Part shown: positions 1 through 64,000 of the stretch, in pieces
Numbering within the stretch: position 1 is the first letter of the stretch
Layout: each line of letters begins with the position of its first letter
Source of the DNA: Capsicum annuum
Lineage: Eukaryota > Streptophyta > Magnoliopsida > Solanales > Solanaceae
Reading direction: 5' to 3'
DNA: 64,000 bases
NCBI RefSeq assembly: GCF_002878395.1
Contig: NC_061121.1
Location: forward strand, 132,908,126-132,972,125
The notes under the pieces: generated by a model
Seen by the model: only the letters and a program-made list of their open reading frames with translations
Database searches by the model: none
What the model was told of the DNA's origin: nothing
Made by a program: the position numbers and the translations under genes

Positions 1-133
1 GACCAGCTGGGAAAAGGTTCCAGAACTTGACAAGAATAGAATGTTTGAAGAATTTAAGATAAGAATTTAACTTATCGACTACTTATTAACACTTTGTTAG
101 AATAAAAGATTGAATATTATATTTTTTTTGTAG

Positions 134-1238
134 AAATTTTACTGGTGGGATGATGTAAATACATTTCTTATAAAGAATAACTTTTTCATAAGATGTAGAG
201 CCAGATTTAACGATCTCTTGGATTATGCTCAAAAGAAATTGGTAAAACCTAAGTGGATTCCTGAAGCCGCATGGCAACTGTACCTTCACCATTGGAGTAG
301 CGCAGATTACCAATTGTTGAGTAAAAAAAGAAAGAAAGCTCGGGCATCATCCAAGGGTGGCTCCCTACATACTGCAGGTGCTAGAAGTACTCTTGCTGTG
401 AAGGAAAAAATGGTATGTAACTTTTACAGTTTTAATTTTTTATTTAAATTTTTTTATTATTTGAACATTGATAATTTTTTCATATGCAGGAAAAAGAAAA
501 GGGTAGGGAAATACTAACTAATGAGATATTCGAGCAAACTCATCTGAAAAAAAAAATCGGACTGATGAAGATGTCTAGGTTGAAGCTCGTGCAAAAGCTT
601 TCCACATAAGAAACAAATTTTGAATTTATAAATATTTTTCTCAAAGTTGATATTATTCAATTAGAACTACTTTAATATTTTTTTTCTTTTAGTATTAACT
701 TTACTTTGAATATAGGATGAATATATGCGGCTTGTTGGTGAGTATCGTAGTAGTCAGCCTCCTGAAAGTCAGGGTGACCCAATACCATAGCATGTATAGA
801 AGGAGTTATGGACAAAACCTGCGGGTCCTGCAAATGGAGACCATTTCTATGGATACCACATAAAATTTTTTGGCGATAATATTAGGTGTTCGTCCGGTGC
901 TGCATACTCTAGCTCTTCAGTTGATAGAGAAACCATTAAAGACTATACAATATGGTTTCTCAACTCACTGAAGAGCTTGCTGAATAGAGAAAGAGACACA
1001 AAAAGGCACTGAAGAGCTTGCTGAATAGAGAGAGAGACAAAAAAAGGTGGAGAAGATGATAGAATCACAATTTAAGAAGCTGCAGCAGCAGTTAAGCTCT
1101 TTCATTCAGACTACAGGGGTTATTCCTCCGTGTTCTGGTGATGCAGTTCGGGCTGCAAAGGGTCCAGGCCCCCTAGATGATTTTAGCACGGATGATGATA
1201 TGGAAGACAAGGACGAATTCGATGATGATGACTTTTAG
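134..1238 (+). pseudogene. CACTA accessory protein (transposase_24-like), broken
   Basis: Exon-like blocks at about 134-410, 490-604 and 716-1238 are separated by GT-AG-like introns (411-489 ends in ATGCAG). The first block encodes a WWDD-containing segment with KPKWIPEAAWQLYLHHW and a basic KKRKKARASSKGG tract, as in plant Ptta/En/Spm family proteins. The second continues with EIFEQTHLKKK but has a frameshift in a run of A and an in-frame TAG at 576-578. The third starts DEYMRLVGEYRSSQPPES and has TAG codons at 788-790 and 797-799. The end is a 63-residue stretch with QFKKLQQQL and an acidic DDDMEDKDEFDDDDF tail. No complete reading frame remains, so this copy is not functional. The N-terminus lies left of the window. 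Confidence 0.72.
966..1047 (+). repeat. 41-bp tandem duplication in the CACTA pseudogene
   Basis: Two near-identical units (966-1006 and 1007-1047), each beginning CACTGAAGAGCTTGCTG and ending in a purine-rich GAGAC-A stretch. The repeat lies in the last block of the broken CACTA gene and lengthens its glutamine/lysine-rich region. Confidence 0.85.
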
Positions 1239-1487
1239 TTTTACGATATTTGTATGTATTGTACTTTGAATTTAGACATTTTGTTGTTTGAAACTATTGT
1301 TGTAATATTTTCATTCTCACTTTTATTGGACATTTTGTATGTGTTGTACACTTTAGAAAATATTTACATTTGGTTTTTGGTTGTTATTGTTGTTGTATTT
1401 GATTTGATACTGTTGTATTGCATTGTTGTTGTTGCAGGCTATATTTAGGTTTTGATTTTTATTTTTTAAAGAAAATCCCAGAAAAAC

Positions 1488-1860
1488 TGACCACAAGTGG
1501 TCGATATTTATTTTTTTTCAAAAAACCAACCACTAGTGGTTGGTTTTATATTAAATTAATTAATTAATTTAATATGAACTGACCACTTGTGGTCGATTTT
1601 TTAATAAATTAATTAATTAATTTAATAAAAAACTGATCACAAATGGTTGGTTTTCTTTCTAAAATTATTTTTTCCAATTTTAATAAAATAATAATGAATT
1701 TTAAAAATATATATATAATTTTAAAAAAACCAACCACTTGTGGTCGATTTTTAAAAACCTACCACTACTTTACCGACCATAAAATTTGATTGGTTTTGTG
1801 GTCGGTTTTTGGGGAAAACCAACCACATGTGGTCGATTTTTGTGGGTGGTTTTCTCCTTT
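1488..1860. repeat. CACTA subterminal repeats (palindromic ACCAC/GTGGT units)
   Basis: At least six short inverted units occur here: GACCACAAGTGGTCGAT, AACCAACCACTAGTGGTTGG, GACCACTTGTGGTCGAT and variants, and ACCACATGTGGTCGAT next to the terminus. They are separated by AT-rich linkers with runs of TTAAT. In CACTA elements such repeats are the transposase binding sites next to the terminal inverted repeat. The units are seen directly; the binding role is known for the family and inferred here. Confidence 0.82.
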
Positions 1861-1872
1861 TTTTTAGTAGTG

Positions 1873-2399
1873 TTGAGGAAATAGTGGGGGACGTGAAAGA
1901 GGTTGAGGTAAAAAGAGGATTGCGTGGGTAGTTTATTAGAATAAGGTTTCTTTTTTAAAAAAAGAATTATATAAAAAAATAATGAAAAAAATATTAATTA
2001 ATTAATTTTTATACTTAAAAAAATATAAGAAAAACTTATAACTAGCCTAAAATAAAGATAATTAAAAGAATATTAATATTACTAGCTCATTTATTAAAAT
2101 CCAAAATAAAAGAAAAACATATTTTTGAATTTTTTATTATTATTTGAAAAATAAAAATAAAATAAAACATATCCTAAAATGTAACTCTATTTTTAAAGAA
2201 AATCTTTTTTCACATAAAACCTACTAAAAATGAAAAATAAAAGCTGACAAAAACACTAGACAAAAATAAATTTTTGATGCTAAAAATAGGTAAAATTTAC
2301 GGGAGCATCAAAAATTACGTGTCTACAATTATATGTAGTTAAAGATGCAAAATATGCCTTCGTAAGCCATCATATGAACCAGACCTAGATGATTTAAGA
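1873..2399. other. AT-rich intergenic stretch, no gene seen
   Basis: About 0.5 kb between the CACTA end and the L1 LINE. It is very AT-rich, with poly-A and poly-T tracts and short inverted AT words. No reading frame or known element was recognised. Confidence 0.5.
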
Positions 2400-2426
2400 A
2401 AGAATTTACCATCTCAGTGTGGTATC

Positions 2427-2518
2427 AAAGGTGATTGCATGATTGGCTTGTTGAGGTATAGGCACATATCACCACAAAGGTGATTGCATGATTGGCTTAT
2501 TAAGGTATAGGCACATAT
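2427..2518 (+). repeat. 49-bp tandem duplication in the LINE 5' region
   Basis: The segment AAAGGTGATTGCATGATTGG plus downstream GAGGTATAGGCACATAT occurs at 2427 and again at 2476. It duplicates part of the ORF1 region ahead of the first methionine of the preserved ORF1 frame. Confidence 0.85.
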
Positions 2519-2607
2519 TGATAAGGTGTGCCTTGGTCTAATATTTCATTAACGTTCTATCTAAGAATGTTTATTACATAAAAAATAAGCATCGAGTAGC
2601 TTTTCCA

Positions 2608-3003
2608 ATGAAACCACTCATTTATGATCCAAGTTTTAGAGTTGATTCTGAGACTACACGGGCAGTAACTTGGATCTCTTTTCCCAATCTCCTACCTACT
2701 TATTTTGTCAAGGAATCTTTGTTTTCTTTGGCGTTAGCTATTGGAAAATCCCTCCACTTGTACATGGCTACAATCAAGAATACCATGTCTAATTGTTCAT
2801 GGGTGAAGGTACAAATTGACTGTGCTATAGAACTACCCAAATTTGTATGTATGGTTGTAGTAGATGTAATCGTTGGAGCAAAACGTACAACTAATATAAG
2901 GATACAATATGATGCCTTGCCAAAATATTGCAAAGAATGTTGGTTACAAGGTCATAATAAAGTTGGATTCAGGAAATTAAATCCTAATCTGAGTAATTAT
3001 TAA
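2608..3003 (+). pseudogene. L1 LINE ORF1 remnant (DUF4283 and zinc knuckle)
   Basis: A 131-residue frame matching the C-terminal half of plant LINE ORF1 proteins. It has the RAVTWISFPNLLPTYFVKES segment of the DUF4283-like domain, then a CCHC-type knuckle region YCKECWLQGHN near residues 108-118. The final cysteine expected after GHN is missing (the frame reads KVGFRK), so the zinc site is probably dead. In related elements this protein binds the element RNA. The part upstream is out of frame and partly duplicated, so the methionine used here is not the original start. Confidence 0.65.
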
Positions 3004-4329
3004 AAATATGGAGAAAGAAATAAGGATAAAGAAGTGTAGGAAGGTGTTATTAAGGTTGGTACTAAGGCGCATGCTTTTCGTCCAAGAATATTGTCTAGTG
3101 GAAAAGTAGTAGGAAATCCAAACGAATGGTCCATTATGGAAAATAAAAGATCTACAAAAGATATGAAAATAATTAGTACAGGAATTGCAGTCCAATAAAG
3201 GTAATTGCAAATAAAATAAAATGGGATCAACAAAGGAATAAATAGCTAACAAAAGAAGGCATGAGCACTTTCAACATGCTTGATGCATTACAAAAATAGA
3301 TAAATTAGGTAGAAGGAATTCATACTCTTTCTCACCTACAGCACGATTGTCATGCTAACAAAGGTACTCATCATAATAGCAACATAAAAAGTTAGGGACA
3401 AAAAGCTTGTCATGATAGTCCTAAGTGCGGGATAGAGTAGAGAGAGAAAGCTAGAAGAACAAAAAGAGCAAGACTTCATGGAGAAATTGCAAAAAGACAT
3501 TATTTATATTTGTAAAGAAGGCAGTAACACCTTGAAGGTTTACGAAAAAGAGAATAATTGTTACAGCATACAGCAGTAGAAGAGGAGTGAGGAGCCAGTA
3601 CAGGTTATTTAAAAAGTTAAAGAAGAAGAGAATACCGACAAATTTGTTCAACTGCTAAATCTGCAGATAACACAATAGCAAGTAATTGATTGTAATAAAT
3701 TAGGAAGGGGAAGCACACTAGGAATGGAACTTACTGATCCTAGATATCAAAGGCTTTAACAAAATCTTAATATCATCAGCTATTACGGGTAGATATTCTT
3801 ATCACTGATCAAGTAATAGAGTATGCAGCAATTCCATAATTAAATTACACAAGAAAGCTAGGAATAGTGAGTAGTGGAAATTATGAGACTGAATGTTGAT
3901 ATAAAAGTAACCATCACCAGCCAAAGCCCTTTATGACCTGGTTTCATACAATATGAATGATATAAATATAATTGGTAATATTAATGTTGATAGAAAGAAA
4001 GAAGAGAAAACAGTTAAAGAGTAGGAGGAAAATTAAAATTAAAGAAATGTTGAACAGGTGTTTAAAGATAAAGGTTTGTCTTTATTAACATATTCAAAAG
4101 GAAGAAAAGTTAAGCAGAAGACTGATAGTAGTAAACCTACTAAGGTATTGCCTGTGGGAGGGGTGAAAGCTGTTCCAAATGAGTTTTAAAGTTGTATTCT
4201 GAAATATAAGATTTGTGAGAACTTATCATGCTTTCCACGAGGTTCAATTATTACATACACACCATACGTTTTTCTATATTACATTGATGGAACCTTTTCA
4301 AGAGCCAGGTCAAATTCAGAGGTATTTGC

Positions 4330-7300
4330 TAATGCCAATCAAAATGGGATAATCTAGATTTTTGTACTAAATAATATTCGTGTGTCTCTTGTTGCAGACT
4401 CTAGTAACTAGGTGACTACATAATTAAGTTTTCTGAAAGAGAGAAGACTTATTATTACTATTTTGTATGCAAAATATAATACTTCTAAAATATGTAAACT
4501 GGAAATGATATGCATTGTCTGAGTCATGATATGAATTTGCCTTGGGTGATAGAAGGGGACTTTAATGTTATTTCAAATAGGGGGAGAGAAAATTAATGGT
4601 CTTCTTGTGTATCCATAAGGGTAAGAAGACTTTGATTTCTGTGTAAATTAATTTAAATTATTTGATATCAGATTTAAGAGAGTCCATTTTACATAGTGGA
4701 ATAGGAGAGTTGTTAAGGACTGTATTTTTAAGAGGCTTGACATGAATTAATGAACCAAATCTGGTTAGGTATGTTTGTGAATATAGAGGTGGAGCATCTA
4801 GCCAAAACAGGCTCAAATATACACCAATGTTGAGAACTTGTGGGGTAAATACTACTTCAATTACCAAGCCTTTTAAATTTTTAAAGTTTTGGACAGAATC
4901 TTCTGATTTTAAAGACATGGTAAGGGAGAGTTGGAGGGTAAATGTAACAATGAGGTCTTTATTAGTATAAAGCATAAAATAAAGAATACTAAACTTGCTC
5001 TATCAAAATGGAGTAGAGAGAGGTTTGTGGACATATTCAATAAATTAAAGATATAGTGAGAATCAAAGAATACTTGCTTGAAGAAAATTCATCTGCAGAA
5101 AATAGGATGATGCTTCAATATGTACATGTTGATTTAAAGAAATACTTGCACTATGAGAAGGAATACTAGAGATAAAAAGCATGTATCAAATGGTTTAATA
5201 AGGGAGATAGAAATACTATGTTTTTCATAACTTGATTAATGAGAGAAGAAAAAGGTTAAATATCAATAGAATTAATAAAGGTGATGTAGAATGGGCAGTG
5301 GGTCAGGAGGAAGTAGTAGCTGAAGATTGATTATTGTATCATAATAAGTTTGCTGCTGAAACTGATTCTAATGTAGAGTTGTCACTTTTCAATAATATTT
5401 CTACTTGCATTTCCACAAAAGATAATCAGATACTAAATGAGATGCCAATAAATGAAGAGATCAAAAAAGTACTGTTTAAATTAAATAGTGAAAGTTCTAG
5501 AGTTCCTAATGGTTGTACTGGCCATTTCTATCTGCTATGTTGGATACAGTTGGTGTTAACATTATTAAGGTGTTAAATAAGTACTTTAAGGGGTTACTCT
5601 TCAAAAATCAATTATTCAGACTAATTTGGTCTTGTTGACTAAAAGAGAAAATGTACAAATTTCTCTGATTTAAGACCAATTAGTTTAAGTAGTTTTTTGA
5701 ACAAAGTAATTTCCAGGGTGATTAGTAACAGGATAGATATGTTACTTCCCAAAATTATGTCATAGAACTAGTAAAGTCTTATAAAGGATAAAAGCATTAT
5801 CAAAAATATTCTTTTAGTACAAGAGATTATTGGAGACATCAGAAGAAGGGGAAAACCTACAAATATATTAGTGAGCTATACGACCAAGGCATATGATAGG
5901 GTGTATTGGAGATTTCTAGGGAAGGTTCTTTAAAAAATGGGTTTTAATAATCTCCTGATTAACAAGATTTGGAAATTAATGGCTAATAATTGATATTATG
6001 TTCTCATCAATGGTTAGGCTAATGGTTTCTCCTTTATCTCCTGCTTCATTTTTATATTTCTACTGAGGTACTCTCTAGAGCCTTAAATGAGTTATTTTTG
6101 GACAAGGATTTTAAGGGCTATGAAATGTCTAAATGGAGTGATCATATCAACCATTTAGCGTATATTGATGATACTATCATATTTTATTCTGTTGAGAAGA
6201 AAACTCTTTATTTAGTGATAAACATATTGAAGGAGTATGAAAATTAGCCCTGGAAAAAAATTAATAAGGATAAAAGTTTCTTTTTTTATGTTTCCCAAGA
6301 CTACAAGATTGATTGTTCAAGATATTGAGAAAGTTACTATTTTTAGTATAGGAACAATCCCTTTAATATATCTTGGATGTCTAATTGGACATGCTAGGAA
6401 AAGGAAAACGAACTTTACTGAATTAGTAAAGAAGGTGCAGAATAAACTTCAAGCATGGAAAGGTACGTTTTTTGTCTTTTGGTGGTAAATATATTTTTAT
6501 TAACAGTATGTTGCAAAGCATTCCAGATTACTTATTGTCTATTATTATACCTCCCAAGTGTGTCCTTTATGATTTACATAGATCTTTTGCAAGGTTTTTA
6601 TAGAATTTTAAGGAGGAAAAGAGGAATAAATATTGGGTACCAAGGGTTGATGTATGTTGTTAAAATAATAAAGGTGGGTTAGGCTTTAGACCCTTATTTC
6701 CTATTTTTAAAGCTCTGTTTTCTAAATTGTGGTAGAACTTCACAACCAAAAAGTCTTTATGGGCTAATTTCATGTGTACTAAGTATTGTAAAAGGTCTAG
6801 AGCTCAAACTGTTAAATGGAAAGGGAGTTCACAGACTTGGATGTATATGCTTGAAGTAAGAGATTAATTTGATCAAGACATTATGTGCTTTCTATTAATC
6901 ATATAATGCAGGGTGGTATGGAGGATGTTAAGTTATTAATGCTTGAGGATGGATGGAATGCACCACTATTGAACCAAATGATGACAGAAAAAGTAGTGAT
7001 GCATGTTCTTTACAAAATCATGGTGGAACGAGATGCAGAAGGTTGTGATAAACCATGGTGGAGACTCATTACGAGTGGAAAATTCATTGTTTGAAGTTCT
7101 TGGAATATAGTGAGAGAAGAAAGAGACAAGTAGAAATTTTTAAATCACATATGAATAAAGTGGTTGCCATTTAAAATCACCCTTTTTATCAAAAATATGT
7201 AAAAAAGGAATTCTTACAGGAGAGGTATTAGCGAAGATGACGGTGGTGGAGAATATGAATTGTAGTAGCTAAATTTCAACAATTTTTGAAACTTTTGAAC

Positions 7301-8160
7301 ACTTATTTTGTGTGTTTATGTACTAAAATAGTGTATCACAATTTGGCTGCAGTAGCTAAGGTTTAAGGACCACTCATCCAATTGAAAAATAACATAATTA
7401 AATGGTGGCGAGTTGATTGTGCTCTTAAATTGAATCCCATTTCCAAAGTCATTCCTACTATGGTGATTTAGCATACATAGAAGAGAAAAAATATGATATA
7501 TCATAGAGGTAAGATATTTGTAAAGTGTTTGATGGTTGGATTAATAGAAATATTTATTTATTTATTGTTACCACTTATCCTTGTCTAATGAACATCCCTA
7601 AAAGTTGGCCTTTGATTGTCAAATACTTAGAGAAGTATACTCCTTTGTTAGTTACAAAGGTGGTTAGATGGAATACACCTAGTAGGGAAGGATTCAAATG
7701 CAATTTGGATTGCTCATGTAAATGCACTATTGGCGCTATATGCAGTGCCTTTAGTGTGAGGAATGACATAGGAGATTTTATTTATATGGAATTAAGACTG
7801 ACAGGGGAAGGGACAGTAATTTGGATGGCTCATGTAAATACAATTTGGATGGCTCATATAATTGCAATATAGCAATAAAAAATGGATTGGAATACTGTGT
7901 AGCAAACAATTTATCACCTCTTGTGTTTGAAACTGATTCAGTCTCTCTTAAGAAAGTGTTATACAGGGTTTGGGAAATCCTTTGGAACATTTCTATGAAG
8001 GTCCTATTTGGTAGAGGTTGCATATGTCCTAAGAGAAGAGAATAAGGTCACAAATTACTTTACTAACTTTATTTTTTCTTTTGCGGGTACAATATATATT
8101 TAGTTTACCAATATTCTTTAGGTACCAAATGATGTAGGAGTAATAATAAACAAGGAGAAT
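4330..8160 (+). pseudogene. L1 LINE ORF2 remnant (endonuclease, reverse transcriptase, RNase H)
   Basis: This is read across frameshifts. The endonuclease is marked by LPWVIEGDFNVISNR near 4538-4582. The start of reverse transcriptase is marked by a GPDG-like motif (SSRVPNGCTGHFY, near 5493-5532) and by DLRPISLSSFLNKVISRVIS near 5669-5728. A KAYDRVYWRF block lies near 5885-5915. The catalytic box reads AYIDDTIIF near 6158-6184, with isoleucine where plant L1 copies have alanine. A WWRLITSGKF block near 7053-7084 fits the zinc-binding region after the reverse transcriptase. RNase H begins at FKCNLDCSCK (about 7692) and runs to about 8100. Many stops and shifts show that it is dead. Confidence 0.7.
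7821..7868 (+). repeat. 24-bp tandem copies of the RNase H start inside the same domain
   Basis: Two units, TTGGATGGCTCATGTAAATA and TTGGATGGCTCATATAATTG plus four bases each, lie side by side. Both resemble the RNase H opening at about 7703 (TTGGATTGCTCATGTAAATG). The repeats replace the middle of the RNase H domain and join back to it at IAIKNGLEYC. Confidence 0.75.
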
Positions 8161-8769
8161 AGGCATATTCCATATTTACGAACAAAAAATGCTAAAATAA
8201 GGTGTTTCAATCAGCTAAATAAGCCACATTGGTGGAAACACACAGAACGTTTGAGTCAAGCATGGAAATCAAAATGATAAAATGTTGGGATCGAGAGGAT
8301 GAGTACCATACCAGTAGTAACTGAGGGTTTACGAGGATTTCAGAAGATAGAAGCTTATAGATATGGTTAGAATCATCCCTAAATAATTGTAGTAGCTTCT
8401 GTGGAGCTCAATCTATTGAGCGGAGATAGAGTCATGATATTTGTGAGAATTTTGAGCGTCTAAAGTGATTTCTACTCGAGCATGCTTAGTTTGAACCAGA
8501 GGAAATGAATCAGAGATGCCAACTGAATATTTGACCATAGGTCAGCCAATTTCTCTGAAGATTTATCCAAATGTGATAAGGTGAAATTAAAGAGGCGAAG
8601 CTACTTTCCTATTTTCTACTTTTCTTTGATAGTGTTTTGTTGTCTTTTTAGTTTTACTTTTTTGGGTATGGTCAACTTTTGGGCCTCAACCAATTTTGTT
8701 GTCTATATAATTTTTTTTGTATGGCCTCCTAGGCCATTTCATTCTAAAAAAAAAAGTTTCCCTTTGTGT

Positions 8770-8997
8770 TAAAATCCTGCATTTTCTTTTTATCTTTGTG
8801 TATAAAAATAGATCATGCATGCATGGAACTATTTAATGCAATCATCAAGTTTACTATTTTCTTATACTAGCCATTGCAATACATGTCTCTGTGTATACAT
8901 TGGCAAAATAATATTTTCTCGACTACGAACACATAATGTAGTGATTTTATTATCTAAAAACTATTTTTGTCACTTTAGTGTTACAAATAGTTAGTTT
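8770..8997. other. short spacer between LINEs, no gene seen
   Basis: AT-rich sequence between the A run of the L1 LINE and the target duplication of the RTE LINE. Nothing was recognised in it. Confidence 0.5.
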
Positions 8998-9013
8998 AGT
9001 AACTTTATTGTTA
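8998..9013. repeat. left target-site duplication of the RTE LINE
   Basis: AGTAACTTTATTGTTA here is matched by AGTGACTTTATTGTTA at 20595-20610, 15 of 16 bases identical. The copies lie exactly where the recognisable LINE sequence starts and stops, so they are read as the two halves of one target-site duplication, now 11.6 kb apart. Confidence 0.8.
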
Positions 9014-9055
9014 ACAATAGGAGAGTTGTTCCCGTAATGAGAATCTTCTCATAAG

Positions 9056-10211
9056 AGGGAATTTCAAAGGCACATAGGGTCTTCTTCGAGGGATTATAAT
9101 GATATGCATGGACGTTTTGGGTTTAGTGTAAGGAACAAAGGAGGAGATGAGTTTTTCCATTTTTCTTGGGTTTTTGGATTGTTGGCAGTTAATTCAAACT
9201 TTTCAAAGAAAGAGATTCACTTGGTTACCTTCCGTTGTTCGGTGATTAAGACTCGAATTAACTTTTTGCTCCTTAGGAAGGGTGATAAGGGTCTTCATAA
9301 AGGCTGTACATTTTTACGTTGTGAGAATATTTTGATCCAACGTAGGCTTATAATGATGTACATAGAGATTAATAAGGATAGGAGGAGGAGATGTATGGAT
9401 GATAAGCCAAGGATTAAATAGAATATCCTGATTATATACAGTGTGCTTGACGTAGGGGAGAAGTTGATGAAAAAAAGAGCTCGGAAAAGTTGAGGTGATA
9501 TTGATAGTATATGGGATAAGACTTCTAGTTGCTTTTGAGAGATGGCTAGAGAGATATTAGTATACTGAGAGGTAGATCAGTCAAGCATTGAGGGGACTAA
9601 TGGTGAAATATAAAGGTTAAAGGAATGGTGAAGGCTAAGAAGAGAGCCTATGCAATATTGGCCGAGTGTAAGGTGAGAAAAAGAAGAAGATGAATAGGGA
9701 AGAGTACAAGATTACTAGGAAAGAGGCTAAGTTAAAGGTTACGATAGCTAAGAATACATATTTCTAAAGCTTATGCACATTGTTAAAGGGTAGAGGTTTT
9801 GATAAAAATTATGCAAGCTAACCAAGGTTTGGGAGAGGAGGGCTCGAGACCTTGACCAAGTAAAGTGTATTAAGAATACCGACGATAAATTTTTTTTTGG
9901 GAGGGCGGGTTTATTATTCAAAGGAATTGACATTCTTACTTTCATAAGTTTTTGAACAACGTAAGGGACACTAGCATTATGTTGAAATTTGGAGCACTCT
10001 GAGAGTCTTTGCGATTATGGATATTTTAGGTGAGTTAAGGTTGAAGAAGTAAAAGGTACTATTCATAGACTACATATGTGTATAGCGACTAAGTTGGATA
10101 AAATTTAATGGATTTTTGGAAGTGCACAGAGGGACAAGGATGGAGTGTTTGACTAGGTTGTTAATATTATTTTTAGGATAATGAAGATACTTGAAAATTA
10201 GAGATTGAGCA
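9056..10211 (+). pseudogene. RTE LINE endonuclease and linker (left half)
   Basis: The endonuclease is recognisable from an HIGSSS-like segment near 9071 through MHGRFGFSVRNKGGDEF, VNSNFSKKEIHLVTF and KTRINFLLLRKGDKGL (9104-9300). It continues as KDRRRRCMDDKPRIK up to 9420, where a TAG ends the longest frame. Further on, read across shifts, come the linker segments around 9660-9740 and 9830-9880 that precede the reverse transcriptase in plant RTE elements. The sequence stops at 10211, where the gypsy LTR begins. In active relatives this domain nicks the target DNA. Confidence 0.7.
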
Positions 10212-12780
10212 TGTAATGACTTGACTTTGGTGATTTTGTGAATTATTTATTTCTATGTGATTGGACCATTTTCCTCTTCATGTGGTTGTTTATGGTATTT
10301 TTGGGGTATGGGAATGATTGGCAGATTCTCAATGCATTTCGATGTGATTTGTGTGAGTTTATAGTTTTGGAGGTTAATAAGGCTTCATAGTTGACTTGAA
10401 AAACATTTATTGATCTGTGCGTTAGATGGCAAAACAAACTATGCCAGCTGATTTGGAACATTGATTTTAGGTTGGTAACATGGTTGGTGTAGTTATATGG
10501 CTTTTGTATCAAATTTAGCTCTCAATTTGAGAAGTTGTGAAATTGGCTTTGGGGATAACTTTGTGAAAACGATATCTTTTTAAAAATTTGATATTGCCAT
10601 TGAGTTTAAAGCATCGAATTTGATAGGTTAACATAGTTTGTTTGCATTCTCGGGATTCCAGATGAATTTTGAGGGGCATACAGATACTAGAAATTCTCCA
10701 AGTCTCTAACTGATACACCACTCAACTGGTGCATCCGCTTAAGCCATATTTTGGTCACTTAAGTGACTTGTCTTCACAGCTAAAGTGTTGCTTAAACGTT
10801 TAATCGACAGTCGGGTTGCTTACGTGACCTTCGCAGATCAGGTGGGTATCGTGAAAGCGACACCTGGTCGCTTAAGCGACTCGATGTTTGGTTAAGTGAT
10901 GCTTGGGTAGTATTTATACCCCCTTTTCACAAATTTTCACCATTTTTGTGACTTAGAGCTTGTGGTTCTTAAGTTTTTGGCTGATTTCTTCCATTTTCAA
11001 GCTTGGGTAAGCTACAAATCGCTATTTCAATTCTTTTTCTTTAATTCTTGTCATTTAAATCTTGTTAAAACTTGAATTAAAAAGTAGAATTTGGTCAGTT
11101 TGATCCAAAAGGCCTAAATTAATAATTCTTCAATTTAAACCCCAATTTTAATCCGTTTTCTATTAGGTTTTCTTCTATGACTTCCTTTAATTATAGGTAA
11201 TATATTTTTGAACTAAATTTTAATTTTACCATTTTTTTTAAAAAATTTATTTTGGGGGTCCATTTTGACCGCGACTAAAAAATGGATAATATGAGTATCT
11301 TTAGCTTCCTTTTAATGCGTAGATTCTATATTTATATGTTTTAGTTGTTGTTGAGGCAGTTCCTGAAGGGAAGGGTTTGTAGTTAGAGCTTTTGGATTAA
11401 GATGCCATCATTTGAGGTAGGTTATGGCCTAACATTCTTCAGACTAGGTTGGACAGTTAATGTCCGAATAGAATCATATTATGAGCGTGGGAACTAATCA
11501 TGGAAATTTTTTATTATTATTCTTCCCCGAGTGGGGGCCTATGTTGTTGTAATTTGGTGGATTTAATACATTATTTGCTATGTGTGACGATGTAGGTTCT
11601 TATATAATGTTATCAGCCTGGTAATTACATAATTGGTTGTTTTCTTGGTGAAAAATATCTAAGTTGGTATTTATGATGTATCAGAAGACATATTTTTGGT
11701 ATATCATACTTTATTAGTTTATGGACTAAATTGGATTCATGGATGGTTGGCATATTGAGTGGATTTTGCTCACGTGGTTGGTGAATTAGTTAGATTCGGA
11801 AATTCTCATTCCGATTTGGTTATGATCACTACATCCTCATATCATATACATTCATGAAACATTGATATCACCATAGAAATACTAAATTTTTCTAACAGAA
11901 AATATGATATTTTTAAAACTCTATATCGATGTATGCACGAGAGAAGAGTTATAGATATTTTATTGTATATGGGTTAATGGACCCTCCGTGGGTCCTACCT
12001 TGGGAGCACAACTCGATAGGTATATACAAAGTTTGTGCTACAACCTCTTGCATCAAATCATCCTCATCATCACCATCGCTTCATTGCATTTCATACACCA
12101 TGTACATTCTGTATTATATTTTTTTTATGTGATATCTAACTGTTTGTACTTCTTTCTTGTACTTATATTTTATTATATATGTATATTATAGAATTGTTAG
12201 TGAAGATAGTGTGGGATACTATTTGGGATATTTTCTTATTACAGGTGACGTACCCATAGTGTGTAGTTTATATGCTTTATTTTCTTATTTGCTCAGTCGG
12301 CCTATGATACCTACTGAGAATAAGTAGATCACACTCATCCCTACCGCACCCTTTCGGTATAGATCCAGGTATAAATGCATCGCCTGATAGCTGATTCGGG
12401 CAGTGCGTGGAGTATTTTTGAGGTAGCGGTTAGTCTATGCTTTTAGAGATGATCTACTACCTTTTCTTATCTAGTTCATGTCTTGTTTTATATTCAAAGA
12501 TAGATTATGTTCCTTTTTGGACTATCAGTTTGCATATTTTCATTTAGAGATGTACTAGATGGTTCTTACACTATAACACCGGGTTTTAGGAGATTTATGG
12601 TATCTTTGTTATGTATTTTTTATGTTATGATGGTATATGTGTGGTTTGGCTTTGTTCTAGAAGCCTTACTTTGGGTTTTGGTATTATTTCCTCATTTTAT
12701 ATTAGTTTGGGTGATATACTTACTTGTCAAGTCTTGCCACGACAAGTGCCATTATGACCCTGGATTTTTGAAATGTGATA
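10212..12780 (+). repeat. 5' LTR of the nested gypsy element (2569 bp)
   Basis: It starts TGTAATGACTTGACTTTGG and ends AAATGTGATA, three bases before the primer site. The first 170 bp and the last 1.1 kb match the 3' LTR. The middle, about 10385-11680, is absent from the 3' copy. That middle resembles the LTR of the gypsy element at 47320-50116 (shared words around CTATGCCAGCTGATTTGG), so it is original LTR sequence and was lost from the other copy. It includes a cluster of CTTAAG-centred palindromes at 10738-10890. Confidence 0.8.
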
Positions 12781-12782
12781 AT

Positions 12783-12794
12783 TGGTATCAAAGC
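12783..12794 (+). other. primer binding site, tRNA-Met type
   Basis: TGGTATCAAAGC, three bases after the 5' LTR. It differs by one base from TGGTATCAGAGC, the site complementary to the 3' end of initiator tRNA-Met used by many plant LTR elements. Confidence 0.85.
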
Positions 12795-13000
12795 ATCCAG
12801 GTTCATTAGTTTCATCAGTGTAAGAATAAGATGTATAGTAGTGTCTTGTGGATTAGTACATAGATGTCTATATCTATCTTTGAAAGGCTATAAAATATCT
12901 TTAAGAAACTTCCCCTATTTTATTCTATATCATGCAAATTTTTCCATACCATGTATTATGAAGTAAGTTTCACTCTTATAGATGGTATGGACTAGATCCC

Positions 13001-16000
13001 ATGAGGTTTTGGATGCAGAGTTATCATACGAGGAGATATCTTAATCTAGAGGGTGAGTTCCAAGACATGGATGGGCCCGAGATAGTGGACGTACACAATG
13101 ATCTGTCCCTTCTAGAGGTAGTACTAAGGTTCTCTCCCCTGAGCCTCGAATTGTGCATGTTGGAGATATGGGGCCTACTCTAGTGTCATAGAGTCTTTCT
13201 ACCTTGATCTTGAATGGGTTGTTGATTCACTTGCAGACTCATTTGGAGGGTGCTCCTTTGAGTCCACCTGGTGTTCCTCCAACCCTGAATATTATAGCCC
13301 CGTCTGTGCTAGAGTCTGCCTATGGTGTTCCTCTAATTTTAAGTGTAGATCATCCAGTGGAACCGACATCTTCTTATGGTACTCCACCGACTCTGAGTGT
13401 AATTCCTCCTTCAGCACCTTCATAGAGTATGGTATTTTGAGATCACGAGTTCAATTTCCATCTGTGTCACCTCTACAGATGGGATATTAGTAGGCCAAAT
13501 TCACTATGTCTTTTATTATTTAGAATATAATTTTTTCATCTAAGGATCAGAAAAGGATTAAGAGATTCCCTCATTTATGTCCTCCAACGTTCAGTGGTGT
13601 TGTGGGTAAGGATGTCCTTGAGTTCTTGATTGACTGTAGGGATAAGCTACATAACCTTGGATCACTTGAGTTGTATGAGATTTCTTACACTACTTACCAG
13701 TTGAGAGATGCATCCAGGGATAGTGGAGGTCACTTGTTAGTTGAAGACCTATTCGTTCTCCAAAGATGACTTGGGATCAGATTGTTGATGCCTTTTTGGA
13801 TAGGTTTGTGCCTTACATTCTAAGGGATCAGATTATAGATAAGTTTGATCACCTGGATCAGGGCTTCATCACTATTGTAGAGTACAAGGCATATTTTTAT
13901 GCCTTTTCTAGATATTCTTATGCCAGTATTGCCATCGAGTTTGAGAAGATTTAAAAGTGTATGAAGGGGTTGGATGTTTTTCTTTGGATTGCAACTGCCT
14001 ACAGAGTATAGTGAATTGTGATAAGATAACTAAGTCAATTCTTTGAGCATCTCAAAGAGGCTCTAAAAGGGTGTATCATCGGGTAAGTTCAGAGGTCACA
14101 CTCTTTGAGGTAGAGATTCTAGTAGTTTTCACGAGTATCATATCAGAACCATGCAGGCAACCTTACAAGGTTCAGGTGGTGGGTTTTCTAGTTTACCAGC
14201 TTTGGGTAGTCGTTCTAGCTCAGTAATACCTCTTCCTATTGAGTTGGATCACAAAGATTACTTTATTTGTGATGAGGTTAGCTATTTTATCAAGCACTGT
14301 TCCTACCGTGTTTTCAAGACTATAGTTATATCTTAAGTGAGAGGTAGAGGTTATACTAGAGGTGTGTGGGCAGAGATAGTGGTGCATGTGGTGGTGGTCA
14401 TAGGGCTATTCAGTCGGGTGGTGGTCGTTAACAGTGCTATGCTATACCCACAGACTAAAGGCAGAGGCTTCCAACGCTTTTATCATACATATCATCCTTG
14501 TTTATTTCAGATCTATATTCTATGTTATTTTATCCGAGGTCCTCTTTCTCATGTGTCTGAATATTTGGTTTTTAGTTTTGATTCTGCTAGTGAGCCTTTT
14601 GTCATGCCTATCTGTGTATATCTCTATAGGAGACTCTTTAGTGTCGGATCGAGTTTACTGATATTGTTTTATGACCTTTGCTGGGCGTGAGACTTGAGTA
14701 GATCTAATATCTTAGACATGGTAGATTTTAATGTTATTTTGGGTACGGATTGGTTATCTCCTTATCATATTGTCCTAGACTGCTATGCTAAGACGTGACC
14801 TTAGCTCGTGTCCCAAGGATAGCTTGAAAGTTTGTGCTTCATTCGGGTCCTAAAAGAGTTATATCATTCCTTTAGGATCATCCCTTGGTTGAAAGGGGAT
14901 GTTTGTCATATTTAGCTCATATTCGTGATACTAGTGTTTCTTCATTATCTTCTTTAAATTTTGTTCGTATTATCCATGAGTTCATTGATGTTTTTCATTT
15001 GGGTTTTCCTGGTATGCCTACGGATCATTATATTAACTTTGCTTTGACGTTGAGCTAGGCCCCAAGCCCATTTCTATTCCTTCTTATAGGTTGGGCCCAA
15101 TAGAGTTGAAGGAATTAAAGAATTAGTTACAAGATTTGGATAAGGGATTCATCCGACCTAATGTATCACCTTGGGGTGATCCTGTCTTATTTGTGAATAA
15201 AAAGGATGGGTCTATGTGTATGTGTATTTATTATCGATAGATGAATAAGGTAACTGTAAGAATAAGTAGCCTCTTTCTTATATTGATGCTTTATTCGATC
15301 AGCTTCAAGGTACTTCGATGATTTTAAAGGCTGATTTAATATCTAGGTATCACCAATTGAGCATTAGAGCTTTGGATATTTTGAAGACTACTTTTTCAGA
15401 TTCGGCATGGTCATTATGAGTTCTTGGTCATGTCTTTTGGGTTGACCAATTCCCCAGCCACAAAAGTTGATAAATAAAGTATTTTGATCGTATCTCGACT
15501 CTTTTGTCATTGTATTTATAGATGATATCGTGATTCATTCCAAGAGTAAAGTTAATCATGAGAAGCATTTGAGTATTGTAATAAAGAGATAAGGGGATGA
15601 GAAATTGTATGCTAAGTTCTCTAAACGTTAGTTTTTGGTTGGAGTTTGCTTCTTTCTTGGATTATGTAGTGACTAAGGATTTTATTATGGTTGATTTATC
15701 CAAGATTGTAGCATTTCATGATTGGGATAGGCCTACTTTGCCTACCGAGTTTAGAGTTTTATTGGTTTGGCAGGTTACTATCGATGCTTTATTGAGGGTT
15801 TTTTATCTATTCCAGCGCATTTGTCTATGTTACTCAGAATAAGATTTCCTTTCAGTAGTTTGATACTTGTGAGGCGAGCTTCCAAATGCTCAAGGATTTG
15901 TTGACCTCAACTCCTATCTTAATTTTGCCCGAGGAGGGCGTGGGCTTTATCGTATTTTTTTACTTTTGATGTTGGGTCAAGTATTATATGGATGTAGGAG

Positions 16001-17660
16001 GTTAAAGTGATTGCATGTCATTCTCGTCAGTTGAAGCCTCATGAAAAGAATTATCCTACCCTTGATTTGGAGTTTCGCACGGTTGTATTTTCTTTAAAGT
16101 TATGGAGACACTACTAGTATAGAGGTCGTTGTGAGATCTACTCATATCATCGTAGCCTTTAGTATTTCTTCACCCAGTGAGATCTTAATATAAGGTATCA
16201 ATATTGGCTTGAGTTACTTAAGAATTATGACCTGACTATTCTCTATCATTCAGGCAAGGCTAATGTGGTTCCAGATGAGCCATAAGTCGACTAACATGGG
16301 TATATTAGCGCATCTTTTGACCCAAAAGGGGCCTTTGGCCTTAGAGATTTAGTTTTTGGCTAACCAAACTATTATACTTGATATTTCTACACTTGGTTAT
16401 GTTTTGGTATTCTATGAGGCTAAGTCTTCCATGATAGAGTAGATCCGGGTACATTAGTTTGACTATGTTTGGATGAGGATGATTTTAGATAAGGTGTTGC
16501 GTGGTGAGGCTAAGCAAATATCTCTTGATTCAGATGGTATTTTGAAGATTGGAGGTTGAGTTTGTGTGTCGAGAGTAGGTAATTAAATTAGATTGATTTT
16601 GGAGGAGGCTCATAGTTCTAGGTAGTCCATCCATCTAAGAGTGAAAAAGATGTATCGTGATTTGAGACAGCATTACTGGTATGGTAGTATGAGAAAGGGT
16701 GGAAAATTTTGTAACTCGTTGCCTATGTTGTCAGCAAGTAAAGGTCGAGCACTTGAGACATGGTGGTTTGCTTCATAGGTTATCCATCCCTAAGTGGAAA
16801 TGGGATTGTGATTAGTTTTTTTTGTACTTCTTGTGGTTCTGATAGTGTTTGGGTCATCGTGGATTGATTGACCAAGTCTGCTTATTTTATTCCAGTTCAG
16901 GAGTCTTTCAGTACTGAGAGGTTAGCCCATATCTATATTCATTAGATAATTCATTTTTATGGTATGCCAACGTCTATCATCTCAGATCGAGGTTCAGTGT
17001 TCACAACTCACTTTTAGAAGACTTTTAAGGAGGAGTTGGGTACTTGGGCTAATCTTATCATAATCTTATCATAACTTTTTACCCCGAGACTGATTGTCAA
17101 TCAGAGCAGACTATTCAGGTTTTGGATGATATGTTCCACACTTGCGTGATAGACTTTGGAGGTTTATCAAGGCACCTCGTGCCTTGAGATTTCATATTAA
17201 TGATTGATTCTTTCTTCGTCGTCGCCCATAAAGTGAGTCATGAGGTTTGGGAAGAGGGGCAAGCTTAGCCCCAGATATATTAGACCTCTGAGATTTTTCG
17301 AACTATTAGGGATGTGGCTTATGAGTTAGCATTACCACCTAGATTTATTGGCTATTCATCTATTTTTTTCATGTTTCCATACTTCAACGTTACATTCTAG
17401 ATAAGTCTTAGGTCATTCGTTGGGATTCAATTCAGTTAAATGAAAGGTTGTCTTTTGCTGGGATGCTCATCTCCATTAAAGCCTGGAATGTTATACGGTT
17501 GAGTTCTAAAGATATTCCAGTGGTTAAGGTTCAGTGGAGACATACACCTCTGCATGAGGCTACTTAGGAGGTTGAGTCTAATATGCCTGGTAGCTATCTC
17601 CAGATTTTTGTTGATTCGGGTATTTTCCCCTACCTTTAGTTTGAGGACGAACTAGATTCT
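13001..17660 (+). pseudogene. Ty3/gypsy gag-pol polyprotein remnant
   Basis: The gag core is clear at 13766-13954 (MTWDQIVDAFLDRFVPYILR, then DKFDHLDQG and EYKAYFYAFSRY), preceded by a proline/serine-rich stretch at 13204-13425. A degraded zinc knuckle follows near 14260. The protease tail is marked by DMVDFNVILGTDWLSPYH (about 14716-14770). Reverse transcriptase spans about 14960-15620 with an IVFIDDIVIHS catalytic box near 15508-15540. RNase H lies at about 15850-16290, the integrase zinc domain and core at about 16590-17180, and a C-terminal segment with AYELALPPRFIG near 17320-17350. A stretch after about 17180, at the end of the integrase, seems deleted. Stops in every domain make it non-functional. 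Confidence 0.75.
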
Positions 17661-17673
17661 TAGTGGTAGATGA

Positions 17674-18962
17674 TGTAATGACTTGATTTGGTGATTTTTG
17701 TGAATTATTCATTTCTATGTGATTTTATCATTTACCCCTCTCCATGGTTGCTTTATGGTATTTAAGGGGTGCAGGGATGATTGCCACTATTTCTAGGGCA
17801 TTTCGGTGTGATTTGTGTGAGTTTAGGATTTTGGAGGTTAATAAGCATTAAATGGCATATTTTTTTCTATATCTTACTTTATTGGTTTATGGACTATATT
17901 GATTCATGAATGGTTGGCATATTGAGTGGATTTTGGCTCACATGGTTGGTATATTAGTTGGATTTAGAAATTTTTATTCTGTTTTGGTTGTGAGCATTAC
18001 AGCCTCAAATCATACACATTTATAAAACATTGTTACCACCATGAAAATACTGGCTTTTTCTGACAGAAAATATGACATTTTTAAAAATCCTCTGCTTATT
18101 TATGTGTTGGGGAGGAGTTATGGATATAGGATTGATTTTGGGTATTGGATTGTATATTCATTGATGAACCCTCCATGGGTCCTACCTTGGGAGAAAAACT
18201 CGGTAGGTGTATACAGAGGTTGTGCGATAACGTGCATCACGCCATCATCACCATCACCATCATTTTCATTGCATATCATACACGGTGTACATTCTATATT
18301 GTATTTTTATTCTTAATGTGGTATCTATTTATTTGTGCTTCTTTACTGTACTTGATTTAGGTATATGTGTATATTATAGAATTGTTAGTTAAGATTGTGT
18401 GGGCTACCTTTTGGGACATTGTAGAATTGTTAGTGAAGACAGTATGTATTTTATATGCTTTATTTTCTACTTTGCTCAGTTGGCCTATGATAGCTACTGA
18501 GTACAAGTGGTTCATAATCATCCCTACTGCACCCTTTCTGTGCAGATCCAGGTACAAGTGCACTGCACGGTAGTCGATTCGGGCAGTACTTGGAGTATTT
18601 TTGAGGTAGCTGTTGGTTTATGCTTCCGGAGTTGATCTACTACCTCTTTTTATCTAGTTCGTATCCTTTTGTGTATTCAGAGATAGATTATGTTTCATTT
18701 TGGACTATCAGCTTGTATATTTTGATTTTGAGATGTACTTAGTTGGTTCTTACACTATGACATCAAATTTTAAGATATTTATGGAATATTTGTTATGTAT
18801 TTTCCATTATTATGATATATGTGTGGTTCGTCTTTGTTCTAGAAGCCTTACCTTGAATTTTGGTATTGTTTTCTCATTTTATATCAATTTAGGTGATAGG
18901 TTTATTTGTCATGGTTTGTCATAATAAGTGCCATCATGACCTTTGATTTTTGTGTTGTGATA
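17674..18962 (+). repeat. 3' LTR of the nested gypsy element (1289 bp, internally deleted)
   Basis: It begins TGTAATGACTTGATTTGG and ends GTTGTGATA. Compared with the 5' LTR it lacks about 1.3 kb; the junction lies near 17845-17860, after GGTTAATAAG. The rest aligns end to end, with many substitutions. Confidence 0.8.
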
Positions 18963-20260
18963 AAGTATGATTATTCCTATGTATAATAACAAGGGTGAAA
19001 TTCATGATTGTAACAATTATAGGGGCATCAAGTTGTTGAGACAAACTATGAAGGTTTGGAAGAGGGTTATAGAGTTGAGGTTATGAAAAATTATGACTAT
19101 TTTTGAGAGTCATTTTGAATTTATGCTAAGATGCTCGACTGACTGCTGAGGTATTCCATCTCATAAGGAGACTAATAGAGCAAAGTAGGAAGAGGAAGAA
19201 GGACTTACACATGGTGTTCAGCGACTTAGAGAAGGCTTATGATAGATTCCCCAGGGAGCTTTTATGGAGGTGCTTAGAGCTAGAGGTGTAATTATGGCAT
19301 ATGCTAGGGCGATTATAGATATGTATAATACAGCCAAGACTCAGATTAGGATTATAAGTGGGGACTCAGAGCATTTTTCGTCTTGATGGGGTTACACGAA
19401 GGATCAACTTTTAGCCCATTTTTATTTGCCTTGGTGATGGATATTTTGACTTTGCAAATAAAAGGTGAGGTGCCTTTGTATTTGCTATTTGCGAATGATG
19501 TGGTATTGATTAATAAGATTTTTGGTGGTTTAATGATAAGTTTAAGGTTTGGAGAGAAACCATAGAGTGTATAGGGTTTAGGTTGAGTAGGTCTAAGACA
19601 GAATTTTTGGAGTATAAGTTTAGCGAGGCATTAGATGAGGCTAATATGGTTGTGAGGCTTGATACTCAGGCCATCCAGAAGAGTGATAGTTCCAAGTATC
19701 TTGGGTTTATGATTTAGGGGAAATGATAAATTAATGATAACGCCACTCACCAAATTGGGGGTAGGGAGGATGAAGCGGAGGTGTACATCCAAAATCTTGT
19801 ATGACAAGAAGGTGTTTACTAAACTCAAAGACAAGTTTATAGAGTGGTAGTCAGACCTGCTATATTGTATGGGACGGAGCCAGTAAGGAAATCTCACATC
19901 CAAAATACAAAAGTGGCGGAAATGAGAATGATTTGATTGATATATGGGTGTACGAGGAGGATATGATTAGAAATAAGGTTATTCAAGATAAGGTGAGAGT
20001 AACGTCGATGGAAGCCAAGATGCAGCAAATGAGATTGAGATGGTTTGAGCATATAATGAAGAGAGGCACTGATGTCCAGTACGGAGGTGTGAGAGGTTTG
20101 ACTAGGGATTGATTTAGGCAAGGTAGAGGTAGGCCAAACAAATATTGGAGGGAGGTGATAAGACATAACTTGGAGCAACTCTATCTTACCAAGGACATGA
20201 CCCTACGTAGGAAGGTGTAGAGGAGGTGGATTAGGGTAGAAGGATAGTAGGAGGGGCGTT
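18963..20260 (+). pseudogene. RTE LINE reverse transcriptase (right half)
   Basis: The reading resumes with IPMYNNKGEIHDCNNYRGIK (about 18973-19032), then a [22 protein letters not shown] block near 19225-19275 with shifts, then GLHEGSTFSPFLFALVMDIL (19386-19448) and the catalytic box. That box reads [10 protein letters not shown] near 19489-19518: the first aspartate of the usual F/Y-A-D-D box is asparagine, which should abolish activity. The C-terminal part (MEAKMQQMRLRWFEHIMKR near 20008-20064, then GRGRPNKYW) ends near 20260. The rest to 20594 is the 3' untranslated tail. Confidence 0.75.
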
Positions 20261-20594
20261 TCATTATTAGTAGGTCGGAGGACTTTGTTTTGTTAACCAT
20301 GCTTGTAGCTATAATATTAGTATTATTGTAGAGTGGGTTATTATTTATCGTATTACTTGATGAGTCTTGTTTATATTATTAATGGATGTGGTTGTTCATA
20401 TTGTTTCTTATCCTTTTACTATTTCTTTTCTAGACTGTTGTATCTTGAGTCGGGGGTCTATTAGAAATAACCTTTGTATCTATCTATAAGAAAAAACCTC
20501 TCAATCTTACATCTAGGTAGTTGTATAGACTGCATCAGTTACTTTCCCCGGACTCGAACTGGCAAAAATATAATGAGTATATTATTATTGTTGT

Positions 20595-20610
20595 AGTGAC
20601 TTTATTGTTA
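20595..20610. repeat. right target-site duplication of the RTE LINE
   Basis: AGTGACTTTATTGTTA, the partner of the copy at 8998-9013 with one mismatch. It directly follows the TTG-rich LINE tail. Confidence 0.8.
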
Positions 20611-20705
20611 CGAAAAATGATTTTACGACTACTATTAAAGTGAGTAGGTTTAATAATCATCCGTGGAATTAATCTGAAGAGTTGCAGTGGGTTGCTCCTA
20701 AACTT

Positions 20706-21465
20706 TGGAACCTGTTCCTAGATGAACTCACACGACAAGAACTAAGAAAGATATAGACTAAGAAGGGCAGGAATAGAGTAAATAGCAGACACAAGAATTT
20801 TATGTGGAAACTCCTTGCTCAAAGGAGAAAAAATATGACATGCCTCCAGAATTTCTAAGCTCCACTATATCCAAGAAACTTCTTGAGTATAGACTCTAGA
20901 CCTCAGGATTAAACTCTTAATCCTCAATCTCCTAGTAATAACTCTATTATAAGGAAAACATAAGCAGTAACTCTATTGCTTAAACCTACAACTAACTCTA
21001 ATAGGACACACCAAGCTAACTCTAGCTTGAGAATCACCTAACTATAGATGATTACAAAGAGAGATTTACACCTCAACACCTACTAAAAATCCTAAGAAAA
21101 TGTAGGTAAACATTCAAGAACACCTTACAAAGACCCAAATACAATAAGTAAATAAAATTGATGAATGATCAATTCCCAGTTGCAAAGTAGAGTCTTTGAT
21201 TTCAGCTTCAAAGAGATATTTAGTTGTAAGAATATGGAAGCGATTGTTTTCTTGTTGAGAAAGATAAGAAATATATAGTATAACATAAGAAAACCTAGGA
21301 CAGATCCCATTGGCTGAGACAAAAGGGTGGAAGCAACTTTTCACCAACTTTTGTACTTTGCGCCAGCTATGACAGTTGACTGTGATAGTGACAGGTGAGC
21401 CCAACCTGTTCCCTAAGAACTAGAACCTTTATCATCACATTATCTCTAGGAAACAGTTCCCAACA
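20706..21465 (-). repeat. copia LTR (about 760 bp)
   Basis: On the minus strand it starts TGTTGGGAACTGTTTCCTAG and ends CTAGGAACAGGTTCCA, so both ends carry the TG...CA signature and the word GGAAC. No matching second LTR lies in the window and no target duplication was found. The boundaries are therefore probable but not proven. Confidence 0.6.
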
Positions 21466-22499
21466 CACAGTTTGTCAATCATTAAAACTAAGGACTTAAC
21501 AATTTATCCCTTTATGATGATGAGAAACCCATGCAAGTATTCAACATCTTCAATCATCCACACAGCACACAGTCTACTAGAAGGACTCGGCAATACAAGC
21601 CACAAGAATTCCCCCTATCACTAATATCTCTAAGCCATTCTTCAACTTATTCCCCCTGATTATAAGCATCATATTCCCTCTGAGTGAGAGAACCCCTGTC
21701 TCTACTCACTATCACCAATCACATAGCTCAGCTGCAATAAATACAATTATGTAAATCCATATCTCAAATTCCCTCTTTTGGAATCATCAAGGAGGTTGGG
21801 TAGTAAACCAAGTATATATAAGCATACTTATATTAACTCATGGCCATTAAGGTAACACTTACATGATCAGGAAGGATAATATAAGTAGGAAAGAGAAATA
21901 GCACCAAGAGAACTCATGCAGAAATTAGGAGAAAATATCAAACAGTATCCAGACAAAGGCCCATACAGAGAAGAAGCAGTAGTGTCAGGGTCATAAGAGA
22001 AATAACCTTTGGGGAAACCAGTCCTACTAAGGATAGGGAGAGGATTTTCCATGGGAGAATTTACCAACCTCCGCCTCCCTGAACTATATACATGGATGTA
22101 CATATAGAGAAAAGATATTTTTGTCTTTTTTTTGTTTTATTTTTGTGCACATACTTTCCAGATGTGGAATCCTTAGACCATAAAAATGGTTTAGTAGCTA
22201 CACTCTTTGTCCTATCATAGTCAAGTAATATTTTGGAGTGTAACAATTTCTATGTCACTTCTACTGGTAAGGAAATTATGGCCATTACTCTAGAATCGAG
22301 TGTGATACTAACCTGAATAGGTACCTGGTCCCTACGTGATGGTCTGAGTATACTTAGGTACATATCACTTGAGCTATTTTACCTTTCTACCTATTTTTCC
22401 TCCATACCATGGTGTATATATGAAAAATATATGAGATTGAGTTAGACATAGGTGAAATTGTCTAGCCTGGATACCTGCTTACCAAGTCATAGCCATAGT

Positions 22500-22860
22500 A
22501 AGACGATAAAGAAGATCAACATGCATTCAACTTGGTATCATCAGCCCTAGTCTTGACATATTTCTTTCAAAAGGTTATCTACCAAGTGCTTTGGTAAAGA
22601 TGTCAACAATCTGATCTTCATTGTTGTAAACTACCATGTTGATCAAGCCCTTTTCCACATTATCCTTCAGAAAGTGATGCCTAACTTAAATATGTTTTGT
22701 TCTTTTATGTTGAACTGGATTCATTTCTATATTGATAGAACTTGTGTCGTCACGGTACAAGGGCACATAGTCTAAGAGGATGCCAAAGTCTTAAAGTTAT
22801 TGCTTGAACCACAGTAGTTGACCACAACATGATGCAGCTACAACATATTCAAATATGGAT
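22500..22860 (-). pseudogene. Ty1/copia RNase H C-terminal fragment
   Basis: Minus-strand translation gives EYVVAASCCGQLLW, then a variant of the DFGILLD segment, INIEMNPVQHKRTKHI, HHFLKDNVEKGLI and NNEDQIVDIFTKAL. These are the closing motifs of copia RNase H in order. The catalytic N-terminal part is absent, and at least one stop lies inside. It is a fossil. Confidence 0.8.
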
Positions 22861-22990
22861 GTAGTTCTATCATACTCTTCTCCACTGCTTTCAGATATGG
22901 AATCTAACCTGGAAATACTAGTTTCCTCACTCTCGACTGGTGCTTATTTATTCCTCTTTTTAGCAATTATTTTGAAAAACAAAACGTTCT

Positions 22991-24478
22991 TTGGAGGCAT
23001 TTTCCTGTAAGTACACTAATATTAGTAATAAAAAAATAAGAGAAAAATTAAAATTTAAAGTTCAATATGATTGGTTTCAGTTGGGTATGAGTGATAGGTA
23101 CTGTTCATACCCACTGGGTACAACTCGTATATCGGAGTCGTATCCTAGACAATGTATGACCTTTATTAACTGGCCAGCTTACGACTCCTCCTTAGTAGTC
23201 GTACCGACTGGGTACGACTTATGGCCAACAGTCGTAAGCTGGTTAGAAACGTTTATGCTATTATTAATCTTTCCTTGTGGTTACGTAAGTGTGTACGAGT
23301 AGTATGGTCTAGATACGACTTGTATGGCTGAGTCGTATCCATTCTAGAACTTTGAATTTGTTAGATTTCTATGATGTCAGTGGGTATGTGTCCCATTACG
23401 ACTCCCGTACCGGTGGGTATGAGTCGTATGGAGTCTTCTGTCCACTGCAACATAGAAGTCCAACTTCAAAGTTTGACTTTGATGATATTACCAAAGTACC
23501 CACTACTATATTTAACTATTTCTAGTTATTTAAATGCGAAATCATATCTAAAACTATTTCTAAACCCTAGTTCTTCCCTCATTCTCCATTTTCAACTCAA
23601 ATAGCATAAATAATCTATCAACAATCCATGAAATGAAGAAACTTGACTTAAACCAAGTTATCAATATCACATACTACTCATTTCAACTTACAATATAGCA
23701 AAAATAAATTTGGAAACTTACTTGGTAAGTGTAGAGTAGCTTGTTTCGATGTTGGGATCTTAGAGGCCCCAAATTCAAGTTAAAATCACACCAATTGACC
23801 GATTTGAGGTTGTTGGTAAGTGGATCGAGTTGAAAACAAGTTTATTTTTAGGATTAAAGTTCAAAATTGGGGATAAACTTATGCAGGTACGAGTTAGAAA
23901 TGTCGGGTGCTCTGTCGGATCTCAATTTCCTCTTATATATAATTATTGGGTCAGGTCTACCAAAGAACTAACCTAGTAAGTTAGGGTAGGAGTTGTTTAT
24001 ACAACTCAGACCCAGACTTACGGGTCATTTCTTTGACTCGTATTCTCCTGAGATCTTACCTGGGTTCTAGAAGTGGGACGACTCTTGGTCACGAATAGTA
24101 CCCAAAGGGTAAGACTCGTACTGGAGTCGTATTCATTCAAAAAAAATTTGTCTGGTTCTAATTGTTCTCGCAAGCCAATATGACTCCTACTCACGAGTCG
24201 TATTGTATAGATACAACTCATAAAGAGTTTGTATGATACCTTTTTAACTTCTGTGGATTTTTTTTGCATTCATTTTAGTCCTGCACATTGAACAAACACG
24301 TTACCCTATAAATAAAATAAGTATAAAAACATGGGTTGCCTCCCACGCAGTGCTTGATTTAACATCGTGGCATGACATGGCTAATTTGGATAATTAGACT
24401 TTACCAACTGACCTCATGGGTTGCCTCCCATGAAGTGTTTGATTTAACGTCGCGACACGATGCAATTTCCTTGATTAC
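22991..24478 (-). mobile_element. Athila-like element, 3' non-coding region
   Basis: This region follows the integrase end of the fragment at 24479-26083 in minus-strand order. It holds a tandem pair with the GGGAGGCAACCCA word (24331-24457) and many copies of TACGACTC and its complement GAGTCGTA (23090-23440 and 24000-24240). Similar words occur at 54930-55300. No protein was recognised; the frames here are short and run over the repeated words. The 3' LTR expected beyond it was not found, so the fragment is truncated on that side. Confidence 0.55.
24331..24465 (-). repeat. 85-bp tandem pair carrying GGGAGGCAACCCA
   Basis: Units start at 24331 and 24416 with ATGGGTTGCCTCCCA, followed by GTG-TTGATTTAAC and a C/G-rich end. 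The same word occurs once in the plus-strand Athila-like element at about 58251-58265, just after its coding region. It is therefore a conserved landmark after the pol end in this family. Confidence 0.75.
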
Positions 24479-26083
24479 TCAAACTTCATCAAGGTCAATA
24501 TCAACTAGCTCCTTAACCTCTTCTATATTTCTCATATAGTGTTTTACTCTGTGTCCGTTTACCTTTAATGGACTTGCACTATCCTTCTTTAATTCTAAAG
24601 CAACATAGGGGTAAACCTTTGTCACAGTGAAAGGCCCATGCCATCTTGACTTTAGCTTACCTAGAAACAAATAAAGCCTAGAATTGTACAGTAGCACTTG
24701 GTCGCCTTTTTCAAAAACCCTCTTCTCAATCTTTCGGTCATGATACAACTTCATCTTGTCCTTGTAGCGTACTGAACTATCATATGCCCAAAATTGGAAT
24801 TCATCCAACTCATTAATGTTATTCAACCTCGACTTGGTTGCATCCTACCACTCTAGATTCAGCTTCTTCAACGCCTATAGTGCCTTATGATCAAGCTCAA
24901 TAGGTAAATAGCAAGCCTTTCCATACATCAGCTGATAGGGTAAAGCACCTATGGGGGTTTTGTAAGCGTTACAATAGGCCCATAATGCGTCATCTAAATT
25001 TCTCGCCTATCCAGTCCTATTGGCATTCACAATCTTTGCTAATATGGACTTGATTTCTCTACTGGACACTTCAACTTGTTCACTAGTATGCGAATGATAA
25101 GGTTTTACCACCCTGTGATTCACACCATACTTTTTAAGCAGCCTCTTAAATAGATGATTAAAAAATATGACCCTCCATCACTAATAATAGCATGTGGCAT
25201 ACCGAATAGAGAAAAGATGTTCTTTCTCAAAAATGCAGTGACACTTCTTGCTTCATTGTTAGGAAGCCCAATTGCTTCCACCTACTTCGACACATAGTCA
25301 ACATCCATAAGTATGTACTTTATGCCACACAAACTCACAAAAGGTCCCATGAAATTTGTGCCCCATACATCAAACACTTTTAATTCTAAGATGAGGGTCA
25401 TAGGTAATTCATGTCTTCTAGAAATAGTACCTTATTGTCTACATTGATCACACATGGCAGCATAGTCATGAACATCTTTGTATATAGTCAGCCAATAGTA
25501 GTCGCATTGCAGGATCTTATGAGCCATGTGGGCCCCTCCATGATGACCCCAACTCGCGATGAATGGCTCACTTTAAGTATGCTCATCTCCTCTGTTTCAG
25601 GTATGCACTTACGAATGATTCTATCTGCACAGATTTTCAAAAGAGAAGGTTCATTCCAAAAAAAATTCTCACCTCGTGCATGAATTTCTTCCTTTGTTGA
25701 TATGAAAGATCTTTTGGGACTAGATCACTGGCTAAGTAATTTGCAAAATCTGTAAATCATGGAATTAAATATTAGAAGCTGCCAATATTTGTTCATCTGG
25801 AAAGCTATCATCAATCTCCAATCCCTTAGCAACCTTCTGCATAGCTTCCTCCTCTAGTCTAGACAAGTGATCTGCAACTTCATTTTCTGTGTCTTTTTTG
25901 TCTTTCACCTAGAAATCAAATTCTTGCAACAGCAACACCCAATGGATAAGCCTTGGCTTTGCATCCTTCTTAGCTATTAAGTACTGTAATACCGCCTGGT
26001 CTATGTGTACAATCAGCTTTGTCCCAATTAAGTAAGATCTAAACTTTTCAAAGGCAAAAACTACTACCAATAACTCTAGCAGA
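24479..26083 (-). pseudogene. Athila-like RNase H-integrase fragment
   Basis: In minus-strand order: an RNase H end with [20 protein letters not shown] and ENEVADHLSRLEEE (about 26060-25840), then an integrase zinc region and core (about 25560-25000) containing YVSK, NIFSLFGMPHAIISD and [20 protein letters not shown]. Last comes a 115-residue C-terminal part (24479-24826) with RKIEKRVFEKGDQVLLYNSR and KLKSRWHGPFTV, ending at DIDLDEV. These order and motifs are typical of the Athila/Tat branch of Ty3/gypsy. Stops break the RNase H and integrase, while the C-terminal 115 residues are open. Reverse transcriptase is cut off at 26083. Confidence 0.78.
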
Positions 26084-26354
26084 TGGGATGAAGAATTTAT
26101 TAGTGAGAATTTTAATATTATTTTTATAATATATTATTGTCTCACATTGTATTGCTTCCTTAACCAATTTTTATTTCATTAGTGGAATTGATTTTAGTCA
26201 TTAAGGAGTCTAGTATGGAGTGTAAATGTATTGTGCATTACTTGCACTTTAATGTCTGGGAGTTAGTTGATTTTTTGTTGCATTACACCATACATCTAAG
26301 GCAATATGTGCAGCATTACTCCATCTTCTAAATGCCATAATTTGGCACTTTTTA

Positions 26355-26454
26355 TACGATTTGCATGGCTGTTTCTTTCAGCCTTCTAACTTTCATTCTT
26401 TTGTTACGATTTGCATGGCTGTTTCTTTCAGCCTTCTAACTATCATTCTTTTGT
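26355..26454 (+). repeat. 50-bp tandem duplication
   Basis: TACGATTTGCATGGCTGTTT plus 30 more bases is repeated directly at 26355 and 26405 with one clear mismatch (CTAACTTTC versus CTAACTATC). The low divergence shows a recent event. Confidence 0.92.
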
Positions 26455-26659
26455 AAATCTTGAGCCATTAAACACAATTGGTTAGTAATGGTAGAATGTG
26501 GATATAAGTTACATGTAACTTCCACTCTTTATTCCTCCATTATCCTATTATTTTATGTGTTATAACCTTTTTAACTCTTGTAACCCTTATAACTCTTGTA
26601 ACTTCTATGTCATTCATCTACCACATTTATCTTCCTGTTCATTGCATGAAAGATTTCTC

Positions 26660-26673
26660 ACCTATAAATAGAG
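26660..26673 (+). promoter_or_regulatory. TATA-box-like site in the probable solo LTR
   Basis: CCTATAAATAGAGG is a good match to a plant TATA box and stands where a U3/R boundary would be expected. No transcript is shown by the sequence itself. Confidence 0.45.
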
Positions 26674-27015
26674 GTAGTCTTGCATGCATGTAGATAAAAA
26701 CACAAAATAATAGAGAGTTCACAAAAGTTAGTAAAAAAAGAGTTTATTAGTTGAAGGGAGGTGTTCTTTTTGTAAAGCTTTGAACTCAACTCTTATCCAG
26801 AGTTATTGAGTTGTTCTTTGAGAAAGGGTTGTTGTATCCTGTAGGGGACAAATCAAGAAGATTACTGCAGGAGTGATGAAACAATTTTGTTGCAGTGGAC
26901 TTAAATTTCCTTAAAGAGAGCGAGATATACGCGCCTCAGCCGAAGAAGAAGATAACTTTTGATTTTTCTTCACTTGTAATTTTCAGTTGTAATATTTATT
27001 GTAATTTCACCAACA

Positions 27016-28107
27016 GTACATAGATAACCTCCATCATACTTTAGATGCATATATGACCCTACCTTTAGTGTGAGGGGCATATATGTGTCATTTCATTAAC
27101 GGTATGAGCATATGTGTACTCAAAATATGACGAAACGTATATAAATATATTTTATCATAATTTGGGATATATTTGTCTCTTTTCCATAATACAAAATGGA
27201 GTATAAGTATTACATATGAATTTTGAATATTTCATTATAATTTAAGTTAGTTTACATTTAGAAATGTCTTATACTTGTTATCAAATAACAATTTTCGAAT
27301 TCATAAAAAATCTATAATATTGAATTTTAATGTATTACAACAATCCTTTACGTTTAATACAATCTTAATACATATCACACTGCCCCGCCACCGTACACCA
27401 GCTTTTTCTACCACGACCATCAAACTCCGATCAGATCTCCACCATCACCACCAACAGACCCATTACCTCTTTTTTGCCATTTTTTTCATTGAGCTAGCAA
27501 CCAAACTACTAGTGTTTTCTCCGACGAACTCACATCGCTAGAGCAACCAACAGTCACTACCCACTCCATTTTCCCAACGAATCAGCCACCAAACAACCCA
27601 CGTCTTCTCTAACAAACTCACATTACCGGAGCAACCAACAACTTCTTTACCCACTCCGTTTCTTTTCCATCATCCAATAACTCTAGCAAAATCTAACAAT
27701 TTCGACTGTGCCATTACTATTCCGCATGGATATTGTAGTGGCTATCGGAGTAGGACTGTTGATTGTTCGTTATTTCAACGTTGTCGCCAGAAAGACAAGG
27801 AGAACAGGAGAAACAAAGTTAAGAAAAAGTAGTGGAATTGTAATTATAGCTAAAACTAAGCTGTAAATTGTAATATATCAAAAATTATATTATACACAGT
27901 AATAAAATGTGTTAGAAAATATTAATTAGGTAAAAAAGGAATTAATTCCCAATTAAGTTCTCCCCTATTTGTCTAACCTTGAATTGGCTTTGTTCAACCA
28001 TTTTTGGGTCCATTGATCACTAGTGAATGGATTGAGGGCCCACCAAAAGGAGGATGAGCCCTATATGTTTAATACTGGTAACCCCGTTGGGTAACACAGA
28101 TAGCAAC
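27016..28107. other. non-coding stretch, nothing firm recognised
   Basis: No gene was recognised. An imperfect tandem repeat of about 88 bp lies at 27497-27666, each unit holding CAACCAAACTA- or CACCAAACAA-like starts and ACCCACTCC- ends. A short plus-strand frame (27275-27541) with histidine and threonine runs overlaps it but looks like chance coding in a C/A-rich repeat. Confidence 0.4.
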
Positions 28108-28190
28108 TACAGACGGACGGCATTTTTTTTTGGTTAAATGGATTTCCATTTAAATAAATAAAGGTAGTTAGTTCTTTACAGACGAACGGC
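28108..28190 (-). mobile_element. 55-bp 5'-truncated LINE retroposon with 14-bp target duplications
   Basis: TACAGACGGACGGC (28108-28121) and TACAGACGAACGGC (28177-28190) flank a 55-bp insert. Read on the minus strand, the insert ends in an A run, and its body (TTATTTAAATGGAAATCC) looks like the 3' end of an L1-type LINE. A long direct repeat plus an A tail is the mark of target-primed reverse transcription. The insert is too short to name its source with certainty. Confidence 0.6.
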
Positions 28191-28709
28191 GTTGCCACTT
28201 GCTTCGTGAGTCACTTATACTCACCCTGTTTCATTGTAATTAGGCATAATTTATTTTATATAGTGATTAAAAAATAATAAATTGAACGATAAATTTTATT
28301 ATTTTACACTTTACTCATATTAATAATATTCATTAGGCATAAAAATAGAAAGAGAAATTGAAATTGTAATTATTTACATTTAATATATACTGTTAATTGT
28401 AGGTGTAAAATGAAAAAAAATAATCTATCCTAATTTAGTAAGAGTTTAACTAATATTATGAAATATTTATATGTAGTACGATGACCAAATTAAATATGGG
28501 ACGAAGGAAATATTAGGATGGATGTGTTTCTCATAAAATCCACAATCCGAAACAAAAAATATACTAGTATTAATTTATCGGTTTAATGATTTGGTAAGGT
28601 TTAGGATGTTTGTAATTACCGAGTTATTGATTTGATAATAATTTATTTAATTTTTTTAACGGAATAATGATAATTCAATATATTTACTAAATTATAATGA
28701 TAAGCATTC

Positions 28710-28998
28710 AGTACCCCTCGAACTATGATCAAAGTTGTTACGGTATACATCAATTTCACGAGGGTGTTATTACCCCTTAATTCAATTTTAGCATATTTTT
28801 GCACCCTTTTGTACTAACGTGATACTTTATTACATAAAATGGGATCCACATCAAAGGTTCCACATCAGCTAAGGTTGACAAAAGATGTCACGTTACCATA
28901 AAAGAATGAAAAAATATGCTAAAATTAAGTTCGAGGATAATAGGATTCCGTAAAGTTGGAGTGTATCATGACAAAGTTGGTCATAGTTGAGGGATACT
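28710..28998. mobile_element. MITE with imperfect terminal inverted repeats (289 bp)
   Basis: The left end AGTACCCCTCGAACTATGA and the right end, read in reverse complement, AGTATCCCTCAACTATGA, match over about 40 bp with indels. The pairing continues inward (CAAAGTTGTTACGGTATAC against CAACTTTGTCATGATACAC). The interior is non-coding, with a further inverted pair around the AAAATATGCTAAAATT words. No target duplication was evident. The superfamily was not decided. Confidence 0.6.
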
Positions 28999-29026
28999 AG
29001 ATATTTCAGTCAATTATAATCATACC

Positions 29027-29360
29027 CTTAGATACAGTCATTTGATTTCTAGGGAATTTTGCCAGTTTCATTGCCTTAATTCATTTTATTTTTTTTGCTA
29101 TTTTGATCTTTCTATTAATGGATTTTTCGGGATTTACCTCTTCAATTATTTATCTCCTTGTTCTCTCTTGTGTCGTTTTTTTCTTTCTGTATCTTTAGAT
29201 ACATAGTCATTTGATTCTATGGAATTTTGCCAGTTTCATTGCCTTAATTCATTTTTCTTTTTTCTATTTTGATCTTTTTATTAGTGGATTTTTCGGGATT
29301 TACCTCTTCAATTATTTCTCCGCTTGTTCTCTCTTCTGTCATTTTTTTTCTTTTTCCCCC
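29027..29360 (+). repeat. tandem duplication, about 168-bp units
   Basis: Both units carry GGAATTTTGCCAGTTTCATT (at 29053 and 29221), GGATTTTTCGGGATTTACCT and a CTTGTTCTCTCTT stretch. The second unit differs by small indels and substitutions. An open frame at 29211-29477 is produced by this T-rich repeat and does not look like a protein. Confidence 0.85.
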
Positions 29361-30497
29361 TGCTTTATTCATTGGTTTGTCATTCCCTTTCTGACATTTT
29401 ATATAGCACATATATTATTAAGGATATTCAAAGTAATCGAAAAAGTCTTTGCTATAGATGTTGAAATGGCTCCGTGATAAATTGTGTCGAATAGTTCTGG
29501 CCTTTTGATTTACTGTCGATCTATCACTTATGGGCGAAAATCAGGCATAGCCCATTTCACTCCTCTTGTTGTTATTAAGAAGTATAGAATATCATAATTC
29601 TATCATAATTCCGAGTGTATGTACATTTAAAGGATTGAGAATTTATTTTATAAGGTCAATATAAATTACTTATTTCTACTTGATTTATTTAGTACATACA
29701 AAATGTACTAGCACAAAGAATCGAAACTATACTACTTTCGTAAATAAGATAAGTTAATCGATGCTACAATCATATCGATTGTTGAACACAAAATTTACAC
29801 TTATAAAAAACGGCAATTTAATCTTTCAAGTATAAAGTAAACTCGATACACCAAATCACTCACTATATAAATAACGGACATACAATTGAGTACATGACCT
29901 ATTTAAAAGTAAACTTTATTAAAATAAACAAATTATTAAAAAATTACTCCATAAGAAAAAATACTATAACAAAATGCATGTTACATAATATATCCTAACA
30001 AAATGATCTAATAGGAAGATATCAAGCTAATTCGATAGAGAATAATTAGATACCGATTCAAAATTTTAAATTCAAAATAGTATATATAGTTTATGCAAAT
30101 CAATAGTTGCAGTTTATATGTTGATATCGACCTATATGCCAAATGCCAATGGTAATGGTCCTGGCTGGACTTTGATAGAGCTAACTCACCGAACGTTGAT
30201 AGAGCCATAACACCTTCAATTCTTGGAGAATAGCTAGAGATAATGGATATATATAGCTAGCTTGTGCCAACTCCAACTATGGGTCAATATCTCTTTATTT
30301 GTTATCATGCATGCAACATTTTAGGTCACTGCTTTATCAAAAAAACAACATAGTTCATCATGTTTGAATTACCAAAGAAGACAATGGTACGTATACATCA
30401 TATCCTTGTACAGTAATTGGAATCCAACCATCGTTCTTCTTAGATACATTTTTGGGGGGTTATAAAAGTGTGTTATACGCAGCAACTAGCTACTCCA
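29361..30497. other. AT-rich stretch, no gene seen
   Basis: No protein, RNA or element was recognised between the tandem duplication and the copia element. This could be old host intergenic DNA. Confidence 0.4.
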
Positions 30498-30502
30498 ATT
30501 AT

Positions 30503-30967
30503 TGTTGGAATAGTAGTGTATTTTGTTCATTGAACCGGATTGGTTCACCCGTTTCATTCACTTGTTTCATTATTTGTCTGTTGCAACCTCAACATTATTC
30601 GATAATGGACTACATGGCTTGGGACTGATTTAATGATGATGATTGCATCCAACTTCAACAGATCATTGTACATATTGCTTTATACACGTATTATTTTATT
30701 TATTTTGTACACTCTAGGTAAATCTTTTATTTTCTTCTTTGTTTAGAAGTCTTTTTTTTTAGAAGATTATCCCCTTAGTTTCCTACGTTATTTAGAAGTG
30801 TATCCCTTTAGTTATTTTGTACCTTATTTAGGAGCCTTCATTTTGATTCTTTACTTGTATATATAGCTTATTGTACTAAGCAATTAATCATTCAAGAAAA
30901 CAGAAAAGAAAATTTTCCCTAATTCCTTTTGTTTTTCTTTTCCATAAATTTTTCGTTCATTCTTACA
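30503..30967 (+). repeat. copia 5' LTR (465 bp)
   Basis: It has TG...CA ends, a TATATATA stretch at 30858-30865 and a pyrimidine-rich R/U5 part. It matches the 3' LTR along its length. The TTATTTAGAAG word is repeated in its middle with fewer full units than in the 3' copy. Confidence 0.93.
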
Positions 30968-30986
30968 TAGTATTAGAGTCAGACTC
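30968..30986 (+). other. copia primer binding site (degenerate, tRNA-Met type)
   Basis: TAGTATTAGAGTCAGACTC directly follows the 5' LTR. It resembles the TGGTATCAGAGC site for tRNA-Met with two transitions near the start. Confidence 0.7.
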
Positions 30987-31284
30987 TTCCCAAATCTTTG
31001 TTCACTGATGCTAAGCGATCCCCATATTATATTATTCATGCTTCAGTTAACGAGGCATGTGCTTGCAGGAGAGTGTTAAGTATCTCACATAGGAAAAAAA
31101 ATGTGTAATTGATCTCCTTATATGGATTTTGGGAAATCCGTCTTCATGAGCTAGTTTTTGAGATTGAGTTAGGCCCAAGATCCATTCTTTACATAGTGTC
31201 AGAGCAAGGTTGATTCCAACCACCTTATTTCAAATATTAATCTTCGATTCTTGTTCACCTCGCATCTATTTTAATCTTTAATCA

Positions 31285-34200
31285 TGATCAACACTGCTTA
31301 GCTCACTGATGAAATAGCAGAGACAACATAGACCAACGGTGTTGTTCCAACTGCTGAATCTCCTGCAATTAAGATAATTGATCAAAGTCATTCTTACTAT
31401 CTCTATTCCTCGAATTACCTACGGATAAAAATCATTTTCGCTATTTTTTATGGCAAAGGTTATGGAGGTTGGAGAAGGTTAATAATTATTGCTCTTTCAG
31501 CCAAGAACAAGTTAGAATTTTTTGATAGATCGTTGATTATTTCTTCCTCAGATTTTAATATGCACAGTGCTTGGAACAGGTGTAACGACATGGTCCCATC
31601 ATGGCTGCTAAACTCCCTCTCGAAAGAAATTGCAGAGAGTATGCTATATTCCAGCAGTCCAAAGGATCTATAGAAGGATCTTAAAGAAATATTTGGTTAG
31701 ACAAGTGGAGCCAAGTTATTTCAACTTCAAAAAAGTTAAGTGAAACCACCTAGGTAAATACAAGTGTCTCAACTTATTTCACTAAACGGAAAAGTTGATA
31801 GGATGAACTGGATGCCTTTGAATACATTTTTTGTTTGCCTATATATCTGTGAGTATGGTGCTAAGGAAAATGGACGAAAGGCATACCAAGATGAATGATT
31901 GTTGCAGTTCATGATGGGATTGAATGATACTTTCATAGGTGTGAGAAGTAATATATTGATGTCTTCTCCCTTACCTTCTATTGGGTAGGCTTATTCACAC
32001 ATAATTCAGCATAAAAAACAGAGAAAAAATCATGTTCCAACAGTGTACCCTGGAGATTTATCATCCTTTCTTGCCTCTAATCAACCTACAGAAAGAAAAT
32101 TTAATGATTATAAAATACAGAATCATGATTTTAATTTCAAGATAAATGATTTAATTTGTAGTTACTGTAAGAAAAAAGGTCATACAATGGACAAATGATA
32201 TAGAATTCATAGATTTTCTGCTGATTTTAAGTTCACAAAACAGAGAAAATATCAAGAAACTGTTCAAGCCAACAAAGAGTTTTGACACTGCTAAGGAACA
32301 AATAAGCAGTAATGGTCCAACTATCATGTCCTTGACATAAGAAAATGTGGGACAACTATTGGTTTTTCTTCATCAAATCAAGACTACACAATGGAAATAC
32401 TCCTGAAGCTTCTGTCAGCATGAGTTTTGCAAGTAAAACTAAGTTTTTCAATTCTTATGCATACATAGTTAACATTAACAGTAATTCTTGGATATTAGAT
32501 AGTAGAGCTACTCAGCATATGACTCACACTAAATCAATTTTGACAAATTTCAAAGCTTTACCTAAAGCTCTCATAGTGACTCTCCCTACTTCATATAAAG
32601 TCAGAGTAACTCATTCAGGAACAGTCTGTGCACTACCAAATTTAGTGTTGCACAATATTTTATATATACTTTCTTTTAAATTCAATCTCTTGTCTATATA
32701 AAAATTATGCAAACGACTCAATAATTATGTGTTATTTACTCCAACTTCTTGTTACATGTTTCAGGGCCCTTCTCTGAGGAGCCCACTAAAAATTGGTAGA
32801 GAAAATTGAGGCCTCTGCATATTCAAATTAAGTCAGTCAGATCTTCTTTCTAATGCCCTAAACAAGAAAATCACAAGTCCTAGTTTAGGTTTCAATTCAG
32901 TTTCTAGTAATAAGTTTTTCAATTTTAGTTCCTATTCTAGTTCGTGTTTTACTTTGTTTGATTCCAAAATAAAAGAGAAATTATGACATTATAGACTGGG
33001 GCATACGTCTTTGAGTAATATGAGAAATATTTCTTTTTATTCCATTTCTTCTTGTAAGAATTTTGATACTTCTTGTGAGATTTGTCCAATGACAAAACAA
33101 TCTAAACTACCTTTTTCTACTAGTAACATCTCAACAAAAGATATTTTTTTGAGTTGATATATATTGATACTTGGGGACCATATAAAGAACTAATGCATGA
33201 TGAGCATAAATTTTTCGTACCATTATGGATGATTTGAGTAGAGTAATATGGACCTTTTTGTTATGTAATAAGTCAAATGCTTTCACAATTCTTAAATCTT
33301 TTTTAACTATAGTCGAAAGACAATTTCAAATCAAGGTCAAAATAGTAAGATCTGACAACGCTCTTGATTTAGGAAGTGTAGAAACTCAATCAAAATATAT
33401 TATTCATAAAGGGATTCAACACCAAACTTCATGAGTATCTACTCCACAATAAAATAGTGTGGTATAAAGAAAACACAGACATTTTCTAAGAAATATCTAG
33501 GACCCTTTTATTCCAATCACATCTGTCCATTCAATATTGGGGTGAAGTCTTTTGGTTGCAACCTATCTAATCAATAGATTTCCTTCAAAATTTCTTAACA
33601 ATAAAACACCCTTTGAGGTACTTTTCAAGATCGCACCTAACTATTCTAATTTTAAATATTTTGAATGTTTATATTTTATCTTCGCTTTATCTTCTCAAAG
33701 GTCTAAATTGACACCAGAGCTATTACATGTGTCTTTTTGGGATATCTACATGGAAATAAAGGCTACAAAGTTTTAGTTCTTGATACTAAGAAAATCATTA
33801 TTTCTAGAGATGATGTGTTTCATGAAAATGTCTCTTCTTTTGCTTCTTCTAAATCTAATGATCCCTACTTTTTGGTTCATACATTGATCCTAACTAATGA
33901 TTATAATGATAATACTTACACTAATCAGAGCATCTCACTCCCTATCTATCACTTTAACTTTGCCTCATGTACCCATTACTGTGGACCAGGTTTAACCCTT
34001 TGTTCCTTCTACTATCACGGATCGGGTGCAATGTCATGTTCCTCTTACTGTCATGGATCAGGTACATCCTCTTGTTCCTTCCACAATTAATATTTTATTA
34101 CTTAGGAGATCAACTTGAGAACACAAGATTCTTAGTCATCTAGAAGACTATATTTCCAATTCTGTGCACCTAGCTAATATAAGTTCTTGTTTCTCATCTC

Positions 34201-35735
34201 TATCTCCCTAATCTCTCTTTCTGTCACAAATCTATCTTCCAATAATCAACATATGCTGAATTTTTTTGTCTAATATTCAAGAACCTGTAAATTATAATCA
34301 AGTTATATTGCATAAGAGTTGGAAAGAAGCTATGGATAAAGAACTTCAGGCCCTTGAATGAGACAACACTTGGGACGTGGTCTAACTACCTTCTAGAAAA
34401 AAGGTTTTACCTTGTAAGTAGGTTTACAAAGTCAAACAACATAGTAATAGCAGCATTGAAAAGTTAAAAGCTATATTATTAATCAAAGAAGACATACAAG
34501 GAAAGGTATTAATTTTAATGAGACTTTTTCTCCAATTATCAAAATAGCTACTATTTGGTGTCTTCTAACTATAGTTGTCAAAAGAAGTTGGGGGCTCTAT
34601 CAATTGGATATTAATAATGCATTTTACATGGAGATTTCCATGAGGAAGTCTCCATGAAGTTCCCCGATGAGACTGTTCCATCATCCCCATCTCATGTTTG
34701 CATGTTTAAGAAGTCTATTTATGGACTTTGTCGGGCCTCTAAGCAATGGTATTCAAAGCTCATGGCTGTCCTTAATTTTAACGGATTCAATTCTCTTAAT
34801 GATTTTCAATAGTGGCAGTATATATCGATGACATTGTTTTAATAGATAATGACAACGCAAAATTGCATGCATTGAAGTTATTTCTACATAAGAAGCTTCG
34901 AATAAAAGATTTGGGAGATTTACACATTTTCTTGGGCATATTGAGGGAACCTAATGGCATCATACTTTCACAACAAAAGTTCACAGTTGATCTCCTAAGG
35001 AAATTTGATGTCACACATATGTCACCTGTTTCATCTCCTCTTGATCCTACGGTAAAGCTAAATTTAAATGACGGAGATGTTATTTCGAATCCCACTGTAT
35101 ATAGACATCTCCTTGGTAAGTTGAATTATCTTACTCACACAAGGCTGGATCTTGCCTTCACTATTCAACATCTTAGCAAATTCATGCAAGATCATCGTCT
35201 ACCTTATCTCACAGCCGCATTATGTGTTCTTCGTTACGTGTTCAAGGAACCAAGTTTAGGACTTTTTCTCAACGTCTCTTCTTTCTTTGAGTTACTTGCC
35301 TTTTGTGATTCGAATTGGGAAAAATGTCAAAATTCAAGAAAATTCGTTAGTGGATTTTATATATCACTTGGGGAATCTCCCATCTCTTGAAAGTCAAAGA
35401 ATAAAACATCTATTTCTCTTAACTTCGTCGAGGCTGAATATCGTTCTATGAGGCACGTGGGTTCTGAGTTCACATGGTTGGTTCGTCTCATCCAAAATCT
35501 CTCCATTCCAATATCACTACATGTGTCTCTTCATTCGAATAGTCTGGCAGCAATACACATTGCTAAGAATTCCGTGTTTCATGAAAGAAAAAACATGTTG
35601 AGATTGATTGTCATTTCATTCGATAAAAAGTTTTAGATAAACTTATTTCACTTTCATTTGTTTCATCTTCCTCTCAATTAACCGATCTATTCACAAAATC
35701 ACTCATTGACCTTCTTTATCGCAGTGTTTTTAGGT
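31285..35735 (+). pseudogene. Ty1/copia gag-pol polyprotein remnant
   Basis: The gag opens near 31285 and is readable across shifts to about 32010. A zinc knuckle C-SYCKKKGHTMDK lies near 32157-32200, but its last cysteine codon is TGA. The protease keeps WILDSRATQHM near 32488-32520, with arginine in place of the glycine of the usual D-S-G motif. A pre-integrase HYRLGHTSLSNMR segment lies near 32988, and the integrase core at 33225-33800 (MDDLSRVIWTFLL, VRSDNALD). The reverse transcriptase part (34812-35390) has VYIDDIVLI and a long open frame into RNase H (ending near 35636). The changed protease and knuckle residues and at least ten stops show decay. Confidence 0.85.
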
Positions 35736-35766
35736 AGTTTGGGTATTTGTTCGTCCCCTCCAACTT

Positions 35767-35774
35767 GAGGGGGG
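35767..35774 (+). other. copia polypurine tract
   Basis: GAGGGGGG directly abuts the 3' LTR start at 35775, as expected for the plus-strand primer. Confidence 0.85.
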
Positions 35775-36250
35775 TGTTGGAATAATATTATATTTTGTTC
35801 ATTGAACCGGATTGGTTCACCCGTTTCATTCACCTGTTTCTTATTCGTCTGCTGCAGCCTCAACATTATTCGATGATGGACTACATGGCTTGGGATTGAT
35901 TTAATGATGATGATTGCATCCAACTTCAGCAGATCATTGTGCATATTATTTTATGCATACATTATTTTATTCTTTGTTTACATCATAGGTAAATCTTTTG
36001 TTTCTACCTTATTTAGAAGTTTTTTGTTTTCAACCTTATTTAGAAGATTATCCCTTTAGTTTCCTACCTTATTTAGAAGTGTATTCCCTTAGTTATTTTA
36101 TACCTTATTTAGGAGTCTTCATTTTTGATTCTTTACTTGTATATATAGAATATTGTACAAAGCAATTAATCATTCAAGAAAACGGAATAGAAAATTTTTC
36201 CCAATTTCTTTTATCCTTCTTTTTTCATAATTTTTTCGTTCATTCTTACA
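35775..36250 (+). repeat. copia 3' LTR (476 bp)
   Basis: It matches the 5' LTR end to end. From about 35998 to 36115 it holds four to five copies of a CCTTATTTAGAAG unit about 30 bp apart, a small minisatellite less complete in the 5' LTR. It ends CATTCTTACA, followed by the ATTAT target duplication. Confidence 0.92.
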
Positions 36251-36255
36251 ATTAT

Positions 36256-37575
36256 TACATATAATTCAACTGCTTCAGTCACTATCTTTGGCTATGCTCA
36301 AGAAAGCCTTTACAAAATCATGACGATTCTAAATATTTTTGCATGCCAAAAAGTAACTATTATCTATTAAACAAATGGAAACTAAATTTAACGAGAAAGG
36401 AAATGAGAGAAAGTATTTAGTATAAAACTTGACTTAGCATTTAGCGCAAGTGATGGCTAAACCAATAATAGTTGTGGATTATACTCCTTTATTCTTAATC
36501 AGATATTTTGAATTGGATATGTAAGTATTGCATCGTTTAAGCATGATTTACCCCTCAAGGTGAAACTTCCAATATGAATTTAAATTTAATCAAGCTCCAA
36601 TATAAATATCGAACATCGAATAAAAGCAAAAAAAATTAAGTGATGGCTACCATCGATCAGCTCTGTGGAATTCAATAACAACAAAATTTACATTCTTTTT
36701 TTGTATGGATAAGGGGATCACGCCCACATCTAATATTCCCTTCAATTTTAATCCCTCCTAAATTGATTCGTGTGTATATCAAGTGGACCCTTCAATGGTT
36801 TTCTTTTTTTGTTATTAGATAATTTTTGTTATTTCAGTAGAATCCAAGGCAGAAAACAAAATTGACTAACATGGCTTTCAACTGCCAATTTTAATGCATT
36901 TTATCCCCACATATTCAATATTTTATCATGAAACAACTGTCTAATCTTTTTTTCCCTCCAAATTAAACAAAATTCTTCATGAATTCAGAAAAGGTAAACA
37001 AGATTTTTCATTTCACACACAAGTTTGAACAAATTATAATTAATGGCCCTGGCCCTCTCTCAACAAATGTTTGATGGTCTACTTATTTAGATATTGAAAA
37101 GCTAAGGGCAAACTTTTCTCGTCTCCATTTATATATTATGAATGAACTTGAGGCCCTTGTGTGAGAATATACTTAATTAAAAGCCAAACTTTGAAAGTGA
37201 TAACACATATCCTCTTCCTTCCTTTCACTTTCTGCTCCTCTTTATACTATCATAACTTTCTTTACATGTATTCTTTTTCTTTTTTCCAAAAGGAAAAGAA
37301 GAATATTTCTTGTATAAACAGAAAAGGTTGCTGTGGGCTAGTTTAATACAAAGAGAGCGGCGTAGTGATTGGACTAAAATAATACTCAATTGAGTATCGA
37401 AAATATATCTAAACTATTTTAATTTTTTGAGTTTCATGTTTAAACTATTTAAAGTGTGAATTTCTTACTTGAATTATCAATCTATAATTAGAGTAACACC
37501 CTTAGGTACTAACTAGATCAAATGTTTATTTACAAATGAATTTCTAGGTGTGTTTAACCATAAAATTTTTATCTA

Positions 37576-37577
<2 letters not shown>
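36256..37577. other. AT-rich stretch between elements, no gene seen
   Basis: No protein or element was recognised. Short frames here, such as 37161-37346, lack any familiar motif. Confidence 0.45.

Positions 37578-37614
<37 letters not shown>
37578..37614. repeat. AT dinucleotide microsatellite
   Basis: About 18 AT/TA repeats without interruption, 29 bp before the MULE. Length is likely to vary between individuals. Confidence 0.95.
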
Positions 37615-37616
<2 letters not shown>

Positions 37617-37642
37617 GACTCTATTAGCCGATATATTCTTTT

Positions 37643-38932
37643 GGAAAAAGGGTCAAATATACCCTTTAATTATGCGAAAAGGTCCAAATATATCCTCCGC
37701 TACAAGTTTGGTCCAATTATGCTGTCGCTGTTAAACTTTAGGAGCAAATATACCCTCCGTTATAAGTTTGGTCCAAATATACCCTCGTTGTTAAAGTTTA
37801 GGAGAAAATATACCTCTTAACTTTGCAAAAAGGTCCAAATATACCCTCCGTTACAACCCATAACCCGACCCACCAATTTACACCAACCCATAACCCAACC
37901 CAAATTTTGTTTATCAAAATTTCAATCTTATAATGTTATCGAAATATTTCATCAGTTCAATGACTCTTCAAATATTATGTTAATGTTGCATTTTTCTTAT
38001 TACCAGTGTGTTCTACTTCAAATATTGTGTTGATATTGCATTTTTCAAACTTTGATTTGTTTTCATGTTGTTTGATTTTATCGCGAAGGACTCTATTCTA
38101 CTAAAATATTTTAAAATAGTTGTAAAATGTGGAAGAATCAGGGTCATGGCTTCTCCAGCTGTTTCAGCTCCTAAGAGAGAGACAGACCCCCCCAAAAAAG
38201 GATTATCATATCCGAAATGGGTCTTGTTTCAATCTTTGAAAGTAGTATTGATAATTTTTACAACAAACTTCTCGAAGGACAGAGTATAATCACTTTAATA
38301 TACAGATTTGATGCCTCAAGTTACACAGTTAGGTTCGCGGAACAGATTCTTAATTTCTCCTCCCAAGGCTAGATAGACGGAAAAATGATCCTCGTTTAGA
38401 TGACTTCTAGAGATATTATCTTATTGCTAGAAAAAGTGCCTTCAATGATGTAAAACAAAATTTGGGTCGGGTTATGGGTTGATCCAAATTGGTGGATTGG
38501 GTTCAAGTTGTAAAAGAGTTGGGTGAATTTATTTTTTATGATGTGGCAATTATTTCGCTTACGTGGCAATTAAATTTATTTTTTTAAAAAAAGGAAAATT
38601 GACTTGTAATTTTCAGCTAATCATTTAACATTCAAAGGGGTATATTTGCTCCTAAACTTTAACAGCTATGATATATTTGAGCCAAACTTGTTATAGAAAG
38701 TATATTTGGACCTTTTCACAAAGTTTAGAGGTATATTTACTCCTAAACTTTAACAACGAGGGTATATTTGAATCAAACTTGTAACGGAGGATATATTTGA
38801 ACCTTTTTGCAAAATTTAGGGGTATATTTGCTCCTAAAATTTAACAGCAAGGGCATATTTGGACCAAATTTATAACGGAGAATATATTTAAACCTTTTCG
38901 CAAAGTTAAGAGATATATTTAACTTTTTTTCC
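37643..38932 (+). mobile_element. Pack-MULE-like element carrying a KAS I fragment
   Basis: The element is bounded by a perfect 9-bp target duplication TATTCTTTT (37634-37642 and 38933-38941), the length typical of Mutator-like elements. Its ends are inverted: GGAAAAAGGGTCAAATATA on the left and GGAAAAAAAGTTAAATATA on the right, read in reverse complement. The inverted arms are long (over 200 bp) and built of tandem words such as GGTCCAAATATACCCTCCG and TTAAAGTTTAGGAGCAAATA. The inner arms also pair (CATAACCCGACCCACCAATT against its counterpart near 38465-38505). Between the arms is a piece of a host gene. No transposase is encoded, so it depends on another MULE for movement. Confidence 0.85.
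38125..38455 (+). pseudogene. captured fragment of plastid 3-oxoacyl-ACP synthase I (KAS I)
   Basis: Inside the MULE, the plus strand reads KCGRIRVMASPAVSAPKRE (38125-38181), like the junction of transit peptide and mature protein in plant KAS I. After a frameshift in a C7/A6 run near 38186-38198 comes MGLVSIFESSIDNFYNKLLE, then RFDASSYTVRF and NFSSQG. A TAG stop replaces the next residue, and IDGK follows. After another shift, NDPRLDDF, a TAG and RYYLIARKSAFNDVK can be read to about 38455. These blocks match the N-terminal third of KAS I in order, without introns. KAS I elongates fatty acids in plastids, but this copy has stops and lacks the catalytic cysteine and histidine region, so it is inactive as an enzyme. 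The match is from recall of the family and needs a search. Confidence 0.75.
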
Positions 38933-38941
38933 TATTCTTTT

Positions 38942-39624
38942 TATATATTTTTCAATTGATTTCTGTAAATCCTAAATTCTCCTCAAGCAAGATATCGGTG
39001 TCATGACTAAGACAAGACCACATTGAGAAGGCGGTGAAAACGATGTTGGATGTCGCACTGAGAATAAACTTATTTCTATGATGATAATTCTTAATTTTTT
39101 ACCTTAACTTGTAACCTAATATTAACATATTTAATTTTATGATGTTGAAATTATTTTTTCACATGGTGAATTTTTAAATAAAAAAGAATGTATTATAGAT
39201 ATTATTAAATTTTAATTGAAATATGTTTTACTAATTGTTGAGTAATAATTCAGATAGCAAACTTACAATCTCAATAATTCTCAAAACATTGAAATAATTT
39301 AGATTCGTTTTTGAGCTTTTTAACTCAATAAAATAAAATCAGGCGCAAAACTTCGCTAAGGAAGGAGGCCAATAGTGTCCCAGCTCAGGGTAAGCACGTG
39401 GGGCGTCGCCTCTCTGTTGTTGCTGGCAGTTGGCGCTGATCAAAGGGCGTCAAAACCGGTAAAACGAACAACAGTATTAAACAAAGAGTGAGGTACTCCA
39501 ATTTTGCTCTTCTACTGTTCAAAATTGTTAAATTTGTCTTTCCTTTCAATTTTTATTTTTGGTTTCATTAGTATCATTACCTTTAGTGAATCATTTTGTA
39601 TTTGCTTTTGCTATTGAAGAAGAT
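38942..39624. other. spacer between two inverted-repeat elements, no gene seen
   Basis: AT-rich sequence with a short GC-richer patch (about 39340-39460: CCCAGCTCAGGGTAAGCACG and following). No coding or RNA feature was recognised. Confidence 0.4.
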
Positions 39625-40692
39625 GAGTTAATGACTCAAATAGTGACAATTATGAATTTTCTTTTCAAAAAAATCACTCAATTTTAATTTTTATTTCAAA
39701 AATTATTTTGCAATGAGTTTTTATTCTATAAAATCACTCAAATTTGATTTTTACTTTAAAAATCACTCAGTTATCGCATTTTTTACTCACAAAATCACTC
39801 AATCTATTTAATTATTTTCTTAAATAAAATTTGTTTATGTGAAATTTTAATTTAAAAGCAAAATTCTGAAAATAAAAATTATCTCTTTAATAATCCTTTT
39901 ATACTTATTATCCTAAATTAATACCTCTCCCTCCTCTTTCTCATTTTTCTTCTCCTTCTCACTTTCTTTTCATAAATTGTTTCATAACTTGAACATTTAA
40001 AATATAATCTATAAAATTAACAATTATAATTGTACAAAATGAAATTACTATTATATTTTATTCTTGTTTTTTTTTTTTTAAAAGGAAAAAAAAGAAAAAA
40101 CCCTAAAGAGGAACAAAAGAGGAAAAAACTAATAAACTAAACTATCCCGTACTTCTTTTTTCTCTCTCCTTTTTTTTTTTTTTTTTTAACCTTTATGGTT
40201 TATTTTATTTCTCTTCTTTTGTGCTCTTTATATTTTTTCCTTTTTTTAGATAAAATAAAAATAAAATACAAATATAAAATATAATAATAATTTCATTTCG
40301 TGCAATTTTAATTGTTAATCCTAGATTATAGTGTGTGATTTATGGAAAAAATTATGAGAAGAAAGTAAAAAGAAGAAGAAAAATGAGAAAGAGGAGGGAG
40401 AAATATTAATTTTGAGAAATAAGGGTAAAAAGGTGAGGATACTTTTTATTTTTCAAAAATTTATATTTAAATCAAAATTTTATATAAGTAAATTTTTTTT
40501 AAAAAAATAAAATAAATAGGTTGAATGACTTTCTGAGTAAAAATGTGATAGTCAAGTGACTTTTAAAGTAAAGATCAAAATCAAATGAATTTCTGAAAAA
40601 CAATTCATAATTGAGTCACTTTAAAAATAAATATCAAAATTAAGTGTTTTTTTAGAATAAAAAATCATAATAACCATTTGAGTTAGTAACTC
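39625..40692. mobile_element. foldback (hairpin) element, 1068 bp
   Basis: Nearly the whole unit is one inverted repeat with arms of about 500 bp. The left end GAGTTAATGACTCAAAT pairs with GAGTTACTAACTCAAAT read from the right end. Pairing continues through TCACTCAAATTTGATTTTTA, CCTCCCTCCTCTTTCTCATT and GAAATTACTATTATATTTTA to a T-rich centre near 40180. No coding capacity was found. The flanks TGAAGAAGAT and TCAAGAAAGT are alike at 7 of 10 positions and may be a worn 9-10 bp target duplication, which would suit a Mutator-like origin; that is tentative. Confidence 0.75.
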
Positions 40693-41049
40693 TCAAGAAA
40701 GTAGAACATGAAATGAGTAGAAATTCAAGAGTCCAATTGTTTCAAGAAAAGAATATCATTCAACCAAAAATAAAAAATAAAAAAAAATCGAAGTTTACTC
40801 CTCAATTTTAAATCATGTGATAAATTATCCTTAAATTGAAGCTCCTTTTAAGAGTCGAAAGCATAACGAGACTTTTTCTAACACGGGGTAATGTTTGATC
40901 AAAAGTCTCACGGACATGCCTAAGGAAGTTATTACGACATATTTTGTAATATAAAAATTCATCATAAATTGACTAATTTATTGTTGAATTAAAAAGAGTT
41001 ACTTTTTTTAAAAAAATTAATACAAAATTATTATTCTCTCTTTGATAGA

Positions 41050-42190
41050 TCTATAATCTATAATATATTAAAAGTGTGAACACCCTTAGAAAAGTGATTC
41101 GAACTTTTTATCCTTTATTAAAAGTTTCTCCTTTAGACAAATCGTCTTTTCACTATTTTTATAAATTATTATTAATTATATTTATAATATTATCTCCTAA
41201 AATATATGGAATCAGGAGTTTAAAATATATATGATAAGACTTAACAAACATTGCCTTATTTTTTGGCAAAAGAAAAACGTAGGAGTATATTTGGTAAAAT
41301 TAAAAAGTTGTTATTACTTTTAACAATTTTTGTAAAAAAGGCATTAAGAAAGAAAAACGTAGGAGTATATTTGGCAAAAACAAAAGGTATTGTTATTTTA
41401 TTTAAAAATTTTATTCATTCATTTCTTAAAATTTTTTATCAATTGTTCAATATCTATAATTTATCTATATAATATATTAAAAGTGTAAAAACATTGAACC
41501 ATTTACCTTTCATTACAAGACTTTTCTTTAGATAAAACTGTTTTTTCACTATTTTTTAAATTTATTATTTAATTATTTTTTATTATATTAACTAGACTTC
41601 CTAAAATATATGGAACTCCTAAGATATACGGTAGGAAAATTAATTAATATTTTTCTTTCTACTAGACGTTCTAAAATATATGAGTCTCCTAAAATATATG
41701 GTAGGAGAATTAATTAATATTTTTCTTTCTACTGTTCAATTAGAAAAATACTCCTAAAATAGGACTCTATTAATATTTTATTTAAAAATTTTATTTATTC
41801 ACTTTTTAAAAGATCTTATCAATTGTTTAACATCTCTAATCTATATCTATCTATAATCTATCTATATAATATATTAAAAGTTTGAAGAGTCTCAGAAAAG
41901 TGATTTAAATTATTTACCCTTCATTACAAGATTCTTCTTTAGACAAAACTGTCTTTTCACTATTTTTTATATTTATTATTTAATTATTTTTTATTGTATT
42001 AACTAGACTTCCTAAAATATATGAGACTCTTAAAATATATGGTAGGAGAATTAATTAATATTTTTTTTACTACACTTTCTAAAATATATGAGACTACTAA
42101 AATATATAATAAGAGAATTAATTAATATTTTTCTTTCTACTGTTCAATTAGAAAAATACTCCTAAAATATGACTCTATTAAGGAAATACT
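41050..42190 (+). repeat. three direct repeats of about 400 bp
   Basis: Units start with TAATATATTAAAAG at 41061, 41470 and 41867. They share AAAAGTGATT-, the CTTTAGACAAA-CTGTCTTTTCACTATTTTT block, and the downstream words CTAAAATATATGAGACTC and GGAGAATTAATTAATATTTT. The opening word resembles 5' ends of some plant Helitrons, but no CTAG-type 3' end with hairpin was identified, so the origin is left open. Confidence 0.7.
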
Positions 42191-42690
42191 TCTACAAATA
42201 TTGAGATGTACGTTAAACTAGAGAACAAATCGATTTCCCTATTGGGAGAATATGGTTGATGCTCATCTAACTTAATTCAATTGCATGTCAAGATGGTGGA
42301 TGCTTGATTTTCTAACTCTCAACTTCTTGACTATTTTTGTCAGCATAATAAAATTCAACATGTGTGTATTAATATATCTTCTTTATTTTTGTGTGTAAAG
42401 ATTATATTTAATTATATTATTTTGATATTTCTATCGTTATATTATTTTGTTGCAATTTACAGATGGTAGATGAATGTCGATCGACTTTTAAAAATATTTT
42501 TTGTAAAGACGAGATTTAATAAATAAATTCTCAATCTTTACATATTCAAAAGATATTAAATTTAATTAATATATTCATCGTTATTATTTAAATAAATATT
42601 CTATTTAATGTAATGTTTGAACTCATTAAAGTGAGGTACTTACGCGTACACCTAAACTAGTTACTAGATATGTGTGTGTAAAATTAAGAG

Positions 42691-42855
42691 TAATTTTACA
42701 CTCACATATCTAGTAATCTATCAAAAAGAGAATAATAATTATGTATTAATTTTTTAAGAAAGAATAACCCTGTAATTTTACACTCACGTATCTAGCAATC
42801 TATCAAAGAGAGAATAATAATTATGTATTAATTTTTTTAAAAAAAGAATAACCCT
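42691..42855 (+). repeat. 82-bp tandem duplication at the right arm
   Basis: TAATTTTACACTCAC, an ATCTAGTAATCTATCAAA-like part and GAGAATAATAATTATGTATT occur at 42691 and again at 42773. The second copy belongs to the right arm of the inverted-repeat element. Confidence 0.85.
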
Positions 42856-42954
42856 TTGTAATTCAACAACAAATTAATCAATTTATGATGATTTTTTTAT
42901 ATTGCAAAATATGTCAGAATGACTTCCTTAGCCATGTCCGTCAGACTTTTGGTC

Positions 42955-43646
42955 TAAATGAATTTTATGATTTTTTTTTTTGTCTTTTCCAATTTCAGTT
43001 ATTAATATTAAAATAAATTTTGTGGCTGTACATTTTCCTTTTTTCTTTCTTGTTTCTTTTTTAAAATTGACCGGTATTGTATTGGTCCTTTAATCTTAAT
43101 GAGAATTGGGGTACCTTTGATTCTTTATGTTTGCATGTCTAAATCTAACTGCAAACTTGACAGTAAGGACAAGAATTTTGGGAGTGCTTGATTTTCTTGG
43201 TTCATGTCATTTTAGTCATCATCATCTTTATTATAAATTGCATTAGTGCTAGCCAGATGCTAACAAATCCCACAACCTTTAGACAATCCTTTAGTTTTAT
43301 GTCCCTTCTCTTTTTAATCTTCATTCTCCTAAGCAACTATTTGTGAGTTGAATAAGTGTCAATCTTGTTGGGTAATTTACCAAACTTTTAGAAAAATTAA
43401 CAAGACAGGATATTCTAAAGGGGGTGTATAACTAAGTGGTGTTTCTTTTTGTTTTTAGACAATATCTATTGCTAGTAGCTGGAGGAGGAACTTTCAAAGG
43501 TAGTGGTGTCTAAAAAAGTGAACCTTTCAACTATCGTAACAAATGGCTTTGTCTCTGTCTCTTTGATTCTGCCATGGTTTTGCATATTGGATGATATATT
43601 TTTGTTTTTGAGAGCATTAACATACAAAAAGAAAAGCCTCAAAAAC
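42955..43646 (+). promoter_or_regulatory. upstream region of the NPH3-family gene
   Basis: About 0.7 kb between the inverted-repeat element and the start codon. It must contain the proximal promoter and 5' untranslated region, but no convincing TATA box or start site could be fixed. The stretch from about 43460 on looks less repetitive and may be transcribed leader. An in-frame upstream ATG at 43503 was not preferred because family members start at MKFMKLG. Confidence 0.4.
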
Positions 43647-46554
43647 ATGAAGTTTATGAAACTTGGATCTAGGCCTGACACTTTCATCACTACTGAGGCT
43701 GTAAGGTAACTTCATGTTTTCTTTCTCTGTTTCTTGGATTCAGCTAGAAATAGTTTAGAAGACTTCAAAGAAACCAAGATTTCCTTTCTTGATGCAACAA
43801 CAACATACCAGTGAAAACGCACAAGATGGGTCTGGGAGGGTAGAATGTATGCAAACCTTACCTCTACCTCTTAGAGGCAGAGAGCCTGTTTCCAAAAGAC
43901 TGTCGGCTCATTTTTTTTTCTTGATGCAGGTCAGTTAATTCTGAAGTTATTAGTGATCTCATAGTCCAAGTAAAGGGTAGCAGATATTTGCTTCACAAGG
44001 TTAAATTTCTAACTTTTCTGGGTTCCTTCTCTTTTTCTTTTCCACTTGGTCAATATTTGGCTGAACTTGAAAAATGAGGACTTTGAAGTATATTAAATTC
44101 TTGATAGTTGAAATTGTGTTGAATTTTTGTGAGTGAACGAATTTTTTCAATTTAAATACTCATTGAGTTTTCAACTTCAAATTTTCTATTTTTATTCAAG
44201 GTTAAAATAACTATGGATGTACACATAATTTGTATATCCAAATGCCTACTAATGTCGAGCTAATTGTGTTAAACAGTTTCCTCTGCTGTCAAAGTGCTCA
44301 AGGCTGCAGAGGCTATGCTCTGAAAGTCCAGAAACCTCACAGCACCAAATTGTGCAGCTACCAGATTTTCCTGGTGGAATTGAAGCATTTGAGCTATGTG
44401 CAAAATTCTGCTATGGAATCACTATTACTCTAAGTGCCTACAACATTGTTGCGGCTCGGTGTGCTGCAGAGTACCTGCAGATGACAGAGGATGTAGAGAA
44501 AGGAAACTTGATTTACAAACTCGAAGTATTCTTCAATTCTTGCATACTTTCAGGTTGGAAAGACTCAATTGTGACATTACAGATTACTAAGTCCTTTCCT
44601 TTATGGTCTGAGGACTTGGGAATTACAAGCAGATGTATTGAAAACATTGCTTCAAAAGTCCTGGCTCATCCTTCAAAGGTGAATTTGTCGAGGACCTACT
44701 CAAGAAGAGGCCCGAGGGATGATATTTCTTGCAATGAATCTGAAAGCAGAAGGCATAATAAAGGTTCATCTAAAGTTTGGTGGGCTGAAGATTTAGCAGA
44801 ATTGAGCATAGACCTTTATTGGAGAAGTATGATAGCCATCAAATCTGGTGGGAAAGTACCTGCTAGTGTTATCGGTGATGCATTGCGAGTTTATGCTTCA
44901 AGATGGTTACCAAACATTTCAAAGTATGCAAATCATGAGAAGCATGTGGTACATGATCAATCCGAATCAGATTCAATTGGAAAACACAGGCTGCTTTTGG
45001 AGTCAATAATCAGCTTGTTACCAGCTGAAAAGGGGGCAGTTTCTTGTAGTTTCTTGTTGAAACTGCTTAAAGCCGCTAACATTCTGAAGGCTTCTTGTTC
45101 ATCCAAGATGGAATTGGCAAGAAGGGTTGGGCTTCAATTAGAAGATGCTAGTGTTAATGATCTGTTAATACCTTGTGTCTCACACACATTTGACACAATT
45201 TATGATGTGGATGTGGTTATCACCATATTACAACAGTTCATGTTGCAGGTGCAAAGTCCCCCAACGAGTCCACTAAGAAGGAAAGGAGATTTTGAGAGGA
45301 GAAGGTCCCGGTCCGCGGAGAATATTGACCTTGAGTTTCAAGAAAGCAGAAGATCTTCTTCAGCATCACATAGCTCAAAACTCAAGGTAGCTAAGCTTGT
45401 CGATGGATATCTTCAAGAAATTGCCAGTGACACAAATTTGCCCCTGTCAAAATTCATAACAATTGCTGAAGCAATTCCAGAGTTTGCCAGGCTTGACCAT
45501 GATGATCTTTACAAAGCAATTGACATCTATCTCAAGGTAAAATTGCAGATAACATCTTCAACTATACCATTATCTTTTGCCCAATTACTGTTGAGGTTTC
45601 TATTTTATTTAAAGAAATCAAAAACGTTACATCCATATGTAGAAATAATTCTTTGCATATGTCCTAAGTGTTAAAAACTAGGATGTGGGGCATTACCATG
45701 TTAGCAGATAACCAACTCTTTGACATCTTAATATCCTCAAATTCAATGTTCAGTTAGAATTAGAAGCTCTAATTCTGATTTATAGAATCAGGCATGTTCA
45801 GCCTACATCATGTTGACAGTTAAAAAATAAGATAACTTTGAAGAAACTGTAGAGGATGAATTGTTGTTATAATGAAAATGATTTAAGTTATACGCACTCA
45901 CTAACTGTGTAAAGAGTTTTACACGATCAATGTCGTTTAATCACTTTTACAGGGTTATCAATTACTGAGTTAATACTAATCATAGATATGACAATGTAAT
46001 TTTAGATTGTATATTTTCTAACTGATGTTGTATATATATCTTTAACGATAATGCAGGGGCATCCAGGGCTGAACAAGAGTGAAAGAAAGCGCCTGTGCAG
46101 GATATTAGACTGCAAGAAACTATCAATGGATGTTTGCATGCATGCTGCACAAAATGAATTACTTCCACTAAGGGTAGTTGTTCAAGTTCTTTTTTTTGAG
46201 CAAGCTCGAACCGCCATGTCTGGTGGACATGTAACAGAGTTGCCTAGTAACATCAAGGCACTTCTAGCAAACCATGATGACACAGCCAAGACTTCAGCAT
46301 CTTTTAACAAGGCCAAAATGATACCAGTTGATGACCAGTGGAGTAATGCCTCAGGCCTAAAATCACCAAAGTCCAACATTTCAACTCTGAAAATGAAGCT
46401 AGCTGAAGATGACGATTTGGATGAACATAATGCTGATGAAATTGGGAAATCTTCAAGAATTCGCGCTCTATGTGTGCTTCCAAATCGACCTAAAAAAATG
46501 TTCAGCAAGTTATGGTCAAACAGTAGATCATCAGTGGCAAGTGAAAAAAACTGA
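43647..46554 (+). CDS. NPH3/BTB-domain (NRL) family protein
   Basis: Four coding exons (43647-43705, 43930-43999, 44277-45536, 46057-46554) give 628 residues; all three introns are GT-AG. The start MKFMKLGSRPDTF is typical of one clade of NPH3/RPT2-like proteins. A BTB/POZ domain covers about residues 25-130 (SDLIVQVKGSRYLLHKFPLL; FELCAKFCYG). The NPH3 domain runs from WWAEDLAELSIDLYWRSM (residue 211) to PLRVVVQVLFFEQART (about residue 515). A charged C-terminal region with an acidic EDDDLDEHNADE stretch and RPKKMFSKLW follows. Length is normal for the family. Known members act at the plasma membrane as adaptors, some for CUL3 ubiquitin ligases in phototropin or auxin-transport signalling; the role of this one is inferred only to that level. 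Transposons flank both sides. A retroposon sits at the first splice acceptor, yet the frame is open. Confidence 0.93.
43706..43929 (+). other. intron 1 of the NPH3-family gene
   Basis: Phase-2 intron between AG and G of an arginine codon (AVR-SVN). The donor is GTAACT and the acceptor TTGATGCAG. More than half of it is a retroposon insert with its target duplication (43785-43928). Confidence 0.9.
43785..43928 (-). mobile_element. retroposon tail at the intron 1 splice acceptor, with 12-bp target duplication
   Basis: TTTCTTGATGCA occurs at 43785-43796 and again at 43917-43928, flanking a 120-bp insert. On the minus strand the insert reads GAGCCGACAGTCTTTTGG, then GAGGTAGAGGTAAGGTTTGC, CTACCCTCCCAGACCC and a TGTTGTTGT end. 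This is the 3' end shared by Solanaceae RTE-type LINEs and by some SINEs that use them; the LINE at 9014-20594 ends similarly. The right duplicate supplies the working acceptor CAG; the left copy reads GCAAC and has lost the AG. Confidence 0.85.
44000..44276 (+). other. intron 2 of the NPH3-family gene
   Basis: Phase-0 intron between the LLHK and FPLL codons inside the BTB domain. Donor GTTAAA, acceptor AAACAG. No insert was seen. Confidence 0.88.
45537..46056 (+). other. intron 3 of the NPH3-family gene
   Basis: Phase-0 intron between IYLK and GHPG within the NPH3 domain. Donor GTAAAA, acceptor ATGCAG. Translation of exon 3 runs on as an open frame into this intron up to 45674, which would give a truncated protein if the intron were retained. 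Confidence 0.88.
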
Positions 46555-46717
46555 TAATTTTTACCTTTACTTAAAAAGGTAACATATACTCTGTTATCAT
46601 TATTGTGGCCTTAAGAATATTTATTTTTCCTTTTATTAGTTTCCGGAGAACAATTTGTAGCATTTAGAATAGAGAAATCTTTATGCTTAAGTATTGGTGT
46701 AAGCTGTAACCTAAGCT

Positions 46718-46723
46718 AATAAA
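46718..46723 (+). terminator. polyadenylation signal AATAAA of the NPH3-family gene
   Basis: AATAAA lies 164 bp after the stop codon in a T-rich 3' region. This is a normal plant distance; actual cleavage sites are unknown. Confidence 0.6.
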
Positions 46724-46739
46724 AGTACAAAATTGTTAC

Positions 46740-47319
46740 AATTAGAAGGGATGTGTTGAACTTCTTTTGTTGGAGATTGAAATTGATTAAAGAAAGAGTT
46801 CATTGAGATGTATTTTAGTTGTACATGTGCCATCAGTTTATGAGAAAATAGTCCCTAGAGTAGGTTTAAAATAATCCCTTAATTATACACTTATCATTCT
46901 TGGTCCTTTAATTATTTAAAAACTTATTAAGTTTGATTTTTGACTATTTTTTATATAAATAATGTAGAATTTATATTAATGAAATTTTTACTTCGGTGAA
47001 ATTAAATCGTAACTCATTTCCTTAATTGTTTCTCTCTCCTTACCACCTTTTTCTCAAATTCCTCTAGTGAAAAAATCCTTAACCTCAACAATTCAAAATA
47101 AAATTTATCCGAAAAGAAGGCACAAGCTCTAATAAAAGGAAGTATATTATTGTTGCTACTGACTTGAATATGCTATGTTTCGGAGAGGACGACAATAACG
47201 ACAAAGTTTGATGTAAGTCAAAAATTTTATAACCATTGAGGACAACTTGAACAAATGAAAATTCAAGATGGAGATTTTGGGTATGATTTGAGTAGTTTAA
47301 AGAAAGTAGCCAGGGAAAG
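46740..47319. other. gene-downstream intergenic stretch
   Basis: AT-rich sequence between the 3' end of the NPH3-family gene and the gypsy LTR. No gene or element was recognised. Confidence 0.45.
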
Positions 47320-50116
47320 TGTCACGATCCAAAAACGAGAGTCATGATGGTACTTGTCGCAGTGTACCTTGACAAGTAAGCCTATCACCCACACTAATAT
47401 AAAAAGAGGAAAAAACAGAAATACCCCAAGATAAGGCTTCTAGAATGAAGTTGAACCATACAAGTAATTATAACAACACAGAGAGAACATATCCAAATAC
47501 CATACATTCTCAAAATCAGGTGTCAATAGTGTAAGAACTACTAATACAAATCATGAGTAAAATACATCAAAAATATTTACACAGGTCAACGTCTGTCTCC
47601 GAATACAAATAAAGACATTACTATTATAGAAAGATAAAGGTGAACTCAAGACGCATGAATGTCCAACCGCTACCTTAAGAAATTTGAAGGAGCTCGAAAT
47701 CAACTAATTTGAGGCACACTCGAGTTACGACCTGCACCAAAAGAGCGCAGTTGGCGTGAGTACGACAAAGTAGTAAATAGAGCATACAAAATATACACTA
47801 AGGGCACGTCGCCTGCAATAAAAAAAATGTCCCACAATGATAGCCCACATTGCTTGCACAAACAGTTCTAATATCACAAATACAACAACATAGCAAGTAT
47901 AACACAAGTATACATTATATCACATGCAAGTATAAACAGAGAAGAACAAGTATATACAAGATGGTCAAGTACAAGTAACAGGATATAGAGTAAGTAGATA
48001 TATAACAAGTCAATACGTAAATTCAACCACAAAATCAACACAATAAAACAAATGCAATGCATAAGACGATGATGCTGATGATGATAATAATGTGATGTTG
48101 CTGCTGATGATGATGCATGAGGTTGGCACACAGCCTGGAGATTGGCACATAGCCCTGAGATAGGCACACAACCTTGTTTTCGGTATTTTTAGTATTATCA
48201 GTATTTCTAGTATTTTCAAAGCACAAGTACACATGCATAATACACAAATCAAGTACACATGCATGACAACAAGTAAATATAAAGCAATAAAACAAACAAG
48301 TGAAATGATGTGTACAATGATATGAGCATGATGATGCAATGTTCACAACCATTCAAAATGAGTATTTCCACAACCAATTCACATAATGTATTTCGACAAC
48401 CAATTCATATGATGTATTTTCTCAATCAATTACAACATTACAATTCCACAACCACGTGAGCGAATATCCATCCTATTTTCACTATCCATGAATTTTTCAC
48501 GTGATCCATATGCCCATAAAGTTTGAATATATAACAATACGTCAAAGACACCACAATAGACATTTCTAACATCACAATGCAATAATCACATGTATTCCAG
48601 AATATCAACATCACATAAGACCTCACACGATCACACATATCACGTAATATCTCAAATTCAACATTTACAACACATATAGGCCCCCACACGGGCACAACAT
48701 ATAGATAGTCATTTTTTATGATTAGTTCTCACCCTTAACATGTATATTAGTATATAAATTAACTACTTAGCCCAATCTGAAGAGTTAAGTCATAACCTAC
48801 CTTGAATGCCGAAATCTACACTTTAAACTCACGACCTTACTATCTCGAAATCAACTAAAATCAAGAAATATAAAATTAATGCATCAAAACAAAGCCAACG
48901 ATACTCATATTTCCTACTTTTGTTAGGTGTCAAAATGAACCCCTAAAATGGGTTTAAAAAAATGGCAAAATCAAAACTTTATTACAAAAATGTGTTTCCA
49001 TATTTTTAGGAATCTACATATGAAAACCCAAGTCAAATCGAGTAAAAAACGAGGTTTGAATTGAAGAAAAATTATTTTTGAGCTTCATCGGGTAAATCTT
49101 TGAAGTCCGTGTTAAAATAAAAAATTGAATTTGTTTTGAAGGTTAAATTAATGAAAACTAGTAATTATAAGATTAAAACATTATTCAAGTGAAAATGAGT
49201 GAAATTGGGATTTAAAATCTAGTCCTGAGATTTTGAAGTTTTGAGAAATTAATCAAAGAATTAGAGTAGAAAAGGATGAAATCTCACCTTAAATCCATAA
49301 TAGAATCAAGAAATAAATGTTAATCTAGCTTCCCAAGCTCCCACAAGCTTCACCTTTAAGCTCTCACACTATTTTAGAGTTTAACTCTCAAGAGGCAAAG
49401 TAAAGAATGAGCAAATGGGCAAAAAAAAAGGGATAAAAACTTATTTATATTGCAGATTTTAAAGTCAAAAAACGGACTTCGACGGGGTGTCCGAGATTCA
49501 TTCAGAGTCTAATATACGCAAACAAACTATGTAAATACATTAAATTTGCTCTAAACTCAATGAAAATATCATATTTTCAAAAACATATCATTTTCGCAAA
49601 GTTGACACCCGAAATCCGAAATTATAATTTTTCAAATCGAGGGTTGAAATGAGATTTAAAAGCCATAAAACCCAACCAAACATGTTACTACCCTAAAATT
49701 GATGTTCCAGACACATTGGTGAAGTCGTTTTTTTAATCCTAGGTCATTTCGACCAAATATGAGTCCCACACCCATATTTTAAATTTTTCCAACTTTTCAA
49801 CCAACAGGTCGAAATGAGCTGGGGTGTATTAGAACCCAAACCAATAGGATACCTAGCCTAAAATTGATATTTCAGAGCTGCTGGCACAGTCTGTTCAGCC
49901 ATCCATTGCACAAATCAAGAGATAATCACAAAAGTCCAAAATAAGGCTCTTGAAGCCATTAAAAACCATAATATCGCATAAATGGTTCCAAAATACATCG
50001 GGAACCATGCCAATCACCCCCACACCTCATAAATACCACAATACAACTACGGGGAAGGTTAAAATAATAAAATCACATAAATCACTACATATTTCATTAA
50101 AAAGCTGATCGTTACA
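47320..50116 (-). repeat. 3' LTR of the second gypsy element (2797 bp)
   Basis: On the minus strand it starts TGTAACGATCAGCTTTTT directly after the end of pol and ends TTTTGGATCGTGACA, with TG...CA ends. Its middle shares words with the 5' LTR at 10212-12780 (an ACTGTGCCAGCAGCT-like block near 49880, against CTATGCCAGCTGATTTGG). It holds CAT/TGA-rich tracts near 48060-48120 and several long chance frames with no protein features. Confidence 0.75.
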
Positions 50117-50119
50117 TCA

Positions 50120-53118
50120 TCCACCACTAAAAATCTAATTCGTCCTCATACTAAAGGCAAAAGAAATGCCTGAATCAATGAAGTGTTGGGGGTAGGAACT
50201 ACACATATCAGACTCGACCTTTAAAGTAGCCTAATCTATAGGTCGATGTCTCCACTGAACCTTAACCACAGGATAACTCTAGAGCACAACCGCCTAACAT
50301 CCCTAGATAAAATAGAGACCGACTTCTCAACAAAGGACAACCGTTCATCTAACTGAACAGACTCCCAACGAATGACATGAAACTCACTAGGAGTGTAACA
50401 GTGAAGTATAGAAACATGAAAAACTGGATGAACAGCTAATAAATTTGGAGGCAAAACTAACTCATAGGCCACATCACCAATAGTTCGAAGAATCTCAAAT
50501 AGACCAATTTACCTGGGCTAAGCTTTCCCCTCTTCCCAAACCCCATCACACCCTTCATGGTTGAAACTCAAAGAAAAACACACTCACCAACACTAAGTCT
50601 CAAGGAAAGAAGTCTACGATCCTCATAACACTTCTGATTACTCTGATATGCTCGAAGTTTATCCTGAAAAGTCTTCCAAAAGTGAAATGTGAATATCGAA
50701 CCACGATCTGAGATGATAGACATGGGCACACCATGAAGTCTCACAATCTCACAAATATAGATACGAACTAACCTCTCGGCACTGAATGAAACCTGAGCTG
50801 GAATGAAATGGGCTAACTTGGTCGATCGATTCATGATGACCTAAGCATTGTCAGAACCGTAAAAAGTATGAGGTAAATCAGTCACGAAGTCTATAGTGAT
50901 CCGCTCCCACTTTCACTCAGGAATGGGCAACTTCTGAAGAAATCCACCAAGTCTTATATGCTCAGCCTTCACCTGATGACAACAAAGGCAACGAGCTACG
51001 AAGTTCGCTACATCCTTTCTCATACCGCCCCACCAGTAGTGTTGTCTCAAATAACGGTACATCTTAGTCTCTCCTGAATAAATAGAATACTTAGAATAAT
51101 GGGCCTCCTCCAAACTCAACCTAATCTAATCGCCCATTCTCTACACATAAACTCAGCCCCCAATCCTTAAAACACCATCCAAATCAAGTGAGGCTTCCTT
51201 AGCCTCACCACTTAAAACCTTATCTCAAATTGATCTAAACCCTGTATCATCAAACTGATGAACTCAAATCTGCTCCATCAAAGAAGACCTATCCTCCACG
51301 AAGCCCAAAACATATCCAGGTGTCAAAATATAAATCTTAACCATATGGTTAGCTAAAGACCGGACCTCTAAGGCCAAAGACTTCTCTTGGGTCAAAAGAT
51401 GCCAAGCTACCCATGCTAGTCGACTTTTGTCTTAAGGCATTCGCAACCATATTAGCCTTGCCTAGATGATAGAGAATAGTCAAGTCATAATCCTTAAGTA
51501 TCTCAAGCCAACGACGCTGCCTCATATTAAGATCTCGTTGGGTAAAGAAATACCGAGGGCTACAATGATTTAAGGAAATCTTACAATGGACTCTATACAA
51601 GTAATGCCTTCACAACTTCAAAGCAAACACAACCGTCCACAACTCTAAATCATGGGTAGGATAACTCCTCTCATAGGGCTTCAATTAACGAGAAGCATAT
51701 TCAATCACGTTGCCTTCCTACATAATCACAATACATAACCCAACACCTGTCACATCATAAAAGACGGTAAAACCCATGCCCTCCTTGGGCAAGGTCAAGA
51801 TAAAACTGAAGTCAATAAATCTTTGAGCCTTTGAAAGCTTGCCTCATAAGCATCAGACCACTCAAATAAAATCTTCTTCTGATTCAAATTGGTCAACAGA
51901 GCTGCAATTGATGAGAAACCCTCTACAAAACACCAATAATAACCTACCAAGCCAGCAAAACTCTGAATTTCGATAGGAAAAGTAGTTCTAGCCTAATCAT
52001 GAACCACTGCAACCTTGGTTGGATCAACCATGATACTCTTCTTAGTCACCACATAACCTAAGAAAGAAATAGACTCCAACTAAAACTCACGCTTAGAGAA
52101 CTTGGCATATAATTTCTCATCACTCAATATCTGAAGCACAATTAATAAATGCTCCTCATGCTCATCCTTACTCTTGGAATAAACCAAGATATCATCTATA
52201 ATTATAATAACAAAAGAGTTGAAATATGGTTGAAACAACCAGTTCATCAACTCCATGAATGTGGTAGGGGAATTAGTCAACCCAAAAGACATGACCAAGA
52301 ACCCATGGTGACCATATCGAGTTTAAAAAGTTATCTTCAAAATATTTAATGCTCTAATCCTCAACTAGTGATAACCGATCCTCAAATTAATCTTCAAAAA
52401 CACCGCGACACCCTAAAACTGATCAAATAAATCATTAATATGGGGAAGAGGATACTTATTCTTAACTGTCACCTTGTTCAATTGTTGATAATTAATGCAC
52501 TTATGAATACACCCATTCTTCTTCTTCACAAATAAGATAGAAGCATTCTAAGGCGATACACTAGGTTGGATAAATCCCTTATCCAATAACTCCTACAACT
52601 GATTCTTCAATTCTTCTAACTCAGTTGAGGCTATCCTATAAGAAGAATAGAAATAGGCTTGGTGCCCGACTCAACTTCAATAGCAAAATCAATATCACGA
52701 TCCGCTGGTATACTAGACAAATCCGTAGGAAACACATTCATAAACTCATGAACAACACTGACAAAATTCAAAGAAGAAGGTGAAGCAATACTAGTATAAA
52801 AATATGATCCAAATAAGACAAACATTCCCTCTCAATCAATCGACGAGCTTGAATATATGATATGACCCTCTTGGGTCTTGAATGAAGTGCACCCTTCCAA
52901 GCTAGCCTTGGTACAGCCGACAAAGCTAGAATCATGGTCTTAGCAAAATAACTAATACATCATGATAAGGAGCCAACCAATATATACCCAAAATAACATC
53001 AAAATAAACCATATAAAACACAATCAAATCTACCTAAGTCTCACGACCACTAAAAGTCACAACACAAGATTAGTACACCCAATCCACCACTAATGAATTT
53101 TCTACAGGGGTAGATTAA
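50120..53118 (-). pseudogene. Ty3/gypsy pol remnant (protease to chromo-type tail)
   Basis: Minus-strand pieces in order: a protease end with FDVILGIYWL near 53000; the reverse transcriptase start VVHEFMNVFPTDLSSIPADR (52631-52825); the catalytic region [18 protein letters not shown] with [13 protein letters not shown] (52080-52298); RNase H tail LNMRQRRWLEILKDYDLTIL (51349-51600); integrase zinc region LRQHYWWGGMRKDVANFVAR with CLCCHQVKAEH (50913-51119); integrase core [20 protein letters not shown] with [10 protein letters not shown] (50568-50834); and tail AYELVLPPNLLAVHPVFHVS (50236-50472). Stops and shifts separate the pieces, so it is inactive. Confidence 0.82.
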
Positions 53119-54386
53119 TGATGTCCAAGCAACACCTCCTATTAGATGATAATACAGTCATTGTTATAGTAACCCATCTAAGGTTAGGGTCAAATCCCAA
53201 AGGAACACTTGGTTTAGCAGATCTCAATAGTTGTAGTCAATAGGCTAAACAAAAAAAGTAAATGAGGAGTTTTGATTATAGTATTCGAGAGCAAAGAACA
53301 ATATTAACTTGGTTGAAATCAATCATGAGTGAACACTAGGGTTGTGTTCCCCCTGGCTTCACCCTTTACCTTTTGCGTCTCAGAGAGTCGCACTTCTAAC
53401 CCTTATTTTGATCCCAGTTAACTATTACCTTTTGAGTCTCTAGTTATTAGATAAAACCTTACCATCTTATGTAGATAGAACTTAGAAATGTGGATCGACA
53501 GTTAAAATTCCAAATTACTATTGTCTTTATCATTTTATAGTCACTACTCTTCGTTTAAAGTAAGTAGAAACATGTAGGTGGGATCATAATGTGTGCACCC
53601 ATTAAGAAATCAATCATAAGAAAGATAAAGAAATACATACCATTGGTATTGGTGAATATCAACAATCACACTTCCCTTACTTCATCAATTTCCTAGGGTT
53701 TCCACAACTCTAGCTATGGGTTTTAGTCGCTCATGATTGTGAAGAAATCAATAATTCATAATAGAAAGAATAGATGAAATCACAATGATAAGATGAATAA
53801 AAACCCACAACTATAACTCAATCAAAGTCAATACATGTAAATCCTAAGATCAAAGATAGATCTTGAATTCATAATATGTTTCTAAGTGTTAAAGGTGTGT
53901 TAATCCTACTAAAAAGTACATAAGGGGCATTTATAGTACACGAGAAACCCCTAAAAACAAAGCTCGAATGAACTAGAAAAAAATTGGGTCAGTGGCCACC
54001 TGCGGTCTGGCACAGGGCATGGGTACAGATCGCAGGTTCCGGATGGACAATTTCTTACAAGCCAGCTCTCAGGATTTTGGATTTCTGTCACCCACTTTGT
54101 CTACATGTGGTTCGTAGGTTGACTTAGTAGGTATTAAGAGTCAGTTTTTCAGCTCTTTGTCGACTCTCAAACATGCATTAATCATGATCAAGTCGGAAAA
54201 CATCCCAATCATCCATAATCGCTCCAAAAGTATCCAAAACACCTTTTCACCTTTTTTATGAACTTAGCATCCAAAACATGGTTTTCTATGAAACATACCC
54301 AAATCAAATCATATCTAACAAAAAGGCCTCAAAAACTTATTTTGTTTCCTCATTTTAAGCGTCGAAAGTGCTATATTTTTATAGCA
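53119..54386 (-). mobile_element. solo LTR inside the gypsy protease region
   Basis: A 1.27-kb non-coding block interrupts gag-protease sequence that is continuous in the related element at 14500-14700. On the minus strand it starts TGCTATAAAAATATAGCA, a typical Athila/Tat-type LTR start, and ends with a CTTTGGGATTTGACCCTAAC region and GGACATCA. Flanking words ATAAT and TTAAT may be the 5-bp target duplication with one change; the exact edge is uncertain by one or two bases. There is no internal region, so it is read as a solo LTR left by recombination. Confidence 0.72.
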
Positions 54387-54880
54387 CATTATACATACAC
54401 GAATAGGCATGGCAAGAAGCTCACTAACAGAATCCAAATCTAAAGTAAAACATGTAGTCAATATGAGAAGGTCGATCTAGGGTCAAATACCATAGATGCA
54501 GATCTGAAATTAAATGAGGATAATACTTGTGATAGCAACATTAGAAGCCTTTGCCTCAGGCCTGGTGGATATAGCATAACACTAACCATAACCCTCAACT
54601 GGTTGAGTATCCCCCATAACCACTACCACGTGCTCCACCACTTCTACTTCTCACACCTTTGGTAATACCCCTACCTCTCATAGCTTAAATAAGAGTAGCT
54701 CTAATCACAGGGTGGGAATAATACTTGGCCAAATGGTCAACCTTATCATATATAAAGAAACCTCTATAGCACACTCAATAGGCGAAGGTACCACTGGGCC
54801 CGAATGACCACCCAAAACTGTAGAACTAGAAGATCCATCACTTGACCTCTGTAAGGCTGTCTACACTGGTAAAACACCAC
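54387..54880 (-). pseudogene. Ty3/gypsy gag-protease junction fragment
   Basis: Minus-strand sequence matches the region around 14150-14620 of the nested element: a serine-rich part (SSDGSSSSTVLGGHSG), a glycine-rich part, then EAKASNVAITSIILI and words up to LDSVSELLAMPIRV. The zinc knuckle is degraded. The fragment ends at about 54880, where unrelated repeat sequence starts. Confidence 0.6.
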
Positions 54881-55348
54881 AAATTTTTTCCCTTGAAAAT
54901 TTTTTGAGCCTGGAGCTCACTTCCATGGTTACGACTATAACATCAGAGTCGTAGGGTGTCTTGACAACTCATTGAGATGAGTCATACCCAAACCAGTAAG
55001 TTTGAGACTTGATTCTGCTCTAAGTATGAGTGGTTCACTAAGAGCCGTAAGGATATGAGTGGTTCACTAAGAGCTGTAAGGATATGTCACGAGTCATTAG
55101 GTGAAATCGTAGGAGTCCCAAATTTTATTTATGTTAACTATGACTGGACTCTATGAGTCGTAGGGTCTTATTACAAATGGGTTGGTTGAGTCATAAGGTC
55201 GACAGTATATTGGGTTCCTAGTCATAGTCTTAGTTACGACTCATGGTGATGAGTCATATGGTATGGTTACGATTCAAGGGGTCGAATCATGGTTAAAGAC
55301 GACACTTTTTAGGTTTTAAGTTGAGGGAACTATGGACATTTCCCACTT
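54881..55348 (+). repeat. AGTCGTA/TACGACTC-rich spacer segment
   Basis: Repeated words such as TACGACTC, GAGTCGTA and GAGTCAT, often as close inverted pairs, as in the minus-strand Athila fragment at 23090-24240. A 29-bp tandem duplication (ATGAGTGGTTCACTAAGAGC plus 9) lies at 55026-55083. No protein is encoded. It seems to be a piece of family spacer placed where the front of the 5' LTR should be. Confidence 0.6.
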
Positions 55349-55507
55349 TATAAATTTGTGAACTGAATCAAACTCCCTATTTATTTTACAAAAATGAATG
55401 ATTAAAAGTCAACTAATCTGCATACAACTTAATTAGCATCATATTCCCTGTGGGATTCGACCCCAACCTAGTTGGTTTATATATTTAACAATAATTTTGG
55501 CGTATCA
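55349..55507 (+). repeat. remnant of the 5' LTR (last 159 bp)
   Basis: It matches the end of the 3' LTR (62406-62592), sharing AATGAATGATTAAAAGTCAA and GTGGGATTCGACCC, and ends TTTGGCGTATCA. It lacks about 28-30 bp present in the 3' copy just before the end (the hairpin-like stretch around 62547-62576). Confidence 0.8.
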
Positions 55508-55512
55508 AATTT

Positions 55513-55530
55513 TCGCGCCGTTGCCGGGGA
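55513..55530 (+). other. primer binding site, tRNA-Asp-like
   Basis: TCGCGCCGTTGCCGGGGA lies five bases after the LTR end. It differs from the TGGCGCCGTTGCCGGGGA site common in Athila-type elements at one position. Confidence 0.8.
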
Positions 55531-55703
55531 ATGCGGTTGTCGATTGACTTTATGTGTGTTAATTGACTATTAATCAAGTTTTCTTATTTTATGTTTATTT
55601 GTTGTTTTTGTTCATTACAGGCTCATTTTTGTTTATTCCATGAACCAGAAGTTCTGGTGAACCATTATTACCCTTCAATCCCGAACCTCATCTCATTGAA
55701 AGA

Positions 55704-56495
55704 ATGTCTAACCAACAGGAAGTCAAAAGATTAGCCGCTTTGGCTAATGCTCAATTAAATCAAAAAAATATAGATAACCCAGGTCGGGTACCTAATCTAG
55801 ATAAAGAGGAATTGGGAGATGATGATTTAATTGACCCGGTTAATAGGAGGCGTACAATAGAAGTAGTTGCATATGTAAATCAAAATTGTCCATTCAGAGG
55901 AAAACTAGACCGCCAAGATATGCAGTTTAATATTGACAATGATGAGGATGATTTAGATGGAGCTAGAGCTACAAGGGCAATCATTCCACCACCACTAGCT
56001 TCTGGGGCGAAATTTAACATCACCAGTAGTATGATCCAGCTATTGAATTTGAAAAGACTCTTTGGTGGATTACCTGGTGATGATCCAAATCTACATTTGG
56101 TGAATTTCATTAATATTTATAAGTCGTTTGATAATCCTGGAGTAGGACAAAATGCTATTCATTTGAGATTGTTCCTACTGTCTTTGTCTGGAGAGGTAAC
56201 TATATGGTTGAATGAGCTAACTCCTGATTCTATAACAAACTGGAGGCAATTGAAAGGAGCTTTCCTAGAAAGGTTCTTTTTGCCCTCCAGAATGTTATAC
56301 TTGAGGGATGAGATCAACAACTTTAGAAAACTAGATAATGAAGCTTTGTATAAGACTTGGACGAGGTTTAAAAAGAAGTTGAATCAATGCCCAAATCATA
56401 AGATGACTGATGAACACTTCATAGAAATATTTTATAGAGCTTTGAACTCACTTACAAAGCCAATAGTAGATAATGCTGCAAGAAGAGCAGTGTAG
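55704..56495 (+). CDS. Athila-like Gag, N-terminal 263 residues (element gene, truncated)
   Basis: An open frame from MSNQQEVKRL. A charged N-terminal part is followed by the retrotransposon gag core: LKRLFGGLPGDDPNLHLVNF (about residues 120-140), LRLFLLSLSGEVTIWLNELT, WRQLKGAFLERFFLPSRM and YKTWTRFKKKLNQCPNHKM. A TAG ends it at 56493-56495; the normal protein would go on, and its continuation is found in another frame (56473-56787). In active elements Gag forms the particle that packages element RNA. This truncated copy is probably inert, but its core is remarkably uninterrupted. Confidence 0.8.
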   Translation: MSNQQEVKRLAALANAQLNQKNIDNPGRVPNLDKEELGDDDLIDPVNRRRTIEVVAYVNQNCPFRGKLDRQDMQFNIDNDEDDLDGARATRAIIPPPLASGAKFNITSSMIQLLNLKRLFGGLPGDDPNLHLVNFINIYKSFDNPGVGQNAIHLRLFLLSLSGEVTIWLNELTPDSITNWRQLKGAFLERFFLPSRMLYLRDEINNFRKLDNEALYKTWTRFKKKLNQCPNHKMTDEHFIEIFYRALNSLTKPIVDNAARRAV

Positions 56496-57960
56496 GAGAG
56501 AAGAGAAGCATGATCAGGATATGGCTTACATGAAAACCCAGATGGATCTACTCACGAAACATTTGCTATCAGGGAATGTAGAAAAGGTAAAAGCTGTAGG
56601 GTCCCATGATAAGAGAACTAAACCAAACACCGAGAAAGAGGCTAAATATTTGCATAACCAGGGGGGTTTCGGACCGGTGGTCAAGGAAATCAAGGTTGGA
56701 ACCATCAAGGAGAGTGGAAGAATAAAAGTAACAGGAGTGAACTGTATGTACCTCTTAGAATTCGTGATAATGCTGCCACCAGTTTAGGCAAAATGTCCAT
56801 GGAGGACATGATGGAGAAACTATTAAAGGGAGTTGAGGCGACCAATTCTGGGGTGACTACTATGAAGAGTGACATGTATTCCATAAGTCAGCTAGTAAAT
56901 TTGCACTCAAATACTATTAAACAACTAGAGCAGAAGATGAGCCAATTATCCATAACATTCAACTAAAGATAGAATGGGACTCTACCAAGTTATATAGTTC
57001 AGAATCTAAGGACTGATGGATCGTGTATGGCTATTACCTCTAGGAGCGGTAAGATATTATCTAGTCCAGGATTGGGAGTATCCTTTCATACTGATGTGGT
57101 CGAAATGGATTGAAAGATGGTTGATGAATCTTCAATGATGCCTGTGGATTTGGGAGGTTCAGAAAAGAAGAGTGTGAAAGTAGAACAACCACCTAAGCCA
57201 AAGTACGTTAGTGATGTAGAGCAACACATAAGAAAAGAGGTAAAAGTTTCTCCAGTTAAAATCCCATGCCCACCACCCCATTTTTATAACGATTAAAGAA
57301 GAAAAAAGATAAAGGTAAGTTTAACAAATTCATGGCTATTTTGAAGCAATTGATAGTGAACGTGCCTTTAGTTAAAGCACTGGAACAGATACCCAGATAT
57401 GATAAGTTTATGAAAGATTTGTTCACGAAGAAAAGGACCGTGACCTATGAAATAGTAGACAATCTTCATCATTGCAGTGCCATTGCTACAAGATCTATTG
57501 TTTAGAAAAAAACTGATCCAAGAGCATTTACTCTCCTATGTATGATTGTATCGCTAAATTTTGAAAAGGCCCTTTATGAATTTAGGACAAGTATAAATCT
57601 TATTCCATTGGCGGTTTTCAAGAAAATGGGTTTGGGAGATCCTACGCCCACTAATATGCGGCTTCTAATAGCGGATAGATCGGTGTAAAGGGCAATTAGG
57701 ATGCTGTATGATGTACTTGTAAACGTTGCTAATTTTATATTTCCTATCGACTTTGTAATTCTTGATTGCAAAGTGGACTTCAAAGTACCCATAATTTTGG
57801 GCAGGCCATTCTTAGCAACTGGGAGAGTATCAGTTGACATGGAGCTGAATGAGCTGAAATTTAGGCTCAACGAGAAAGAAGTTAGTTTTGAAGTATGTCA
57901 GTTCATGAAACAGCAAAGGAAGATGAGGGTCCTCTAGATTGTTGATGTATTCTACGAAGA
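56473..57960 (+). pseudogene. Athila-like Gag C-terminal part and protease remnant
   Basis: The first part (56473-56787) has a QDMAYMKTQMDLLTKHLL coiled segment normally fused to the gag core. Broken sequence follows to about 57540. Then the retropepsin-like segment: [40 protein letters not shown] and [20 protein letters not shown], ending near KQQRKMRVL at 57937. A TAG stands directly before RAIRMLYDV. The 78-residue open piece 57701-57937 is the best kept part. What follows is a short bridge to the VSSMYLDGV stop at 58134, so the rest of pol is deleted. Confidence 0.75.
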
Positions 57961-58269
57961 TGAGTGAGATGTACCAGTTAAGGACAGGTCTGCTGTGGAG
58001 ACCATAGCCAGTTTGGTTAAACTTGCAAGCAAGGATATAAGTGACTTCAAAGTGGCTGGACTTGGAATAAACCATTTTCTTAATCCAACAAATGAGGTAC
58101 AAGTGGTATCATCGATGTATCTTGATGGAGTCTAAGTAGTCAAGATAATTGATTCATGCTGCAACGTTAAATCAGCTATGATATTTTTTTATCATGTTAA
58201 ATAAAAATACAAAAATAAGAGTGGAGCCACGACTGAAACTACGGTGCTTGGTGGGAGGCAACCCATCCT

Positions 58270-61200
58270 TCTAATTATTTTTAGTTGTTTTTTTAATTAA
58301 TTATAGGTGCATGAAGTACTAAGAAAGTGATTGGTACGAAATTCTTTTTGAAAGTGAGCCATACCAAAGGTGGTAAGTTTAGGAGTAACGGGAACATTAC
58401 AGGTAAGTTAGAGTGGTCAAATGTGTAAGGCTTGAGTCATGATTCATGTTAGAGTTATGACCCAAATTATGTTAATACGACCCCAAAAGTTTTGCGGTGC
58501 GACTTTATTTTGTGATTTTTAATAAAATCTGTGGTGGTAGTGTAGGGATCGGGCCAATAGGCCCAATCTCAGATCCCACCATTGACCTTGATAGGGGTGT
58601 GGGGGTGAATCCCCCGTGGTATAGACCTTTCCCACTACCTCAATTAAGAGATAAAGTGGGCGTCAAAACTGCCTAAGTCATGTTATCCCTTGTACAGTGC
58701 CCAAAGTTAAGAAGGCTATGAATTATGCATCGCCTAACACATAACCTACGCCCACTATGTCACTTGTGCAATTGCGTATGCAACACCTAACCTGACTTGT
58801 GTGATACCTTAGGTAGCACACACCTTAATATTGGCGATTGCTTGTGCATCTTATACTTACCTTTGTACGATAACATGTGCGACACCAACCATACCGCATA
58901 GGCTCACTGTTTCATGTGTGCGATGGCCAATGTGACGCACACTTAAACTTGTGTGCCGCACATCACTCCAAATTCAGCTTAGTGTCCGGCTTTTCATTGG
59001 GTCAACCCGACCCAAATTTCATTCTTTAAATAGAATCCAATCCCTAAATGCCCAAATTCACCCTTATTTCACCCCTAAGCCATACAATATTGTGCTCTCA
59101 ACATTCTTCTTTTACTTCAAGGTTATTCTTTGCTTAACAATCTCATGAATTTTCCCCTTCTTTTCTCAAACTTCCATCTTCAAGGTAAGTTTACTTTCTT
59201 AATCCTTAGTTATTGTGATTTTATGTTATAGTTAATTGGTTTCTTGAGGATTATGGATTAAATTCTTTCCATAGCTATGTCAAAGAGAGGTTTCAACCAT
59301 CTTGGGAAGATAAACATCATTGTTGTAGTAGACACCATTGTTGTAGTACTTTGAGCTTTTGCATGTGATTGAATTGTTCATGACTAATGTAGTTTAGTTG
59401 TGTGTCCATTATTTCATAACTTACTTGATGGAACATGGTGTTTGTTAAATCGTGTGAAAGTGATGGTATTTTGTGTATATTGATATGTTGAAGCTCTAAG
59501 GCATAACTTTGTTCAAAAATTATTTCATTAAAGTAAAATTAGTGGAATTGAAGTGAGTGAATTGTATTGTGACTAATATTGGTGCACCATGTCAGAGTGT
59601 ATGTCGGCGAAGTCTGAGTACCCTACAAGAACACTTAATTGGTTTATACTAACAAATTAAGTATGGGGTGGTGACTTCACCACCCTTATCTTAATTATAG
59701 TTAGTTTATTATGTGCGGCTGACGTGGATGATATGATGAATACAGGAAAAATGGCTCTGATGATGATATCGATGCAGGTGACATAACTCCTAATATCGAT
59801 AAGGAGTACTACTAACCAGGTTCTTTATCTTTGTTATTTGAACTGGGGATAGTGCTTAGCTTAAGTGTGGGGTGGCTGGTTACTTTGCTACTTACTTTGT
59901 AAGAAAATAGTACCTTCACTTTAGTATACTTTTGTGATAGGATTAGTGATTTTGTTTATTTTGTATCTTGTTAGATGTTTGTTTGATTTAGTCATAATTA
60001 GGTGCTTTTATCGATGATATATGGATGATGACCATCTTAAGATAAAATTAGTCATTTACTTGTATGTAACTGTTCTTGTGGATCACATGACATTATAACA
60101 TAAGTATGTGATGGATCATTATGTTTGAAACACCTAGGCTCTAGTTGTGACTCTTGTTATGATTGTTTATTTTATTTGAATTCATTTTGTTGGGTCAAGA
60201 ATCTATAATGCTCCTAATTGAATTGACCATGTGCCATGTGTGTGTAAGACTATTGTATGTTCCTTATTGCAACTGATACTAGAACTTGTTTGGTGTTTGT
60301 ACAAAGAGAAATAAAGATTGTGAGTTTAAGAGATGATTTAGCCATTTCTTCGATAGCCATTGTTCATGCCTTCTTTGGACCTACCTTTGCACATTATCTT
60401 AGCTAGACCCATTGAGCCTTTAGCTTGTTCTTTTGTTAGCCTCATATGTAGCCTAACCCATTCTTTAATAGACCGTAATTTGATCCAAAGGCTCCTAAGC
60501 TCTTTAATGTAAAATCAATTTAAGTTAGGAGTTTAACAATAAGAGAAAAAAGGTAAAATTGATGCCCCAAAGTCAAGTTATTGGCGTGTGCATTTGATGT
60601 GGTTAGGAGTATCAAAAATTATTGAAAAAGTTCTAAATTTTATCCCGAACATGTTACAATGAACCTATTTTGGCCCTGGTCCTTCTTGGACATTATACAC
60701 CTCAACTAAGGAAAATTGTTTAAGTTGAGGGTGGCTATCATAGGGTGTGTAACGTGAAATGGGTGCAAGAAAAAAATATTGAAAGAGCTGCATACTCCCA
60801 CCATGGTAATTATTAATTGAGTTTAATGGGATAGGGTGAAAACAAAGGATACGGATATATGAAAGTGGAGTAAATTGGTTGTTAGAAATTGGTCTTAGTT
60901 ATAGAATGTAGTGTATTAAATCTCTTAGGGAAGATAGTCACTATTTCTGGCCAAAATAGTTCCTACCCATCCTTTAAACTGCATTACACCCCGTAAAAGA
61001 CCTATTTGATCCTAATCTTAGCATTTTGAGAAGTATTACACTAAGGAAAAGCATATGGTCATCAGTTGTAATTTGAGAATTCTTTATGAGAGTAAGTGGA
61101 ACTTGATTCTTATATCTATATTGTTAGAAATTGCATGAACATTTCTTGTTGTGAGGGCACATGGTTGATGAAGGTTGGATAATTTATATGATTTCTTTGC

Positions 61201-61417
61201 TTAAACAGTATGCATGAATTTACCAACTTAATGAGTCTATTCTTGAGGGTAGGTTGTCTCTAGTAATGATCCATGAATCTACTACTTATTCATAATTATT
61301 GTGTGACCCTATTTGAGCATCTTGTTTTTCATTTATGGGTGTTAAGACTTGTGTAGTATGCATAAGTGGATATGTTATTCGAGGAAGAACAAAGCTATAA
61401 GTTTGGGGTGGTGATCT
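58270..61417 (+). other. non-coding spacer of the Athila-like derivative
   Basis: About 3.1 kb with no recognised protein. It contains a GTGCGAC/GTGTGCG-word cluster at 58780-58970, and four G-rich tracts of the form AAGT-TGGGGTGG (59659-59674, 59863-59877, 60722-60736 and 61399-61414). In this family such a long spacer between pol and the 3' LTR is usual and sometimes holds an env-like frame; none was found. Confidence 0.6.
61399..61414 (+). other. polypurine tract before the 3' LTR
   Basis: AAGTTTGGGGTGGTGA lies a few bases before the proposed LTR start at 61418. It is the best and last of four similar tracts in the spacer. Confidence 0.65.
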
Positions 61418-62592
61418 TGGGTGTATTTATATGCCTAAGCACCATAATTTACCCATATTTTAGCTATGTTTGGAGAACAAAGTGCCTAGTTTCTTATGTT
61501 TAACTCTACTTCTATGTAATTGAGCTATCCGATGTGATTAGCATGATTTCAGGTATTAATAAGGTAGATGGAGACATAATGGGACAATAGAATGCGGATG
61601 GCATACGACACAAGAGAGAGTAGCGTTCTGGACCAAATGTGACGCCTAAAAACTATGCCCAAGACTAATTTTTTATTTAGAGTTAGTCTAGGGACTTAGA
61701 AGGCAATTATGAGGGAAAAGTTATTAAAAATACTTTATGGTGATAATTCATGTATTATTCATATTCTGTATTATTTTTGCATTGGGAGTGGAAGCTTAGC
61801 ACCAAGGTAGAAACACTACTTCATCTTCTTTACCAAGATTGTGTTTACTTTTTGGTATGATAAATATTTCTATTGTGATTCCCGTTTAATTCATGAGTAT
61901 CTAAGTTTATTAGTTTGGGTTATGAAAGCCTTGTAACATACAATCTATTACTTTGGGTTTCTGAATTCATCATCTATTGATCTGCTTATATCATATTCTC
62001 TTCGTTTATCTTGAATTCTCGTGGTTGCAAACATAGAGAATGTACCTTAAAACTCAACTTGTTCGATAGAAAGGTTGAGGTTCATAAAAGAGAGAAATGA
62101 CAAGAAAATAGGATTTCCAACTCCTATTTCATATGTTAATGCCTTAACAGGATTAATTACTTGGAGATTTCGTATTTATAAGCACTTTTAATTCGAGAGA
62201 ACTAAAGTGAATTAGTCCTTGATGATTGAGAAACACTAGGATTTTATGTTATTAAATACAGTTGTTTCTCTGTAAGCATGATGTATGTATGAACTCGTAA
62301 AGCCCATAGTTAGAAAGTATTGAAAACTATAAGGTGGACATAACCCTATCTTGCTATTTCTCTAGATTCAAATACCACACATCTCTCATATTGCTAATCT
62401 GAAATTATAAATTTGTTAACTGAATCAAACCCCCTATTTATTTTATGGAAATGAATGATTAAAAGTCAACTAATTTGCATACAACTTAATTAACACCATA
62501 TTCCTTGTGGGATTCGACCCTAACCTAGTTGGGTTATATATTTGACAACGACCACTTACACTCTTGTAAGAGAGTCGTAATTTGGCGTATCA
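61418..62592 (+). repeat. 3' LTR of the Athila-like derivative (about 1175 bp)
   Basis: Proposed start TGGGTGTATTTATATGCC just after the polypurine tract; the end TTTGGCGTATCA matches the 5' remnant. It contains the GTGGGATTCGACCC word near the end. The left edge is inferred from the tract position because the 5' copy does not reach that far. Confidence 0.65.
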
Positions 62593-62872
62593 GGGCTTCA
62601 TTATCACATTATTTCGAATAAAACACTCTCAAATTCTCTCTCAAACTCTCTATTCAAGTTAAGGCTAGGGTTTTAAGAGGTTGATCAATTAGGGCTCTCA
62701 AAGGTGGTTTCTCTACGTACATCTTACTATTTCAGGCATATTACTCTTCCCTCATTGATAATTTTGCAAAAGCATGTGATCTAAAGTATTGTTCATAAGA
62801 TTATTGTTTTGGTTTTAAAAACAAAGGTTTGGGGTTTTGAATGTTATGAATTAAAAAATATTTCTCATGATT

Positions 62873-62895
<23 letters not shown>
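62873..62895. repeat. TA microsatellite
   Basis: About 11 uninterrupted TA repeats, followed by a short imperfect extension to about 62910. Confidence 0.9.
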
Positions 62896-62904
<9 letters not shown>

Positions 62905-63724
62905 AATATATTATTTTCATGCTTTTAATATGATTTTGAACTTGTGGATGCATGGGTATGGTGAATGAACTAAGGAATTGTGATTTTCCCAAACTTATGA
63001 CTTTTGAGGTGGTTATGACCCCAACTCCATAATGCAAAATTGGTTTTGATTATGAGAACTGTGGAAATTTGTAAAACTAAACTACTCTTGAACTATTGCA
63101 TGATATAAAGAAGTATTTGAAATATAATAGTACGATTTAATAAACAAAGGGTGTCGGTGTTCCCCAATGTGTATTAATGAACAAAGGGATTTATTCTCCC
63201 CAAGTTAATAGAAATTGTTTTGGCATGATGTGTTACCCTGCAAGTGTAGTTTGTATGACGATACCAACAATGTATGCCTAAAAATGTATTGTGGTTCATT
63301 ATATGGGAATGTGTGACAGTTGTTTTAATGGGGCTGTAATAAGGGACGTGTAGCTGAGTCATGAAAATGGAGGTCCGAGTGACGGATACTGGAAATTGTA
63401 TTTTCGATGCGGGGGTCAAAGTGACCAGGGAGGTTTGAGTCCCCCTTGTGATTATTTCATGATTTAGGAGGTTTGAGTCCCCCTTAAATCACTATATGAT
63501 CGGATGCTTAAGTCACCTTGGTATATGTTGGAGGGTTTGAATGCCCCATATACATATATATGAGATTATTTTCCGATCCGTGCGGCTACACGCACTGAGG
63601 CCCGATTAGGGCTTAAGAGATGAGGCCCATATAGCTCGTGGGTAGTATTATATAATGGTTGAGCTATATAATCCAAGATAAAGTTTTGAAAAACATGTTA
63701 AGCCTTGTTCCCTATCCTGACATA

Positions 63725-63726
<2 letters not shown>

Positions 63727-63772
<46 letters not shown>
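63727..63772. repeat. AT microsatellite
   Basis: About 23 uninterrupted AT repeats within the partial LTR, the longest simple repeat in the window. Confidence 0.95.
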
Positions 63773-63776
<4 letters not shown>

Positions 63777-64000
63777 GTATAGCATTTGATTATGTGCATT
63801 GGCTTTTGAATGATTTTAAATTATTGATCATATCATTATGTTATCCTTGTACCTGAGTTACACGCTAGTGTTCACCCCGCTAACCATCTTCAAATGTTGT
63901 ATCCCCACGCGATGCAGGAATTGGTCATATTTCCACTCCTCCTGCTCAGTGACTAGGTGATTCGGGGACAACCTTTCTGTCAAACTAAAGTTGTGAGCTT

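Follow-up and report, generated by a model that had tools for sequence, protein, structure and literature searches.

A probable Pack-MULE with a captured segment of a plastid KAS I gene in a solanaceous plant

In the 64-kb window (the whole stretch of DNA analysed here), we identified a compact element of 1290 bp, spanning positions 37643-38932 and bounded by a perfect 9-bp duplication, TATTCTTTT, whose long inverted arms enclose a piece of a plastid KAS I gene. The KAS I segment comprises DNA that matches an intron, a splice acceptor AG and, from the exon that follows, 330 bp that run directly into the inner arm. Based on this anatomy, we consider it very probable that the element is a non-autonomous Mutator-like transposon of the Pack-MULE type from a solanaceous plant, an assignment made from structure alone, and that it carries a captured KAS I segment. 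The first-pass annotation of this DNA had already suggested a Pack-MULE-like gene capture, a suggestion that both the anatomy and the protein matches support. The captured DNA is most likely unspliced genomic DNA rather than a processed copy. The features of the element are collected in Table 1.

Table 1. Features of the element and its flanks, in window coordinates
Feature	Position	Strand	Remarks
Left target-site duplication, TATTCTTTT	37634..37642	.	
Left outer arm (TIR)	37643..37856	+	Seven ~30-bp motifs, order C' A B (C/A hybrid) B C A
Left inner arm, ACCCAACCCAAATTTTGTTT type	37862..37921	+	83% complementary to 38444-38503
AT-rich internal stretch	37922..38119	+	25% GC
Putative splice acceptor AG kept from KAS I	38118..38119	+	Placed at the point where spliced P0006 and ORF P0242 part
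Captured KAS I exon fragment	38120..38449	+	VKCGRIRVMASPAVSAPKRET to RYYLIARKSAFND
First frame shift	38185..38199	+	In C-run/A-run; frame change between ...KRETDP and RIIIS
In-frame TAG stop	38370..38372	+	
Second frame shift	38381..38385	+	In A-run
In-frame TAG stop	38408..38410	+	Position is Trp in aligned KAS I rows
Right inner arm	38444..38503	+	Starts at the end of the KAS I match; reported ranges share 6 bases
Right spacer	38504..38635	+	132 bp, no left-arm counterpart
Right outer arm (TIR)	38636..38932	-	Tandem 91-bp units, 3.1 copies
Right target-site duplication, TATTCTTTT	38933..38941	.	

Boundaries and arms of the element

The two copies of TATTCTTTT directly adjoin the element ends GGAAAAAGGGTCAAATATACCC and, as reverse complement, GGAAAAAAAGTTAAATATATCTC, and both termini begin with GGAAAAA when read inward. 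From base composition alone, the chance that 9 bp agree perfectly at a given fixed pair of positions is about 9e-6. The word itself is AT-rich and recurs in the window, occurring four times on the + strand (at 5807, 37269, 37634 and 38933) and three times on the opposite strand, so that its weight as a target-site duplication derives from its placement exactly at both arm ends. Pack-MULE target-site duplications range from 8 to 11 bp, and the perfect 9 bp found here fall within this range.

Five inverted pairs of 101-117 nt, with 78-88% complementarity, were detected within the element. The outer arms can be aligned over a length of 214 bases, well within the class of terminal inverted repeats of about 100 bp or longer that is typical of Pack-MULEs, with 183 identical positions (85.5%), 25 transitions, 6 transversions and one 31-bp gap, and their divergence amounts to a K2P distance of 0.166. 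The first-pass annotation had described a 1290-bp unit with long inverted arms inside a 9-bp duplication, and both the duplication and the arms were recovered in our analysis.

Each outer arm is built as an array of ~30-bp motifs, for which the right-arm copies read AAAGGTTCAAATATATCCTCCGTTACAAG (A), TTTGATTCAAATATACCCTCGTTGTTAAAGT (B) and TTAGGAGCAAATATACCCCTAAATTTTGCAA (C), in the right-arm order C' A B C A B C A B C. In our reading, the C/A motif of the left arm is a hybrid, resembling the product of a deletion between two similar cores. The right arm contains 104-nt copies that are 81-82% alike at 91-bp spacing, and the repeats of the left arm extend over 60 bp only (82% alike). The arms are asymmetric in that, apart from the gap in their alignment, the right side has extra units and the spacer. 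An exact 21-base pattern from the arms gave 0 matches in viral_contigs, a collection that is not intended for plant DNA.

Judged by ORF size only, the element appears to encode no transposase, as is expected of a Pack-MULE; the longest ORF overlapping it comprises 90 aa and starts outside the element in an AT repeat, and the KAS I ORFs comprise 74 and 51 aa.

Identity of the captured fragment

In the centre of the element lies a plastid KAS I fragment, spread over three frames by two shifts and interrupted by two TAG stops. When the three frames were joined into a composite peptide and searched against proteins, the best match was to plant KAS I (E = 1.4e-44), placing a host-gene fragment between the terminal inverted repeats, as in Pack-MULEs. 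In this search, 288 of the 412 candidate proteins passed E <= 0.001, and, among the best 120 matches listed, the top ten were all from Solanaceae (Withania, Capsicum, Solanum, Anisodus, Lycium and Datura); full-length relatives from six solanaceous genera are among these ten. A second, unpadded search limited to short proteins yielded 52 matches from 63 candidates, with a best E of 8.6e-45. Conversely, tblastn of KAS I proteins recovered the pieces of the fragment in three frames and in the correct order. The first-pass annotation had placed a KAS I piece in the centre of the element, with its blocks in protein order across two shifts and with two TAG stops, all of which held up in these searches; the outcome that it had named as contrary, the lack of a significant KAS I match, is excluded by the protein search.

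The longest single-frame piece alone matched bacterial-type KAS II chains at an E of about 2e-4. Against Pfam, the composite peptide reached the ketoacyl-synt family at E = 0.19 and 11.7 bits, under the cut-off of 20.8, and the longest single-frame piece alone returned no family at E <= 1; an Rfam search of the window gave 0 matches. A tblastn match reading 'NLGR', just past the KAS I junction, was assigned to arm sequence rather than to KAS I because the left inner arm carries nearly identical letters; these letters may represent microhomology at the capture joint.

Decay and age

Both frame shifts sit in homopolymer runs. Compared with the consensus of 16 solanaceous rows, in which P0241 and P0242 were counted as solanaceous from their sequence and P0001 and P0022, both on equally long Withania contigs, may be one gene, the fragment differs at 22 of 105 comparable residues. 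In leave-one-out comparisons over 96-105 residues, these 16 rows themselves showed 3 to 12 differences and 0 to 4 private residues. Among 171 KAS I rows, which are the matches listed in the two protein searches and form a partial plant sample, 14 residues of the fragment do not occur in any row, and 7 of the 24 columns that are invariant across these rows are changed in the fragment. In the tree, the end branch of the element measures 0.27, compared with a median of 0.032; the element falls into no supported clade, with 14 of the 20 inner branches open, so that the tree singles out no donor.

The element is probably old, given the extent to which its outer arms have diverged from each other. 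At about 7e-9 mutations per site per year, and assuming that the arms were identical at the start, its age would be of the order of 10 million years.

Predicted RNA fold and a possible role in silencing

Sense and antisense small-RNA regulation by Pack-MULEs has been mentioned in the literature (PMC8277862), and the terminal inverted repeats and interiors of rice MULEs carry 24-nt small RNAs (PMC4858842). By analogy, the element could be a regulatory Pack-MULE, with element-spanning transcripts giving rise to small RNAs that target KAS I mRNA. The arms indeed pair with each other in the predicted RNA, where the left arm contributes 184 bases to pairing with the right outer arm and a further 55 to pairing with the right inner arm and spacer, at an MFE of -464.6 kcal/mol (a value without a shuffle control at this length). 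The 330 exon bases, however, lie mostly outside this stem, with 110 predicted to find partners inside the exon, 86 on the intron side and 4 in the left arm, and with 130 unpaired, so that primary siRNAs from the hairpin would correspond to the arms first; moreover, the KAS I piece has diverged. We therefore regard a regulatory role as very unlikely. Silencing of KAS I by the element is possible but of low probability, and is weakly motivated because the arms would form the stem while the KAS I piece stays out of it. The broader scenario of a multi-copy family of KAS I Pack-MULEs in this solanaceous lineage, transcribed from the arms and tuning plastid fatty-acid synthesis via KAS I by means of small RNAs, is very improbable as well. 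Most likely, the element has no present function.

Probable genomic rather than processed origin of the captured DNA

An indication of how the KAS I segment was acquired comes from the DNA upstream of the exon, where positions ~37987-38119 match, in translated ORFs, the 3'-terminal part of the KAS I intron immediately upstream of the captured exon. The comparison relies on two sequences that are sisters in the tree (98/92), the Solanum chilense protein P0006, with the upstream letters ...SASCKPKAVKCGRIRAM, and P0242, an ORF on a 934-base contig, with the upstream letters ...WFVPMFCDFIANDSNLLRCFIIAVKCGRIRAM. From VKCGRIR on, they agree in 117 of 119 residues, compared with 3 of 20 before this point, and since agreement holds after VKCGRIR and not before it, P0242 most likely reads intron upstream of VKCGRIR. 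The upstream letters of the element, ...FVFMLFDFIAKDSILLKYFKIVVKCGRIRVM, are P0242-like.

This likeness was quantified in several ways. An ungapped match of 25 residues to P0242 at 38047-38121, the last two bases of which belong to the exon, contains 14 identities, a level that none of 20,000 mononucleotide shuffles attained, and its score at 38047 is 53, compared with 29 for the next best of the 127,852 positions scored across the window in six frames. Using BLAST in one-hit mode over the window, the intron-only peptide of P0242 matched 37987-38118 with E = 8.5e-5, the best of 80 rows; under the default two-hit setting, the element was absent among the six rows printed. P0241 and P0001 (Withania) have similar upstream letters, and their best match fell at the same place, with E = 0.007 and 0.010, respectively. 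Less probably, the sequence upstream of 38120 could derive from an alternative first exon instead of an intron.

At its other end, the captured piece, as read from short ORFs, stops within the exon at about 38449, at the start of the inner arm: of 11 short ORFs examined, 10 continue beyond the captured end to ..VS and a donor-like site, with P0288 as the exception. The host piece had been annotated at first pass as intronless over about 330 bp. This is right, as 38120-38449 comprises 330 bp, but it does not indicate a processed copy because the fragment lies within a single exon and no retrocopy is required to account for it. With intron-matching DNA and an acceptor AG lying just ahead of the exon, the captured DNA is most likely unspliced genomic DNA.

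A KAS I retrocopy, that is, a processed pseudogene with a MITE or MULE inserted into or around it, would offer another way to obtain a coding-like stretch of 330 bp that lacks an intron, but in such a copy the introns should be spliced out, and the intron match upstream of 38120, seen in translated ORFs, led us to reject it. The confinement of the fragment to part of one exon (with the same exception of P0288) and its position between the arms speak against a retrocopy as well, and no poly-A tract was seen on inspection by eye; all considered, this explanation is highly improbable. Equally improbable is a segmental duplication or KAS I relic flanked by unrelated inverted repeats, which would have to explain why an exact 9-bp duplication lies at the end of each arm and why homology to KAS I stops at the inner arm, in a window where three KAS I proteins used as queries gave no further match at E <= 1.

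Proposed origin and relation to known elements

For the probable Pack-MULE with its apparently unspliced KAS I segment, a plausible course of events would begin in an older element, where, during transposition or gap repair, the repair strand could have jumped to the KAS I locus, from which unspliced genomic DNA would have been copied between the arms by gap filling or template switching. An autonomous relative would then have supplied transposase in trans, moving the element to its present site, where it would have drifted, free of constraint. In this scheme, the trans-acting transposase and the template-switch capture are drawn from known MULE biology and published models (PMC8277862, PMC4858842, PMC3310237), including the gap-filling and fork-switching models (PMC8277862).

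The process is well known, and the element is a real but ordinary example of MULE gene capture that leaves the general picture of Pack-MULEs unchanged. It adds to the Pack-MULE catalogue a well-delimited capture in which an intron end and its acceptor are kept and the exon is fused to the inner arm. The kept intron and the sharp junction make it useful for studying how MULEs acquire DNA because these features point to the copying of genomic DNA. The search of open-licence literature found no KAS I capture by a Pack-MULE, which does not imply that none has been published; among the papers listed for short words from the arm sequence, none was related as judged by its title.

Foldback elements of Solanaceae, such as SoFT, have long inverted arms of short direct repeats. 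By this description, the arms of our element would be of a similar design. Among the open-licence papers listed for foldback elements of Solanum, none dealt with them as judged by title and the start of the abstract.

A closer comparison is provided by tomato, for which 28,041 MULEs and 220 Pack-MULEs have been reported, including some elements with duplicated TIRs, and where Pack-MULE sizes are most frequent at 1000-1200 bp and show a smaller peak at 1300-1400 (PMC3310237). Solanaceous Pack-MULEs described there resemble our element in having a 9-10-bp target-site duplication, a captured host gene fragment and a length of 0.9-1.4 kb, and show 87-95% identity between their outer TIRs, compared with 85.5% here (PMC3310237). 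The resemblance, for which tomato PM-ZIBP (SLMULE18 TIRs) is an example, extends to long TIRs that contain repeated motifs (Ferguson and Jiang 2012, PMC3310237). However, PM-ZIBP captured a gene for a zinc-ion-binding protein, whereas our element captured KAS I, and, unlike PM-ZIBP as described there, the arms of our element are arrays of ~30-bp motifs, forming 91-bp units on the right (PMC3310237). MULEs with tandem TIRs, defined by external and internal TIRs that are alike over at least 100 bp, share with our element the repetition of TIR-like units at both ends, but in those MULEs whole TIRs are duplicated, whereas here the repeats are 91-bp units on the right and 60-bp repeats on the left (PMC3310237).

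Other features of the window

Within or beside the captured intron stretch of the element lies a 31-nt direct repeat (37966-37996 and 38016-38046; 90% alike, 50-bp spacing). The element is located about 4.7 kb upstream of a gene of the NPH3/BTB-POZ family (At1g67900-like), which was recognized at 43647-46551 (+) in four tblastn blocks. The longest block is 94% identical over 421 aa to a Solanum stenotomum protein and 90% over 423 aa to a tobacco protein, and the last block is 92% and 77% identical, respectively, which marks the host of this DNA as solanaceous.

Other mobile-element remains in the window include copia-type retrotransposon pieces at 32345-35390 (+), present as separate ORFs with Pol_BBD and RVT_2 domains, and a 263-aa ORF with a retrotransposon gag domain at 55704-56495 (+). 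A 131-aa ORF matching DUF4283 is found at 2608-3003 (+). A tandem duplication of 166 bp in 2 copies, with 90% matches, occupies 29028-29353, and two look-alike two-copy tandem arrays, at 41591-41733 (70-bp units) and 42002-42140 (67-bp units), perhaps belong to one family.
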